From contig NZ_JADOBI010000014.1 of the NCBI RefSeq assembly GCF_015644585.1, positions 62,001-126,000 of the forward strand: a stretch of DNA of 64,000 nucleotides, in the 5' to 3' direction. Shown piece by piece: positions 1 through 64,000 of this stretch (positions are counted from its first letter, which is position 1; the number at the start of each line of letters is the position of its first letter). Both the position numbers and the translations under genes were made by a program. A model generated the notes under the pieces. That model was given only the letters and a program-made list of their open reading frames with translations, made no database searches and had not been told where the DNA came from. This DNA comes from Rahnella laticis. GTDB taxonomy: Bacteria; Pseudomonadota; Gammaproteobacteria; Enterobacterales; Enterobacteriaceae.

Positions 1-390
1 ATCTTCCACCACCAGGCTGTCGTCGACGGCGTCGAGAGAATCTTCGCGGGCGTCTTCTGCAATCTCAGCGGCTGACTCAACGAATTCGTCTTCAACAACC
101 TGTTCTTCAACCAGCACCGGTTCTTCGGTGACGACTTCTGCAACCACAGGCGTTTCAGCAACGGGCTGCGCCGCGACCTGTTCGGTGATGTGAACAATTT
201 CTTCGGCCAGTTCCGCCGCTGCCTGTTCGCGAGGTTCTTCAGCGGCCGGAGGCGCTTCCTGTTCGGGCGTATCGCTCAGTGGCGCTTCGGCAACCGGCTG
301 TTCTACGCGAGTTTCTTCTTTCTGCTGCTCTTCTTCCTGACGGCCACGGCCAAACCAGGAGAAGAAACCGCGTTTTTTATCTTTTGCCAT
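1..390 (-). CDS. ftsY: Signal recognition particle receptor FtsY, N-terminal part (partial)
   Basis: The first 130 codons of a minus-strand gene that runs off the left edge. It starts MAKDKKRGFFSWFGRG, the basic, Trp-containing membrane-targeting start of enterobacterial FtsY, and continues as a Glu/Ala/Val/Pro-rich acidic stretch, the A domain. The NG GTPase domain lies outside the window. FtsY is the membrane receptor that docks SRP-ribosome complexes for cotranslational insertion. The gene is divergent from rsmD, as in E. coli. The low-complexity acidic repeats are normal for this domain and evolve fast, so the call rests on the N-terminal motif and the neighbour. Confidence 0.9.
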   Translation of the reverse strand, partial: MAKDKKRGFFSWFGRGRQEEEQQKEETRVEQPVAEAPLSDTPEQEAPPAAEEPREQAAAELAEEIVHITEQVAAQPVAETPVVAEVVTEEPVLVEEQVVEDEFVESAAEIAEDAREDSLDAVDDSLVVED

Positions 391-616
391 TTTACAACTT
401 CACTCCTCGCCGCTAATGATTGGCGAACGGATTATTAATAGGGTTATGGTCGGGCAGTCTATCACTTTCCCCTTCCGGCAACACGCCCGCGTATTGAATT
501 CCGGTGGTTTTTCAATCGCCCATGTTAAACATTTGCCCATTGCCCGCACACCGGTAGAATAGCCCTCCAAACGATATGCAACGAAGCCCGACGGCTTTGG
601 ATTACACAAGCGAACT

Positions 617-1228
617 ATGGCAAAGAAACCCAACACTCCAGCCGCAGGCCAGATCCGAATTATTGGCGGTCTCTGGCGCGGACGCAAACTTCCGGTTCCA
701 CACAGTCCGGGACTGCGCCCGACCACCGATCGCGTGCGAGAAACGCTGTTTAACTGGCTCGCGCCGGTTTTGCAGGGCACACATTGTCTGGACTGTTTTG
801 CAGGCAGCGGCGCACTCGGTCTGGAAGCGCTATCGCGCTACGCCGCCAGCGCCACCCTGCTGGAGTTTGAGCGCCCGGTTGCGCAACAGTTAGAGAAAAA
901 CCTGGCGCTGCTAAACGCCAAAGATGCGCAAGTCTTTAACGTCAATACATTGAACTGGCTGGCAAAAGCCGGGAATGCTTTTGATGTGGTTTTCCTCGAT
1001 CCGCCTTTCCGTAAAGGCATTCTGCAAGACACACTGAATCTGCTGGAGCAAAATAACTGGCTGGCAGACGAAGCCTGGATTTATGTCGAAACAGAAGCCG
1101 AACACGACACTCTGGATGTGCCTGCCAGCTGGCGTTTACATCGTGAGAAAGTCGCCGGACAAGTTGCTTATCGCCTTTATCATCGCGATGTGACGCCTGA
1201 AACCGGCTCACCAGAACAGGAGCAGTAA
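617..1228 (+). CDS. rsmD: 16S rRNA (guanine966-N2)-methyltransferase RsmD
   Basis: 203 residues (E. coli about 198). It carries the SAM-binding motif I LDCFAGSGALGLE at residues 58-70 and the N2-methyltransferase catalytic tetrad DPPF at 128-131. By family knowledge RsmD methylates G966 of 16S rRNA in the assembled 30S head. The gene is divergent from ftsY. The yhhL start lies one base beyond the rsmD stop, so the two are very probably cotranscribed and translationally coupled. Confidence 0.95.
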   Translation: MAKKPNTPAAGQIRIIGGLWRGRKLPVPHSPGLRPTTDRVRETLFNWLAPVLQGTHCLDCFAGSGALGLEALSRYAASATLLEFERPVAQQLEKNLALLNAKDAQVFNVNTLNWLAKAGNAFDVVFLDPPFRKGILQDTLNLLEQNNWLADEAWIYVETEAEHDTLDVPASWRLHREKVAGQVAYRLYHRDVTPETGSPEQEQ

Positions 1229-1229
1229 G

Positions 1230-1508
1230 ATGTTGATCAATATTGGTCGGTTGTTGATGTTGTGTATTTGGGCGTTTCTGGCGTTTAACCTGATTCACCC
1301 TTTCCCGAAACCGATCAAATACTTTTTAGACGTGGCGATTGTGTTCATGTTCTTCATGCACGGCTTGCAGGTGATGTTGCTCAAAGCCACGCAGGGCAAG
1401 GAAAAAGACACCATTGGCGGCTGGCTGCAAACCCGTATTTTCCTGTTCGGCGTGTTTGAATTGCTGGCCTGGCAGAAAAAACAGCCTCCGTTGCCCACCA
1501 AAAAGTAA
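1230..1508 (+). CDS. yhhL: DUF1145 family small membrane protein YhhL
   Basis: 92 residues with hydrophobic segments near residues 2-22 and 30-50 and a Lys-rich C-terminus. This matches YhhL (DUF1145), an inner-membrane protein of unknown function that follows rsmD in enterobacteria. It begins one base after the rsmD stop. A hairpin at 1515-1541 (TTTTACGGCGC / GCGCCGTAAAA) follows, without a T tract. The E. coli neighbour yhhM is not present in the 221-bp gap before yhhN. Confidence 0.85.
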   Translation: MLINIGRLLMLCIWAFLAFNLIHPFPKPIKYFLDVAIVFMFFMHGLQVMLLKATQGKEKDTIGGWLQTRIFLFGVFELLAWQKKQPPLPTKK

Positions 1509-1606
1509 TCCCCGTTTTACGGCGCGTCCTGCGCCGTAAAAAGCCCCTTTGCGGCTGCTATTCTTCAACTCTGCCTGAACAGACGGCCTGATAAGGTTAT
1601 TTCTGA

Positions 1607-1636
1607 TTGTCTGCGGCACCGCGCCTCTCCTACACT
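1607..1636 (+). promoter_or_regulatory. Putative promoter of yhhN
   Basis: TTGTCT at 1607-1612 and TACACT at 1631-1636 are separated by 18 bp. CTACACT resembles the extended -10 often used by sigma S as well as sigma 70. A 7-bp hairpin (GGGAAAC / GTTTTCC) falls in the presumed leader near 1650-1670. Prediction by eye only. Confidence 0.4.
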
Positions 1637-1729
1637 GAGAATAAGTACGGGAAACCAGGAGGTGTTTTCCTGAAGGCAGATCCTTGCGTTGGTTTTATCT
1701 TCTGTTTTTTAGATATGAAAGGATAAACA

Positions 1730-2356
1730 ATGAGTTGGCCATTCCTCGCAGTATTTTTCTCAGGCTGGTTGTTCGTTGACGCCAGCTATCGCGGCCCGCG
1801 CTGGCAACGCTGGGTATTCAAACCCGTTACCTTATTACTGCTGCTTTTACTCGCCTGGCAGGCACCGACGCTCAATGTTTACAGCTATCTGATCCTGCTG
1901 GGTCTGGCCGCAACGCTGGTCGCCGACGGTCTGCTGTTGCTGCCGGAAGAGCGGTTTATGTACGCCATCGGGGCGTTTTTCCTCTCGCATCTGCTGTATA
2001 CGCTCAGTTTTGCCAGCCAGATGACGATTACGTTCTTCTGGCCTTTGCCGCTGACGCTGCTGATTATCGGCGCGATATTACTGGCGGTGATCTGGACGCG
2101 GCTGGCGGAACTTCGCTGGGCAGTGACCACTTACATCGCGATGACGCTGCTGATGGTCTGGCTGGCGGGTGAACAATATTTCGCACGCAGCACCGACATG
2201 GCGTTCTCGCTGTTTTGCGGCGCAGCGCTGCTGTTGCTCGGGAATATTTTCTGGCTCATCAGTCGTTATCGCTTCACTTTCCGCGCCTCCGACGCGCTGG
2301 TTGCCGCGTGTTATTTCGGCGGGCACTTCCTGATTGTCCGCTCGCTGTATTTGTAA
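1730..2356 (+). CDS. yhhN: TMEM86/YhhN family membrane protein (lysoplasmalogenase-like)
   Basis: 208 residues, the same length as E. coli YhhN, with about seven to eight hydrophobic helices spread over the whole chain. The family (YhhN/TMEM86) includes animal lysoplasmalogenases that hydrolyse vinyl-ether lysophospholipids; the bacterial substrate is not settled. An AAAGGA Shine-Dalgarno lies 6 bases before the ATG. It is a single gene with its own promoter and terminator, upstream of zntA as in E. coli. Confidence 0.88.
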
Positions 2357-2365
2357 TTCTCCCTT

Positions 2366-2395
2366 ACGGCAGATCTGTTCCGGATCTGCCGTTTT
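2366..2395 (+). terminator. Rho-independent terminator of yhhN
   Basis: A perfect 10-bp stem, ACGGCAGATC (2366-2375) and GATCTGCCGT (2383-2392), is followed by a short T run. It begins 9 bases after the yhhN stop. Confidence 0.8.
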
Positions 2396-2404
2396 AAATT
2401 TCAC

Positions 2405-2436
2405 TTGACCTTAGAGCTGACTCCAACGTTTACACT
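2405..2436 (+). promoter_or_regulatory. zntA promoter with MerR-type (ZntR) operator
   Basis: TTGACC (-35, 2405-2410) and TACACT (-10, 2431-2436) are 20 bp apart, the over-long spacer typical of MerR-family activated promoters. The spacer contains an imperfect dyad, ACCTTAGAG-ctga-CTCCAACGT, with 7 of 9 half-site positions symmetric. In E. coli the zinc sensor ZntR binds such a dyad at zntA and untwists it when zinc, lead or cadmium is present. Assignment to ZntR is by position and architecture; zntR itself is not in the window. Confidence 0.75.
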
Positions 2437-2472
2437 GAGTGCAATTCCACTCGGTTTTAAACCGGAGGCACT

Positions 2473-4842
2473 ATGACCCCACTTCAAAAAAACACCGGAT
2501 GCAGCTGCGGCTGTCAGGCCAAACGCGGCGCCGGGCTGCGAATCAACAAAATCAGCGCACCGGTTCAGTCCGGTACACATCCTGCGGGCTGCTGTGACAC
2601 GCGTGCCACACTGGCGGTTTCGGCCAGCGCGGCCACAGACAGTTGCGCTACCGACAGCTGCTGCGCACCGAAGTCAGGTGAGCACTCACACACTTCTGGC
2701 GACGGCAATGCAGAAGGCTCGCTGGGGGAAGATGCCCCCGAAGCCGCGCATTCCGGTGACTTACAGTACAGCTGGAAAGTCGCCGGAATGGATTGCCCTG
2801 CGTGCGCCCGTAAAATTGAAAATGCCGTCTCCGGCCTCGAGGGCGTCAGCCGCGCCAGAGTCTTATTTGCGACAGAAAAACTGGTCATTGATGCGGGTTA
2901 TGACATTTCACACAATGTTCAGCAGGCCGTTACCGCCGCCGGTTTTACGCTGCAATCTCTCGATAAAAAAACCGCTGCTTCCGAACCTGAAGAGTCCCGC
3001 CTGAAAGAAATGCTGCCGCTGATCGCCCTGTCGGTGCTGATGCTGCTGAGCTGGGCGCTCGATCACGTCAGCCCGCAGGCGGGTAAAATCGCGTTTATCG
3101 CCACCACTCTGGTCGGGCTGTGGCCGGTGCTGCGTCAGGCCATCCGCCAGACGCGTTCCGGTTCGCCTTTTGCCATCGAAACGCTGATGAGCATAGCGGC
3201 GCTCGGTGCGCTGTTCATTGGCGCGACCGCCGAAGCCGCGATGGTGTTGCTGCTGTTTATGTTGGGCGAGCGCCTGGAATCCTTCGCCTCGAGCCGCGCA
3301 CGCAGTGGCGTGAAATCCCTGATGGCGCTGATCCCGGATACCGCCGTACGCGTGGTGGACGACAAAACAGAAACGGTGCCGGTCAGCAGCCTGCGCCCCG
3401 GCGATATCATTGAAATCGCGGCGGGCGCGCGCCTGCCCGCAGACGCCATTTTACAAGGCCACGCCAGTTTCGATGAAAGCGCATTAACCGGCGAATCAGT
3501 ACCCGTTGAACATCAGCCCGGCGAAAAAGTCCCGGCGGGAAGCCTGTGCGTTGACCGTCTGGCGCGCCTTGAAGTGGCTTCCGCGCCCGGCAACAGCGCG
3601 ATTGACCGCATCCTGCAACTGATTGAAGAAGCCGATGAGCGCCGTGCGCCGATCGAGCGTTTCCTTGATACCTTCAGCCGTTACTACACGCCGGTCATCA
3701 TGCTGCTGTCGCTGCTGGTTATTATCATTCCGCCGCTGGCGATGGGCTTATCATGGGAAACCTGGATTTACCGTGGCCTGACGCTGCTGCTGATTGGATG
3801 CCCGTGCGCGCTGGTGATTTCCACACCGGCGGCGATTACTTCCGGTCTGGCGGCGGCAACGCGTCAGGGCGCATTGATCAAAGGCGGCGCGGCGCTGGAA
3901 CAGCTGGCGCTGATTGAAACCGTCGCGCTGGATAAAACCGGCACGCTTACCGAAGGCAAACCGGAAGTCACGGACGTTTTCGCGCTCAATGATACCAGCG
4001 AAAAAGAACTGTTAAGCTTGGCCGCCGCCGTTGAAGAAGGTTCGCACCACCCGCTGGCGCAGGCGATTCTGACGCGCGCACAAGAGAGTAATCCGGTGCC
4101 AATGACGGCGCAGAACCGCCGCGCGCTGGCCGGTTCCGGCGTGGAAGGCGTGGTATCTGGCAGTAAGGTTCAGGTTCTCGCGCCGGTGCGTGTGGCGGAA
4201 CCGGTACTGACGCCGGAGACTCGCGCGCAAATCACGGACTGGGAATCGACCGGCAAAACGGTCGTTGTGGTCTTAAAAGATGAAACAGCGGTCGGGCTCA
4301 TCGCGATGCAGGATCGTCTGCGTGACGATGCGGTGAATGCGTTGCAGAAACTTAAAGCGCTGGGCGTGTCTGCGGTGATGCTGACCGGCGATAACCCGCG
4401 TGCAGCGAAAACTATCGCGGATCGTCTGGGGATTGAATTCCGCGCGGGCTTGTTGCCTGCGGACAAAGTCTCGGCGGTCACCGCGCTGAATGCGGTTAAA
4501 CCGGTCGCGATGGTCGGCGACGGCATTAACGATGCGCCCGCCATGAAAGCCGCTACGATCGGGATTGCGATGGGAAGTGGCACCGACGTGGCGCTGGAAA
4601 CTGCCGACGCGGCGCTGACGCACAACCGTCTGAGCGGGCTGGCGCAGATGATCAGTTTGTCACGCGCAACGCGGGCGAATATCCGTCAGAACATCACGAT
4701 TGCGCTGGGGCTGAAGGCGATATTTCTGGTGACCACGATTATGGGGCTGACCGGTTTGTGGCTGGCGGTGCTGGCCGATTCCGGCGCAACGGCGTTAGTC
4801 ACTGCCAATGCCTTGCGCCTGTTGCGCAAGAAATCACACTGA
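2473..4842 (+). CDS. zntA: Zn(II)/Cd(II)/Pb(II)-exporting P1B-type ATPase ZntA
   Basis: 789 residues, against about 732 in E. coli. The order is: a Cys-rich N-terminal extension (Cys 10, 12, 14, 40, 41, 58, 63, 64 and a His-Ser-His at 71-73), a heavy-metal-associated domain with GMDCPAC (Cys108, Cys111), membrane helices, the actuator TGES loop, the transport-site motif C443-P-C445, phosphorylation loop DKTGTLT (Asp487), and the GDGxNDAP hinge. It pumps divalent soft metals from cytosol to periplasm. GGAGG precedes the ATG. The extra N-terminal Cys clusters are larger than in E. coli and may change metal delivery. Confidence 0.96.
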   Translation: MTPLQKNTGCSCGCQAKRGAGLRINKISAPVQSGTHPAGCCDTRATLAVSASAATDSCATDSCCAPKSGEHSHTSGDGNAEGSLGEDAPEAAHSGDLQYSWKVAGMDCPACARKIENAVSGLEGVSRARVLFATEKLVIDAGYDISHNVQQAVTAAGFTLQSLDKKTAASEPEESRLKEMLPLIALSVLMLLSWALDHVSPQAGKIAFIATTLVGLWPVLRQAIRQTRSGSPFAIETLMSIAALGALFIGATAEAAMVLLLFMLGERLESFASSRARSGVKSLMALIPDTAVRVVDDKTETVPVSSLRPGDIIEIAAGARLPADAILQGHASFDESALTGESVPVEHQPGEKVPAGSLCVDRLARLEVASAPGNSAIDRILQLIEEADERRAPIERFLDTFSRYYTPVIMLLSLLVIIIPPLAMGLSWETWIYRGLTLLLIGCPCALVISTPAAITSGLAAATRQGALIKGGAALEQLALIETVALDKTGTLTEGKPEVTDVFALNDTSEKELLSLAAAVEEGSHHPLAQAILTRAQESNPVPMTAQNRRALAGSGVEGVVSGSKVQVLAPVRVAEPVLTPETRAQITDWESTGKTVVVVLKDETAVGLIAMQDRLRDDAVNALQKLKALGVSAVMLTGDNPRAAKTIADRLGIEFRAGLLPADKVSAVTALNAVKPVAMVGDGINDAPAMKAATIGIAMGSGTDVALETADAALTHNRLSGLAQMISLSRATRANIRQNITIALGLKAIFLVTTIMGLTGLWLAVLADSGATALVTANALRLLRKKSH

Positions 4843-4846
4843 CCGT

Positions 4847-4873
4847 CAGGGCTGAGTAATCAGCCCTGCTTTT
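4847..4873 (+). terminator. Probable terminator between convergent zntA and tusA
   Basis: An 8-bp perfect stem, CAGGGCTG (4847-4854) and CAGCCCTG (4861-4868), is followed by CTTTT. It starts five bases after the zntA stop and overlaps the last codons of tusA. The weak T run lowers confidence. Confidence 0.55.
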
Positions 4874-5120
4874 CCACCAGACCTTTGCACAGCAAATAGC
4901 GGTACGGCAGGTTTTCCGTATCAGACGCTAAAAGCCGGTGTTCCATAAAACGGCAGAAACCGGGAATATCGCGGGTCGTTGCCGGATCATCGGCGATGAT
5001 CAGCAGAGTTTCGCCGTCTTTCATGGTACGCACCGCTTTGCGAACCATCATGACAGGTTCCGGGCAACGCAGACCCAGCGCATCAAGCTGATGGTCGGGA
5101 TTGATAAAGGGGTCGGTCAT
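4860..5120 (-). CDS. tusA: Sulfur carrier protein TusA
   Basis: 86 residues from the start MTDPF, which fits the family length; a longer frame opens 21 bases upstream but is not conserved. It carries the [10 protein letters not shown] motif with the persulfide-bearing Cys19, and the conserved [13 protein letters not shown] segment. TusA takes sulfur from the IscS desulfurase and passes it to TusBCD for 2-thiouridine synthesis at tRNA position 34. It is convergent with zntA and divergent from yhhQ. Confidence 0.95.
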
Positions 5121-5224
5121 TTCATGTCTCAACATCTTCATACGTGGATGCGCGACAGTTTAACCCGCTGGTTTTCTGGTGCAACAAACAAGGCGCATTG
5201 CGCTAAAATTAACCATCGCAGCTG

Positions 5225-5254
5225 TTGCGCAAACGGTGCGCAAACAGGTACTAT
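5225..5254 (+). promoter_or_regulatory. Putative promoter of yhhQ
   Basis: TTGCGC (5225-5230) and TACTAT (5249-5254) are separated by 18 bp. A start near 5261 would give a leader of about 95 bases that contains the riboswitch candidate at 5311-5347. Confidence 0.5.
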
Positions 5255-5310
5255 GCGCGCCGCACGTGATAACTCAGTGCAGAAGTAACAGTTCAGAAGT
5301 AAAAAAACGT

Positions 5311-5347
5311 TTGGGTTCCCTCACCCCAATTTCTTTATAAAAAAAGG
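5311..5347 (+). promoter_or_regulatory. Probable preQ1-I riboswitch in the yhhQ leader
   Basis: Stem P1 is TTGGG (5311-5315) with CCCAA (5325-5329). It encloses an 8-base loop, TTCCCTCA, followed by C5324 at the place of the ligand-pairing cytosine of the class I aptamer. The 3' tail is A-rich and ends in AAAGG (5343-5347). Loop bases CC (5318-5319) can pair with GG (5346-5347) to form the H-type pseudoknot P2. The same AAAGG is the Shine-Dalgarno, 8 bases before the yhhQ ATG. Ligand binding would therefore hide the ribosome site and lower import of the queuosine precursor. The arrangement closely parallels the compact class I aptamer of Thermoanaerobacter. Confidence 0.75.
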
Positions 5348-5355
5348 TCACATCT

Positions 5356-6027
5356 ATGTACTCTTTTACTGCTCAACAGCGGTTTTCCGCGTTGATATGG
5401 CTTTCGCTATTCCACATCGCCATCATTACCTCCAGCAACTATCTGGTTCAGTTGCCTGTCTCCATTTTTGGTTTCCATACCACCTGGGGCGCGTTCACTT
5501 TTCCGTTTATTTTCCTGGCCACCGATCTCACGGTGCGAATCTTTGGCGCACCGCTGGCACGCCGGATTATCCTTTCCGTCATGATCCCGGCACTGGCAAT
5601 CTCTTACGTGATTTCCGCGCTGTTCTTTGAAGCACAGTGGCAGGGCGTTGAAGCGCTCAGCAGCCTGAACATCATGGTTGCCCGCATCGCAACCGCCAGC
5701 TTTATGGCTTACGTGCTGGGACAAATCCTCGACGTTCACGTGTTTAACCGCCTGCGCCAGAACCGCCGCTGGTGGATTGCGCCGGTCGCCTCGATGTTCC
5801 TCGGCAATATCAGCGATACGCTGTCCTTCTTCTTCATCGCGTTCTACAAAAGTACCGATGCCTTTATGGCGGCGCACTGGGTTGAAATCGCGCTGGTGGA
5901 TTACAGCTTCAAAGTACTGATCTGTCTGGTGTTCTTCCTGCCGATGTACGGCATGCTGCTCAACATGTTGCTTAAGCGGCTGTCGGCGCACGGAAATCAC
6001 GATGCTTCTGCGGTCAGTGCGCACTAA
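5356..6027 (+). CDS. yhhQ: Queuosine precursor transporter YhhQ
   Basis: 223 residues (E. coli 221), six hydrophobic helices, COG1738/VUT family. Family knowledge: it imports 7-cyano-7-deazaguanine (preQ0) or preQ1 for queuosine in tRNA. Conserved polar and aromatic residues lie in the first helices (NYLVQLP, TWGAFTFPFIF) as in YhhQ. The leader carries a preQ1-I riboswitch candidate that overlaps its Shine-Dalgarno, which supports the substrate. The gene is single, between tusA and dcrB. Confidence 0.93.
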   Translation: MYSFTAQQRFSALIWLSLFHIAIITSSNYLVQLPVSIFGFHTTWGAFTFPFIFLATDLTVRIFGAPLARRIILSVMIPALAISYVISALFFEAQWQGVEALSSLNIMVARIATASFMAYVLGQILDVHVFNRLRQNRRWWIAPVASMFLGNISDTLSFFFIAFYKSTDAFMAAHWVEIALVDYSFKVLICLVFFLPMYGMLLNMLLKRLSAHGNHDASAVSAH

Positions 6028-6158
6028 GAGTGACGACGGCGTCTCAGATGACACAAATCGCGCCATAATCTGACTTGCATTTGTGGCCTGAATAGGTTGC
6101 CATAACGGCTGTTAAGTCAACATGTAAGCCTGATAGACAGGCCACTTAAGGAAGCCCG

Positions 6159-6725
6159 ATGCGTAATGTCGCAAAAATGATGGGAATGGCAGTACTGATC
6201 GCCGGTCTGGCTGCGTGTGATGGTAAATCAACAGACGCGCCAGCCGCAGATAAAGGCGCAACGGCAGCGACAGCAGCCGCGGCGACAACGCCAGTCAGCC
6301 TGCTGGACGGAAAAGTGACTTTCTCCCTGCCGCAGGGAATGAGCGACCAGAGCGGTAAGCTGGGTACTCAGGCAAACAATATGCACGTCTACGCAGACAG
6401 CACCGGCCAGAAAGCGGTGATTGTGATCCTGGGTGATAACACCACCGAGACACTGGACGTTCTGGCGGGTCGTTTACAGGATCAGCAAAAAGCGCGCGAT
6501 ACCAATCTGCAAGTCGTCACCAATAAAGCGATTCAGGTGAACGGCCAGACATTGCAGCAGTACGACAGCGTCATCACCTCTGCCGGTCAGAAAGCGTATT
6601 CCTCTATCGTGCTGGGCAAAGTCGACAGCCACCTGCTGACAATGCAAATCACGTTGCCAGCGGACAATCAGCAACAGGCACAGACCGATGCCGAAGCGAT
6701 TATTAATACGCTGAAAATTCAGTAA
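6159..6725 (+). CDS. dcrB: DcrB family lipoprotein
   Basis: 188 residues. The signal peptide ends in lipobox LAAC with acylated Cys20, and an Ala/Thr-rich linker leads to a mixed alpha/beta domain like the Mog1p/PsbP fold reported for DcrB. In E. coli dcrB is needed for phage C1/C6 DNA entry and affects lipoprotein maturation; its biochemical role is unclear. It has its own promoter region and a strong terminator. Confidence 0.92.
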
Positions 6726-6747
6726 ATTCAGATGTTGTGAAAATATC

Positions 6748-6776
6748 AGGCGGGGCTCAGGCTCCGCCTTTTTTTG
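6748..6776 (+). terminator. Rho-independent terminator of dcrB
   Basis: Stem AGGCGGGGC / GCTCCGCCT (one G-U pair) with loop tcag, followed by seven T, 23 bases after the dcrB stop. Confidence 0.9.
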
Positions 6777-6835
6777 TCTCATGCTGTTACTCCGTCTCAC
6801 AAAACCCACCTTCACTGTAATAAAAATGTAACATT

Positions 6836-6897
6836 TCGGTCATAAATCACAGTTCGTTTGTGCGCGAATAGCTAAAATCATGTTCGTTTTGGAACAC
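6836..6897 (+). promoter_or_regulatory. glpT promoter with CRP half-site and GlpR-like operator
   Basis: A -10-like TAAAAT lies at 6873-6878. A CRP-type element with a good right half TCACA (6847-6851) and a poor left half is centred at 6843.5, which is -41.5 from a start at about 6885, the class II activator position. ATGTTCGTTTTGGAACAC at 6880-6897 resembles the GlpR operator (left half complete, right half 5 of 7) and covers the start. This suggests cAMP-CRP activation and repression relieved by glycerol 3-phosphate, as for E. coli glpTQ. Confidence 0.55.
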
Positions 6898-6964
6898 CCT
6901 GGCACCGCCCTTTCGTCATTGGCTCATGAGGAGTCAGACCTGATTTATGCCATCGGAGGCATTT

Positions 6965-8317
6965 ATGCTCAGTATCTTCAAACCCGCGCCCCACAAAGCG
7001 CCCGTGGATGAAAACCACGTCGATCCGCTCTACCGCCGTCTCCGCTGGCAGATTTTCATGGGGATCTTCTTCGGTTATGCCGCTTACTATCTGGTTCGTA
7101 AAAACTTCGCGTTAGCGATGCCCTATCTCATCGATCAGGGTTTTTCGCGGGGTGATTTAGGCTTTGCGCTTTCCGGGATTTCTATTGCCTACGGCATTTC
7201 AAAATTCATCATGGGGTCGGTCTCAGACCGCTCGAATCCGCGCGTATTTTTGCCTGCGGGTTTAATCCTCGCTGCCGCCGTGATGCTGTTTATGGGCTTT
7301 GTGCCGTGGGCTACGTCCAGTATCGCCATCATGTTCGTGCTGCTGTTCCTGTGCGGATGGTTTCAGGGGATGGGCTGGCCGCCGTGCGGGCGCACGATGG
7401 TTCACTGGTGGTCGCAGAAAGAACGTGGCGGCATTGTTTCCGTCTGGAACTGTGCGCATAACGTCGGCGGCGGCATTCCTCCGCTGCTGTTCCTGCTGGG
7501 CATGGCCTGGTTTAACGACTGGCACGCGGCGCTGTATATGCCCGCGTTCGGCGCAATCCTGCTGGCCGTTTTCGCGTTCATGACGATGCGCGATACCCCG
7601 CAGTCCTGTGGTTTACCGCCGATTGAAGAATACAAAAACGATTATCCGCCGGACTACGTGAAAGAATCCGCCGAGAAGGAGCTGACGGCAAAACAGATCT
7701 TCATGCAGTACATTTTGCCCAACAAGTTGCTGTGGTATATCGCGCTGGCCAACGTGTTTGTTTACCTGCTGCGCTACGGCATTCTGGACTGGTCACCGAC
7801 TTACCTGAAAGAGGTGAAACATTTCGCGCTGGATAAATCCTCGTGGGCGTATTTCCTGTATGAATATGCCGGTATTCCGGGCACGCTGCTGTGCGGCTGG
7901 ATGTCGGATAAAGTCTTCAAAGGGAATCGTGGCGCGACCGGCGTGTTCTTTATGGTGCTGGTGACAATCGCCACCGTGATTTACTGGCTGAATCCGGTCG
8001 GGAATCCGGGTATCGACATGGCCTGTATGATCACCATCGGCTTCCTGATTTATGGCCCGGTCATGCTGATTGGCTTGCATGCGCTGGAACTGGCACCGAA
8101 GAAAGCGGCGGGGACGGCGGCGGGCTTTACCGGCCTGTTTGGCTATCTCGGCGGTTCGGTGGCGGCGAGCGCAATCGTCGGCTATACCGTTGATTTCTTT
8201 GGCTGGGATGGCGGCTTTATCGTGATGATCGCCGGGTGCGTGCTGGCGGTACTTCTGCTGGTACTGACGATGCTGAGTGAAAATAAACACAAAGCGCAGC
8301 TGGCGAAAAACGCCTGA
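6965..8317 (+). CDS. glpT: sn-Glycerol-3-phosphate:phosphate antiporter GlpT
   Basis: 450 residues and close to E. coli GlpT (452) along its whole length. The start at [10 protein letters not shown] is chosen because GGAGG lies 5 bases upstream and the family starts there; an ATG 18 bases earlier has no support. Twelve membrane helices. Arg45 in [10 protein letters not shown] and the arginine in [10 protein letters not shown] match the two substrate-phosphate-binding arginines. The product exchanges glycerol 3-phosphate for phosphate and also admits fosfomycin. Unlike E. coli there is no glpQ downstream; a terminator follows directly. Confidence 0.97.
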
Positions 8318-8340
8318 TTCAGGCTGAAAGCATAGAAAGC

Positions 8341-8366
8341 AAAAAGGCACCGGAAGGTGCCTTTTT
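8341..8366. terminator. Bidirectional terminator between glpT and yigL
   Basis: AAAAA, then stem GGCACC (8346-8351), loop ggaa, GGTGCC (8356-8361), then TTTTT. It serves the convergent genes glpT (plus) and yigL (minus). Confidence 0.9.
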
Positions 8367-8387
8367 CAATGACGATTCAGGAAACGA

Positions 8388-9191
8388 TTATTCAGACAGA
8401 TACATTTTGCGCAGGTAATGCGGCACCGCGTCGTCGGCGTTGGAACCAATGATTTCCGCATCCGGCATCGCCGCTTTCAGGCGTGGCAATGAGCCACTCA
8501 TCAGGCAACCTTTACCGGCCATCGACAGCATTTCCAGGTCATTCAGACCGTCGCCAAACGCGATGCAATCTTTCAGCGTATAACCCATCAGTTTGGACAC
8601 GTATTCCAGCGCGTGACCTTTCGATACGCCGCCCGCCATCACTTCCAGACAAACCGGCAGTGAGAAGCTGACGTTTACACGATCGCCCCAGCGCGCATTA
8701 ATGGCTTCTTCGAGTGGCAGCAGTTTTTCGTGATCTTCGCAGGTGAAATACACTTTGCAGATGCCGTCAGTTTCCAGCAAACCCGGTTCATAAAGTTTGT
8801 ATTTGAAAACGGATTCACGGAAAAAATCATCCTGATCGGCGCGGTCACGGTTCATGTACCAGTCGTCGTTACGGTAAACGTTGGTCAGGATATCCGGATT
8901 GTTGTGCATGATGCCAAACAGGTCTTTGGCAATGTCTTCATCCAGATTGTGGGCGAAAATCAGCTCGCCGTCGGTGTTATGCACACGCGCACCGTTTGAG
9001 GTGATCATGTACGCGCTGATCTCGAGATTGTCGCGCATCTGCGCAACGTCAATATGGTGACGTCCGGTCGCGAACACGAAATGCACATCGCGCTGGGTCA
9101 GCAATTTCAGCGTCTCTTTCGCGAACGGGCTCAGGGTATGGTCAGGTGATAGCAGTGTGCCATCTAAATCGGAAGCAACAACAGGATACAT
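8388..9191 (-). CDS. yigL: HAD-superfamily sugar/pyridoxal phosphatase YigL
   Basis: 267 residues (E. coli 266). HAD motif I DLDGTLL places nucleophile Asp8 and acid/base Asp10; motif IV is GDGLNDLEML near residue 218. The long C2B cap between them matches the Cof/YigL subfamily. E. coli YigL dephosphorylates pyridoxal phosphate and sugar phosphates and is induced post-transcriptionally by SgrS during sugar-phosphate stress. It lies 48 bases downstream of pldB on the same strand, probably in one transcript. Confidence 0.93.
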   Translation of the reverse strand: MYPVVASDLDGTLLSPDHTLSPFAKETLKLLTQRDVHFVFATGRHHIDVAQMRDNLEISAYMITSNGARVHNTDGELIFAHNLDEDIAKDLFGIMHNNPDILTNVYRNDDWYMNRDRADQDDFFRESVFKYKLYEPGLLETDGICKVYFTCEDHEKLLPLEEAINARWGDRVNVSFSLPVCLEVMAGGVSKGHALEYVSKLMGYTLKDCIAFGDGLNDLEMLSMAGKGCLMSGSLPRLKAAMPDAEIIGSNADDAVPHYLRKMYLSE

Positions 9192-9239
9192 AGCGTTAGG
9201 TTCTAACCTCTGATGGAGTTGTGCGCGGCGAACCGCGGA

Positions 9240-10232
9240 TTAAAGCTGTCGCGCAAAAAAGCGCATGATGGCGTCCAGCGCCTGTGCCCGCAGGTCGTCC
9301 CGCTCAAACAGGATCTCGTGGCGCGCGCCTTCGATGACCAGCGGCTTTTCCCCTTCACAAGGGTGTCCCGCAACGGCCATGGCCTGACAAAAAGCGAGAT
9401 GCGACCGGTTGTCTACTACACGGTCTTCGCTCGCCTGCAATAAAAGAACAGGAGTCGTGATTTTTTCGGCTTCCCTGAGGATATGCATGCCCGCCTCAAT
9501 GCCTTCACGCACCCAGTGATACGTAGGTCCGCCGACCTGGAGTTCCGGGTAATCCGCATAAAAACGCAGATTACGACGATACCGCTCGCGGCTGTGCGTC
9601 AGCTGATTCACCACAAACGGCAGCGGACGCCAGTGGCCGGTGCCCAGCGCGTAGCCATCACGGCGAACCGGGCGATTCTCCGCCCAGTTGAGAATACGGC
9701 GCGAAACCCAGCCGGGCATCGGAAGATAGATACCGGTCATCGGCGCTAATAACGCTGCCGCATCGAAACGCTCAGGATACTTCGCCATAAACAACGCCAG
9801 AATTGCGCCCCCCATTGAATGGGCCAGCGCGAACTTTTTCACGTACTGACGCGGTGCGACTTCAAGCTGATAAAAGGTTTCGAAATCGTCAACATAGTCG
9901 TCGAAATGCTGGACATGACCGCAGTGGGGGTCTTTAAGCATACGCCCCGAACGCCCCTGCCCGCGATGATCGAGGATCATCACATCGTAGCCACAGTGGA
10001 ATAAGTCGTAAGCCACTTCCGGGTATTTTACGTAGCTTTCAATACGCCCCGGTGACACCACAATGACTTTATCGTGTGAGGGGGAACAGAAGCGAACGTA
10101 GCGGATCGGGACGTCATCGACGCCGCTAAACTCACCTTCTTCGCGTTGCTGCCAGAAATCGAGCAAAGGCCCGGTCGCAAAGGCGGAGAACTCTTTCTCA
10201 CGTGTTAACCACTTCGCAATATTTACAGGCAT
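9240..10232 (-). CDS. pldB: Lysophospholipase L2
   Basis: 330 residues, alpha/beta hydrolase fold. Nucleophile elbow AHSMGG with Ser139; the oxyanion and substrate region DHRGQGRSGR and the late catalytic-His segment GARHEILFE match PldB (340 in E. coli). It deacylates lysophospholipids at the inner membrane. It precedes yigL on the same strand and is divergent from rhtB, the pldB-rhtB arrangement of E. coli. Confidence 0.93.
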   Translation of the reverse strand: MPVNIAKWLTREKEFSAFATGPLLDFWQQREEGEFSGVDDVPIRYVRFCSPSHDKVIVVSPGRIESYVKYPEVAYDLFHCGYDVMILDHRGQGRSGRMLKDPHCGHVQHFDDYVDDFETFYQLEVAPRQYVKKFALAHSMGGAILALFMAKYPERFDAAALLAPMTGIYLPMPGWVSRRILNWAENRPVRRDGYALGTGHWRPLPFVVNQLTHSRERYRRNLRFYADYPELQVGGPTYHWVREGIEAGMHILREAEKITTPVLLLQASEDRVVDNRSHLAFCQAMAVAGHPCEGEKPLVIEGARHEILFERDDLRAQALDAIMRFFARQL

Positions 10233-10353
10233 TCAATAATCCAAAGTCGCATGGCAGGGAGGAAGAAAGTGTTATTTGTGAGTTATAGCGCAATTATAGA
10301 CAATGGCGTATTGTGCCATAAAACAACACAAAACGTATTCAGGGAGTCTCACA

Positions 10354-10974
10354 ATGACCTTGGACTGGTGGTTAACCTACCTGCTCACCACTTCTATTTT
10401 AAGTTTGTCCCCGGGTTCCGGCGCGATTAACACCATGAGTACCGGCATCAGCCACGGTTACCGCGGTGCGGTGGCGTCGATTGCCGGTTTACAGCTCGGT
10501 TTGTCGATCCACATCGTTCTGGTCGGCATCGGGCTGGGCGCGCTGATTTCGCAATCACTGCTCGCCTTTGAGTTGCTGAAATGGTTTGGCGCCGCCTACC
10601 TAATCTGGCTGGGCATCTGCCAGTGGCGTTCTGCCGGAGCGATTGATCTGAACGCGCTCGCCAGCAGTATGCCGCGCCGCCGTTTGTTCAAACGCGCCAT
10701 TCTGGTGAATCTGACCAATCCAAAAAGCATTGTGTTTCTGGCCGCATTATTCCCGCAGTTTATCATTCCGCACCAGCCGCAGGCTGCACAATACGTGGTA
10801 TTGGGCGTCACCACCGTGGTCGTCGATATCATTGTGATGATCGGTTACGCCACGCTGGCCACCAGAATTGCCGGTTGGGTCAAAGCCCCGAAGCAAATGC
10901 AGCTGCTGAACCGGATTTTCGGTTCTCTGTTTATGCTGGTTGGCGTATTGCTGGCCAGTGCGCGAAAAGTGTAA
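10354..10974 (+). CDS. rhtB: Homoserine/homoserine lactone exporter RhtB
   Basis: 206 residues from MTLDWW, equal to E. coli RhtB; GGGAG lies upstream, so a frame opening 51 bases earlier is rejected. LysE/RhtB family with about six hydrophobic helices and the family signature SPGSGAINT near residue 20 and NLTNPKS near 128. It exports homoserine and its lactone. It is convergent with rhtC across a shared terminator. Confidence 0.95.
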
Positions 10975-10990
10975 ATCCCTGAAATGCAAA

Positions 10991-11021
10991 AAGGGTCCGG
11001 CAAATCACCGGACCCTTTTTT
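10991..11021. terminator. Bidirectional terminator between rhtB and rhtC
   Basis: A perfect 10-bp stem, AAGGGTCCGG (10991-11000) and CCGGACCCTT (11008-11017), flanked by A and T runs. It lies between two convergent exporter genes. Confidence 0.92.
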
Positions 11022-11037
11022 ATGCAGAACGTTTTAA

Positions 11038-11655
11038 TCAGCGATTTACGATCAGCGCAATGCCAAATCCTGCGAAAACCACACCCGCCACGCCGTCGAT
11101 CCATTTCGCTAAACGCTGATAGCCACGACGCATTTTTGGCAGCGCAAACACCATCGCCACTAAAGAGAACCACGCCAGCGTTTCCACCACGATCAGCAGG
11201 AAGATACCCAGACGCTCGCCGCCGCTGACGCTGTCACCGACGAACATGGAAAACACGCTGCCGAAGTAAATCACGGCTTTCGGGTTCGAGAGGTTGGTCA
11301 GCAGGCCGCGCATAAAAGTCCGGCCACGCGCGGGCAGAACCACCGGCGTTTCATCGCCATTCTGCTTTTTAGCCCGTGCAGATTTCAGCAACTGCCAGCC
11401 CATCCAGCACAGATACAAGCCACCGCCGACGGTGATGATCTGGTGCAGCCACGCCATTTTTTGCAGAATTAAGTGTAAGCCCATCAGCGCAACCGCCGCC
11501 CAGACCAGCACACCCAGCGTAATACCAATCACACCCATCATAGCTTCTTTGCGTGAACGGCTGGCCGCCGTCTGCGAGACAAAGAAGAAGTCCGGCCCCG
11601 GACTCATCAGCGCGATCAGATGAACCATCGCAACCGTCAGGAATAGCATCAGCAT
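11038..11655 (-). CDS. rhtC: Threonine exporter RhtC
   Basis: 205 residues (E. coli 206). LysE/RhtB family: SPGPDFFFV at residues 18-26, NLSNPKAVIYFGS in the middle, and the C-terminal MRRGYQRLAKWIDG segment match RhtC closely. Its substrate is threonine by orthology. It follows recQ on the minus strand after a 39-base gap. The middle loop QNGDETPVV is the most divergent part. Confidence 0.95.
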   Translation of the reverse strand: MLMLFLTVAMVHLIALMSPGPDFFFVSQTAASRSRKEAMMGVIGITLGVLVWAAVALMGLHLILQKMAWLHQIITVGGGLYLCWMGWQLLKSARAKKQNGDETPVVLPARGRTFMRGLLTNLSNPKAVIYFGSVFSMFVGDSVSGGERLGIFLLIVVETLAWFSLVAMVFALPKMRRGYQRLAKWIDGVAGVVFAGFGIALIVNR

Positions 11656-11694
11656 GATTAACTCTCTGTTTTATGTGTAGGGAACTGAATTCTG

Positions 11695-13527
11695 TTACTC
11701 GTCGCCGTTATCGATATGGTCGCGGATCATCGTCATAAATGGCCGCCCGAATTTCTCGAGCTTACGCTGACCGACGCCGGTGATATCCAGCAAATCGCTC
11801 GGGCTGACGGGCAGATGTTCTGCCATTTCCAGCAGCGTCGTGTCATTGAAGACCACGTACGGCGGCACGTTATTTTCATCCGCCAGCGATTTACGCAGTT
11901 TGCGCAATTTGGCAAACAGCTTGTGATCGTAATTTCCGCCATAGGTTTTCTGGCGTGATGTGCTTTTAATTTTCAGCGTCTGGATACGCGGCACCGCCAG
12001 TTGCAACGGAATTTCGCCGCGCAATACCGGACGGGCAGATTCGGTCAGTTGTAGCGCCGAATGCATGGCGATGTTCTGAGTAATCAGCCCGAGATGGATC
12101 AGCTGGCGTACCACGCTGGTCCAGTGCTCATTGCTGTGCTCTTTACCGATGCCGTAGACGGTCAGTTTTTCGTGACCGTATTCGCGGATACGCTGGTTGT
12201 TCGAGCCGCGCAGCACTTCGACCACGTAACCCAAACCAAAGCGTTGCCCGACGCGCGCCACCACCGACAGCGCTTTTTGCGCGTCCAGCAGGCCGTCGTA
12301 GCGTTTTGGCGGGTCAAGGCAGACGTCGCAGTTGCCGCAAGCGTTCTGTTTGCCTTCACCAAAATAGTTAAGCAGTACCAGACGGCGGCAGGTCTGTGCC
12401 TCGGCAAATGCGTTCATCGCATTCAGTTTGTGGCGTTCCACATCCTGTTGCGCACCGGCCGGTTTTTCTTCCAGACAGCGGCGCAGCCACGCCATATCCG
12501 CCGGATCGTACAACAGCACCGCTTCGGCGGGCAGACCATCACGTCCTGCGCGCCCCGTTTCCTGATAGTAAGACTCGATGGTGCGCGGAATATCAAAGTG
12601 AACCACAAAACGGACGTTCGGTTTGTTGATGCCCATCCCGAATGCGACGGTCGCGACCACAATTTGCAGGTCATCGCGCTGGAACCCTTCCTGCACGCGG
12701 GCGCGGGTTTCGTTGTCCAGACCGGCGTGATACGCGCCGACGCTCAGCCCGCGGCTTTGCAGGCGTGCGGCGGTGTCTTCAACTTTGGCGCGGCTGTTGC
12801 AGTAAATAATGCCGCTTTTACCGCGCTGGTCCTGCACAAAACGGATCAGCTGATCGAGCGGTTTAAACTTTTCCACCAGCGTGTAACGGATGTTCGGGCG
12901 ATCGAAGCTGCTGACCTGAATCAGCGGATCATTCAGTTCAAGCAGACGAACAATGTCGTTACGGGTGGCTTCATCGGCGGTCGCGGTCAGCGCGATCACC
13001 GGTAATTGCGGGTAGCGCAGCTTCAGCTGGCCGAGCGCGCGATATTCCGGACGGAAATCGTGGCCCCATTGGGAAATACAGTGGGCTTCATCAACGGCCA
13101 GCATGGCCGGATTCCACTGTTGCAGTTGTTCGAGGAAGTCGCCCATCATCAGGCGTTCCGGCGCGATATACAGCATTTTGATGCGGCCCGTACGGCAACC
13201 GGCCATCACTTCCTGCTGTTGCTCACGGGTTTGCGTGGAGTTCAGACAGCCCGCTTCAACGCCCGCCGCCATCAGCTGATCAACCTGATCTTTCATCAGC
13301 GAGATGAGCGGGGAAACGACCAGCGTCAGGCCGTCCATCACCAGCGCAGGGATTTGGTAGCACAGCGATTTACCGCCGCCGGTCGGCATCACAACCAGAC
13401 AATCCCGGCCAGAAATGGCGGTATTGATGATAGTTTGCTGACCTGGTCTGAATTGCTGATAGCCGAAGGTATCGCGTAATACCTGATGAGCCAGCTCTTC
13501 TTTGTTTATCACTGCCGCCGTAGACAC
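11695..13527 (-). CDS. recQ: ATP-dependent DNA helicase RecQ
   Basis: 610 residues (E. coli 609). The order is: helicase core with Walker A MPTGGGKS (47-54), DEAH (146-149), motif [12 protein letters not shown]; the RQC region with zinc-binding cysteines in ACGNCDVC; a winged helix; and a C-terminal HRDC domain. It is a 3'-5' helicase acting in RecF-pathway recombination and replication-fork repair. The start codon is GTG, as no in-frame ATG lies nearby. It is downstream of pldA with a palindromic element between. Confidence 0.97.
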
Positions 13528-13594
13528 TCAATTCCCCAACTGTTCAAACCACCCGGCTAAACCCTAAAGCCGCCGGGGCTGTACTGCACCGACA

Positions 13595-13658
13595 TAATAT
13601 ACCCTAAATAATTCAGGTTGCAGCCAAAGGGCATGCAACCTGAGTATGACGGATATTA
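13595..13658. repeat. Palindromic intergenic element between pldA and recQ
   Basis: A 64-bp imperfect inverted repeat. Its ends read TAATAT on both strands, and the core stem CAGGTTGCA (13614-13622) pairs with TGCAACCTG (13634-13642). It resembles short REP/ERIC-type dispersed palindromes with the TACCCTAAATAATTC end seen in many enterics (from memory, not searched). Its right end overlaps the pldA stop codon. It could act as a 3' stabiliser or partial terminator. Confidence 0.6.
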
Positions 13659-14534
13659 CATCATGTCGTTAAGCATGATACCGACACCGACGCGAGTTTG
13701 CTTGTGGTTGTAGTCGATTAACGATTCGCCGTAACCGCTGAACACCTGCGTATAGAAGCGAACGTGTTTGCTGATCGGATAGCTCCAGCCCGTTGTCGCG
13801 CCGCCGTAGCCGGTGTTCCAGTTGTAGCGGCTTTCGACGCTGAACACGCTGTCCCCGAGGGCATAACCGACTTTCAGACGGTAATACCCCATATATTTGG
13901 TGATGTCCGGATTATCGTCATTTTTGTCACTTTCCGGCAGGCGATACCAGGGTTTGACATCGACCTGCCAGTTGCCGTGTTGCGCCATAAAGCGCGCATA
14001 GACGCGGTTCCAGCTGCGCGAAGTCGGGTCTGAACGACCGTTGGAATCGTGATTCACGCCGTATTCGGCTTCGCGTAACGTCCAGCCCAGGAAGTCGTAA
14101 TCCGTCGCCCAGGCCAGGAACAGTTGCGGCTCATAGTTAGTTTCGCGAAACGGTGAAGATTCGCCACGGTTGGAAAGCTGCCAGAACGATTTCTGCGTAT
14201 AAGACGCGCCGAGCACCGAGTTATCCCCGGCGATACCGCGCCACAGCGGAAATGCCAGGCTCAGCTGGAACTCAACTTCATCGTGCTTGGCATTGTCCGC
14301 CCAGTCATAAGACTGAATGGCTTTTTTGTTAATATTGCTGGTGTCGGTATACAGCAAATAGTTTGATTCGTAGGGATAAAGCGTGAACGGGTTGTCGTGA
14401 TCCTGCAACATACTGGCGATAATGCTGCCGCGAACGGCCGGTTTATCATGCACTTCCTGAATGGTGGCTTCAGCCGCATAGCTCAATGCTGGCAACGCCA
14501 GAATGGCGGCACCGACAGCCCAATTTTTACGCAT
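13656..14534 (-). CDS. pldA: Outer membrane phospholipase A (OMPLA)
   Basis: 292 residues (E. coli 289). Signal peptide of about 20 residues ending SYA. The catalytic triad is visible as His162 and Ser164 in YGVNHDSNG and Asn176 in SRSWNRVYA. The rest is a 12-strand beta barrel of alternating aromatic residues. OMPLA hydrolyses phospholipids misplaced in the outer leaflet and is active as a calcium-dependent dimer. The stop codon is touched by the palindromic element; recQ follows. Confidence 0.96.
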   Translation of the reverse strand: MRKNWAVGAAILALPALSYAAEATIQEVHDKPAVRGSIIASMLQDHDNPFTLYPYESNYLLYTDTSNINKKAIQSYDWADNAKHDEVEFQLSLAFPLWRGIAGDNSVLGASYTQKSFWQLSNRGESSPFRETNYEPQLFLAWATDYDFLGWTLREAEYGVNHDSNGRSDPTSRSWNRVYARFMAQHGNWQVDVKPWYRLPESDKNDDNPDITKYMGYYRLKVGYALGDSVFSVESRYNWNTGYGGATTGWSYPISKHVRFYTQVFSGYGESLIDYNHKQTRVGVGIMLNDMM

Positions 14535-14784
14535 TTTCCTTACCCTCGCCCTAAAATTTTAAAATGAGTTATTGTTTATTGGCCTGCTACCTGGCCGTTT
14601 TCCTGCTGACTTAAGTCCGGAAATCCAAAGCGGGACATTTTACACACAAATACATTTCTACATGACCACTGAATACATTTATCGGTCGCACTCTGGAATT
14701 CCCTTTCTCCCGCACCTAAAATCAACATCCCGTTAACTTTTTCGGCGAACATACGCGTCTTACATTTTCGTCAGGAATCACTCC

Positions 14785-15267
14785 ATGTCTGCTTCATCCC
14801 TCAGCCACGAGGCTGCCCTGCAACTGATCGGCAATATTTTCGTTTATGACATGCCGTTTAACCGCGAACTTGGGCTCGAACTGAAACGCCTCGACCTTGA
14901 TTACGCTGAGCTGAAATTTTCCAATCAGACCAAGCTGGTCGGTAACGCCGCACAAAAAATCTTACACGGTGGTGTGATTGCCGCGGTTCTGGACGTCGCC
15001 GCCGGGCTGGTGTGTGTGACCAGTTCTCTGATCCGCCGCGATAAACCCGATCATCCTTTGCTGGAAGCCGAGATGCGCCAGCGTTTATCAAAAATGGGCA
15101 CCATTGACCTGCGCGTCGATTATCTGCGTCCGGGGCGCGGCGAGTTCTTCATCGCCTCCAGCAGCCTGATCCGCGCCGGGAACAAAGTTTCGGTCGCACG
15201 CGTGGATTTGCACAGCGACACAGGCGTTCATATCGCCACCACCACCGCCACGTACATGGTGGGCTGA
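14785..15267 (+). CDS. yigI: Hot-dog fold acyl-CoA thioesterase YigI
   Basis: 160 residues (E. coli 155). PaaI/YigI-type hot-dog domain with the [14 protein letters not shown] helix segment near residues 59-73 and the [11 protein letters not shown] strand near 110-122. E. coli YigI cleaves medium- and long-chain acyl-CoA. It is divergent from pldA and sits 102 bases upstream of rarD on the same strand. Confidence 0.9.
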
Positions 15268-15369
15268 CGCTAAGCGCGTTGTGCTTTCGGCTGCATCAGA
15301 AGCGTAATCTGCGGCAATAAATCAGGTAAACTTGCGCTTCTTTTCTCTTCATCTTTTTCAGGTACCCAC

Positions 15370-16284
15370 ATGGACGCACACCGTACCCGGCAGGGCATTA
15401 TTTTTGCCTTTGTTGCCTATCTGATCTGGGGGATCGCTCCGGCGTACTTCAAGCTCATCAAACAGGTTCCTGCTGATGAAATTCTGACGCACCGGGTGAT
15501 CTGGTCATTCTTCTTCATGCTAGTGCTTCTGTCGGTCAGCCGCAGCTGGGGCGATGTCCGGCGGGTGTTCGCACAACCGAAGAAAGTCGGCATGTTACTG
15601 GTCACCGCGCTGCTTGTCGGTGGGAACTGGCTGATTTTCATCTGGGCCATTAACCATGACCACATTCTGGAAGCCAGTCTGGGCTATTTTATCAACCCGC
15701 TGGTCAACGTGGTGCTGGGGATGCTGTTTTTGCGGGAGCGATTCCGGAGTTTGCAATGGTTTGCCGTGGCGCTGGCCTTCGCCGGTGTTCTGGTGCAGGT
15801 CTGGATATTTGGCTCCGTGCCTGTTATAGCGATCGGGCTGTCGCTGACTTTCGCGTTCTACGGTTTGCTGCGTAAGAAAATTGGCGTCGATTCCCAGACC
15901 GGGATGCTGATTGAAACGCTGTGGTTGCTGCCGGTCGCGGCGATTTATCTGTTCTTTATCGCCCACAGCCCGACCAGTAACCTGGCGGCAAATCCGTGGT
16001 CGCTGGATTTACTCCTGATGGCCGCCGGGATCATTACCACGATCCCGCTGCTGTTCTTCACCGCCGCCGCAGCGCGCCTGAAGCTTTCAACGCTGGGCTT
16101 TTTCCAGTATCTCGGCCCGACGCTGATGTTCCTGCTGGCGGTGGTGTTCTACGGCGAGACCGTTCACCCTTCCCAGCTGATTACGTTCGGCTTTATCTGG
16201 GTCGGGCTGCTGTTCTTTATCGGCGATGCACTTTACACGCAAGGCCGGTTAAGACGAGGAAGAAGCGGGCACAGCGCTGCGTGA
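15370..16284 (+). CDS. rarD: EamA-family permease RarD
   Basis: 304 residues (E. coli 296), ten hydrophobic helices in the duplicated EamA layout. The start MDAHRTRQGIIFAFVAYLIWG matches RarD, historically linked to chloramphenicol sensitivity; its substrate is unknown. Its last 36 bases overlap, tail to tail, the end of the AbrB-family gene on the other strand, so no space exists for a classical terminator. Confidence 0.92.
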   Translation: MDAHRTRQGIIFAFVAYLIWGIAPAYFKLIKQVPADEILTHRVIWSFFFMLVLLSVSRSWGDVRRVFAQPKKVGMLLVTALLVGGNWLIFIWAINHDHILEASLGYFINPLVNVVLGMLFLRERFRSLQWFAVALAFAGVLVQVWIFGSVPVIAIGLSLTFAFYGLLRKKIGVDSQTGMLIETLWLLPVAAIYLFFIAHSPTSNLAANPWSLDLLLMAAGIITTIPLLFFTAAAARLKLSTLGFFQYLGPTLMFLLAVVFYGETVHPSQLITFGFIWVGLLFFIGDALYTQGRLRRGRSGHSAA

Positions 16285-17316
16285 TATAAAACGCGCCATC
16301 GCCGGGCCGGTCACGAGGATGGTGATCAGACGCAACGTCTGCATCGCCATCACAAAGCCCAAATCCGCATGACTTCCCGCTGCAATAATCGCGACGGTGT
16401 CCAGCCCTCCGGGGCTGGTCGCCAGATACGCCGTCAGCATATCTACATGCAGTAACTTCGTCAGCACCCACGCCATTCCCCCGCAAATCAGCATCAGGCC
16501 GATAATTGACGCAATCATCTGCGGCAATGTGCGCAGCGCCAGTTTGAAGATGGGCCGGGTGAACCGCAGGCCGACGCTCCAGCCAATCAGCGTGTACGCC
16601 ATCGCCAGCAGCCATTCGGGCACTTCTAAAGTGACAGTGCCGGTTGAATGCAACACCGCGCCGACGACGGCAGGAAGCAGCAGCGCGCCGGAAGGAATAC
16701 GCAAACGCGGCCCGAGCCAGACACCGGCCAGCGCCAGAAAAACGGTGGCGAAGAACCGCCAGGTCAGCGGCGGAAACCAGACGACGGCCGCCGCCAGCGA
16801 CGCACTGTCGCCCATGCTCACACGTGCCACGAACGCCGCTGCCGTGGCAACGAACAACACCCGTAAATACTGCATGAACGCGACCAGACGAACGTCCGCG
16901 CCGAAATCACCGGCCATCGCCACCATTGCGCTGGCACCGCCGGGGGAAGAACCCCACGCGCCGGTCGGCCCCGGTAATTGACTGAACCGCACCAGCAGCC
17001 AGCCGGACAACCCGCTGGCCAGCAGCGTCGCCACGAGCACCATCAGCACCAGCGGCCAGTCATTCAGAAGCGGAGGTAAAATTGACGGCGAAAGGCTTTG
17101 CGCAATCATGCAGCCCAGCACGCCCTGCGAGATTTTGAAGAACAACGGATGAATGCGCACACTGGCGCCCAGTAGCCCCATCAGCACGCCGACAATCATC
17201 GGCCCGAGCAACAGCGCAGCCGGGACATGGAATGTCTGAAAAATAATACCGAGAATCAGCGAGGAAACGACGAGGATTATCCACTGGCCCGCCGGAGCCA
17301 TCCTTTCCATCAACAT
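16249..17316 (-). CDS. AbrB-family membrane transporter
   Basis: 355 residues with about ten to eleven hydrophobic helices and two copies of a signature around SPGG (GAWGSSPGGASAMVAMAGD and TSPGGLDTVAII), the internal duplication of the AbrB/PF05145 family. E. coli AbrB (AidB regulator) belongs here; the substrate is unknown. The first few codons are uncertain: ATGs at 17316 and 17310, neither with a clear Shine-Dalgarno. It lies downstream of corA and overlaps rarD by 36 bases. It is not part of the usual E. coli rarD-corA neighbourhood as I know it. Confidence 0.8.
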   Translation of the reverse strand: MLMERMAPAGQWIILVVSSLILGIIFQTFHVPAALLLGPMIVGVLMGLLGASVRIHPLFFKISQGVLGCMIAQSLSPSILPPLLNDWPLVLMVLVATLLASGLSGWLLVRFSQLPGPTGAWGSSPGGASAMVAMAGDFGADVRLVAFMQYLRVLFVATAAAFVARVSMGDSASLAAAVVWFPPLTWRFFATVFLALAGVWLGPRLRIPSGALLLPAVVGAVLHSTGTVTLEVPEWLLAMAYTLIGWSVGLRFTRPIFKLALRTLPQMIASIIGLMLICGGMAWVLTKLLHVDMLTAYLATSPGGLDTVAIIAAGSHADLGFVMAMQTLRLITILVTGPAMARFISRSAVPASSSS

Positions 17317-17407
17317 GGCAGTTGGTCTGTTTTTTAAGAGAGTTCAGCGCTCTTTATTAACATATTTTAAACAGGAGAGGGAACCGCAAAGACACAACAA
17401 AGACGGA

Positions 17408-17440
17408 ATCCCCCGTCGCGACAAGGCGCAAGAGGGGGAT
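17408..17440 (-). terminator. Possible terminator of corA
   Basis: A 7-bp stem, ATCCCCC (17408-17414) and GGGGGAT (17434-17440), 15 bases after the corA stop (minus strand). A smaller internal stem can form in the loop. Only a short broken T run follows on the minus strand, so this may be a weak terminator. Confidence 0.4.
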
Positions 17441-17455
17441 ATTTTGTCTGACCGG

Positions 17456-18406
17456 TTATAGCCAGTTTTTACGTTTGAAGTACAGGTAAGGTGCCAGTCC
17501 GGCGAGGATCATCAGAGCAATCGCGCCCGGATAACCGAATGACCATTTCAGTTCCGGCATGAATTCGAAGTTCATCCCGTAGCTGGATGCCACCAGCGTT
17601 GGCGGCAGGAAGACGACCGAAACCACCGAGAAGATCTTGATGATGCGGTTCTGTTCGATGTTGATAAAGCCCATCGCCGCCTGCATCAGGAAGTTCACTT
17701 TCTGGAACAGAGATTCGTTGTGCGGCAACAGGGATTCGATATCGCGCAACACTTCACGCGCCTGTTCCAGCTGGCCCGCCGGCAGACGCGCTTTACGCAC
17801 CAGGAAATTCAGTGCGCGCTGGGTATCCATCAGACACAACCGGACTTTCCAGCCGATATCTTCCAGCTCCGCCAGCGTGGAAAGCGCGGCGTCATATTCG
17901 TCGCCCTGATGCCCTTCCATGATCACGCGGCTGAGTTTTTCCAGATCGCTGTAGATATTTTCAATCTCATCCGCCAGCTGTTCGATTTTGGTTTCGAACA
18001 AATCCAGCAGCAGTTCATACGCGTTGCCGTCGACCAGTTTCTGGTTTCTGGCGCGCATACGGTAGAGACGAAACGCCGGTAATTCGCGCTCGCGCAGGGT
18101 ATACAGACGCCCTTCGCGCACAGTAAAGGCGACGGTGCTGTTGCCCGCGTGGTCTTCAGCGTCTTCGTAATAGAAAAAGGAGTGAATGTGCAGGCCATCT
18201 TCATCTTCGAAGAAACGTGCGGAAGCCTCGATATCGTCCAGTTCAGGCCGTGTGGCCAGGCTTTGCCCTAATTCGCATTGAACGCGTTCGCGCTCTTGCT
18301 CATCAGGTTCAACCAAGTCGACCCACAATGAGGTTTTGAGATCGTCTGACTCGTCCAGCTCTAAACGGGATAAGCGGCTGTTTTCTAATTTAAAAGCACT
18401 CAGCAT
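17456..18406 (-). CDS. corA: Magnesium/cobalt transporter CorA
   Basis: 316 residues from MLSAFKLEN, equal to E. coli. GGGAG lies 10 bases before this ATG; the frame stays open 36 bases further but is not conserved. A large cytoplasmic Mg-sensing funnel domain precedes two C-terminal helices, with the YGMN selectivity motif after the first and the basic YFKRKNWL end. It forms a homopentamer, the main constitutive Mg(2+) uptake channel. It is preceded by a long structured leader. Confidence 0.97.
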
Positions 18407-18655
18407 GTGCCCGTTCTCCCAATAAATACGGAAAGTGGACAACGCGTTGAAGCACAGAAAATCACGAGGTGAGAGGTGTCACCGGCGTAATTCAGACCAA
18501 ATTCAGATCTGACTCACAGCGACAAAACGGGGGTCGCTGACAACCACTAAGGCCATCAGCAAAGAGGAGGGCCTTAGAAGTGGTACCTAATGAACAGGTT
18601 ATTGAGCCAGTATCTACTGGGTGTGTCCAAGGCGCAGTTCCTCATTGATAATAGT
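18407..18655 (-). promoter_or_regulatory. Long structured 5' leader of corA
   Basis: From the predicted start near 18655 the leader is about 250 bases. On the minus strand it contains a hairpin with stem CTAAGGCC / GGCCTTAG (18570-18577 and 18547-18554), extendable by CCA / TGG across a 3-base bulge. A second hairpin has 7-bp stem CAGCGAC / GTCGCTG (18517-18539). Two short frames lie in it: 23 codons (18645-18574) and 17 codons (18556-18503). In Salmonella the corA leader has a short ORF (corL) and a Rho-dependent terminator; this leader has the same type of architecture. Confidence 0.6.
18574..18645 (-). CDS. Putative corA leader peptide (23 codons)
   Basis: Starts MRNCALDTPSRYW and ends YHF. 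The ATG is only about 10 bases from the predicted start site and has no clear Shine-Dalgarno. Its TAA stop lies inside the 5' arm of the 18544-18583 hairpin, so a ribosome finishing this frame would melt the hairpin. This is the logic of a leader-peptide attenuator, but coding is not proven and I cannot compare it with CorL sequences here. Confidence 0.35.
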   Translation of the reverse strand: MRNCALDTPSRYWLNNLFIRYHF

Positions 18656-18661
18656 GCGCGC

Positions 18662-18691
18662 ATGTTACGCCGGGAATAAAAAGACTGTCAA
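18662..18691 (-). promoter_or_regulatory. corA promoter
   Basis: On the minus strand there is a consensus -35 TTGACA (18691-18686), an 18-bp spacer and -10 TAACAT (18667-18662). The predicted start is near 18655. Confidence 0.7.
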
Positions 18692-18817
18692 CCGCCAGTA
18701 AATCGATTCTGGCAACATTTATGCATAAATTTCAGGCATTGTTAGCAACGTTTCCCGGCTTATGTGCAGCCGTTTTTTTGGCTACACTCAGAGACCTGAT
18801 TTCCCCACACTTTTCAG

Positions 18818-19303
18818 ATGACCCTAATGATTAAGCAGATTAACCAAGACACGCTGTGCGACCTGATCACCAAAGCGGCTCACTCGCCAAGACTGCGTCA
18901 GAACCTGAATATGCATCCGGCACCGGAAGACGACGTTCAGCGTCTGGCGATCGCCATGGAACCGGGCACTTATGTGCGTATTCACCGCCATCCGCACACC
19001 TGGGAAATGCTGACAGCCCTGCGCGGACGCTTCCTGGTGCTGATTTATGATGCCAGCGGAAAAGTGACCGACCGTCTGTGGCTCGGCGCAGAAACCCGTC
19101 TGCTGGAAATCCCGGCCAATACCTGGCACAGCGTATTATCGCTTGATGAAGGCGGCGTAATCTTTGAAGTGAAGCACGGTGCGTACCAGCCGGTGCTGGA
19201 ACAGGATTATCTGCCTGGCACTCCACCGGAAGGCGACGAACGCGTAAAAGCGACGCTGGAATGGTATGCGAAAGCGGAAGAAGGTGAGATTTTTGCCCTT
19301 TAG
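18818..19303 (+). CDS. WbuC-family cupin-fold metalloprotein
   Basis: 161 residues (or 158 from an ATG at 18827). It is a single cupin domain. His56, His58, His60 and Glu63 in RIHRHPHTWE, with His104 in NTWHSV, form the expected metal site. It resembles WbuC, a protein of unknown function often encoded in O-antigen clusters. Here it stands alone between corA and uvrD, with no polysaccharide genes nearby. No clear Shine-Dalgarno is seen before either ATG. The reaction is unknown. Confidence 0.75.
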   Translation: MTLMIKQINQDTLCDLITKAAHSPRLRQNLNMHPAPEDDVQRLAIAMEPGTYVRIHRHPHTWEMLTALRGRFLVLIYDASGKVTDRLWLGAETRLLEIPANTWHSVLSLDEGGVIFEVKHGAYQPVLEQDYLPGTPPEGDERVKATLEWYAKAEEGEIFAL

Positions 19304-19332
19304 TTTTTAAGGTAACACCGGGCAAGCGTTAG

Positions 19333-19430
19333 CGGCGCAGGGATTTTGAGTGCGGACAGCGCACAGCAACCGGAGCGTACTCAAGTACGTGAGGATTGCG
19401 AGCACTGCCCAATCTCAAAAGCACCAGTAA
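19333..19430. repeat. Large palindromic intergenic repeat between the cupin gene and uvrD
   Basis: A near-symmetric element of about 90-100 bp centred at 19382.5. The centre is CGTACT-ca-AGTACG (19376-19389) and the outer arms are TTTTGAG (19344-19350) and CTCAAAA (19414-19420). The intervening arms are only partly complementary, as in ERIC/RU-type dispersed repeats. It fills the gap between two convergent genes and could end transcription from both sides. Family membership was not searched. Confidence 0.6.
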
Positions 19431-19431
19431 G

Positions 19432-21597
19432 CTAGCTTGCTGCCTCGAGTTTCGCGTAGGCCGCAACAAGCCACTTGATCCCTTCTCCCGGGAACGCGAC
19501 TTGCAGACGGCTGTGTTCGCCGCTGCCTTCCATATTGACGATGGTGCCTTCACCGAATTTAGGGTGATTAACGCGCTGGCCGAGTTTGAAACCGGTGTCA
19601 CTGACGTTGGTCGGCGTGCCCATGCTGCGGTTGCTCATCGGGCGTGAAACGTTGGCGCGTAGCCGCACTTCTTCGACACAATCTTCCGGCAGCTCGCCGA
19701 CAAAACGTGAAGGCCGGTGCGACACTTCTTTGCCATACAGACGGCGGGTTTCCGCATACGTCAGCGTCAGTTTTTGCATCGCGCGGGTCACGCCCACATA
19801 CGCCAGACGACGTTCCTCTTCCAGACGCCCGCCCTCTTCCAGCGACATCTGGCTCGGGAACATGCCTTCTTCCATGCCGACGATAAAGACCTGCGGAAAC
19901 TCCAGCCCTTTGGCCGAGTGAAGCGTCATCAGCTGCACCGCATCCTGATTCGCATCCGCCTGCCCTTCGCCCGCTTCGAGCGCGGCGTGGGATAAAAATG
20001 CCTGCAACGGCATCAGATCTTCGTCTTCATCCTGATAGCTGAACTGGCGCGTTGCCGTCACCAGTTCCTCTAAGTTTTCGATTCGTGCCTGACCTTTTTC
20101 ACCTTTTTCCTGCTCATACATGATGAACAGTCCGGAATCTTTGATCACGCGGTCAGTCTGTACGTGCAGCGGCATATCCGCAGTTTCATGCGCCAGCGCG
20201 TCCACCAGTTCAGTAAAACGTTGCAGCGACGAAGCCGCACGGCCCGCGAGCACTTTGTCCTGTAACAGGGCGCGCGTCGCCTGCCACATGGTCATCTGAC
20301 GGTCGCGCGCGGTCTGGCGAACCACATCCAGCGTACGGTCGCCGATGCCACGCGTTGGCGTGTTCACCACACGTTCAAACGCGGCATCGTCATTGCGGTT
20401 GGACATCAGACGCAGATACGCCAGCGCATCTTTGATTTCCTGACGATCGAAGAATCGCTGGCCGCCGTAAATGCGGTACGGCATCGCCATCTGCAATAAT
20501 GCTTCTTCCAGCACGCGCGACTGGGCGTTGCTGCGGTACAAAATAGCGCAATCTTTCAGCACATTGCCGTTGTCCTGCCAGGTTTTAATCCGGCTGACCA
20601 CAAAGCGCGACTCATCAAGTTCGTTGAACGCGCAGTACAGCGAAATCGGCTCGCCCGCGCCGTCTTCGGTCCACAGGTTTTTCCCCATACGACCGTTATT
20701 ATTCTCAATCAGTGAGTTAGCAGCTTTCAGAATGGTGCTGGTGGAGCGGTAGTTTTGTTCCAGACGGATAGTTTCCGCATTCGGGAAATCTTTCAGGAAG
20801 CGCTGGATGTTTTCGACCTGCGCACCGCGCCAGCCGTAGATCGACTGGTCATCGTCGCCGACGATCATCACGTTATTGTTGTCGCCCGCCAGCAGACGGA
20901 TCCACGCATACTGAATGCTGTTGGTGTCCTGGAATTCGTCCACCATCAGGTTGGTGAAACGCTCGCGGTAATGCTGAAGGATATGCGGCTTGTTCAGCCA
21001 CAACTCGTGAGCGCGCAACAGTAATTCGGCGAAATCCACCAGCCCGGCGCGGTCACAGGCTTCCTGATACGCCTGATAAATGCGTAACCAGGTCGCTTCA
21101 ATGGGATTGTTATAAGTTTCAACATGCTGCGGACGCAAACCTTCGTCTTTCTTGCCGTTGATGTACCACATCGCCTGCCGCGGCGGCCATTGTTTCTCGT
21201 CGATGTTCAGCGCCTTGATCAGGCGCTTAATCAGACGCATCTGGTCGTCGCTGTCTAAAATCTGGAAATCTTGCGGCAGATTGGCGTCGAGATGGTGCGC
21301 ACGCAACAAACGGTGCGCCAGCCCGTGGAAAGTCCCGATCCACATGCCGCCCTGACTGGTACCGATCAGCTGATCAATACGGTGGCGCATTTCCGCTGCG
21401 GCTTTGTTGGTAAACGTCACCGCCATGATGGAATACGGCGAGCAATTTTCTACCGCCAGAAGCCATGCGATGCGGTGCACCAGCACGCGGGTTTTGCCAC
21501 TGCCTGCCCCGGCCAGCACCAACAGATTGCTGCGCGGCGCGGCCACGGCTTCACGTTGTTTTTCATTCAGGCTGTCGAGCAGGTCAGAAACGTCCAT
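19432..21597 (-). CDS. uvrD: DNA helicase II (UvrD)
   Basis: 721 residues from MDVSDLL (E. coli 720); a GTG two codons earlier is not needed. Superfamily 1A: Walker A AGAGSGKT, motif II DEFQDTN, QNYRS, and motif V/VI regions THSAKGLEFPQ-like and YVGVTRA. The C-terminal segment FGEGTIVNMEGSGEHSR is the Tudor-like domain that contacts RNA polymerase and UvrB. It is a 3'-5' helicase in nucleotide excision and mismatch repair. It is the last gene of the dapF-DUF484-xerC-yigB-uvrD set and has its own SOS box. Confidence 0.97.
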   Translation of the reverse strand: MDVSDLLDSLNEKQREAVAAPRSNLLVLAGAGSGKTRVLVHRIAWLLAVENCSPYSIMAVTFTNKAAAEMRHRIDQLIGTSQGGMWIGTFHGLAHRLLRAHHLDANLPQDFQILDSDDQMRLIKRLIKALNIDEKQWPPRQAMWYINGKKDEGLRPQHVETYNNPIEATWLRIYQAYQEACDRAGLVDFAELLLRAHELWLNKPHILQHYRERFTNLMVDEFQDTNSIQYAWIRLLAGDNNNVMIVGDDDQSIYGWRGAQVENIQRFLKDFPNAETIRLEQNYRSTSTILKAANSLIENNNGRMGKNLWTEDGAGEPISLYCAFNELDESRFVVSRIKTWQDNGNVLKDCAILYRSNAQSRVLEEALLQMAMPYRIYGGQRFFDRQEIKDALAYLRLMSNRNDDAAFERVVNTPTRGIGDRTLDVVRQTARDRQMTMWQATRALLQDKVLAGRAASSLQRFTELVDALAHETADMPLHVQTDRVIKDSGLFIMYEQEKGEKGQARIENLEELVTATRQFSYQDEDEDLMPLQAFLSHAALEAGEGQADANQDAVQLMTLHSAKGLEFPQVFIVGMEEGMFPSQMSLEEGGRLEEERRLAYVGVTRAMQKLTLTYAETRRLYGKEVSHRPSRFVGELPEDCVEEVRLRANVSRPMSNRSMGTPTNVSDTGFKLGQRVNHPKFGEGTIVNMEGSGEHSRLQVAFPGEGIKWLVAAYAKLEAAS

Positions 21598-21660
21598 AGG
21601 CACCGTTTGTCAGGATGAGAAAACATTCACGGGGTCTGTGCCGCCGTGAACGCTTTTCTA

Positions 21661-21676
21661 CTGTGAATTTATACAG
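21661..21676. promoter_or_regulatory. LexA-binding SOS box of uvrD
   Basis: CTGTGAATTTATACAG keeps both CTG and CAG ends and most of the AT core of the consensus. On the minus strand it contains TATAAA, a likely -10, so LexA would block uvrD transcription directly. It lies 64 bases upstream of the uvrD ATG. Confidence 0.85.
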
Positions 21677-21693
21677 AGTAATTTAAGAAGGGA

Positions 21694-22410
21694 TTATAGC
21701 AATGCTGTCAGCGATGCCAACTGCGAAATCTCAATATGCGGTAACAGACGGGCATCCTGAATGTGCATCAGGTCGCCTTCGCGCAGATTAATCCAGCATG
21801 ACTGCATGCCGCAACGCACGGAACCGGCGACGTCGGTGATCAGATCATCACCCACGTGGAGAATTTGCTCCAGCGGTAAATCCAGTTTCATCGCCGCCTT
21901 TTTATACATGTCGGCATAAGGCTTGGCGCGGCCATGATCGCCGGCGCGTAACGTGAACTGGAAATACTGCGCCAGACCGCAGGCGTGCGGATCGGCGTTA
22001 CCGTTGGTGATCGCTACCAGAGGCCAGCGTTCTGCCAGAGCCGCCAGCGCATCGTGGTTTTCCTGCGGAACATAAATACGGCTGCGCCATAAAGCGAAGG
22101 TTTCCATGGCAGCTTTCGTGCCCTGTTTTGCATCGCTTTCACCGAGACCCGCGCGGGTCATGGCCAGATGCACGGCCTGACGACGCCATTCCGTCACATC
22201 GTGATAAATCTCCGCGTCTTCGGCCAGCAGTTCGTTACGCATATCGCGGATAGCGCCCGGCGCCATATCCGCCAGCGCCGGATGGTAACCCTGAATAAAT
22301 TTCAGCGTTTCAGAATCGGTACGGCGGATGACGTCATAATTGTCGTACAGCGTGTCGTCTAAATCGAAAGTGATCGCTTCAATGCGTTTCAGCGGACGAT
22401 AGAACTTCAT
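21694..22410 (-). CDS. yigB: HAD-superfamily FMN phosphatase YigB
   Basis: 238 residues, as in E. coli. Motif I is FDLDDTLYDN (nucleophile near Asp16), motif II is ITNG, motif III the lysine in GRAKPY, and motif IV is HVGDDLITDV. E. coli YigB dephosphorylates FMN in riboflavin synthesis and has been tied to persister formation. The ATG overlaps the xerC stop by one base (TGATG), so translation is probably coupled. Confidence 0.94.
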   Translation of the reverse strand: MKFYRPLKRIEAITFDLDDTLYDNYDVIRRTDSETLKFIQGYHPALADMAPGAIRDMRNELLAEDAEIYHDVTEWRRQAVHLAMTRAGLGESDAKQGTKAAMETFALWRSRIYVPQENHDALAALAERWPLVAITNGNADPHACGLAQYFQFTLRAGDHGRAKPYADMYKKAAMKLDLPLEQILHVGDDLITDVAGSVRCGMQSCWINLREGDLMHIQDARLLPHIEISQLASLTALL

Positions 22411-23321
22411 CAGGATTTTCCTCGTTTTGCGCGGGGATGCGCGGCGTCGTAAACCGTCGCCAGATGTTGAAAGTCGAGGTGGGTATAGATTTGCGTGGTG
22501 GACAGGTTGGCGTGGCCCAGTAATTCCTGTACTGCGCGCAAATCACCGCTGGATTCCAGCACGTGCGTCGCAAAAGAGTGGCGCAGTTTATGCGGGTGAA
22601 TATGGCTGTTCACGCCCTGTTTCACACCCCACTCGGCAAAGCGTTTTTGTACGTTGCGGGCGGAAATCCGGTTGCCCTGACTCGACAGAAACATCGCGTC
22701 GTCCTTCGGGCCAAACAGGGCACGTCTTTCCAGCCAGTGTTCCAGCCAGGTCACCGCCGTTCGCCCGATCGGCACTTTGCGCTCTTTGCTCCCTTTCCCC
22801 AGAACACGCACTTCGCCTGAAGCCATATCAATATGCTTGCAGTCGATGCCCACCAGTTCGGATAAACGCAGCCCGCCACCGTACATCACTTCCAGCATCG
22901 CGCGATCACGCACGGAAAGCGGATCGTCGAGATCGATTTCCAGCAGTTTATTCACTTCATCGACGTCGAGATTTTTCGGCAGATGTTTTGGAGAACGCGG
23001 GGTGGAAATCCCTTTGGCAGGATTGGCGCTTAACACGCCCTGACGCACCAGCCAGTCGAGAAAACTGCGCAGCGAAGACATGCGCAAAGCCAGACTGGAT
23101 GCGCCGAGACCGGCGCGTTTACTGCGGGCCAGCAACATACGCACTTTCGGCGCGTCAAGCTGTTGCCAGTGAGCAATACCAATCTCGCCTGCAATCACGA
23201 TCAGGGCGTCTAACTGGCGGCTGTAATTGGTGGTCGTTAACGGGCTGAGCTGACGCTCGACGTGCAAATAACGCAGAAACGCCCCGACTGCGGGATACAG
23301 AGGCGATTCAGACGGGCTCAT
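22410..23321 (-). CDS. xerC: Site-specific tyrosine recombinase XerC
   Basis: 303 residues. The N-terminal SAM-like core-binding domain spans about 1-100, the catalytic domain 110-303. Catalytic residues visible: Arg152, Lys176, His244, Arg247, His270 and nucleophile Tyr279. With XerD it resolves chromosome dimers at dif and plasmid multimers. Its ATG overlaps the DUF484 stop (ATGA) and its stop touches yigB, the standard enterobacterial operon. Confidence 0.97.
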
Positions 23322-24022
23322 ACCCGTTCAATCCAGCGTTCCAGCAGGCCGGGTAACATTTTGGCGAGCTGGTCGAGTAATACAGTGCCCATTCCCGGCT
23401 GATAGTGCTGCGGGTCGCGGCTGCTGAAAATCAGCACGCCCAGTTCGCCTTGCTCGCCCATCAGCGATAAGGCAACGGAACCGACGGCTTTGGCCTGCGG
23501 CAACAATAACAAAAGTTCAGGGCCGTTCAGGCCACCGAGATAATGCGGGGTTTCGCCCAGACGCTGAATGCGCATGGATTCAAAAGCACTGCGGCTGACG
23601 GCAAGGTGGGTGAAATCAGACGGCGCGCCGATACGCCAGCCTTCGCTGAACAGACGGACGTTCGCACCAGCCAGCCCCAGACTGCGCGCCCAGCGTTGCA
23701 GGCGGTTAAGCATATCCTGCAAACTGCTGGCGGCGGCCAGCGTGGCCTGAAGTTCGATCATGCGTCCGAACAACGATTCGTTGATCGACGCCTGTTCCAT
23801 CAGCAATGTAATTTCTTCTTCGAGCTGAGCAATCTGATGACGCTGACGTCCGAGCTGCCACTCCACCAGCGAAGTGCTGCCTTTTACCGGGTGCGGAACG
23901 TGCATCTGTTCAACGCTGCGGGCATTGCGGATAAAGAAATCCGGGTTTTGCAGCAGGTATTGCATGACGCTGTCGTCGTCGAGCGCAATCACCGGTTCAA
24001 TCTGGTCATCAAGATTGTTCAT
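23318..24022 (-). CDS. yigA: DUF484 family protein YigA
   Basis: 234 residues from MNNLDDQ, whose ATG overlaps the dapF stop (ATGA); a longer frame extends into dapF and is rejected. There is an N-terminal helical segment, a coiled-coil-like stretch around residues 65-90 ([17 protein letters not shown]), then a GAF-like domain. Function unknown; the gene is conserved between dapF and xerC in gammaproteobacteria. Confidence 0.92.
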
Positions 24023-24843
24023 AGATGAATAAATCCGTCGTAAACGTGAGTGGCAGGTCCGGTCATATACAGCGGGTGACCCGGCCCTTTCCAGCGAATA
24101 TCGAGGCTGCCTCCCGGCAGTTCCACCTGAACTTCTTCTGCAAGTAAACCTTGCTGAATTCCTACGGCAACCGCCGCACAGGCGCCGCTTCCGCATGCCT
24201 GTGTTTCGCCTGCTCCGCGCTCGTATACGCGAAGCTTGACGCTTTCCGGGCTGACAATCTGCATGAACCCGACGTTCACGCGCTCAGGAAAACGCTCGTG
24301 GCTTTCCAGCACCGGGCCGAGAATTTCGACTTCGGCCGTCAGAACATCCTCAACCTGCAATACGCAGTGCGGGTTTCCCATCGACACGACGCCGCAAAAT
24401 ACTGTGCGCTCTTCCGCACGCAGAATATAGGTCTTTTCCGGTTTTGCTGCACGGAAAGGCACCTGCTGCGGCTCGAAAACCGGCTCACCCATATTGACCT
24501 GAACTTCTTCATCTTCCGTGACAGTCAGCGTCATACGGCCAGTCTGCGTACTGACGCGAATGTCGCGTTTGTTCGTCAGACCTTTAATGCGGACAAAGCG
24601 GGCAAAACAGCGCGCACCGTTACCACATTGCGCCACTTCGCTGCCATCCGCGTTGAAAATACGGTAATGGAAGTCTAATTCGGGATCGTAAGGAGGCTCT
24701 ACCACCAGCAGCTGGTCAAAACCCACGCCACGGTGACGATCGGACAAACGACGGATCAACTCAGGAGAGAAATAGACATTTTGAGTGACGGCGTCAACGA
24801 CCATAAAATCGTTGCCCAGGCCGTGCATTTTGGAGAACTGCAT
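24019..24843 (-). CDS. dapF: Diaminopimelate epimerase
   Basis: 274 residues, as in E. coli. The two catalytic cysteines are Cys73 ([10 protein letters not shown]) and Cys217 ([10 protein letters not shown]). It converts LL- to meso-diaminopimelate for peptidoglycan and lysine. It begins the overlapping set dapF-DUF484-xerC-yigB; lptM lies 97 bases upstream on the same strand. Confidence 0.98.
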
Positions 24844-24940
24844 AACTGACTCCGTTTACCGCTGGTCAAATCCAGTCGCGATGATCCCTTCATGATACGA
24901 ACCGGCACAAAGCCGCCGGTACGCCGACACAAAGTGTTGA

Positions 24941-25144
24941 TTAATCTCTGGAGTTCGTCGTGAGATCTTCGGGTGATACGCCTTTCTGCTGCGAAGAACC
25001 GTCGTTAGCAGTACCCGGTACATTGCTGGTTTTTTGCTTTGTGGCTTTTTCCGGTGGTGGGAAATACAGCGGCCCTTTCAGCCCGCAACCGGAGAGAGCA
25101 AATAATATCGTCGCGGCCAGAGACCAGCGTAAAACGTTTTTCAT
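24941..25144 (-). CDS. lptM: LPS translocon maturation lipoprotein LptM (YifL)
   Basis: 67 residues. Signal peptide with lipobox LSGC (Cys20), then GLKGPLYFPPPE, the conserved start of mature LptM, and a variable polar tail. LptM helps LptD form correct disulfides and mature at the BAM complex. It lies upstream of dapF, as in E. coli. Confidence 0.93.
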   Translation of the reverse strand: MKNVLRWSLAATILFALSGCGLKGPLYFPPPEKATKQKTSNVPGTANDGSSQQKGVSPEDLTTNSRD

Positions 25145-25302
25145 TTTATGAATGCCTGTAATTCATGCGACCAAGCTCTCTATCATCGCAGGTGGATCAT
25201 GAAAAGCAACAGGAATCGATAAAACCCGCGGGCACATTTTTGGGATTTAAAGGGAAAGAAAGCCGGATATTCTGCCGCGTGTCCGCCAGAGGAACGCTTT
25301 TT

Positions 25303-27861
25303 CTAATGCAGCTGGAATTGCTGTTTCAGGCGGGAGGGTTCCGCGTCGCTTTCCGGGATAACGGCGCAGGTCGCAGATAACGCGTTGCTGCGAAATGGGA
25401 TCACCTGGATACGGTCATCAAGGGTCACAATCTGATAGAACTGCGGCAGGTTGAAGTTGATGAAGCTCGAGCCGTAGGTGAAACGGTCATGTGAGGAAGA
25501 ATAGAAGCGGCTGACGTCGCGCACCAGATCTTCTTTACTGCCTTCGCAGTGGTGATACACCTCGACGCGGTTCGATTCATCAAGAATATAGATGTTAAAG
25601 CCGATATCGTCGGCGCTGTCTTCGAAGAAGAACTGAATGATCCCTTCGCTCGCATAACCGTCAATGACCGCAGGCAGATGCGCCTGATCGGTCTGCAATT
25701 TCACCGACAAACCGTGCAGTTTGTTATTGGAAATGGCTCCGTAAAATTCGACGGCATTTTCCAGTTTCTGTACGGAAACGCTGAGACGCTCGAAGAACAG
25801 TCCCCAGGTCTGGCCGGAAACGCGTACCGCTTTGAAACGGCCAGGCTCCAGACGTTTGCTCGACAGGCGCAGCTCAATACACTCCGATACCAGTTGCTGA
25901 ATGCGCGTGCGGATAAGCCCGCGCAAATGCTGGCTGTAGCAGAACACTTCCACCGATTCCGGCGGCGCGGCGTCCTGGTGCATTTTGCCCAGAATGGTTT
26001 TCAGCGCTTCCAGCACCGCCTGCTCGCCGCTGAAATGCAGCGTACGCACTTCATTCCACGAGTTGCGGTAAAGCAAATCAATGCTGCCGACCATGCATTC
26101 CTGATTCTGACCGAAGCTGAAAACGTCCAGTTTACGGAAATCAAAATGCACGACCTGATTACGGAATGCGGCAGTCGGATCGTGTTCGAGGTTAACGATA
26201 ATCGCCAGATGGCGGATTTCGCACGGGCTGTACAACGCTTTTGGCGTCGGGGCAGGTAAACGTAGCGGGAAACTGTGGGACACATCCGCCACCAGTTCGC
26301 GCAGTTTGGCGATGTCACACAGGCTGCCACTTTTAATGTGCAGCCGCGTGGTCGATGTCAGCAGTCCGTTGAAATACGCCCACGCCACCAGTTTATTCAG
26401 ATAACGGTTATATTCCAGCGGCTGATGGCTGACGATAGATTCCATCGACGGCGACTGGTTATACAGGTACCAGCCGGTGCGGTTCGCACGGCCAATCGGC
26501 ACATGAATAAAGGTTAAATCGTTTTCGGACAGGTCAGGCGAAATCTGCGGATTCACCAGCGTGACTTTGCCCGGCAGTGCTTCGAATGCGGCGTACAACT
26601 TACGGGTCAGCACGCCGATATCCTGCGGGCTGGCGCTGACGCTTAAATTGTTGCGACGGGCAAAGCGGATCAGGTTGCGATAACTTTGCATCATGGCATC
26701 GAGCAGTTCGTTATGTGCTTCGCGCACGCGCTCGATTTTCCAGTTCGCCCGGTTGTCCAGGATCGCCAGACGCTCTTCATCCCAGCCCCATTCTGCCACC
26801 AGCTGGCTGAGAATTTCGCGACGCCAGCCCACCGACGCACGGGCGCGGGACAGCTTTTCGCAAACTTTTAAATAGAAACAACGGCGGACTAAATCGAGGC
26901 GGGTAAAATCTTCAATCTGGGTGAGGTAACGGGTCACGCGGTCGAGCATCATACAATAGGAATCAAGACCGAAGCAGACGATCTCACCCTGATGCAGGCG
27001 CTGTTTGATATCCATCGCCAGCAATTGTGTTTTCGGGTATTCCCACGAATAGGTTTCCAGCAGCAGCGTTTTCAGCACCGCTTTGTACGGCGAATCAATA
27101 CTTTTATAGAGCTGCCAGAGGCTCGCGCCGAAATACTCTTCTGCCGACAGCGTACTGAGGCCGCCGAGATCGAGCCATTCGTTAGGCGTCAGCGCGCCCT
27201 GCGCATAAAGAGAAAGAACATATTCATCGTAATGCCCTTCTTCTTCGCCCGGCACCATGTTCCAGAGAATACGTTTCCCGGCCAGACGGACTGCCGTGCG
27301 GTAAAATTCGTCGAGCAATAAAATGTGCTGCGTTGAACCGCAGTCTTCACCACCCAGACTGCCGCTTTCATTGTGGCGGAAGCGGTTTTCATCAATCAGG
27401 AAGAAACTGACTTCAACGCCCAGCGACGCGGCCCATTTTTCTAACAGGCTGCCTTTTTGCTGTAAGCGGTTGCGTTCTTCGTTATCAAGCCAGGACTGGT
27501 GACATACCCAGATATCGAGATCTGAGCTTTGGCTTTGACCAATAGAGGAGGTGCTGCCCATCGAATACACGCCGGTAATCGGCAATTCGCCTTTCGCCAA
27601 AGGTTCGAGCGCGCTTCCCCATTTATCTTCGAGGTCATTTAAATAGGTGTTTTGGGATTCATCAGGCGTGAAAATACAGATACCATGCGGAACCTTACCT
27701 TCAAGGTATCCCGGCATCAGAGGGTGATGTTGATGTAGAAAGACAGGAAGCAGCTGATAGACCTGTTGAAACGCAGGGCCCATTGCTGCCAGTGCACGAT
27801 CGACTCGTAACTGGTTGATCGCATCCAATCTTTGCTTCAATGTCTCGATGTAGAGGTACAA
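25303..27861 (-). CDS. cyaA: Class I adenylate cyclase
   Basis: 852 residues. The start codon is TTG, conserved in enterobacteria and known to limit cyclase synthesis; the protein begins [18 protein letters not shown] as in E. coli. The catalytic N-terminal domain contains [18 protein letters not shown], and the C-terminal half is the regulatory part responding to phosphorylated EIIA-Glc. The last residues diverge from E. coli. It is divergent from hemC. The frataxin gene cyaY, usual downstream in related bacteria, is absent. Confidence 0.98.
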
Positions 27862-27979
27862 GACGTTTCGCCTGATTATACAGTGTCTGGAAATAACCCC
27901 GTTCCAAATCCGTCATTTATCGTAATGCTTATGCTTTGAACAACCGCGATTGTGCAAATAGTTGACGAATAATTGCTGG

Positions 27980-28001
27980 AAACGTGATCAATTTAACACC
28001 T
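27980..28001 (-). promoter_or_regulatory. CRP site in the cyaA promoter region
   Basis: Read on the minus strand, AGGTGTTAAATTGATCACG followed by TTT is essentially the CRP site at E. coli cyaA promoter P2, where cAMP-CRP represses cyaA. The rest of the cyaA-hemC gap (27862-28191) shows no other feature I can name; the promoters of both genes must lie in it. Confidence 0.85.
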
Positions 28002-28191
28002 TGCTGATTGACCGTAAAGAAAGTAACGCACCACAATTACTCTTCCGCTTCTCTGGATTTTACCGCCTGTTCCTGAATGGAACAAATGACCTTCATCATC
28101 GTTAACCCTCTTTTACGAATGCCTTCTTACGCTGACAGCTTTCTATTGTCAGTGGTAGGATGGTCGCAGAGACAGTTAAACGGTAACAAAC

Positions 28192-29133
28192 ATGTTAGAC
28201 AAAATCATTCGAATTGCCACCCGGCAGAGCCCTCTGGCTTTGTGGCAGGCACAATATGTTCAAACCCGGCTGATGGCCTGTCACCCCGGTTTACAGGTGG
28301 AACTGGTCCCAATGGTGACGAAGGGAGATATCATTTTAGATACCCCTCTGGCCAAAGTGGGCGGCAAGGGTTTGTTCGTTAAAGAGCTTGAACTGGCCAT
28401 GCTGGATGGACGCGCAGATATCGCCGTGCATTCCATGAAAGATGTACCGGTTGAATTCCCCGAAGGTCTCGGCCTGGTCACTATTTGCGAACGCGAAGAT
28501 CCGCGCGATGCTTTCGTCTCCAATCATTACGCCAGTCTGGCCGACTTACCGCACGGCAGCATCGTCGGAACGTCCAGCCTGCGCCGCCAGTGCCAGCTGC
28601 GTCAGAAGCGTCCCGACCTGCAAATCCGCGATTTGCGCGGGAACGTCGGCACACGTTTATCCAAACTCGATAACGGCGAATACGATGCCATCATTCTGGC
28701 CGTTGCCGGGCTGAAACGTCTGGGTCTGGAAGACCGTATCCGCGCCGCCCTGACGCCGGAAGAATGTCTGCCCGCCGTCGGACAAGGCGCTGTCGGTATC
28801 GAATGTCGCCTAGATGACCAGATCACCCGCGATTTACTCGCGCCGCTGGCACACCGCGAAACCACGCTGCGCGTGCAGGCCGAACGCGCCATGAATATGC
28901 GCCTTGAAGGCGGATGTCAGGTGCCTATCGGCAGTTACGCCGAGCTGGAAGGTAATGAACTGTGGCTCCGTGCGCTGGTTGGGGCACCGGACGGCAGCCA
29001 GATGGTATGCGGCGAACGTCGCGGCCCTTCTGAAAATGCCGAAAGCATGGGTGTTGATCTGGCCGAAGAGTTGCTGGCCAATGGTGCCCGTGAAATTCTG
29101 CATGAGGTCTATCAGGGGAACGCCCCTAAATGA
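28192..29133 (+). CDS. hemC: Hydroxymethylbilane synthase (porphobilinogen deaminase)
   Basis: 313 residues, as in E. coli. Cys242 in EGGCQVPIG carries the dipyrromethane cofactor; Arg-rich segments [10 protein letters not shown] and [11 protein letters not shown] bind substrate carboxylates. It joins four porphobilinogens into hydroxymethylbilane. First gene of hemCDXY; its TGA overlaps the hemD ATG (ATGA). Confidence 0.98.
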
Positions 29134-29879
29134 CCATTCTGGTCACCCGCCCCTCTCCGGGAGGAGAAGCACTGGTCAGCCGGTTGCGCACTTTAGGCCG
29201 GGTGGCCTTCCATTCCCCGCTGATTGAATTTGCACCGGGGAACCAGCTCGCAATGTTGCCGAACCTGCTATCCTCATTAAATCAGCAGGATCTGGTGTTT
29301 GTACTCTCACAACATGCCGTGAATTACGCCGATCGCGCATTACGTCAGGCTGCGGTTCGCTGGCCGGACAACCTCAATTATTACGCGATTGGCCGAACCA
29401 CCGGCCTGCTGTTTCACCGGGTCAGCAGCCTGCCTGTACTCTATCCGCAGGACGGTGAAACCAGCGAAATGCTGCTCAATCTTCCGACGCTGCGCCGCCT
29501 CGAAGGCAAAAAAGCGTTGATATTGCGCGGCAACGGCGGGCGTGAATTGCTGGCGGAAACGCTGACTGAACGGGGCGTCGACGTGACGTACTGCGAGTGC
29601 TATCAGCGCAGCCCGATTCATTACGATGCCAGCGAGCAAAGCGCCCAATGGCAACGCGCCGGAATTGACACGCTGGTGGTCACCAGCGGAGAAATGCTGC
29701 AACAGCTGTACCAGTTAGTTCCTGATTACTACCGAAATTCATGGTTACTGCGCTGTAATCTGGTGGTAGTCAGCGAACGTTTGGCAACCCTTGCCCGCCA
29801 GCTTGGCTGGAGCGCCATTCGGGTTGCCGATAATGCAGATAATGATGCGCTGATCCGCGCATTACAACTACCTGACTAA
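29130..29879 (+). CDS. hemD: Uroporphyrinogen-III synthase
   Basis: 249 residues (E. coli 246). Two-domain HemD fold with low sequence conservation; it begins [16 protein letters not shown], typical of the family, and contains the VVTSGEML segment. It closes hydroxymethylbilane with inversion of ring D. It overlaps hemC by 4 bases and ends 13 bases before hemX. Confidence 0.95.
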
Positions 29880-29892
29880 GGGATGTGCCAAA

Positions 29893-31044
29893 ATGACGGA
29901 ACAAAAAAATCCTTCCGCTGCGGATGATGAAGTGATGATCTCCGGCGCGGTTGAGAGCCCCCAGCCAGACGCCTCCGGCCGCGACCAGGAGCTGAAATCG
30001 TTGCGTAAAAAGCAGCGTACCGCGCCGGTGTTAGGCGCTATCGCGATTGTCTTAGTGATTGCGCTTGGCGCAGGCCTTTATTACCACGGTCATCAGCAAT
30101 CGCTGGCTCAGGCGGCTTCCAACGAAGCGCTTTCTGAACAACTCGATGCCCTGCAAAAAACCCAGCAACAGGATAAACAGCAAATTGCTGCCCTGCTCGC
30201 TCAGCAGGACAAAACCCGGCAGGATGCCGAACGTCAGCAGGCGTCATTCGGCCGTCAGCTGAACGAATTGCAGGACAAAGTGGCAAGCATTTCCGGCAGC
30301 GATGCCAAAACCTGGTTACTGGCGCAAGCCGACTATCTGGTGAAACTCGCGGGTCGTAAACTCTGGAGCGATCAGGATGTCACGACTGCCGCCGCGCTGC
30401 TAAAAAGTGCTGATGCAAGCCTGGCTGATATGAACGATCCCAGCCTCATCGACGTTCGCCGCGCGCTGAACGAAGACGTCGGCAGTTTGTCCGCTGTGGC
30501 TCAGGTCGATTTCGACGGCATCATTCTGAAGCTGAATCAGCTGTCGAATCAGGTGGATAACCTGCGTCTGGCAGACAATGACACCGACGATTCGCCGATG
30601 GACAGCGACAGTTCCAGTTTGTCCGGCTCACTGGCCGAATGGCGTCAGAACCTGACCAAAAGCTGGCACAACTTTATGGATGACTTCATCACCATCCGCC
30701 GCCGTGATACCAGCGCAGAACCGCTGCTGGCGCCAAATCAGGATGTGTATCTGCGGGAAAATATCCGCTCGCGCCTGCTGATTGCCGCGCAAGCCGTTCC
30801 GCGCCATCAGGATGAAATCTACAAACAGTCGCTGGAAAGTGTATCGACCTGGGTTCGCGCCTACTTTGATACGTCAGATCCGTCGACCAAAGCTTTCCTT
30901 GAGGAACTGGACAACCTTAGCCAGCAATCCGTTTCGATGGATGTGCCGGATGAGCTGAAAAGCCAGCCGATGCTGGAAAAACTGATGCAGACCCGCGTGC
31001 GTAACCTGCTTCAGCAGCCCGCCGCCGCCACACAGGGGGAATAA
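29893..31044 (+). CDS. hemX: HemX family inner-membrane protein
   Basis: 383 residues. A short charged N-terminus, one transmembrane helix near residues 41-60, then a Gln-rich coiled coil of about 70 residues and a helical periplasmic domain. The family was once called uroporphyrinogen methyltransferase but lacks the SAM fold, so the enzyme name is not supported. Third gene of the hemCDXY transcript; hemY follows after 3 bases. Confidence 0.92.
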
Positions 31045-31047
31045 CGC

Positions 31048-32244
31048 ATGTTACGAGTTTTCGTGCTGTTCCTGATTGTGTTTGCCGGGATCATCGTCGG
31101 CCCGATACTGGCCGGCCATCAGGGCTACGTTCTGATTCAGACGGACAATTACAACATTGAAACCAGCGTCACCGGCCTGGTCATCATGCTGATCGTCCTG
31201 ATTCTGGTGCTGTTTTTCATCGAGTGGATCCTTCGCCGCGTTCTGCGCACTGGCGCACGGACATGCGGCTGGTTTGCCGGACGTAAAAGCTCCAAAGCAC
31301 GTAAGCAGACCAAAGCCGCCATGCTGAAACTGGCGGAAGGCGATCATCGGCAGATGGAAAAATTACTGGCGCGTAATGCCGATCACGCCGATCAACCGGT
31401 GGTGAATTACCTGCTTGCCGCCGAAGCAGCGCAACAGCGTGGGGATGATATCCGCACAAATCAGTATCTTGAACGTGCGGCAGAAATTGCCGATACCGAC
31501 CAGATGCCGGTGGACATCACCCGAGTCCGCATCCAGCTGGCGCAAGGTGAAATCCATGCTGCGCGCCACGGCGTTGACCGGTTGCTCGGGCAGTCGCCGC
31601 GCCATCCGGAAATTTTACGTCTGGCGGAACAGGCTTATCTTCGCACCGGCGCTTACGGTTCGCTGCTGGAAATTTTACCTTCCATGGCGAAAGCGGATAT
31701 TCATACCGACGACGAACTGCGCGTTCTTCAGGAACAAGCGTATATCGGCATGATGAACCAGCTGATGGCAGAAGAAGGCAGCGACGGCCTCAAGCGCTGG
31801 TGGAAAGATCAGAGTCGCAAGACCCGCCATGAGGTGGCGTTGCAGGTCGCGATGGCGAAACACCTGATTGAATGCAACGATCAGGATCTGGCGCAGGAAG
31901 TGATCCTTGACGGCCTGAAACGCCAGTATGACGATCGTCTGGTCGCACTGATGCCTAAGCTGCGTTCCGGGAATCCGGAGCAACTGGAAAAAACGCTGTA
32001 TCAGCTGATTAAACATAACGGTCCGTCGCCGCTGCTGAGCAGTACGCTGGGGCAGTTGCTGATGAAGCATGGCGAATGGCTGAAAGCGAGCGAGGCTTTC
32101 CGTGAAGCGCTGAAACAGCGTCCTGATGCTTACGATTACGCGTGGCTGGCTGATGCGCTGGATAAACTGCATAAACCGGCTGAAGCAGCAGAGATGCGCC
32201 GTGAAGGGCTGATGCTGACGCTCAATAACGATCAGCAGCTTTAA
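31048..32244 (+). CDS. hemY: HemY family TPR membrane protein
   Basis: 398 residues. Two transmembrane helices near residues 1-22 and 40-62, then a long helical TPR-like domain (clear repeat near the C-terminus, WLKASEAFREALKQRPDAYDYAWLADAL region). The proteobacterial HemY is not the protoporphyrinogen oxidase of Bacillus despite the shared name; its role is undefined. Last gene of the operon, followed by a strong terminator. Confidence 0.93.
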   Translation: MLRVFVLFLIVFAGIIVGPILAGHQGYVLIQTDNYNIETSVTGLVIMLIVLILVLFFIEWILRRVLRTGARTCGWFAGRKSSKARKQTKAAMLKLAEGDHRQMEKLLARNADHADQPVVNYLLAAEAAQQRGDDIRTNQYLERAAEIADTDQMPVDITRVRIQLAQGEIHAARHGVDRLLGQSPRHPEILRLAEQAYLRTGAYGSLLEILPSMAKADIHTDDELRVLQEQAYIGMMNQLMAEEGSDGLKRWWKDQSRKTRHEVALQVAMAKHLIECNDQDLAQEVILDGLKRQYDDRLVALMPKLRSGNPEQLEKTLYQLIKHNGPSPLLSSTLGQLLMKHGEWLKASEAFREALKQRPDAYDYAWLADALDKLHKPAEAAEMRREGLMLTLNNDQQL

Positions 32245-32270
32245 ACAAAACCGGGCTTCACATTATGCAA

Positions 32271-32294
32271 AAGGCTCCTTCGGGAGCCTTTTTT
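32271..32294 (+). terminator. Rho-independent terminator of hemCDXY
   Basis: AAGGCTCC (32271-32278), stable tetraloop TTCG, GGAGCCTT (32283-32290), then T run. Confidence 0.95.
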
Positions 32295-32316
32295 ACGCCT
32301 GGCGCAAATCGCACAT

Positions 32317-32520
32317 AAAAAAACACCTGCAATATAAGCAGGTGTATAAAACAATCAGGTCCAGGACAACAGATGAGTGCCTCACTCAACGTTTTGCCTT
32401 CTGGTTGATAGCGCATCAGCGTTATCGGTCAGGATGACAATAGGCACTATAAATTGGCTCTGCATCATTCCCAGGTTTATGAAGCCGGAGCAAACATAAT
32501 AGGTGGAATGAGCATCTACG
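32317..32520 (-). ncRNA. glmZ: Small RNA GlmZ
   Basis: About 204 bases, minus strand. The 5' end GTAGATGCTCATTCCA (32519 downward) is identical to E. coli GlmZ, and later blocks match in order: GGAATGA, CAGAGCC, AACGTTGAGTGAG. The glmS-pairing region falls near 32366-32389. The 3' end is a terminator, ACACCTGC / GCAGGTGT (32323-32345) plus seven U. Location downstream of hemY is the E. coli location. GlmZ, with Hfq, activates glmS translation; RapZ with RNase E cleaves it when glucosamine 6-phosphate is sufficient. Confidence 0.93.
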
Positions 32521-32529
32521 GCGTGAATA

Positions 32530-32547
32530 TTGCAGGAGGCGTGCCAG
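32530..32547 (-). promoter_or_regulatory. Sigma54-type promoter of glmZ
   Basis: On the minus strand, CTGGCACGCCTCCTGCAA matches the -24/-12 consensus except one T to C in the -12 element. The -12 C is at 32532, placing the start at about 32520, exactly at the GlmZ 5' end. A sigma70 promoter overlapping it is less obvious here. Confidence 0.82.
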
Positions 32548-32663
32548 TATGGCAATAGTCGATGTGAAATTTTTAATCTCATTGAAAAGTAAGCGTTTTA
32601 TTTTCCAGCTCAGCCAGAGTCAAAACGCTCCACGCTCAATAGCATTTCGCAACCACCTCAATC

Positions 32664-32681
32664 TGTCTCCGCTGAACGACA
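32664..32681. promoter_or_regulatory. GlrR-type activator site, promoter-proximal
   Basis: TGTCTCCGCTGAACGACA fits TGTC-N10-GACA exactly, the recognition pattern of GlrR (YfhA), the sigma54 activator of glmY and glmZ in many enterics. It lies about 145 bases upstream of the predicted glmZ start. Confidence 0.75.
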
Positions 32682-32726
32682 GCTAAAACCTTACCTGAGT
32701 GACTCTTTATTTATCAATAAGATAAA

Positions 32727-32744
32727 TGTCTCAAGACAGAGACA
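32727..32744. promoter_or_regulatory. GlrR-type activator site, middle
   Basis: TGTCTCAAGACAGAGACA fits TGTC-N10-GACA exactly, 63 bases (about six helical turns) from the proximal site. Confidence 0.72.
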
Positions 32745-32758
32745 GATAACAGGGGGAA

Positions 32759-32776
32759 TGTCGTGAAACGGCTACA
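32759..32776. promoter_or_regulatory. Imperfect third GlrR-type site
   Basis: TGTCGTGAAACGGCTACA matches TGTC-N10-GACA at 7 of 8 defined positions, 32 bases (three helical turns) from the middle site. Confidence 0.45.
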
Positions 32777-32810
32777 TCGGGCAGGTAAGGGATTCGAGAA
32801 ACAACAGACG

Positions 32811-32838
32811 AAAAAAAACCTGCTTTAAAAAGCAGGTT
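32811..32838 (-). terminator. Terminator of the argX-hisR-leuT-proM operon
   Basis: On the minus strand, AACCTGCT (32838-32831), short loop, AGCAGGTT (32824-32817), then a run of T (A run at 32811-32818 on plus). It is 10 bases after the tRNA-Pro CCA. Confidence 0.9.
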
Positions 32839-32847
32839 TCTTAAATG

Positions 32848-32924
32848 TGGTCGGCGAGAGAGGATTCGAACCTCCGACCCACTGGTCCCAAACCAGTTGC
32901 GCTACCAAGCTGCGCTACTCGCCG
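32848..32924 (-). tRNA. proM: tRNA-Pro (anticodon TGG)
   Basis: 77 bases including encoded CCA. Starts CGGCGAGTAGCGCAGC; anticodon loop CTTTGGGAC-type with TGG; acceptor stem CGGCGAG / CTCGCCG. Last tRNA of the four-gene operon. It reads CCN proline codons, mainly CCA. Confidence 0.97.
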
Positions 32925-32983
32925 ATGTCGTGCATCTTACTACTTTATGATGCTAACTGCATCATTTAAATGAATTTTGTGTG

Positions 32984-33069
32984 TGGTGCGAAGGGAGGGA
33001 CTCGAACCCTCACATCCGAAGGACACTAACACCTGAAGCTAGCGCGTCTACCAATTCCGCCACCATCGC
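32984..33069 (-). tRNA. leuT: tRNA-Leu (anticodon CAG)
   Basis: 86 bases with encoded CCA and the long variable arm of class II tRNAs (TGTCCTTCGGATGT region). Anticodon CAG in GCTTCAGGTG. The acceptor stem is GCGATGG with CCTTCGC, leaving a U-U opposition at pair 5-68; the homologous pair in E. coli leuT (A-C) is also not Watson-Crick. It reads CUG, the dominant leucine codon. Confidence 0.96.
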
Positions 33070-33098
33070 ATGTCACAATCACAAAATCATTATTAGAG

Positions 33099-33175
33099 TG
33101 GGGTGGCTAATGGGGCTCGAACCCACGACAACTGGAATCACAATCCAGGGCTCTACCAACTGAGCTATAGCCACC
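33099..33175 (-). tRNA. hisR: tRNA-His (anticodon GTG)
   Basis: 77 bases with encoded CCA. The 8-bp acceptor GGTGGCTA / TAGCCACC includes the extra G at -1 paired with C73, the histidyl-tRNA synthetase identity element. Anticodon GTG in GATTGTGATT. Confidence 0.97.
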
Positions 33176-33237
33176 ATATCTCTAACTAACGTGAAATGTT
33201 TAATTCAACAATTCACCGCAACTCTAGCGCAAACTAA

Positions 33238-33314
<77 letters not shown>

Positions 33315-33335
33315 TTAGCGCCGTTGCGGGTGGGG

Positions 33336-33364
33336 ATACTACGGTTTTAACGCCAAGCTGTCTA
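33336..33364 (-). promoter_or_regulatory. Promoter of the tRNA operon
   Basis: On the minus strand TAGACA (33364-33359), 17-bp spacer, TAGTAT (33341-33336), followed by the GC-rich discriminator CCCCACCC, typical of stringently controlled stable-RNA promoters. Confidence 0.75.
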
Positions 33365-33457
33365 GTGCTTTTTATCAGAAATATTGCGTTTGATTACGCT
33401 TTATCCAATCCGCATTAAAAGTAAGCGCCTTCCCTTCCCCACCCATGACTTACGACG

Positions 33458-34852
33458 TTATTTTACCTTTTCCGCCGTAAGTGCAGCACGCTTATGCATG
33501 CCCAGGCCGAAGTATATCAGTGACACCGCCGCGATGAAAATACCGCCAACCAGCAGAGAAACCCGCGTATCCGGGTTAATTGCCATACCCACCAGCACAC
33601 ACGCCAGGAAAATCAGCGTCAGATAGTTGGTGTAAGGGAACAGCACAGATTTGAACGGATGGTTTTTCAGTTTCTCTTTATGCGCGTCACGAAAACGCAA
33701 CTGGCTAATCAGCACAACAAACCACGGTACCATGCCCGGCAGCACGCTGGCGCTATAGACATAAACGAACACTTTCTCCGGATTCGGGATTACGTAGTTC
33801 AGGCATGAACCCACCAGCAGACATAAAATCGTAATCGCGATGCCATAAACCGGGACGCCGCTATTAGAAACCCGGCTCAGGAACGCAGGTAACTGGCGGT
33901 TCTTTGACAAGGCGTAAAGCATACGTCCGCAGCTGTACATGCCGCTGTTACAGCCCGAAAGGGCCGCCGTCAGTACCACAAAGTTGATGATACCGGCCGC
34001 AGAGGCAATACCAATTTTCGCAAAGGTTAAAACGAACGGACTGCCGTGCGTGCCCATTTCGTTCCACGGGAAAATCGTGATGATGACGAAAATCGCGCCC
34101 ACGTAGAAAATCAGGATACGCCACAGGATATTATTGATGGCGCGCTTGAGCGTCACCTGCGGGTTCTTCGCTTCACCGGCGGTAATCCCCACCAGCTCAA
34201 CGCCCTGATACGACGCCACGACAATACACAGCGCGAAGAGGAACCCTTTCCAGCCGCCAGCAAAGAAGCCGCCGTGCGCCGTCAGGTTTGCAAATCCCAC
34301 CGGTTCGCCGTGATTACCAAAGCCGAAGAAAATCACAGCCAGCCCGACCACAATCATCACAATAATGGTGGTGATTTTGATCAGCGCAAACCAGAACTCC
34401 ATTTCGCCATAAAGCTTAACGGCGGCCAGATTCGCCGACGCCACAATCGCCACGGCAATCAGTGCCGGGATCCACTGCGGCAGTTCCGGGAACCAGTATT
34501 GCGCGTAGACGCCGATCGCGGTGATTTCAGAAATCCCCACCGCTATCCACATAAACCAGTAGCTCCACGCCGTCAGATAGCCGTAATACGGCCCGAGATA
34601 TTTGTGCGCGTAGACTGCAAACGAACCGGCAACCGGCTCAAGATGCAGCATTTCACCCATTGAACGCATGATAAAGAAGACAAAAACGCCCGCCAGAATA
34701 TACGCAAGCAGTACCGACGGGCCCGCCCATTTGAGCGTACTCGCCGCGCCCATAAACAGCCCGACACCGATGGTGCCACCCAGTGCAATCAGCTCGATAT
34801 GCCTCGCTTCAAGCCCCCGGTGTAGCCCACCTTTTTCTTCTTGATTCGCCAT
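33458..34852 (-). CDS. thrP: Threonine/serine:H+ symporter ThrP (YifK)
   Basis: 464 residues (E. coli 461), twelve hydrophobic helices, amino acid permease family (APC). [14 protein letters not shown] near residue 25-38 is the substrate-binding unwound helix; long identical stretches with YifK. It imports threonine and serine. The leader has a CA-rich stretch (CAAACACAAATA, 34882-34871), a plausible GcvB pairing site. It lies between wecG and the tRNA operon, as in E. coli. Confidence 0.95.
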
Positions 34853-35108
34853 AGATCCTCAATTTCTCTGTATTTGTGTTTGCCTTTCGGAATGACCGAA
34901 TTGTTATTTTTATTGTGATATTCCCCGCTGAAGGCGGAAAAACGGCGTTATGGTTTCGTATTTTTTAACGAGTTGCAAACCACAATTGAGAAAGATACGC
35001 ATTGATAGACAAGACAGACTGCAAACGTAAGCAAGAGGAAGGCAAAAATGAGAGGTCGCTCGCCGCCCGGAGAAATTGGGGCGGCGAAGGTTTTAAGGCG
35101 GTCAGGAT

Positions 35109-35849
35109 TTACAGACGGTTGGTGTAGTAATAGCGGACGAACTTCAGCAGTTTGAGCTGACGGCGTAAACGGCTGGGCTGCAAAATCAGGCGGTACAGCC
35201 ATTCAAGCCCCAGCGTCTGCCAGAGTTTAGACGCGCGTTTTACGTGGCCGGTGAAAACGTCATACGTCCCGCCGATCCCCATATACAGCGCATCGGGATG
35301 AACCAGACGGCAATCGCGCATCAGGATTTCCTGTTTCGGCGACCCCATTGCGACTGTCACAATCGCCGCTCCGCTGGCTTTCACCCGTTCGAATAGCGCA
35401 TCACGTTGTTCCGGCGTGAAATAACCGTTCTGACTGCCGACAATATTGACGTTCCAGCGCGCACGGAGTTTCTCTTCGGTTTGCTGAAGAATCTCGGGTT
35501 TACCGCCAATCAGAAACACCGGCGTTCCTTCGGCACCGGCGCGCTGCATCAGCCCTTCCCACAAATCAGCACCGGCGATGCGCGATATTTTCGCCCCGGG
35601 ATACTTACGGCGAATGGCACGCACGATACTGATGCCGTCGGGATATTTGTATTCCGCCACTTTAATCAGCGCACTCATTTCCGGATTGCTTTCGATGGTC
35701 AGCACTTTCTCGGCATTCATCGCCACCAGCGAACCGGTTTTAACCTGATTATCGGCAAACAGATAATCAATAAAATGCGCCATATCGCGGAAGCCCCAGA
35801 GGCGGATCCCGCGGATATCATATTGTGGAACATTATTCTCAGAGTTCAT
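35109..35849 (-). CDS. wecG: UDP-ManNAcA:lipid I ManNAcA transferase WecG
   Basis: 246 residues from MNSENN, the E. coli length; AGGAA precedes this ATG, and the longer frame upstream runs inside wzyE. WecG/TagA/CpsF glycosyltransferase family (GT26): [17 protein letters not shown] is the signature. It adds N-acetylmannosaminuronic acid to GlcNAc-PP-undecaprenol, the second ECA sugar. It overlaps wzyE by 11 bases and is the last gene of the ECA operon. A GC-rich 8-bp hairpin at 35061-35086 follows without a clear T run. Confidence 0.96.
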
Positions 35850-37212
35850 TAAAATTCCTGCCAGAGTCAGGCTCCATGAGGTTTTTTCTGCGCGGCATTT
35901 TGACACGGATAAGCCCGGCGGCATCGAACATCCAGTACAGGAGTTTGGCGACGACCAGACATGCACCGAACACCAGGCAGAAAAACACCACCCGTGAGAA
36001 GAAGGAATCCACGCCTTCACGGGCCAGCACAATCATATTAAACACCGCACCAAAGCAGAAACTTTGCAAAATGGCGGCCTTATAAGGGTTCGCGTCCGCT
36101 TTCCCTTTTTCGTATAACCAGTCGAACCATTTCATGATCATGCCCACGGCGACGGCGCCCAGCGGAATAAACCACACGCCACCCATGACCACCAGAGAAC
36201 CAATCAGGGTCGGGGAAATCGCCAGGCCGGAGTGATTATCGAGCACTTCCCAGGTGAAATAGTTGGCAGAATTGAGCACGATACCCGGACGGTCATGCCA
36301 CAGCCAGGTCGGGATGAAAACGTAGAAATCACGCACAATCGGCGCAAGACCCTGGAAGCTGATTTTGTCGTAGTTCTGCAACAGCAGCCCCAGATTTTCC
36401 CACGGAGAAAACGTGTCGCGCGTCAGATACAGGAAAGTATAAATCGCTTCCGGGCCGCTGACGTTCAGGCCATAGCGTTTAAGCGCCAGCCAGAACATGC
36501 CGACAATCCCCAGCACGCCCGCCACCGCCAGCATCCACAGGCTGATCCAGCCGCGCACAATGCCGATAAACAAAAACAGCGCAAAAGCGATGATGATATT
36601 GGCGCGGGTTCCGCCGACGATAACGTACGTCAGGAAGCCAAAAGCCACGGTGCTGGCGAGGAAAAACAGCCAGCGACGGACATCCGGTTTGATGAAAAAC
36701 ACCACCAGCATCGCCGGAATAAAGAAGTAAAAGAAGCGTTTAAGCGCCACACCGGAGACATCGCTGGAGAAGATCTGGCTGTAGGATTTCAGCTTAAACA
36801 GCAAAAAACCGTTGTGCATGAAGAAGATGGAAACGGTGACGACTGCAATCAGCGCCAGCAGCATCCAGGTCAGATGGGTTTCGACCCGGTTCATGGTAAA
36901 CAGTGGCCGTGAAGGGCCGTCGCGTTTAGCCTTCAGCCGCGTTTTGTAGCAAACGTAATAAATGCCATAGAAACAGGTCGCGGCCAGCATTGCCTGCAAC
37001 AGGTTTTCCACCGGCACCACTTTGACGTCAAACTGGAAAACCAGCAGACAGGTCAGCGGAAAACCAAAGTAGAACGTCAGCAGATACAGTAACGAAAATA
37101 AGACGTTAAAGTTGAAACGCACGCGCCGGAACTCTTTGTACGTCAGCGTGAGAATAAACAGCAGCGACAGCACGTAAACGACGGTCAGGCCGCCTAATTG
37201 TGCCAGCGTCAT
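35839..37212 (-). CDS. wzyE: ECA polymerase WzyE
   Basis: 457 residues (E. coli 450), about eleven hydrophobic helices with a large periplasmic loop, in the WzyE family. It polymerises undecaprenyl-PP-linked ECA trisaccharides in the periplasm, with chain length set by WzzE. Its ATG overlaps the wecF stop (ATGA) and its end overlaps wecG by 11 bases, so translation is tightly coupled. Confidence 0.95.
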
Positions 37213-38291
37213 GACGTTTCTCCCGCCGCGAGCAGTAATGCCTGCTGCCAGCCCGAAATATAGTTCGGATTAAAGAAGGCGATGTTTTTACGATCGGCAT
37301 TCAGTAACTGACGCCGCGCCTCAGCGACCACTTTTTCATCCAGCGTATCACCGTAGAAAAGCACCGGCAGATGCTGCTCGGCCAGATCCTGCCAGAAAGG
37401 ATTCTGACGGCTGACGACAAACGGCACGCCGAACTGAATCAGAAGGCATTGCGTCCCGATACCCTGCTGACGGTCGAAAATAAAATAGCCCAGCGAGCAG
37501 CGACGCAACACATTCAGATAATCGTCGAACGCCATGGCGCCGGTCATCAGGTCAACATTTTCGGGCGCAAACAGCGTTAATGCCTCGGTGCGAACCTGCT
37601 CAATGTAAGTCTGATTATCCGCCGGGTATCCCATCGGGATAATCACGCGGATACCGCTACCGAACTGCTGATGCAGCGAACGCAGTGCTTCAATGTGGCG
37701 GTTACTGCGGTCACCGGAATTCCCCACCAGCACCGTCATCGGCCCTTCAGGTTCAGGCAGATCAGCGGGTTGGGTCAGCGCCGGATCCATCCGCGTCGGA
37801 AAATACAGTAAAGAAGACGGCGTACGCGGGTATCGCTGATGGAAATGAATCAGATCGCCGCGCGTGGCAAAGACATGCCCGATACGTCCCTGCGCCAGGC
37901 GGCGCATGAAATAAAACAGGCGAAATTTCAGGCCTCCGGCAGATTCATACAAATCTGCACCCCAGATATGCCAGCTCGCCTGCGAGGCTTTGATTTTGCC
38001 CGTCAGCAGCGCCAGCCAGAGGGTGGGATTAAATTGCCCGTGGAAGAAAAAGTGGTGCGTCCGGTCCTGCGCACGGGAAATCACCGCCGCCGCCAGAGTT
38101 TTTTTGTCCGGATAAACCCGAATGTCCAGGCGCGTAAACTCAGCAAACGCCGAAGCATCCGCCGCCGCGACCATAAAATGACAAATCCGCTTTTCAGGCG
38201 TGCATTCAGCCAGCACGTCGTTGAAAAAGCGCAGTACGGTTACATTATGATGAGGGATGTCAGATCCCAAAACGTGAATCAGCGTTGTCAT
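37209..38291 (-). CDS. wecF: TDP-Fuc4NAc:lipid II Fuc4NAc transferase WecF
   Basis: 360 residues (E. coli 359), GT56 family. It starts [24 protein letters not shown] and holds the conserved [15 protein letters not shown] and [13 protein letters not shown] segments. It adds the third sugar, completing lipid III of ECA at the cytoplasmic face. ATGA overlaps exist at both ends, with wzxE and wzyE. Confidence 0.96.
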
Positions 38292-39538
38292 GCTCGTCTA
38301 CGATAGATAACAAATACAGTGCAGCACGCGGCAAAATAGACGATATACGTCGCCATATACGCCTGCGCGGCGCCCAGAGAACCGTGAATCGGGATCAGCC
38401 AGTGTGAGAAACCGGTCAGCAGCGCGAACTGACTGATTTCTGTCAGCACATAAAAGCGCAGAGACGCGCGAGCGATCACCAGATACCCAAAAACATACGA
38501 GCCGACTTTCAGTACATCGCCCACCAGTTGCCAGGCAAACAAATCGCGCATCGCGATAAATTGTTTTGAAAACAACAGCCAGATAGCAAAATCGCGCAGT
38601 AACCAGACCGTGAAACTGACCGCGGCCACGGCGGGGATGACAAATTTCAGCGACTTCACGATTTCGCGGGAAATATCCCGTTTATCAGTCAGCCGGGATA
38701 ATGTGGGCAACAAATACACGCTGAATGAGGCGGTAATAAACTGCAGGTAAGCATCCGAAATACTGCTGACGCCCTGCCAGATCCCCACATCTTTCCAGCT
38801 GTAATGTTCAGCCAGCAGATTTCGCATCATCACATACGCCACCGGGATCGTGACGGAAGTGATCAGCGCCATCAGCGTAAATTTACCGAGATGGCTGGCA
38901 ATAAAACGATCCCAGCCCGGCTTTAAGTATTCCAGCGGAAAGGATTTGCGCTTCCACAACATGCCAGCCGCGGGCAGGATAACCAGCGCAGGCACCAGCG
39001 CCAGACCGGCCAGCGCGCCTTCGTAACCACCCAGTTTGAAGCACGCCAGATAAGCGACTAACCCAATCAGGCTTCCGCCAATCACCGCCAGCGCGTTACC
39101 TATCGCATCGCGATACCCTTTCAGGATCGCCTGAAAATAGTTGGCATAGGCGATACCCATCTGGATAAAGGCTACGGCGCGGACGACCGCCTGATAGCGC
39201 TCATGCCCGAACAGACCGGTACTGATCGGCCCGGCAAGCAGCAGAAATATCGCCGCCAGCAGCGTGGAGAAACCTAAAATCAGCGATGACGATGTCCCGA
39301 GCACGGCTTGAAGACGCTCTGGATTATCATGGTGTTCGGCGACATATTTGGTGACGCCGTTGAAGATCCCGGCACCGGACAACACGCCCAACACCGTGAC
39401 CATCTGACGGAAATTCCCCGCCTGCCCCACGCCTTCCGGCCCGAACGCCACGGCCAGCAGTTTGACCACCAGCAATCCGGCGCCAATTTTAATCAGCGTG
39501 GAACCGGCGGTCCAGACTGACGCTTTTGCCAGCGACAT
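38288..39538 (-). CDS. wzxE: ECA lipid III flippase WzxE
   Basis: 416 residues from MSLAKAS, as in E. coli; ten upstream codons in frame belong to the end of wecE and are excluded. Twelve-helix MATE/Wzx-type flippase with the [17 protein letters not shown] start and [22 protein letters not shown] segment. It flips undecaprenyl-PP trisaccharide to the periplasm. The ATG is one base past the wecE stop. Confidence 0.96.
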
Positions 39539-39539
39539 A

Positions 39540-40670
39540 TCAGGCGAAGTATTGCAGCATGGCCGCAATCACAGTGCGCTGTGTGTCGTCGGCCATGTTA
39601 TAGAACAACGGCAGGCGCACCAGACGCTCACTTTCCTGCGTGGTAAAGCGGTCGGTGCCAGAGAAACGCCCGAAGTTTTCGCCAGCCGGACAGGCATGCA
39701 GCGGAATGTAATGGAATACGGTGAGGATATCGGCCGCTTTCATATGACGGATGAACGCATCGCGATCTTCGATATCGTTCAGGCGAACATAGAACATGTG
39801 TGCGTTTTGCACACATTCCTGCGGGATTGCCGGAAGCTGGATACGACCCGCATCGGCCAGATCCTGCAAGGCTTCGTAATACTGATTCCAGATAGCCAGA
39901 CGGCGCTGATTAATTTTTTCAGCGGCATCCAGATTTCCCCACAAATACGCGGCCTGCAAATCAGACATCAGATAGCTGGAGCCAATATCGCGCCAGGTAT
40001 ATTTATCCACCTGCCCGCGGAAGAACTGGCTGCGGTTGGTGCCTTTTTCGCGAATGATTTCAGCACGATCAATCAGCGCCGGATCGTTGATCAGCGTCGC
40101 ACCACCTTCGCCGCCTGCGGTGTAGTTTTTCGTTTCGTGGAAACTGAAACAGCCGATATGGCCGATCGTTCCCAGCGCTTTGCCTTTGTAAGTCGACATC
40201 ACGCCCTGCGCGGCATCTTCCACCACAAACAGGTGATGCTTTTCGGCCAGCGCCATGATGGTGTCCATTTCACAGGCCACGCCTGCGTAATGAACCGGCA
40301 CAATCACTTTGGTTTTAGCCGTAATCGCCGCTTCAATCAGGGTTTCATCGATATTCATGGTGTCCGGGCGGACATCCACAAAGACGATTTTCGCGCCACG
40401 CAGAACAAACGCATTGGCGGTCGAGACGAACGTGAAGCTCGGCATAATCACTTCATCGCCCGGCTGGATATCAAGCAGCAATGCGGCCATTTCCAGCGAC
40501 GCCGTGCAGGACGGCGTCAGCAATACTTTCGGGCAGTTGAAATGCTGTTCAAACCATTTCTGGCAGCGCAGCGTGAATCCGCCATCGCCGCAAAGTTTGC
40601 CGCTGCTCATCGCCTCGCGCATGAAATCAATTTCAGTGCCAACAATCGGCGGCGCATTAAAAGGGATCAT
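39540..40670 (-). CDS. wecE: dTDP-4-amino-4,6-dideoxygalactose transaminase WecE
   Basis: 376 residues from MIPFNAPP, as in E. coli. Fold-type I PLP aminotransferase of the DegT family; the PLP lysine is in FSFHETKNYTAGG. It makes dTDP-Fuc4N from dTDP-4-keto-6-deoxyglucose, the substrate that RffG would supply, although rffG is not in this operon. It lies 4 bases after wecD. Confidence 0.97.
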   Translation of the reverse strand: MIPFNAPPIVGTEIDFMREAMSSGKLCGDGGFTLRCQKWFEQHFNCPKVLLTPSCTASLEMAALLLDIQPGDEVIMPSFTFVSTANAFVLRGAKIVFVDVRPDTMNIDETLIEAAITAKTKVIVPVHYAGVACEMDTIMALAEKHHLFVVEDAAQGVMSTYKGKALGTIGHIGCFSFHETKNYTAGGEGGATLINDPALIDRAEIIREKGTNRSQFFRGQVDKYTWRDIGSSYLMSDLQAAYLWGNLDAAEKINQRRLAIWNQYYEALQDLADAGRIQLPAIPQECVQNAHMFYVRLNDIEDRDAFIRHMKAADILTVFHYIPLHACPAGENFGRFSGTDRFTTQESERLVRLPLFYNMADDTQRTVIAAMLQYFA

Positions 40671-40674
40671 CGTT

Positions 40675-41376
40675 TCACCTGTACAGCCAGTACGCCGTGC
40701 GCGTGACTTTGCCACCGCTGGCGAGATAAAGGTTTAAAGCCGGAAGGTTGCCGGTTTGTGTCGCGACGTGCAGACGCGAAACGCCCTGACCGGCACACCA
40801 TTGTTTCGCAGCCGCCATTAATGTCTTGCCCACTCCCCGCCCCTGACATTCAGGTCTGACGGCCAGCAGGCCAATTCTTGCTTCGCCATTGGCTAACTGA
40901 CGCAGCGTCACAAATCCGCTCGCGTCATCGGCCCACAGGCAAAGATGGTCGAATGTGCCCAGCACTGCTTTTTCCGCCCACATCGCGTAAAACCGTGCGC
41001 TGTCATCCGGCTGATACCACGGCGACCGAAAACGGCTCAGGCGAAACGCCTGACGGACGATCATCACCACGTTAGCAATATCTTCCGGCACCGCCAGACG
41101 CCCGGCGGGCAACGCGATATCCTGCGCTCTCACCGCGACGCACACATCGGTTTCACCTTCGGCCAGACGAAAGCCGAGCGCGGACAGCGCATCCAGCATT
41201 TCGGTCTGATCCGCGTCCACTTTTGCCTGCACCAGCGCATATTGCGCCAGCGCTTCAGGCGTTACGACGGTTTCCGCCGACGCATCCAGGCTCAATTTGG
41301 CACTGCGCAACTGGAAGAAATCGCTCTCCCAGTCGAGCGGTTCAATATTGCCGTGGACGGGCAGGCTCAACGCCAC
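40675..41376 (-). CDS. wecD: dTDP-4-amino-4,6-dideoxy-D-galactose acyltransferase WecD
   Basis: 233 residues from a GTG (E. coli 224). The C-terminal GNAT domain has the acetyl-CoA loop VRPECQGRGVGKTLM. It acetylates dTDP-Fuc4N. The start overlaps the wecC stop by 10 bases; in E. coli, rffG and rffH separate these genes. The first few residues are uncertain. Confidence 0.93.
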   Translation of the reverse strand: MALSLPVHGNIEPLDWESDFFQLRSAKLSLDASAETVVTPEALAQYALVQAKVDADQTEMLDALSALGFRLAEGETDVCVAVRAQDIALPAGRLAVPEDIANVVMIVRQAFRLSRFRSPWYQPDDSARFYAMWAEKAVLGTFDHLCLWADDASGFVTLRQLANGEARIGLLAVRPECQGRGVGKTLMAAAKQWCAGQGVSRLHVATQTGNLPALNLYLASGGKVTRTAYWLYR

Positions 41377-42629
41377 ACACCTTTGGTATCCACGATCCAG
41401 GACTGGCGGATCGTGCTGGCCGGGATCGCCTTGAACGAGGTGTGATCAACCAGCATCACCAGAAGATCCGCGTCTTTCAGGGCATCATCCAGAGAATGCA
41501 GTGTCACTTTTTCTGCCAGCGGCGCCGGAAGCTGATGAACATTCGGTTCAACGGCCCAGGTCTCGCCTGCATGCCAGTCGGCAATCAGATGGGTGACTTC
41601 CACGGCCGGGCTTTCGCGCAGGTCGTCAATATTCGGTTTAAACGCCAGACCAAAGCAGGCGATTTTGATTTCGGAAGCGCGCTTGCCGGTGGTGGTCAGG
41701 CAATCTGCCAGCGCGGCCTTCACGCGATCAACCACCCAGTGCGGTTTGCTGTCGTTCACTTCACGCGCCGTACGGATAATCCGCGCCAGTTCAGGATTCT
41801 GCGCCACAATAAACCACGGATCGATTGCAATACAGTGGCCGCCTACGCCCGGTCCAGGTTGCAAAATATTTACGCGCGGATGGCGGTTTGCCAGGCTGAT
41901 CAGCTCCCAGACATTAATGCCCTGCGCATCACAAATCAGCGACAGCTCATTAGCAAAAGCGATGTTGACGTCACGGAAGCTGTTTTCGGTCAGCTTGCAC
42001 ATTTCCGCCGTACGCGAATTCGTAACCACACATTCCCCTTTCAGGAAAATGTTGTACAAATCACTGGCGCGCTGCGAGCACACGGAGGTCATCCCGCCAA
42101 TCACGCGGTCATTTTTGATCAGCTCGACCATCACCTGGCCCGGCAAAACGCGTTCAGGGCAGTAGGCAATATTGATATCCGCCTGTTCACCCACCTGTTG
42201 CGGGAAGCTCAGATCCGGGCGGACCTCTGCCAGCCATGCTGCCATCTGTTCTGTCGCGCCGACCGGAGACGTGGATTCCAGAATGATCAGGTCACCCTTT
42301 TTGAGTACCGGCGCCAGAGAGCGCGCGGCGGATTCCACGTATTTCATATCCGGCAGATGATCGCCCATAAAAGGCGTAGGCACGGCAATCAGAAAAGCAT
42401 CCGCAGGTTCGGGCTGAGTGACGGCGCGGAGGAAACCGTCTTCTACCGCCTGTTTTACCAGCGTGTCGAGATCGGGTTCAACGATATGAATGGCGCCATG
42501 GTTAATAGTCTCAACCGCGTGCTGATTGATGTCCACACCCACGACTTTTTTCTGGCGTGAGGCAAAAGCGGCAGCGGTAGGCAGCCCGATATAACCCAGT
42601 CCGATAACAGAAATGGAATTGAAACTCAA
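41367..42629 (-). CDS. wecC: UDP-N-acetyl-D-mannosamine dehydrogenase WecC
   Basis: 420 residues, exactly the E. coli length, when started at a TTG that overlaps the wecB stop (TTGA). The ATG 45 bases upstream would only add codons out of frame with conserved wecB. Rossmann start [12 protein letters not shown], catalytic cysteine in [15 protein letters not shown], and the C-terminal UDP-binding domain. It oxidises UDP-ManNAc to UDP-ManNAcA with two NAD+. Confidence 0.95.
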
Positions 42630-43756
42630 AGTGATACCCAATGTTTTTTTAATGCATCCAAAATATGGCGGCATGCATGCCCGTCACCGTAAGGATTGTG
42701 CGCCCGACTCATGCTGTTGTATTCACTTTTATCCGTCAGCAGGCGATTCACTTCCTCTATTATTTTAGCGGGATCTGTCCCAACCAATCGGACCGTTCCG
42801 GCATCAACAGCTTCCGGACGCTCTGTGGTTTCGCGCATCACCAGCACCGGTTTGCCCAGAGAAGGGGCTTCTTCCTGCACGCCACCGGAATCCGTCAGGA
42901 TTAGATAAGCTTTATCCATTAGATAAACGAAAGGCAGATAGTCCTGAGGAGCAATCAGGGCAATGTTATCAATACCTTGCAAGATGCGGTTTACTGGCTC
43001 GCTAACATTAGGGTTAAGATGGACAGGATAAACAATTTGTACATCAGGATGTTGGCGGGCGATTTCACCTAGTGCAGAGCAAATCCTTTCAAAACCTTTC
43101 CCAAAGCTTTCTCGACGATGGCCGGTCACTAAAACAAGTTTTTTGTTAGGATCAAGAAATTTATAGTTTTCAGCCAGCTTTTGAGAAAATACTTCGTCAT
43201 TATTCAGGCGGTCGCGTACCCACAATAAACCATCAATGACTGTATTTCCGGTGATGAAAATGTTCTGAGAGGAAATATTTTCCCTTTGTAAATTGGCACA
43301 CGCATTTTTGGTTGGAGCAAAATGCCATTTAGCTAAGTGACCAGTTAAGAGGCGGTTACCCTCTTCGGGCCAGGGAGAAGTCAAATCACCTGTGCGTAAT
43401 CCTGCCTCAACGTGGCCAACTGGAATTTGATTATAAAAGGCGGCAATACTTGCAGATAAGGTAGTTGTGGTATCTCCATGCACCAGGACAAGATCAGGTT
43501 TAAATTCATCCAGTATAGGCTTCAGTCCGGTCAGTATCCGACAGGTGATTTCGGTCAGCCCTTGCCCCGGCTTCATAATATTAAGATCATAATCAGGGGT
43601 GATTTCAAAGAGTCGCAAAACCTGATCAAGCATTTCACGGTGCTGAGCCGTGACACAAACCCTAGATTCAAATGCCGGATCCTGCGACAAAGCAAGCACC
43701 AGCGGCGCCATTTTAATGGCCTCAGGACGAGTACCAAAAATCGTTAACACTTTCAC
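42626..43756 (-). CDS. wecB: UDP-N-acetylglucosamine 2-epimerase WecB
   Basis: 376 residues, GTG start overlapping the wzzE stop (GTGA), as in E. coli. It starts [19 protein letters not shown], with [19 protein letters not shown] and [21 protein letters not shown] typical of the epimerase. It makes UDP-ManNAc. The middle of the gene is clearly AT-richer than its neighbours (for example 43141-43200 has 18 G/C in 60), which hints at recombination. Confidence 0.97.
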
Positions 43757-44820
43757 AATGTGTTTCTCTTCTTTTTACGGCGAGCCAGGGCAACTCCTGC
43801 CCCGATTAGACCACCGACAATCCCCCACATGATCATCAGGAACACACGGCGCGGGCTGTCACGTTTTACAGGTTCTTCAGGCGTTCTGAGGTAACGGTAA
43901 GTCTGGAATTTCGCGGTCAGCGTCGGGCCCACATTCAGCGTCGACAGCATGGCGCGGTTCTGGTCGTAATCCAGATCATAGCCCGGCCCGGAAGCCTGTA
44001 ATAATTCCAGGCGCGCTTTCAACATAGGCACTCCCAGCAGGAACATGTCGGAATCCGGCAGCTCTTCGGCTGGTGTGTCCGTCACGCTTTTGGTGATGTT
44101 TTGCTGCTGGGCGATTTTCAGCGCCTGCTCGGTGTTATTCACCGTGCGTTTGAAAATGCTTTGCGCCACTTCTTCCTGGCGTTTGACCTGCGCTTTCATC
44201 GACTGAGTTCGGGCAGCCCACGCACCCTGCAACTCATCGTAAAGATGCTGCGCGGCGCGCTGGCTGGCGAAATTAACATACTGGCGCAGCAGTTTGTTGG
44301 CATCAGCGGCATCTTCCGCCGTCAGTTTCACAATGTCGTTCGGGACTTTCATTGCATCGCGCGGTGTGAACTGAATATCGTTAATCAGATCATCGAGCAA
44401 AACGGCATCCGCGCGCGCATCATTTTCCAGGCGCTGCTTGTAATAAGGGCTTTGCAGCCAGAAATCACGACGTGTGTCGTAAGCGGCCAGCTGCATCACA
44501 AATTCATTATAGGATTCATCAGAGATCGGCGGACGACCGGTATCCGACGGTAACGCAGTGCGCACATCCAGATTACGCAGGAACTGCGCTTGCGAGAAAT
44601 AAGACGAGAGATTGTTCACGGTAGGACGGTCGGTTATGGCCGTCGAGCTCCACTCTTGTTTCATCAGATAAGAGGAGCCCAAAGCCACTAACGCGAACAG
44701 TATTGCCAGGCCCGCAATCCAAAATTTACCTTTCCATAAGGTGCAGCACAAACCACGAATATCGAGTTCATTTTCGATGTCACGATCATTCTGGTTTCTT
44801 ATCATTTCTGGTTTATCCAC
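43753..44820 (-). CDS. wzzE: ECA chain-length regulator WzzE
   Basis: 355 residues from GTG (an ATG five codons in, at 44805, is an alternative). Two transmembrane helices near residues 33-52 and 328-346 flank a coiled-coil periplasmic domain; the Pro-rich [13 protein letters not shown] before the second helix is the Wzz signature. It sets ECA modal length together with WzyE. It follows wecA after 29 bases. Confidence 0.95.
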
Positions 44821-44849
44821 AGCCAGTATGCCCTTGTGTAAAAGATAAA

Positions 44850-45935
44850 TTATTGAGGAGATGAACGGCGCAAACGCCTTTTAAGACGTTTGATAAACCG
44901 GGCCACGCGCCAGGCGTGCTTGATGCAAACGCCGTACAACAGGAAAGCGACAAAGAATAAAGCCAGCATGACCCATTCAGGCACGAAAGGCAGATGTTCA
45001 CCAATCACGCCAACCGCCGCCAAAAGTGCAGCGGCCACGGTAATCAGCATAAAGGCCTGACGGGAAGTAAAACCGGCGCGCATGATCAAATGATGAATGT
45101 GCTGACGATCGGCAGAAAACGGACTCATGCCTTTGCGCAGACGGCGGTACATGATGGCAACCATGTCCATCAGAGGGATTGCGATAAGCCAGAGCGCGGT
45201 TACCGGATTCATCGGATGCGTTTCGCCCTGCGTGCTTTGCAGCAGGATCCAGATCACCGTAAAACCAATCAGCGTACTACCCGCATCGCCCATGAACACT
45301 TTATATCGGGGGCCGAAGACGCCCAGATTGAGCAGGATATAAGGCAGGATGGCGGCAATCATGGCAAAGCACCAGAGCGCCAGCTCCATGTGCCCGCTGC
45401 CATACATAATGATGCCCAGAGAACCGAAACTGACGCAGGATAATCCGCCCAGCAGTCCGTCGATACCATCCACCATATTAAAGGCGTTGATCGCCGCCCA
45501 GACGGCAAACAGGGTCACCAGATAGCCGAACGGCCCCAGTGCCATTTCCCATGGACCGATAAGATGCCCGAGATTACGCAGCGTAAGATTCGCGAAGCTC
45601 ATCATCGCTACGGCCACCACGGCCTGCACCATCGCGCGGGTTTTTACACTGATATCGAAACGATCATCGAGCGCGCCGACCAGCACCAGCAAGCCCGCGC
45701 AGGCGAGATAAAGGTTGCCATGGGGAATGACATAGCTGGTGATAAGAAAGGCGAAACAAACCCCTGCATACACAGAAATACCGCCGACCAGCGGGATCAA
45801 ACCCTGATGGCGTTTGCGAAAATTGGGTTTATCTACGAGTCCGATTTTATTCGCCACCCTCCGGGCAACGAACAGAAACAGGAATGAAAATACGAAAACA
45901 ATGGCAAGCTCAGTACTCATATTGAGTAAATTCAC
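44850..45935 (-). CDS. wecA: UDP-GlcNAc:undecaprenyl-phosphate GlcNAc-1-phosphate transferase WecA
   Basis: 361 residues with a GTG start, as in E. coli; about eleven helices. The catalytic aspartates are in GALDDRFD and NMVDGIDGLLGG, and the cytosolic HIHHLIMRAG motif is present. It makes GlcNAc-PP-undecaprenol, the first step of ECA and of many O antigens. First gene of the ECA operon, downstream of the rho terminator; the 240 bases upstream (45936-46175) hold the presumed promoter but no clear motif. Confidence 0.96.
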   Translation of the reverse strand: MNLLNMSTELAIVFVFSFLFLFVARRVANKIGLVDKPNFRKRHQGLIPLVGGISVYAGVCFAFLITSYVIPHGNLYLACAGLLVLVGALDDRFDISVKTRAMVQAVVAVAMMSFANLTLRNLGHLIGPWEMALGPFGYLVTLFAVWAAINAFNMVDGIDGLLGGLSCVSFGSLGIIMYGSGHMELALWCFAMIAAILPYILLNLGVFGPRYKVFMGDAGSTLIGFTVIWILLQSTQGETHPMNPVTALWLIAIPLMDMVAIMYRRLRKGMSPFSADRQHIHHLIMRAGFTSRQAFMLITVAAALLAAVGVIGEHLPFVPEWVMLALFFVAFLLYGVCIKHAWRVARFIKRLKRRLRRSSPQ

Positions 45936-46175
45936 AGTTAAGAGATCTCTTCTGCAAAAATAAGGTGCGTGGAATCGAGAGCATCATAAACCTCACAGCC
46001 TTAAATCAAATCCTATGGTGACAGTTATGGTTTTGTCTCAGGCAAGACCTTATCTGTTGCCATTTCTTGGGCAGTAAACCGATAAAATAAAGAAAGGGCA
46101 CTGGAAAAACCATCAGCTATTATCCGAATAGTCTGACAATTTCACCAAAGTAGCATTATGGTAGCTACCAAAAGC

Positions 46176-46202
46176 AAAAAACGCCACGGCTTAGCGTGGC
46201 GT
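46176..46202 (-). terminator. Rho-independent terminator of rho
   Basis: On the minus strand ACGCCACG (46202-46195), loop, CGTGGCGT (46188-46181), then a T run. It begins 21 bases after the rho stop. Confidence 0.9.
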
Positions 46203-46223
46203 TAGTTTGAGTTTTACACCAAA

Positions 46224-47483
46224 TTACGAACGTTTCATCATATCGAAGAAGTCGTCATTGGTTTTCGTCATGGCGAGTTTGTTGATGAGGAATTCCATTG
46301 CATCAATCTCACCCATCGGGTGAATGATTTTGCGCAGGATCCACATCTTCTGAAGTTCTTCTGACGTGGTCAGGAGCTCTTCTTTACGGGTACCAGAACG
46401 GTTGTAATCAATCGCAGGGAATACGCGTTTCTCAGCAATTTTACGCGCCAGATGCAATTCCATGTTGCCGGTACCTTTGAATTCTTCATAGATAACTTCA
46501 TCCATTTTAGAACCGGTATCGACCAGCGCAGTAGCGATGATGGTCAGACTTCCGCCCTCTTCCACGTTACGTGCTGCACCGAAGAAACGTTTTGGACGGT
46601 GTAAGGCGTTAGCATCCACACCACCGGTCAGAACTTTGCCTGATGACGGAACCACGGTGTTGTAAGCACGTGCAAGACGGGTAATGGAGTCCAGCAGGAT
46701 GATGACGTCTTTCTTGTGTTCAACCAGGCGTTTAGCTTTTTCGATGACCATTTCAGCCACCTGAACGTGACGGGATGCCGGCTCATCAAAGGTAGAAGCG
46801 ATAACTTCACCTTTAACCAGACGCTGCATCTCGGTCACTTCTTCCGGACGTTCGTCAATCAGCAGAACCATCAGCACACAGTCAGGATGGTTGTACGCAA
46901 TGCTTGTTGCGATGTTTTGCAGCAGCATGGTTTTACCCGCTTTCGGCGGAGCAACAATCAGACCACGCTGGCCGCGGCCAATCGGAGAGGCCAGATCCAG
47001 TACACGTGCGGTTAAATCTTCTGTTGAACCATTACCACGTTCCATACGCAGACGGGAATTTGCATGCAGAGGGGTTAAGTTTTCGAACAGGATTTTGCTG
47101 CGGGCGTTTTCTGGTTTGTCGTAGTTAACTTCGTTAACTTTCAACAGGGCAAAATAACGTTCACCTTCTTTAGGTGGGCGGATTTTACCGGAAATGGTGT
47201 CGCCAGTGCGAAGGTTGAAGCGGCGAATTTGGCTTGGAGATACGTAGATGTCGTCGGGGCCTGCGAGGTAGGAACTGTCTCCGGAGCGGAGGAAACCAAA
47301 TCCATCCTGCAATATCTCCAGTACGCCATCACCGAAGATGTCTTCTCCGCTTTTCGCATGCTGCTTCAATATTGAAAAGATAATGTCTTGCTTGCGCATG
47401 CGGGCCTGGTTTTCCAGCCCCATATTTTCGCCGAGTGCAATCAGGTCAGAGACCGGCGTATTCTTTAATTCGGTAAGATTCAT
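46224..47483 (-). CDS. rho: Transcription termination factor Rho
   Basis: 419 residues, as in E. coli. N-terminal helix bundle and cold-shock-like RNA-binding domain (1-130), then the RecA-type ATPase with Walker A PPKAGKT and the Q- and R-loops ([23 protein letters not shown] region). A hexameric RNA translocase. It lies downstream of trxA with a 416-bp leader, consistent with autoregulated attenuation. Confidence 0.99.
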
Positions 47484-47899
47484 AATGGTGGGTTCTTAAA
47501 CTCGGGGTATGTCTCGAACATCTGTCGTGAATGGGTATGGCAGGGTCATCCATGCCTGTTTATTGTCTGACACTTCAAATCACAGCTTTGAAATCCAGCC
47601 GCAGGCAGTCGCTCGCGGGCGATATTCTAGAGGGGCAATGATATTGAAGGTGTCTTAAAGCCGATTTTTGTTAAAACCGTTAGATGGTCAAGCACAGCGC
47701 CAGTTCAATTTAATTATTATTCAAAGAAACTTTATAGGCAGATGTTTTTGACACAACAGAGTAAAACGTAAGAATCAAACTACAGGTAAGCTCTATTTGC
47801 AGTAAGCGTAAACTTAGCACGCTTCTTGACAGGCGTCTAGCGGACAATGTGAAAAACACGGCAGCCCGCTAAACACCTGGCTTTGGTCATCCCGACCGA
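47484..47899 (-). promoter_or_regulatory. Long rho leader between trxA and rho
   Basis: 416 bp without a clear gene. On the minus strand a promoter-like TAGACG-17-TAAGTT is near its upstream end (47820-47850). I do not find a homologue of the E. coli rhoL peptide. Short frames exist: MTLPYPFTTDVRDIPRV, ending 20 bases before rho, and a 13-codon frame whose TGA overlaps the rho ATG. Neither has a Shine-Dalgarno. Rho autoregulation in this leader is expected by analogy only. Confidence 0.4.
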
Positions 47900-48226
47900 T
47901 TACAGATTAGCTGTTAAGAACTCTTTCAGCTGACCTTTCGACAGTGCGCCAACTTTAGTTGCTGCGACTTCGCCGCCTTTAAATAACAGCAGGGTAGGAA
48001 TACCACGGATGCCGTATTTAGGTGCAGTACCTGGGTTTTCATCGATGTTCAGCTTCGCGATGGTCAGCTTGCCTTCGAACTCAGTGGCAATTTCATCCAG
48101 AATCGGAGCGATCATTTTACAAGGACCACACCACTCTGCCCAGAAATCGACCAGCACCAGCCCTTCGGCTTTCAATACGTCGTTGTCGAAACTGTCATCG
48201 GTCAGGTGAATAATTTTATCGCTCAT
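47900..48226 (-). CDS. trxA: Thioredoxin 1
   Basis: 108 residues (E. coli 109 with Met). Active site W32-CGPC with Cys33 and Cys36; cis-Pro in [11 protein letters not shown]. General cytosolic dithiol reductant, also a processivity partner of some phage polymerases. Divergent from rhlB and upstream of rho, the E. coli order. Confidence 0.99.
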
Positions 48227-48344
48227 GTTCTACTCCAAAGGATTATCTTTACCTTGTTGATGTAGCATTAACCAACAGTAGGTTGACTTTATTTCACCGG
48301 ATACGCTTTCGTAAAGCAATAGTTAGCTGATATTCTACCACACT

Positions 48345-49637
48345 ATGAGCAAAACACACTTGACCGAACAGAAGTTTTCCGACTTCGCCCTGCACCCGCT
48401 GGCAGTTGAAGCCCTTGAAAAGAAAGGGTTCCATTACTGTACGCCTATTCAGGCATTGGCATTGCCGATCACGCTCGCTGGGCGTGATGTTGCAGGTCAG
48501 GCGCAAACCGGTACCGGCAAGACGCTGGCTTTTCTGGCGTCTACTTTCCATTATCTGCTTTCTCACCCTGCTGCGGAAGGTCGTCAGACTAACCAGCCGC
48601 GTGCCTTGATCATGGCACCTACGCGTGAACTCGCGGTGCAGATCCACTCCGACGCCGAAGCATTATCTGAATCTACCGGGCTGAAATTAGGTCTGGCCTA
48701 TGGCGGCGACGGTTACGACAAACAGCTTAAAGTGCTGGAAAGCGGCGTGGACATCCTCATCGGAACCACTGGCCGTTTAATCGATTACACCAAACAGAAC
48801 CACATCGACCTGGGCGCGATTCAGGTGGTGGTGCTGGATGAAGCAGACCGCATGTTCGATCTGGGCTTCATCAAAGATATCCGCTGGATCTTCCGCCGGA
48901 TGCCACCTGCGACTCAACGCCTCAACATGCTGTTCTCAGCAACCCTTTCCTATCGTGTGAAAGAACTGGCGTTCGAAAACATGAATAATGCCGAGTCGAT
49001 TGAGATCGAACCGGAGCAAAAAACGGGGCACCGCATTAAAGAAGAACTCTTCTACCCTTCGAATGAAGAGAAAATGCGCCTGTTACAGACGCTGATTGAA
49101 GAAGAATGGCCAGACCGTTGCATCATTTTTGCTAACACTAAACACCGCTGTGAAGACGTTTGGGGCCATCTGGCAGCCGACGGCCATCGCGTAGGTTTGC
49201 TGACCGGCGATGTCCCGCAGAAAAAACGCCTTCGCGTTCTCGAGGACTTCACCCAAGGCACGCTGGACATTCTGGTTGCGACTGACGTTGCTGCCCGTGG
49301 TTTGCACATTCCTGCCGTTACGCACGTCTTTAACTATGACCTGCCTGACGACTGTGAAGACTACGTTCACCGTATTGGTCGTACCGGCCGTGCGGGTCTG
49401 AGCGGTCATTCCATCAGCCTGGCTTGTGAAGAGTACGCGCTGAACCTGACGGCAATCGAAACCTACACCGGTCACAGCATTCCTGTCAGCAAATACAGCA
49501 GCGAAGCGCTGTTAACTGATTTACCTGCGCCGAAACGTCTGGCTCGCTCTCGTACCGGTAACGGTCCGCGTCGTAACAGCAATTCGTCTTCACGTCGCAG
49601 CAGCGCACCACGTAGCAACCGTAAACGTCCGGGCTGA
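48345..49637 (+). CDS. rhlB: DEAD-box RNA helicase RhlB
   Basis: 430 residues (E. coli 421). Q motif [11 protein letters not shown], motif I AQTGTGKT (53-60), DEAD near 163-166, SAT, and [10 protein letters not shown]. The C-terminal 35 residues are Ser/Arg/Asn-rich and bind RNA. RhlB is the RNase E-associated helicase of the degradosome. The gppA start lies 7 bases after its stop, as in E. coli. Confidence 0.97.
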
Positions 49638-49643
49638 TAACCT

Positions 49644-51137
49644 ATGCTAAGCTCCACCTCACTCTATGCAGCAATTGATTTGGGCTCTAACAGCTTTCAC
49701 ATGCTGGTTGTTCGTGAGGTGGCAGGCAGTATCCAGACCCTCGCCAGAATTAAGCGCAAAGTACGTCTGGCTGCCGGTCTGGATAAGCAAAACCTGCTTT
49801 CTCAGGAAGCCATGCAACGTGGCTGGCAATGCCTGAAGCTGTTTTCCGAAAGATTGCAGGATATTCCCCGCGAACAAATCCGCGTCGTTGCCACCGCAAC
49901 GCTGCGGCTTGCCAGCAATGCCGACGAATTTTTGGGTAAAGCTCAGGAAATCCTTGGTTGCCCGATTCAGGTCATTGCCGGTGAAGAAGAAGCTCGTCTG
50001 ATTTATCACGGCGTTGCCCATACCACGGGTGGCCCGGATAAACGTCTGGTCGTCGATATTGGCGGCGGCAGTACAGAGCTGGTCACCGGTATCGGCGCAC
50101 AGGCCACCACACTGTTCAGCCTTTCGATGGGTTGTGTGACCTGGCTGGAGCGCTATTTTACCGACCGCAATCTGGCAAAAGAAAACTTCGATCAGGCCGA
50201 ACAGGCTGCGATCGACATGATCCTTCCGGTAGCGCCTCAGCTGATCGCCAATGGCTGGCAGATTTGCGTCGGTGCTTCCGGCACCGTTCAGGCACTGCAG
50301 GAAATCATGGTCGCTCAGGGTATGGATGAGCGCATTACGTTGCCGAAACTTCAGCAGCTCAAACAGCGTGCGATTCAGTGCGGGAAACTGGAAGAGCTGG
50401 AAATTGAAGGCCTGACGCTTGAACGTGCGCTGGTTTTCCCAAGCGGTCTTTCGATTCTCATCGCCATTTTCAAAACCCTGAATATCGAAACCATGACGCT
50501 GGCCGGTGGCGCACTGCGTGAAGGTCTGGTTTACGGCATGCTGCATCTGCCGATTGAACAGGATATTCGCCAGCGCACATTGCGAAATCTGCAACGCCGC
50601 TATCTGCTTGATAATGAACAGGCACAGCGCGTAGCACAGCTTGCAGAGAACTTTTCGTTGCAGGTGGCGCAGGAATGGAAGCTCGATGCACGCGCACGCG
50701 AGTTGCTGAACAGCGCCTGTCTGATCCACGAAATCGGGCTGAGCGTTGATTTCAAAAAAGCGCCTCAGCACGCAGCTTATCTGATCAGTCATTTAGACTT
50801 ACCGGGCTTTACGCCGGCGCAGAAAAAACTGCTGGCGACGCTGTTGCAAAATCAGAACGGGACGCTCGATTTACCGTTGCTCAATGAGCAAAACGCCGTG
50901 CCGCCGCGTCAGGCACAACGTCTTTGTCGCATTCTCCGGCTTGCGATTATCTTTGCCAGCCGCCGCCGTGACGACACGTTGCCCGCCGTGCGTTTACGGG
51001 CAAATGACGATGAACTGAATGTGATTGTGCCACAGGGCTGGCTGGCCCAGCATCCGCTGAGGGCAGAAGAGCTGGAACAGGAAAGCCACTGGCAAAGTTA
51101 TGTCCATTGGCCGCTGTTCGTCGAAGAACAGCTCTGA
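49644..51137 (+). CDS. gppA: Guanosine-5'-triphosphate,3'-diphosphate pyrophosphatase GppA
   Basis: 497 residues (E. coli 494). Ppx/GppA family: [13 protein letters not shown] phosphate loop at the N-terminus and [12 protein letters not shown] near residue 135; the C-terminal HD-like helical domain includes [11 protein letters not shown]. It converts pppGpp to ppGpp. It follows rhlB closely, and a terminator separates it from convergent rep. Confidence 0.96.
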
Positions 51138-51168
51138 TTTTTTCGTTAAAACGCGTACCGAGTAATGA

Positions 51169-51196
51169 GGCAGGGCTTATCCCCTGCCTTTTCTTT
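51169..51196 (+). terminator. Terminator between convergent gppA and rep
   Basis: GGCAGGG (51169-51175), 6-base loop, CCCTGCC (51182-51188), then TTTTCTTT. Confidence 0.85.
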
Positions 51197-51201
51197 GCCT
51201 G

Positions 51202-53226
51202 TCAGCTTCCGCCTTTGGCTTTCGCCAGCTGCTCACGGATTTTCTCCAGATGGCTTTGCCCTTTCACCATACGCTCCTGCGCACTGACCACTTTACGCTC
51301 ACTTTCCCAGGCTAAATCATCCTGCGGCAGTTCCATCAGGAAGCGGCTGGGTTCAGGACGAATTAATTCCCCGTACTGGCGACGTTCGCGACAAAGCGTA
51401 AAAGTCAGCTCTTTTTGGGCGCGGGTGATGCCCACATACGCCAGACGCCGTTCTTCATCGACATTGTCTTCATCGATACTGCTCTGATGCGGCAATAATC
51501 CTTCCTCCATACCGACCAGAAATACATAGGGGAATTCCAGACCTTTCGAGGCGTGCAGCGTCATCAGCTGAACCTGATCCAGCTCTTCGTCACTTTCACC
51601 GCGCTCCATCATGTCTCGCAGCGTAAAGCGCGTGACCACCTGCGTGAGCGTCATCGGCTCATCCAGATCGGTGCCCTCAAGCATTTCGGTCATCCAGCTG
51701 AAAAGCTGATTGACGTTTTTCATGCGCATTTCCGCCGCCTTCGGGCTCGGCGAAGTTTCAAACAACCAGCTTTCGTAATCAATGCCGTGGATCAGATCCC
51801 GTACCGCCGCGACCGGTTCGCGTTCGGCCAGCTCAGAAATCGTGCCCATCCAGTGCGTAAACCGTTGCAATGATTCCAGGCCGCGCCCGGTCAGATACTG
51901 GCTAAGCCCCATATCAAAACTGGCTTTAAACAAACCTTTGTTGCGCTGATTTGCCCACTCGCCGAGCTTTTGCAGCGTCGCGGCACCGATTTCACGACGC
52001 GGCGTATTCACGATACGCAGAAATGCGCTGTCGTCGTCAGGGTTAGTCAGGACGCGCAGATAGGCCAGTAAATCTTTAATTTCAGGCCGCGAGAAGAACG
52101 ACGTGCCGCCGGAAATGCGGTACGGAATGCGGTTCTGCATCAGCATTTTTTCAAACAGGCGTGACTGGTGGTTACCGCGATACAAAATCGCGTAATCGCC
52201 ATAGCCGGTCTTGTTGATAAAGTGATGCGCAATCAGCTCGCCGACCACGCGCTCGGCTTCGTGATCTTCATTGTTGGCGGTCACTACTTTCAGCGTTTCG
52301 CCGTAACCCAGCTCCGAGAAAAGCCGCTTCTCGAACACATGCGGGTTGTTGGCTATCAGGATGTTGGCCGCTTTCAGAATGCGCTGCGAGGAACGGTAGT
52401 TCTGTTCAAGCTTAACGACCTGCAACTGCGGGAAATCTTCTTTGAGCAGCACCAGGTTTTGCGGCCGGGCACCACGCCAGGAGTAAATAGACTGATCGTC
52501 GTCGCCAACTACGGTAAAACGTGCGCGGTTGCCAACCAGCAGTTTCACCATCATGTACTGACTGGTATTGGTGTCCTGATATTCATCGACCAGCAGGTAG
52601 CGCAGTTTATTCTGCCAACGCTCGCGCACCTCTTCATTCTTCTGCAACAGCAGCGTCGGCAGCAGGATCAGGTCATCGAAATCGAGGATATTACAGGCAC
52701 GCATATGGTCATGATAAAGCCCGTAGCAGTGCGCGAAGATCTGATCGCGCTCCGATCGCGCAAGGCCCGCCGCATGGGACGGATCAACCAGATCGTTCTT
52801 CCAGTTTGAGATCGTCGAGATCAGCTGTTGCAACAGCGTTTTGTCGTTTTCCAGCCACTTCTCGCTCAGCTCTTTGAGCAGCGCCAGCTGGTCCTGATCG
52901 TCGAACAGGGAGAAATTGGATTTCATGCCCAAAGCGGCAAATTCGCGTTTGATGATTTCCAGCCCCAGCGTATGGAAAGTCGCGATCAGCAAGCCGCGTG
53001 ATTCTTTACGCCCAAGGGTTTGCGCCACACGCTCTTTCATCTCGCGCGCCGCTTTATTGGTGAAGGTTACAGCCGCAATGTGACGGGCCTGATAGCCGCA
53101 CTCACGGATCAGGTGTGCGATTTTATTGGTAATCACCCTGGTTTTGCCGGAGCCAGCCCCCGCCAGAACCAGGCAGGGTCCGGTGACGAATTCGACGGCA
53201 TGTTGTTGGCTGGGGTTTAATCGCAT
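51202..53226 (-). CDS. rep: ATP-dependent DNA helicase Rep
   Basis: 674 residues from MRLNPSQQ (E. coli 673); the frame is open a further 117 bases upstream, without conservation. Superfamily 1[44 protein letters not shown] 3'-5' accessory replicative helicase that clears proteins ahead of the fork. It is related to UvrD (19432-21597); the C-terminal tail that binds DnaB is present. Divergent from ppiC. Confidence 0.98.
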
Positions 53227-53403
53227 GGCGTATTTTTGCTCACCTGATGGACAAGGACGGCGATTGTAGCAGAAACGTCGCCTGAGATTGACAGCCTTTA
53301 CGGTGCAATTTGTGATGTCTGGAATGCAGGGCAGAGTCCACATACGGCGTTGCAGATGTTACATTACGCCCCTGGAAACACTCTCGCATAAAAGGTCTCA
53401 ATC

Positions 53404-53685
53404 ATGGCAAAAACTGCTGCAGCAATGCATATCCTTGTTAAGGAAGAAGCACAGGCGCTCGATCTTCTGGAACAGCTGAAGAACGGTGGCGATTTCGAAA
53501 AACTGGCTAAAAAACACTCTACCTGCCCGTCAGGCAAAAAAGGCGGCCATTTAGGTGAATTTAAGCAAGGCGCAATGGTGCCAGCTTTCGATAAAGTGGT
53601 TTTCTCTGCGCCGCTGATCGAACCACAAGGCCCGCTGCACACCCAGTTTGGCTACCACATCATTAAGATCCTGTACCGCAACTGA
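53404..53685 (+). CDS. ppiC: Parvulin-type peptidyl-prolyl isomerase C
   Basis: 93 residues, as in E. coli: one parvulin domain with no signal peptide. The start [15 protein letters not shown], central GGHLGEF and [13 protein letters not shown] are the PpiC signatures. Cytosolic prolyl isomerase. It lies between rep and ilvC and is followed by a bidirectional terminator. Confidence 0.97.
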
Positions 53686-53710
53686 GTTACCGTTCCGGCG
53701 CAGTAAAAAG

Positions 53711-53744
53711 AAAGGGCACCGCATTTTCATGCAGTGCCCTTTTT
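53711..53744. terminator. Bidirectional terminator between ppiC and ilvC
   Basis: AAGGGCAC-c-GCAT, loop tttc, ATGC-a-GTGCCCTT with one mismatch, flanked by A-rich and T-rich runs. It serves the convergent genes ppiC and ilvC. Confidence 0.9.
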
Positions 53745-53787
53745 ATTTATCTTCCGAAAACCCTGAAGAATTCGAGTACGAAGGGGA

Positions 53788-55263
53788 TCAGCTCGCTACT
53801 GCGATGCGTTTCATATCAGTCATATAACCACGTAAAGTGCGGCCGATTGACTCGATTGGGTGGTTGCGGATAGCTTCGTTAACGTCACGCAGCTGCGCGT
53901 TATCAACCTGAGTTTCTGCAACCGATTTACCCAAATCACCCGCCTGCAGGGTGGTCATGAATTCTTTCAGCAACGGTACTGCTGCGTTAGCAAACAGGTA
54001 GTTACCGTATTCTGCGGTATCAGAGATAACCACGTTCATTTCGTACAGACGCTTACGCGCAACGGTGTTGGCGATCAGCGGCAGTTCGTGCAGTGATTCG
54101 TAGTAAGCGGATTCTTCGATGATGCCGGAAGCCACCATGGTTTCGAAGGCCAGCTCAACCCCCGCTTTCACCATCGCGATCATCACAACGCCGTGGTCGA
54201 AGTATTCCTGCTCAGAAATTTTACCGTCGAACTGTGGTGCGTTTTCGAACGCAGTTGCGCCCGTTTCTTCACGCCAGGTCAGCAGGTTTTTGTCGTCGTT
54301 CGCCCAGTCAGCCATCATGCCGCTGGAGAATTCGCCGGAGATGATGTCGTCCATGTGTTTCTGGAACAGCGGCGCCATGATCTCTTTCAGTTGTTCAGAC
54401 AGTGCGTAAGCACGCAGTTTCGCCGGGTTGGACAGACGATCCATCATCAGCGTGATACCGCCTTGTTTCAGTGCTTCGGTGATAGTTTCCCAGCCGAATT
54501 GCAGCAGTTTTTCTGCGTACGCTTCGTCTACGCCGTCAGCAACCAGTTTGTCGAAGCACAGCAGGGAACCGGCCTGCAACATACCGCACAGGATAGTCTG
54601 CTCACCCATCAGGTCAGATTTTACTTCTGCAACGAAAGAAGATTGCAGAACACCGGCACGGTGGCCGCCTGTTGCAGCTGCCCAGGCTTTAGCAATCGCC
54701 ATGCCTTCGCCTTTCGGGTCGTTTTCCGGGTGAACGGCGATCAGCGTCGGAACGCCGAAACCACGTTTGTATTCTTCGCGAACTTCAGTACCCGGACATT
54801 TTGGAGCAACCATCACGACGGTGATGTCTTTACGGATTTGCTCGCCCACTTCTACGATGTTGAAGCCGTGGGAGTAACCCAGCGTTGCGCCATCTTTCAT
54901 CAAAGGCTGAACCGCTTTAACCACAGCACTGTGCTGTTTGTCTGGCGTCAGGTTAACGACCAGGTCAGCCTGTGGGATCAGTTCTTCGTAGGTGCCGACT
55001 TTGAAGCCGTTTTCGGTCGCTTTACGCCATGAAGCACGCTTCTCAGCAATCGCTTCTGCACGCAGGGTGTAGGAAACATCCAGACCGGAATCACGCATGT
55101 TCAGACCCTGGTTCAGGCCCTGTGCGCCACAGCCTACAATCACCACTTTTTTACCTTTGAGGTAGCTGGCTTCGTCCGCGAATTCATCGCGACCCATGAA
55201 GCGGCATTTGCCCAGTTGTGCCAGCTGCTGACGCAGGTTCAGTGTGTTGAAATAGTTAGCCAT
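53788..55263 (-). CDS. ilvC: Ketol-acid reductoisomerase (class II)
   Basis: 491 residues, as in E. coli: the long class II form with a duplicated C-terminal knot domain. NADPH-binding VVIGAQG-like [17 protein letters not shown] at residues 45-61; Mg ligands in the [15 protein letters not shown] segment. It makes dihydroxyisovalerate and dihydroxymethylvalerate. Divergent from its activator gene ilvY. Confidence 0.98.
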
Positions 55264-55388
55264 GTCTTGCTCCGTTCTATCGAGGTAAGTGCTGTTATTT
55301 TTTGTTTCACCGGTAAGCCGGTGAACGCCGTGAATTCACTATATGTCATGCGACACATTGCTTAAATTGATATATTACGAAGATGACG

Positions 55389-55403
55389 TTGCAAAAAATG
55401 CAA
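55389..55403. promoter_or_regulatory. Probable IlvY operator in the ilvY-ilvC gap
   Basis: A 15-bp palindrome, TTGCA-aaaaa-TGCAA, in the 186-bp divergent intergenic region. A T-N11-A type dyad here fits a LysR regulator. In E. coli, IlvY binds tandem sites between these genes and activates ilvC when acetolactate or acetohydroxybutyrate is bound. A second site was not identified with certainty. Confidence 0.6.
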
Positions 55404-55449
55404 TATACTTCGTTTGACCTTTGCGTAACTAAAAAGCCGGGACTTCTTT

Positions 55450-56331
55450 ATGGATTTGCGTGATCTGAAACTGTTCTTACATCTGGCGGAAAGCCGCCAT
55501 TTTGGCCGTTCGTCGAAGGCGATGCATGTCAGCCCATCAACGCTGTCGCGCCAGATCCAGCGGCTGGAAGAAGAACTCGGCCAGCCGTTATTTCAGCGTG
55601 ACAACCGCACCGTGCAACTGACCAGCGCGGGTGAACAGCTCAAAACTTTTGCCCAGCAAACGCTGCTGAGTTACCAGCAACTGCGCAGCGGGCTGGATCA
55701 GCATGGCCCGACGCTCAGTGGCGAGCTGCATTTATTCTGCTCGGTCACCGCTGCGTACAGCCACCTGCCCCCTATTCTTGACCGCTTCCGCGCGCAACAT
55801 CCGCTGGTCGAAATCAAACTGACCACCGGCGACGCCGCCGACGCGGTCGAAAAAGTTCAGTCCACCGAAGCGGACCTGGGGATTGCAGGCCGCCCGGAAA
55901 GCCTGCCGGGAAGCGTGGATTTCACGCAGATCGGCGAAATTCCGATGATCCTGATTTCCCCGTCTCTGCCGGGCGCGGTGCGAACACAAGTCAGCGTGCC
56001 GCATCCCGACTGGTCACAAATTCCGTTTATTCTTCCTGAGCACGGCCCGGCGCGAAAACGTATCGACATCTGGTTCAAACGAAACCGTCTGAACAATCCG
56101 CTGATTTACGCCACGGTGTCCGGCCACGAAGCGATTGTGTCAATGGTCGCGCTCGGTTGCGGCATCGCGCTCATTCCGTCGGTCGTTGTCGATAACAGCC
56201 CGGAACCAGTGCGCAACCGTATTTCCGTTCTGGATAACGTCACGCTCGGCGCGCCGCTGGAACTGGGCGTCTGCGTGCAGAAAAAACGCCTGAACGAACC
56301 GCTGATCGAGGCGTTCTGGCAATTGTTATAA
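55450..56331 (+). CDS. ilvY: LysR-type regulator IlvY
   Basis: 293 residues (E. coli 297). N-terminal winged HTH (MDLRDLKLFLHLAESRHFGRSSKAMH, 1-60), then the periplasmic-binding-like inducer domain. It activates ilvC and represses itself. Divergent from ilvC and convergent with ilvA across a shared terminator. Confidence 0.96.
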   Translation: MDLRDLKLFLHLAESRHFGRSSKAMHVSPSTLSRQIQRLEEELGQPLFQRDNRTVQLTSAGEQLKTFAQQTLLSYQQLRSGLDQHGPTLSGELHLFCSVTAAYSHLPPILDRFRAQHPLVEIKLTTGDAADAVEKVQSTEADLGIAGRPESLPGSVDFTQIGEIPMILISPSLPGAVRTQVSVPHPDWSQIPFILPEHGPARKRIDIWFKRNRLNNPLIYATVSGHEAIVSMVALGCGIALIPSVVVDNSPEPVRNRISVLDNVTLGAPLELGVCVQKKRLNEPLIEAFWQLL

Positions 56332-56363
56332 CCTGCGTTCGCGACAAAATAATGGCAAAGAAA

Positions 56364-56388
56364 AAGGGCCCGTTCGGGCCCTTCGGTT
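56364..56388. terminator. Bidirectional terminator between ilvY and ilvA
   Basis: AAGGGCCC (56364-56371), loop gttc, GGGCCCTT (56376-56383), preceded by an A run; the plus-strand T run is offset (cggttttt). Confidence 0.85.
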
Positions 56389-56389
56389 T

Positions 56390-57934
56390 TTAGCCCGCCA
56401 GGAAGAAGCGGAACGCAGGATTATCACTTTCGTTATGACAGTCATAGCCCAGCGCCGTCAGGTTCTTCTCGAACTCCGGCTCTTCTTCGTTCAGCTCAAA
56501 CGCGGCCAGTACACGACCAAAATCGGTGCCGTGACTGCGATAATGGAACAGTGAAATATTCCAGTGCGTGCCCAGCGTATGCAGAAATTTCAGCAACGCG
56601 CCCGGTGATTCCGGGAACTCGAAGCTGTAAAGCCGCTCGCGTAAAGGCTTGGTTGGACGCCCGCCCACCATATAACGCACATGCAGTTTCGCCATTTCAT
56701 CATCAGATAAATCGACCACCTGATAACCGTCGTGATTCAGCTCGGCGATGATTTCCTGCCGTTCTGCGTGGCCTCGTGTCAGACGTACACCCACGAAAAT
56801 GCAGGCGTTGTCAGCGTCGGCGTAACGGTAGTTAAACTCCGTGACTGAACGGCCACCGAGCAACTGGCAGAATTTCAGGAAGCTGCCTTTGCGTTCCGGA
56901 ATGGTCACCGCCAGCAGCGCTTCGCGTTGTTCACCCAGCTCGCAGCGCTCAGACACATAGCGCAGGCCGTGGAAGTTCACGTTCGCGCCGGAAAGAATAT
57001 GCGCCAGACGCTCGCCCTGAATGTTGTGCTGCTGCACGTATTTCTTCATGCCTGCCAGCGCCAGCGCCCCGGAAGGCTCGGCGATAGCGCGGACATCTTC
57101 GAACAAATCTTTTACCGCCGCGCAGATGGAATCGCTGTCGACGGTGATCACGTCATCAAGATATTCACGGCACAGACGGAAGGTTTCGTTACCGATACGC
57201 TTCACGGCCACGCCTTCAGCGAACAGCCCGACACGCGCCAGATCAACCGGTTCACCGGCATCCAGCGCCGCCCGCAGGCAGGCTGAATCTTCGGCTTCTA
57301 CGCCAATCACTTTGATTTGCGGCATCAGCTGTTTGATTAACACCGCGACGCCAGCGGCCAGGCCGCCACCGCCGACCGGTACGAATACGCGATCAAGATG
57401 CGCATCCTGTTGCAGCAATTCCATCGCCAGCGTGCCTTGTCCGGCGATCACCGCCGGATGATCAAACGGCGGCACAAAGGTCATGCCCTGCTTTTGCGAA
57501 AGCTCGATAGCTTTGCCTTTGGCTTCGTCGAAATTCGCGCCAAACAGCAGGACTTCGCCGCCGAAATTACGCACCGCATCAACTTTGATATCCGCCGTAG
57601 CAACCGGCATAACAATCAGAGATTTAATGCCTTTTTTGGTCGCCGACAACGCGACGCCCTGCGCGTGATTTCCGGCAGAAGCCGTGATCACGCCGCGTGC
57701 CGCCTGTTCTTCCGTCAGGCTGGCAATCATGGAATATGCGCCGCGCAGTTTAAAACTGTGAACAGCCTGGCGGTCTTCCCTCTTCACCAGAACGGTGTTG
57801 CCTAACCGGGAAGAGATCTTTTCCATGACCTGCAAAGGCGTAACCTGTGCGACTTCATAAACCGGCGCACGCAGCACGGCACGCAGATATTCTGCGCCGC
57901 ACGGCTGGTCGGGTAGAGGTTGTGATACCGCCAT
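56390..57934 (-). CDS. ilvA: Threonine deaminase (biosynthetic), IlvA
   Basis: 514 residues, as in E. coli. PLP lysine in REDRQAVHSFKLRGAYSM, Gly-rich phosphate loop VPVGGGGLAAGVA, then two C-terminal ACT-like regulatory domains (about 325-514) for isoleucine inhibition and valine activation. It turns threonine into 2-oxobutanoate. Last gene of ilvLGMEDA, 5 bases after ilvD. Confidence 0.98.
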   Translation of the reverse strand: MAVSQPLPDQPCGAEYLRAVLRAPVYEVAQVTPLQVMEKISSRLGNTVLVKREDRQAVHSFKLRGAYSMIASLTEEQAARGVITASAGNHAQGVALSATKKGIKSLIVMPVATADIKVDAVRNFGGEVLLFGANFDEAKGKAIELSQKQGMTFVPPFDHPAVIAGQGTLAMELLQQDAHLDRVFVPVGGGGLAAGVAVLIKQLMPQIKVIGVEAEDSACLRAALDAGEPVDLARVGLFAEGVAVKRIGNETFRLCREYLDDVITVDSDSICAAVKDLFEDVRAIAEPSGALALAGMKKYVQQHNIQGERLAHILSGANVNFHGLRYVSERCELGEQREALLAVTIPERKGSFLKFCQLLGGRSVTEFNYRYADADNACIFVGVRLTRGHAERQEIIAELNHDGYQVVDLSDDEMAKLHVRYMVGGRPTKPLRERLYSFEFPESPGALLKFLHTLGTHWNISLFHYRSHGTDFGRVLAAFELNEEEPEFEKNLTALGYDCHNESDNPAFRFFLAG

Positions 57935-57939
57935 GGCCC

Positions 57940-59790
57940 TTAGCCTCCCAGCTTAGACTTGTCGCGGACAGCGCCTTTGTCAGCACTGGTCGCCAGCATT
58001 GCGTAAGCCCGCAGCGCATAAGACACCACACGTTCACGGTTTTTCGGCGTCCAGGCTTTGTCGCCGCGCGCCAGTTCGGCTTCATGACGGGCTGCCAGTT
58101 CGGCCGCAGGAACGTCGAGCACCATGCTGCGGTTAGGAATATCGATGTCGATCATGTCGCCATCTTCCACCAGCGCAATCAAACCGCCGCTGCCCGCTTC
58201 CGGAGAAACGTGGCCGATAGACAGACCTGAAGTCCCGCCGGAGAAACGACCGTCGGTGATCAGCGCACACTCTTTGCCCAACCCCATGGATTTCAGGTAA
58301 GTGGTCGGATACAGCATTTCCTGCATGCCCGGCCCGCCTTTTGGCCCTTCGTAGCGGATCACCACGACATCACCGGAAACCACTTTGCCACCGAGGATCG
58401 CAGCGACTGCGTCATCCTGGCTTTCGTACACTTTAGCCGGGCCACGGAACACCAAATTGGATTTATCCACGCCCGCAGTTTTAACGATGCTGCCCGCTTC
58501 CGCGATGTTGCCGTAAAGCACGGCCAGGCCGCCGTCTTTGCTGAAGGCGTTCTCCAGTGAACGGATACAACCGTCGGCGCGGTCATCATCGAGCGTATCC
58601 CAGCGGCAGTCCTGTGAGAAAGCCTGCGTGGTACGGATACCCGCCGGGCCTGCGCGGAACATTTTTTTCACGGCTTCATCCTGAGTCAGCATGATGTCGT
58701 ATTTATCCAGCGTCTGGCTCAGGTTCAGGTTCAGGATGTTTTTCACATCGCGGTTCAGCAGGTTCGCGCGGTCCAGTTCGCCCAGAATCGCCAGTACGCC
58801 ACCGGCGCGGTGAACGTCTTCCATATGATATTTCTGGGTGCTCGGCGCAACTTTACACAGATGCGGAACCTTGCGTGACAGACGGTCGATGTCGGTCATA
58901 TCGAAATCAATGCCGCCTTCCTGCGCGGCAGCGAGCAGGTGAAGAACGGTGTTCGTGGAACCGCCCATGGCGATATCCAGCGTCATGGCATTTTCGAATG
59001 CGGCTTTGCTGGCGATGCTGCGCGGCAATGCGCTTTCATCGTCCTGCTCGTAATAACGTTTGGTCAGTTCAACGATGCGACGACCGGCGTTCAGGAACAG
59101 GTCTTTACGATCAGCATGAGTTGCCAGTAATGAACCGTTGCCTGGCTGAGACAGGCCCAGCGCTTCGGTCAGACAGTTCATGGAGTTGGCGGTAAACATC
59201 CCGGAACAGGAACCGCACGTCGGGCAGGCAGAACGTTCGATTTGTTCGCTGTCGGCGTCGCTAACATTCGGGTTTGCGCCCTGAATCATCGCATCGACCA
59301 GATCGAGTTTGATGATTTTGTCGGACAGCTTGGTTTTACCGGCTTCCATCGGGCCGCCGGAAACGAAGATCACCGGAATGTTCAGGCGCAGGGACGCCAT
59401 TAACATCCCCGGGGTGATTTTGTCGCAGTTGGAAATACACACCATGGCGTCGGCGCAGTGCGCGTTCACCATGTATTCCACGGAGTCTGCAATCAGCTCG
59501 CGTGAAGGGAGTGAATACAGCATGCCACCATGCCCCATGGCGATCCCGTCATCCACGGCAATGGTGTTGAACTCTTTGGCAACGCCGCCGGAAGCTTCGA
59601 TTTGCTCGGCAACCAGTTTACCCAGATCACGTAAATGCACGTGGCCCGGAACGAACTGGGTAAAGGAGTTCACAACGGCAATAATTGGCTTACCGAAATC
59701 ATCGTCGGTCATGCCGGTGGCACGCCATAAAGCGCGGGCGCCAGCCATGTTGCGGCCATGAGTCGTGGTGTGGGAACGGTACTTAGGCAT
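57940..59790 (-). CDS. ilvD: Dihydroxy-acid dehydratase
   Basis: 616 residues, as in E. coli. Fe-S cluster cysteines in [10 protein letters not shown] and [22 protein letters not shown]-terminal [19 protein letters not shown]. It dehydrates the dihydroxy acids to the 2-oxo acids of valine and isoleucine. Fifth element of ilvLGMEDA; 73 bases separate it from ilvE. Confidence 0.98.
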
Positions 59791-59863
59791 GCTCTATTCA
59801 CTCCAAATCATTTCTGTTTAGCAGGCGACGATGACATCGCCTGCATATTTCTTGTTCTTTAGA

Positions 59864-60793
59864 CTACTGCGGGTTGATTGGATCCAACCAACCCCATTTG
59901 TCTTCGGTTTTACCGGTGAACAGACCGAAGAACGCATCCTGAATTTGTTTGGTGACCGGACCACGTTTGCCGATGCCGACCTGAATGCCGTCAACGCTGC
60001 GAACTGGCGTGATTTCTGCAGCAGTACCGGACATGAAGACTTCGTCAGCCAGGTACAGAGATTCGCGGGAAAGAACCTGCTCGCGAACTTCCAGGCCCAT
60101 GTCTTTCGCCAGTTTAATAATCGCGTCACGGGTGATGCCCGGCAGCGCAGAAGAGGTGAACGGAGGCGTGAACAGAATGCCGTCCTTCACTTCGAACAGG
60201 TTTTCGCCTGCACCTTCAGAAACGTAACCGTGAACGTCCAGCGCGATACCTTCCTGATAACCGTGGCGGCGTGCTTCGCTGCCCACCAGCAGAGAAGACA
60301 GGTAGTTACCCCCGGCTTTCGCCGCGGTCGGGATGGTGTTAGCTGCTACACGGTTCCATGAAGAAACCATTGCGTCGATCCCCTGCTCGAGCGCTTCTTC
60401 GCCCAGATAGGCGCCCCAAGGGAAAGCGGCAATGATCACGTCAGTTTTGTAGCCATCCGGCGGGTTTACGCCCATACCCACATCGCCAACGAAGACCAGC
60501 GGACGAATATACGCGCTGACCAGATTGTTTTTGCGCAGGGTTTCGCGGCAGGCTTCCATCAGTTCATCAACGCTTTGGGAAACCGGCATACGGTAGATTT
60601 TTGCGGAATCGCGCAGACGCTGCATGTGTTCACGGTGACGGAATACGACAGGGCCTTTGTGGGAGTCGTAGCAACGCACGCCTTCGAATACGGAGGTGCC
60701 GTAATGCAATGCATGGGACATTACGTGTACTTTCGCTTCTGCCCACGGAACCATCTCGCCATTGAACCAAATGTAATCAGCTTTCTTCGTCAT
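59864..60793 (-). CDS. ilvE: Branched-chain amino acid aminotransferase
   Basis: 309 residues, as in E. coli. Fold-type IV PLP enzyme; PLP lysine in TAAKAGGNYLSSLL near residue 160, followed by EGAGENLFEV and GTAAEITPV. It performs the last step for valine, isoleucine and leucine. It lies 16 bases after ilvM. Confidence 0.98.
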   Translation of the reverse strand: MTKKADYIWFNGEMVPWAEAKVHVMSHALHYGTSVFEGVRCYDSHKGPVVFRHREHMQRLRDSAKIYRMPVSQSVDELMEACRETLRKNNLVSAYIRPLVFVGDVGMGVNPPDGYKTDVIIAAFPWGAYLGEEALEQGIDAMVSSWNRVAANTIPTAAKAGGNYLSSLLVGSEARRHGYQEGIALDVHGYVSEGAGENLFEVKDGILFTPPFTSSALPGITRDAIIKLAKDMGLEVREQVLSRESLYLADEVFMSGTAAEITPVRSVDGIQVGIGKRGPVTKQIQDAFFGLFTGKTEDKWGWLDPINPQ

Positions 60794-60809
60794 TCTCTCG
60801 TTCCTTTAC

Positions 60810-61073
60810 TCACGCATTCGCGCGTATTTGTTGTGATGTATGTTGCTGGATCTCGACACAGGCGACATCCATAAGTTTGCTTAACTGTGAAGACAGTAAA
60901 TCTACCGGCCGCTGGCTGGCAACGGTCAATTCGATATTTATATTTTCCGCATTGACCATCGGGGTCATGTTCATTGCGCACACCTGAAAACCACGGTGGC
61001 GAACAACGCGTAATACGCGTTCTAACATTTCGGGGCGGAAACGGGCCTGGATTGAGACGTTATGCTGCATCAT
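60810..61073 (-). CDS. ilvM: Acetolactate synthase II small subunit
   Basis: 87 residues, as in E. coli: a single ACT-type domain ([25 protein letters not shown]). Regulatory and activating subunit of the valine-insensitive isozyme II. Its ATG overlaps the ilvG stop (ATGA), which couples subunit synthesis. Confidence 0.97.
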
Positions 61074-62716
61074 GACATTTTCTCCAACATGGTTTCGTTG
61101 CCTGCGCCCGGTGGAACCAGTGGCCAGACATTCTCGTTTTCGTCGATGGAAACCTGGAGCAAATACGGGCCTTCGCTATTGAAGAACGCGTCCAGAGCGG
61201 CATCGACTTGGTCTTTACGGTGGATGCGCTGGCCAGGGATATTGAATGCGCTGGCCAGCGTCACAAAATCGGGGTTATCAGAGAGGTTGGTTTCACTAAA
61301 GCGTCCGTCGAAAAACAATTCCTGCCACTGCCGGACCATCCCTAACCGCTGGTTGTCCAGCAGCAGGATTTTGACGGGCAGCTGTTTTCGCTTGATGGTG
61401 CCCAGCTCCTGAACGTTCATCATGAAAGAACCGTCGCCGGAAACGCAGATCACCATGTCATCCGGGCGGGCAACCTGCGCGCCAACGGCAGCAGGAACGC
61501 CGAAGCCCATCGTGCCCAGACCACTGGACGTGATGAAGTTTTCCGGGCGGGTGAACTGCATGTGCTGCGCGGTCCACATCTGGTGCTGGCCGACATCGGT
61601 AGTAACAACGGTATTGGCAGATTTGCGATCGGAGATTTGTTTCAGCAGCAGCGGTGCGTAAATAGCTTCGCCCGGATGGTCGTAACGCCATTCGCCCTGC
61701 GCTTTCAGGGTCATCACTTCATCGCGCCAGGCGTTGATGTTCAGCGGCTGTTGCAGCGCCGGTAACAACGCATTCAGATCACCCTGCAACGCGACGTGCG
61801 CCTGACGTAATTTGTTCAGTTCCGCCGGGTCGATGTCCATGTGGATAACGGCGGCATTCGGCGCGAAGGTATTCAGTTTGCCGGTCACACGGTCATCAAA
61901 ACGCGCCCCGACGGCAATCAGTAAATCACAGGACTGAACGGCCAGATTCGCGGCTTTCGTGCCGTGCATCCCCAGCATCCCCAGATAACACGGGTCGCTG
62001 GAATCCGGCGCGCCAAGGCCTTTCAGCGTGGCAACCGCAGGAATACCGGTCGCCGAGATAAATTCACGTAATGCCGGAACCGCCTGAGCGATGCCAACGC
62101 CGCCGCCCACGTACAGCATCGGTTTTTGCGCTGCGGCAATCATCGCGCTGGCTTGTTTCAGTTCAGCAGCCGGATGCGGGAACGTTTCTTCGACCGCAAC
62201 CAGATGCGGCGGTAATTCGCCAACCGCTAACTGGATATCTTTCGGGATGTCGATCAGAACCGGGCCCGGACGCCCTGAGCTGGCGATGGCAAACGCTTCA
62301 GCCATGATTTCCGGCAGCGCTTCCAGAGATTCCACCAGGAAACTGTGTTTGGTACAGGCCAGAGATAATCCTAAAACATCGATTTCCTGGAAGGCGTCGG
62401 TGCCGATAAACGCGGAACCGACCTGACCGGTGATAGCCACCAGCGGAACGGAATCGAGCAGCGCGTCAGCCAGGCCGGTGATCAGGTTGGTGGCACCAGG
62501 CCCGGAAGTGGCGATACAAACACCGACTTTTCCGGTAGAACGGGCATAGCCGATGGCGGCCATTGCGGCACCTTGCTCATGCCGGCACAACAGGTGTTCC
62601 ACGCCGCCGTCATACAGTGCATCGTATACCGGCATGATTGCCCCGCCAGGATAACCAAATACTGTATTTACACCCTGCGCACGCAACGCTTGTACTACCC
62701 ACTGTGCTCCGTTCAT
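61070..62716 (-). CDS. ilvG: Acetolactate synthase II large subunit (intact)
   Basis: 548 residues from MNGAQWVVQ, as in intact E. coli IlvG. TPP glutamate in [17 protein letters not shown]-terminal TPP/Mg motif [14 protein letters not shown] through [12 protein letters not shown]. No frameshift is seen, unlike K-12, so isozyme II should be active and allow growth with valine. The open frame extends upstream into the attenuator but is not coding there. Confidence 0.98.
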
Positions 62717-62808
62717 CTTTATTCTCCTGCCTTTTTGCGACAAGTGCAGAATATTATGCTGTTGCTCATTTTCCGACCCCGCTTCGCTGTTCTCTGAAAT
62801 TCCTGACC

Positions 62809-62842
62809 AAAAAAAAACCCCGGACCTTTCGGTGCGGGGTTT
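62809..62842 (-). terminator. ilvGMEDA attenuator
   Basis: On the minus strand AACCCCGCACC (62841-62831), loop gaaa, GGTCCGGGGTT (62826-62816) with one mismatch, then nine T. It lies between ilvL and ilvG. Stalling in ilvL at Ile, Val or Leu codons would favour the antiterminator and read-through. Confidence 0.93.
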
Positions 62843-62862
62843 CTTTTCAGGTTCAGGCTTGT

Positions 62863-62964
62863 TTAATAAGCCTTTCTTCGTCCAAGTGCAGCCCCGCACG
62901 GTGGGATAATAATCACCACCACGCTAATCACGACTAGGCTAACTACGAGGAGAAGGGCTTTCAT
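62863..62964 (-). CDS. ilvL: ilv operon leader peptide
   Basis: 33 codons: starts [20 protein letters not shown], ending [13 protein letters not shown] (written in two parts). 8 valines, 5 isoleucines (including a run of three) and several leucines act as the regulatory codons. It is nearly the same as E. coli IlvL with a three-residue longer basic tail difference (GRRKAY against GRGKA). Control is multivalent attenuation by charged tRNA-Ile, -Val and -Leu. Confidence 0.96.
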
Positions 62965-63006
62965 TTTTTGGTTTCTATAATTCATCTTGCGAACGATTGC
63001 CTACAG

Positions 63007-63035
63007 AGTTATCACAGTAATGCATTTAATGACAA
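63007..63035 (-). promoter_or_regulatory. Putative ilvL promoter
   Basis: On the minus strand TTGTCA (63035-63030), 17-bp spacer, ATAACT (63012-63007). The start would be about 35 bases before ilvL. Prediction by eye. Confidence 0.5.
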
Positions 63036-63096
63036 CACTTTTCTTGCGTTATTATTTGCGACGCGCTGCACAATCCGGCAAAAATAATCTGAAAAA

Positions 63097-64000
63097 TCAA
63101 ACCTTAGCAGGCTGATCTGTTCTCTGATTATTTATTGCTCCCGTTATCGCTTTTCCGCGTGTATCCCGCCCGAATGCAACCAGTACAGAAATCACGATCG
63201 CCACCGTCCCGGCGACAATCGCCATCGCCAGCCCGTAGTTATGTCCGTGACTTTCGGCAATGCCTGCCTGCAATGTCGCATTGACCGACGCCAGCAAATT
63301 CCCGAGCTGATAAACAAATCCGGGCAATACGGCGCGGGTGTTCGCAGGCACCAGCTCAGTGAGATAAGACGGCACCACGCCCCACGCGCCCTGCACCATA
63401 AACTGCATCAGGAAAGCGCCAAGACCGATGGTCCAGGTTCCGCTGGAAAATGCCCACAGCGGGATCACCGGCAATGACAGTAAGGCCGCGATAATAATGG
63501 CTTTTTTACGACCAATCTTCTCTGAAAGCGTACCGAAGAAGATACCGCCAATGATTGACGCAATGGTGTAACCGATAGCAATCAAACTGACCGTATGTGC
63601 ATCAAAACCGTGCTGAACTTTCAGGAATGACGGGTAGAGATCCTGCGTTCCGTGGCTGAAGAAATTGAAGGCCGCCATCAGCACGACCAGATAAACACAA
63701 AGTTTCCAGTGGGATTTGAGCACCGGCAACAGCGCAGTGCTTTCCTTGCGTTCACGGGCAGCAAGCCAGACCGGCGATTCCTGCACCTTGAACCAGATGA
63801 AAGGCAGCAGGAAGATCGGCACCGCACCGATGACAAACATTCCGCGCCAGCCAACCATCTCCGAAAACAGCCCGTAAACCACCGCAGCCAGCAGATACCC
63901 GAACGGATAACCGGCCTGGAAAATACCGGACATCATGCCGCGCGAACGGTCAGGAATAGTTTCCATCGCCAGTGAAGAAGCCACGCCCCACACGCCGCCC
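63097..64000 (-). CDS. MFS transporter, sialate/lactate-proton symporter type (partial)
   Basis: About 300 C-terminal residues; the N-terminal part lies beyond the right edge. Two halves are visible: GMMSGIFQAGYPFGYLLAAVVYG with a WRGMF helix junction, then a second six-helix bundle with GTLSEKIGRKKAI, the repeated MFS loop motif. The pattern resembles the NanT/YjhB/SHS-lactate group of the MFS; the substrate cannot be assigned. It ends 62 bases downstream of the predicted ilvL promoter, on the same strand, and has no recognisable terminator before it. Confidence 0.75.
   Translation of the reverse strand, partial: GGVWGVASSLAMETIPDRSRGMMSGIFQAGYPFGYLLAAVVYGLFSEMVGWRGMFVIGAVPIFLLPFIWFKVQESPVWLAARERKESTALLPVLKSHWKLCVYLVVLMAAFNFFSHGTQDLYPSFLKVQHGFDAHTVSLIAIGYTIASIIGGIFFGTLSEKIGRKKAIIIAALLSLPVIPLWAFSSGTWTIGLGAFLMQFMVQGAWGVVPSYLTELVPANTRAVLPGFVYQLGNLLASVNATLQAGIAESHGHNYGLAMAIVAGTVAIVISVLVAFGRDTRGKAITGAINNQRTDQPAKV

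Follow-up and report, generated by a model that had tools for sequence, protein, structure and literature searches.

The glmZ gene of Rahnella laticis is, judging from its sequence and from comparison with related genomes, very probably transcribed from a sigma54 promoter on which GlrR (QseF) would act from a distance, through three sites set at fixed intervals, and would control glmY in parallel. Because matches to the motifs concerned occur at chance level, the case for a sigma54/GlrR promoter rests on the position of the elements and on their conservation. The features that bear on it in the window, that is, the whole stretch of 64,000 nucleotides (64 kb) that was analysed, are these:

32317..32519, minus strand: GlmZ small RNA, 203 nt, from RF00083 and a terminator scan; 5' end at 32519 by homology
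32526..32555, minus strand: candidate sigma70 element TTGCCA-N18-AATATT, 9 of 12 matches, overlapping the sigma54 box
32531..32546, minus strand: sigma54 -24/-12 element TGGCACGCCTCCTGCA, at -27 to -12 if +1 is 32519
32664..32681, no strand assigned: GlrR-type site, exact TGTC-N10-GACA, centre -153.5
32727..32744, no strand assigned: GlrR-type site, exact TGTC-N10-GACA, centre -216.5
32759..32776, no strand assigned: GlrR-type site with one mismatch, centre -248.5
32848..33314, minus strand: tRNA cluster Arg-His-Leu-Pro, read towards glmZ; an upstream neighbour outside the promoter

The locus is an ordinary Rahnella GlmZ small RNA. Read from 32519 to 32317 on the minus strand, it matches Rfam family RF00083 over its full length (positions 1-214; 166.1 bits, E 1.5e-41), far above the gathering score of 60 bits, and the covariance model search thus confirms the GlmZ identity that an earlier note on this DNA had claimed and had proposed to check in this way. 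The 5' end coincides with the K-12 glmZ start as annotated in RefSeq, and the terminator scan places the terminator hairpin, with its T tail, at 32345-32323. The gene lies between the proM tRNA cluster and hemY (31048-32244, plus strand; HemY equivalog), with which it is convergent. When the gene order of E. coli K-12 is compared, glmZ there belongs to the same RNA family and likewise adjoins hemY, but aslB and aslA are located between proM and glmZ.

On the upstream side, tRNA-Pro occupies 32848-32924 (minus strand), and thrP lies beyond the tRNA cluster. The cluster is directed at glmZ, with 328 bp between the end of its last gene and the start of the RNA, an arrangement in which GlmZ might be cut mainly from read-through of the tRNA operon. 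This is exceedingly unlikely: a hairpin and T run 3' of the cluster (about 32811-32839; recognized by eye and absent from the terminator scan output) stand in between, and the promoter elements are in exact register with the RNA. With respect to the target of GlmZ, a 9-nt complementary run joins the RNA and the glmS leader of this genome (GACCTGATT/AATCAGGTC, -55 to -47 of glmS); runs of equal length arose in 9 of 1000 shuffles, a weak significance, and the duplex energy was without excess over shuffles, 207 of 300 being equally stable. Support from sequence for pairing of GlmZ with this leader is weak, and was counted against the main reading.

The -24/-12 element has a single mismatch to TGGCAC-N5-TTGCW, and its GG-N10-GC stands in -24/-12 register with an RNA start that is placed by homology. 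The earlier note had described an element ending 12 bases before the RNA, together with two exact TGTC-N10-GACA sites and one near match farther upstream, and both descriptions hold, with the element read from 32546 to 32531 and the site centres as listed above. The three sites are spaced by 63 and 32 bp. The palindrome of the middle site was also called as a hairpin by the terminator scan, and this call is taken to be a by-product of the symmetry of the site. Two candidate IHF sites with one mismatch each lie near -83 and -205, in a scan that carried no chance control.

Motif frequency was considered as evidence and rejected, with counts at chance level in both the window and the genome. GlrR-type matches with at most one mismatch number 24 in the window against 22.2 expected, and -24/-12 matches with at most two mismatches number 49 against 45.5; across the whole genome the reversed control of the exact GlrR palindrome has more occurrences (78) than the palindrome itself (63), and the exact -24/-12 pattern has 9 occurrences against 11. 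Arrangement is another matter. A pair of sites 62-65 bp apart is found at 94 of 114 glmZ loci, among the matches listed, and at none of 2580 control sequences made by shuffling 129 upstream regions 20 times each; the arrangement of motifs upstream of glmZ is not a product of chance.

Within the genus, 14 genomes (G000 to G013) were compared, 13 of which have sequence upstream of glmZ; G002 ends at the RNA start and was dropped. The sigma54 element is present in 13/13 loci, the sites centred at -153.5 and -216.5 have no more than one mismatch in 13/13, and the third site, at -248.5, in 12/13 at the same threshold, the exception being L016. In the alignment of these loci the GlrR half-sites stand out from variable flanks.

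For a wider survey, named genomes were scanned by a pattern that combined the 5' end of GlmZ with a block from within the RNA, which biases the sample towards GlmZ genes with those exact stretches. At least 117 loci were found, and seven were dropped for having upstream sequence of only 16 to 298 bases; the 114 loci used, all with at least 300 bases upstream, comprise 110 of those listed, to which the window, E. coli K-12 and two more genomes of the family were added. Some rows share a species or genus, so the counts that follow are not independent. Among the matches listed, GG-N10-GC is in register at 99 of the 114 loci, every time at -27, and the full triple of GlrR sites is present at 83 of 114. 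The pair occurs without the element at two of the loci listed, L059 (where there is a run of N) and Phytobacter L117. The distance from the promoter to the nearest site varies widely between genera in the loci listed, which was counted against the main reading, and the range of distances gives no hint of helical phasing between that site and the promoter. In Trabulsiella and four other loci (L044, L098, L079, L082, L073, L144), the sites lie much nearer the promoter, with the nearest centre at -87.5. Since it is the whole set that is nearer in these loci, the GlrR sites appear to move as a block.

The earlier note had concluded from the contrast with E. coli that control is "wired differently here". 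The contrast itself is right: K-12 glmZ lacks an in-register GG-N10-GC and has no GlrR-type site at up to one mismatch. The inference is the wrong way round, as element and site pair occur together at 92 of 114 loci among the matches listed, E. coli being the exception, and as the same control is published for other genera. In Yersinia pseudotuberculosis, glmZ transcription is reported to depend on sigma54 and on GlrR, and the published description of glmZ and glmY there, with sigma54 promoters, GlrR acting at upstream sites and putative IHF sites, resembles what is found or predicted here (PMC4585118). Sigma54/GlrR control of glmZ is also reported for Salmonella (PMC4098024, PMC4987338), where the accounts give sigma54-dependent expression, an overlapping sigma70 promoter and sites of the form TGTC(N)10GACA (the last in PMC4987338); sites of this form are present here too, and the other two features are predicted or candidates here. 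The sites differ in lying nearer the promoter, at -128.5 and -191.5 in the two Salmonella loci surveyed. Since these organisms are already described as transcribing glmZ from sigma54 promoters under GlrR, Rahnella glmZ is a further instance of a known mode of control. What is corrected is a view centred on K-12, for the strain behind much of the work on RapZ, GlmY and GlmZ lacks the GlrR-type elements that those 92 loci carry.

The genome also holds its own glmY (RF00128, 130.3 bits, L149:3705-3868), preceded by a -24/-12 box (TGGCACGGTTTGTGCT) and by GlrR-type sites at L149:3460 (exact), 3492 (exact) and 3555 (one mismatch), whose spacings are 32 and 63 bp. Nine loci, this one included (L022 to L030), were taken as glmY as weaker matches to the GlmZ model; four have spacings of exactly 32 and 63 bp, one has 33 and 63 bp, and in the remaining four, with one mismatch allowed, a single one of these spacings is seen. 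Gopel et al. (2011) reportedly found three sites per promoter. Three putative QseF sites have also been described upstream of glmY in Proteus mirabilis (PMC8745638). On the 3' side of the Rahnella glmY follow, in order, a histidine kinase ORF, QseG (269.5 bits; NCBIfam cut-off 234), GlrR (933 bits; cut-off 763) and a P-II protein. Among the best 25 of 82 family matches of the kinase none scored above its cut-off, and the name GlrK is given only from the location of the gene, between glmY and qseG. Genes for RpoN, RapZ and GlmS are found at other places in the genome, and the GlrR, QseG and RpoN ORFs are intact.

From these elements, their conservation and the partner genes, all of them observed, we infer a course of events that would run as follows. 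Phosphorylated GlrR would bind the three upstream sites and, through DNA looping helped by IHF, as reported for E. coli glmY (PMC6075780), would cause RpoN polymerase to form the open complex, with a start at about 32519. An overlapping sigma70 promoter may add a basal output. GlmZ would then activate glmS under the control of RapZ and GlmY. RapZ free of GlcN6P is reported to stimulate QseE/QseF in E. coli (PMC7073468), and if the same holds in Rahnella, a shortage of GlcN6P should therefore raise transcription of both GlmY and GlmZ rather than of GlmY alone. Transcription would then act alongside the protection that GlmY is known to give GlmZ. Rahnella would be a convenient test bed for induction of both RNAs by GlcN6P shortage.

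It is the sigma70-like sequence over the sigma54 box that calls for a refinement. The GlrR/RpoN control proposed in the earlier note stands as far as a promoter of sigma54/GlrR type is concerned, which sequence and comparison support well; exclusive control by RpoN is not established, the sigma70-like overlap having been missed. Dual control from overlapping sigma70 and sigma54 promoters, in which glmZ would be transcribed without GlrR and raised by it, is a variant of sigma54/GlrR control rather than its opposite, so that the two estimates overlap, and it is held to be slightly less probable than its absence. Both hexamers of the element are identical in 13/13 Rahnella loci, where much of the adjoining upstream sequence is variable, and overlapping promoters are reported for glmZ of Salmonella (PMC4098024) and for E. 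coli glmY, where sigma54 on the overlapping motif is described as repressing the weaker sigma70 promoter (PMC7073468). Set against this are a -10 hexamer that matches at only 4 of 6 positions and a spacer of 18. Two elements of such score occur in the 1151-base region, and shuffles give a mean of 1.4 (sd 1.2); since chance supplies this many, and since a score of at least 9 of 12 is reached at 14 of the 94 pair-bearing loci among the matches listed, the element is a candidate only. The last bases of TTGCCA, moreover, may belong to an extended sigma54 consensus.

The same element, together with the absence of sigma54 and GlrR elements from K-12 and some of its relatives, would also fit a GlmZ made from sigma70 alone, the sigma54/GlrR elements being relics of a promoter that is turning into one like that of K-12. 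Taken over the best of the allowed spacings, the sigma70 score is 8 of 12 in K-12 and the two Salmonella loci and 9 of 12 here, a comparison that was counted against the main reading. Relics are nonetheless very unlikely, for at two of the three sites no more than one of the 8 half-site bases differs in any of the 13 Rahnella loci while the flanks change, and the GlrR, QseG and RpoN genes are whole.

Among the matches listed, 20 of 114 loci lack the 63-bp site pair. The distance from tRNA-Pro to glmZ could be measured at 76 of the pair-bearing loci listed, where it is at least 253 bp, and at 11 of the pair-less ones, where it is 145-201 bp in ten and 433 bp in Hafnia alvei. Where the proM-glmZ interval is at most 201 bp, the pair is absent in 10/10 loci listed; a single site persists in two of these, both Pluralibacter, and the sigma54 element in five. 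AslA-like sequence is found upstream by tblastn in five loci listed and by annotation in K-12, and pair and element are absent in 6/6. Two others without the pair, Kluyvera intermedia and Escherichia EC7003, have upstream sequence too short for a cause to be assigned. In Samsonia, which lacks the 63-bp pair, the upstream neighbour is another ORF and two sites, with a spacing of 33 bp, are left; Pectobacterium also has another ORF upstream, yet keeps its sites, so that insertion as such need not remove them. The survey thus suggests that the switch disappears when one short intergenic interval is disturbed, although an association with insertion or deletion is no proof of cause.

In a tree built from HemY by a quick method, with 74 pair-bearing and 17 pair-less rows (91 in all), at least seven changes of state are required, four of them forced by well-supported branches; the tree is neutral between gain and loss. 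HemY of the window groups with three named Rahnella rows. Loss nevertheless appears likelier than gain, because the kept state is spread over Proteus, Providencia, Serratia, Pectobacterium and others. It can tentatively be proposed, with a little less than even confidence, that the 32/63-bp GlrR enhancer is an ancestral module that was copied along with the RNA gene at the divergence of GlmY and GlmZ, and that a shortage of GlcN6P would consequently feed transcription of both the decoy and the effector RNA in most of the order; the GlmZ arm would then have been lost repeatedly, in Escherichia, Kluyvera, part of Citrobacter and a few others, through aslBA insertion or proM-glmZ deletion, uncoupling GlmZ from GlrR. 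Among the publication titles listed for glmZ with aslA or proM, or for GlmZ with Rahnella, there is none on this loss or this genus; titles alone were covered, and both may well be reported. The survey of site spacing and loss may be new.

Citrobacter is mixed, the pair being absent in 6 of 9 rows among the matches listed. In four loci of this genus (L035, L090, L093 and L099) the sigma54 element is kept, no GlrR-type site is found at up to one mismatch, and tRNA-Pro lies 145-146 bp upstream; these apparently have a promoter left without its enhancer. Elsewhere in the Rahnella window, two further RNA leaders were recognized: Rev39_5p_UTR (RF02744), a family named for soft-rot enterobacteria, at 62732-63040 (minus strand; 182.8 bits), and the TrxA thermometer leader (RF02773) at 48197-48284 (minus strand; 105 bits).
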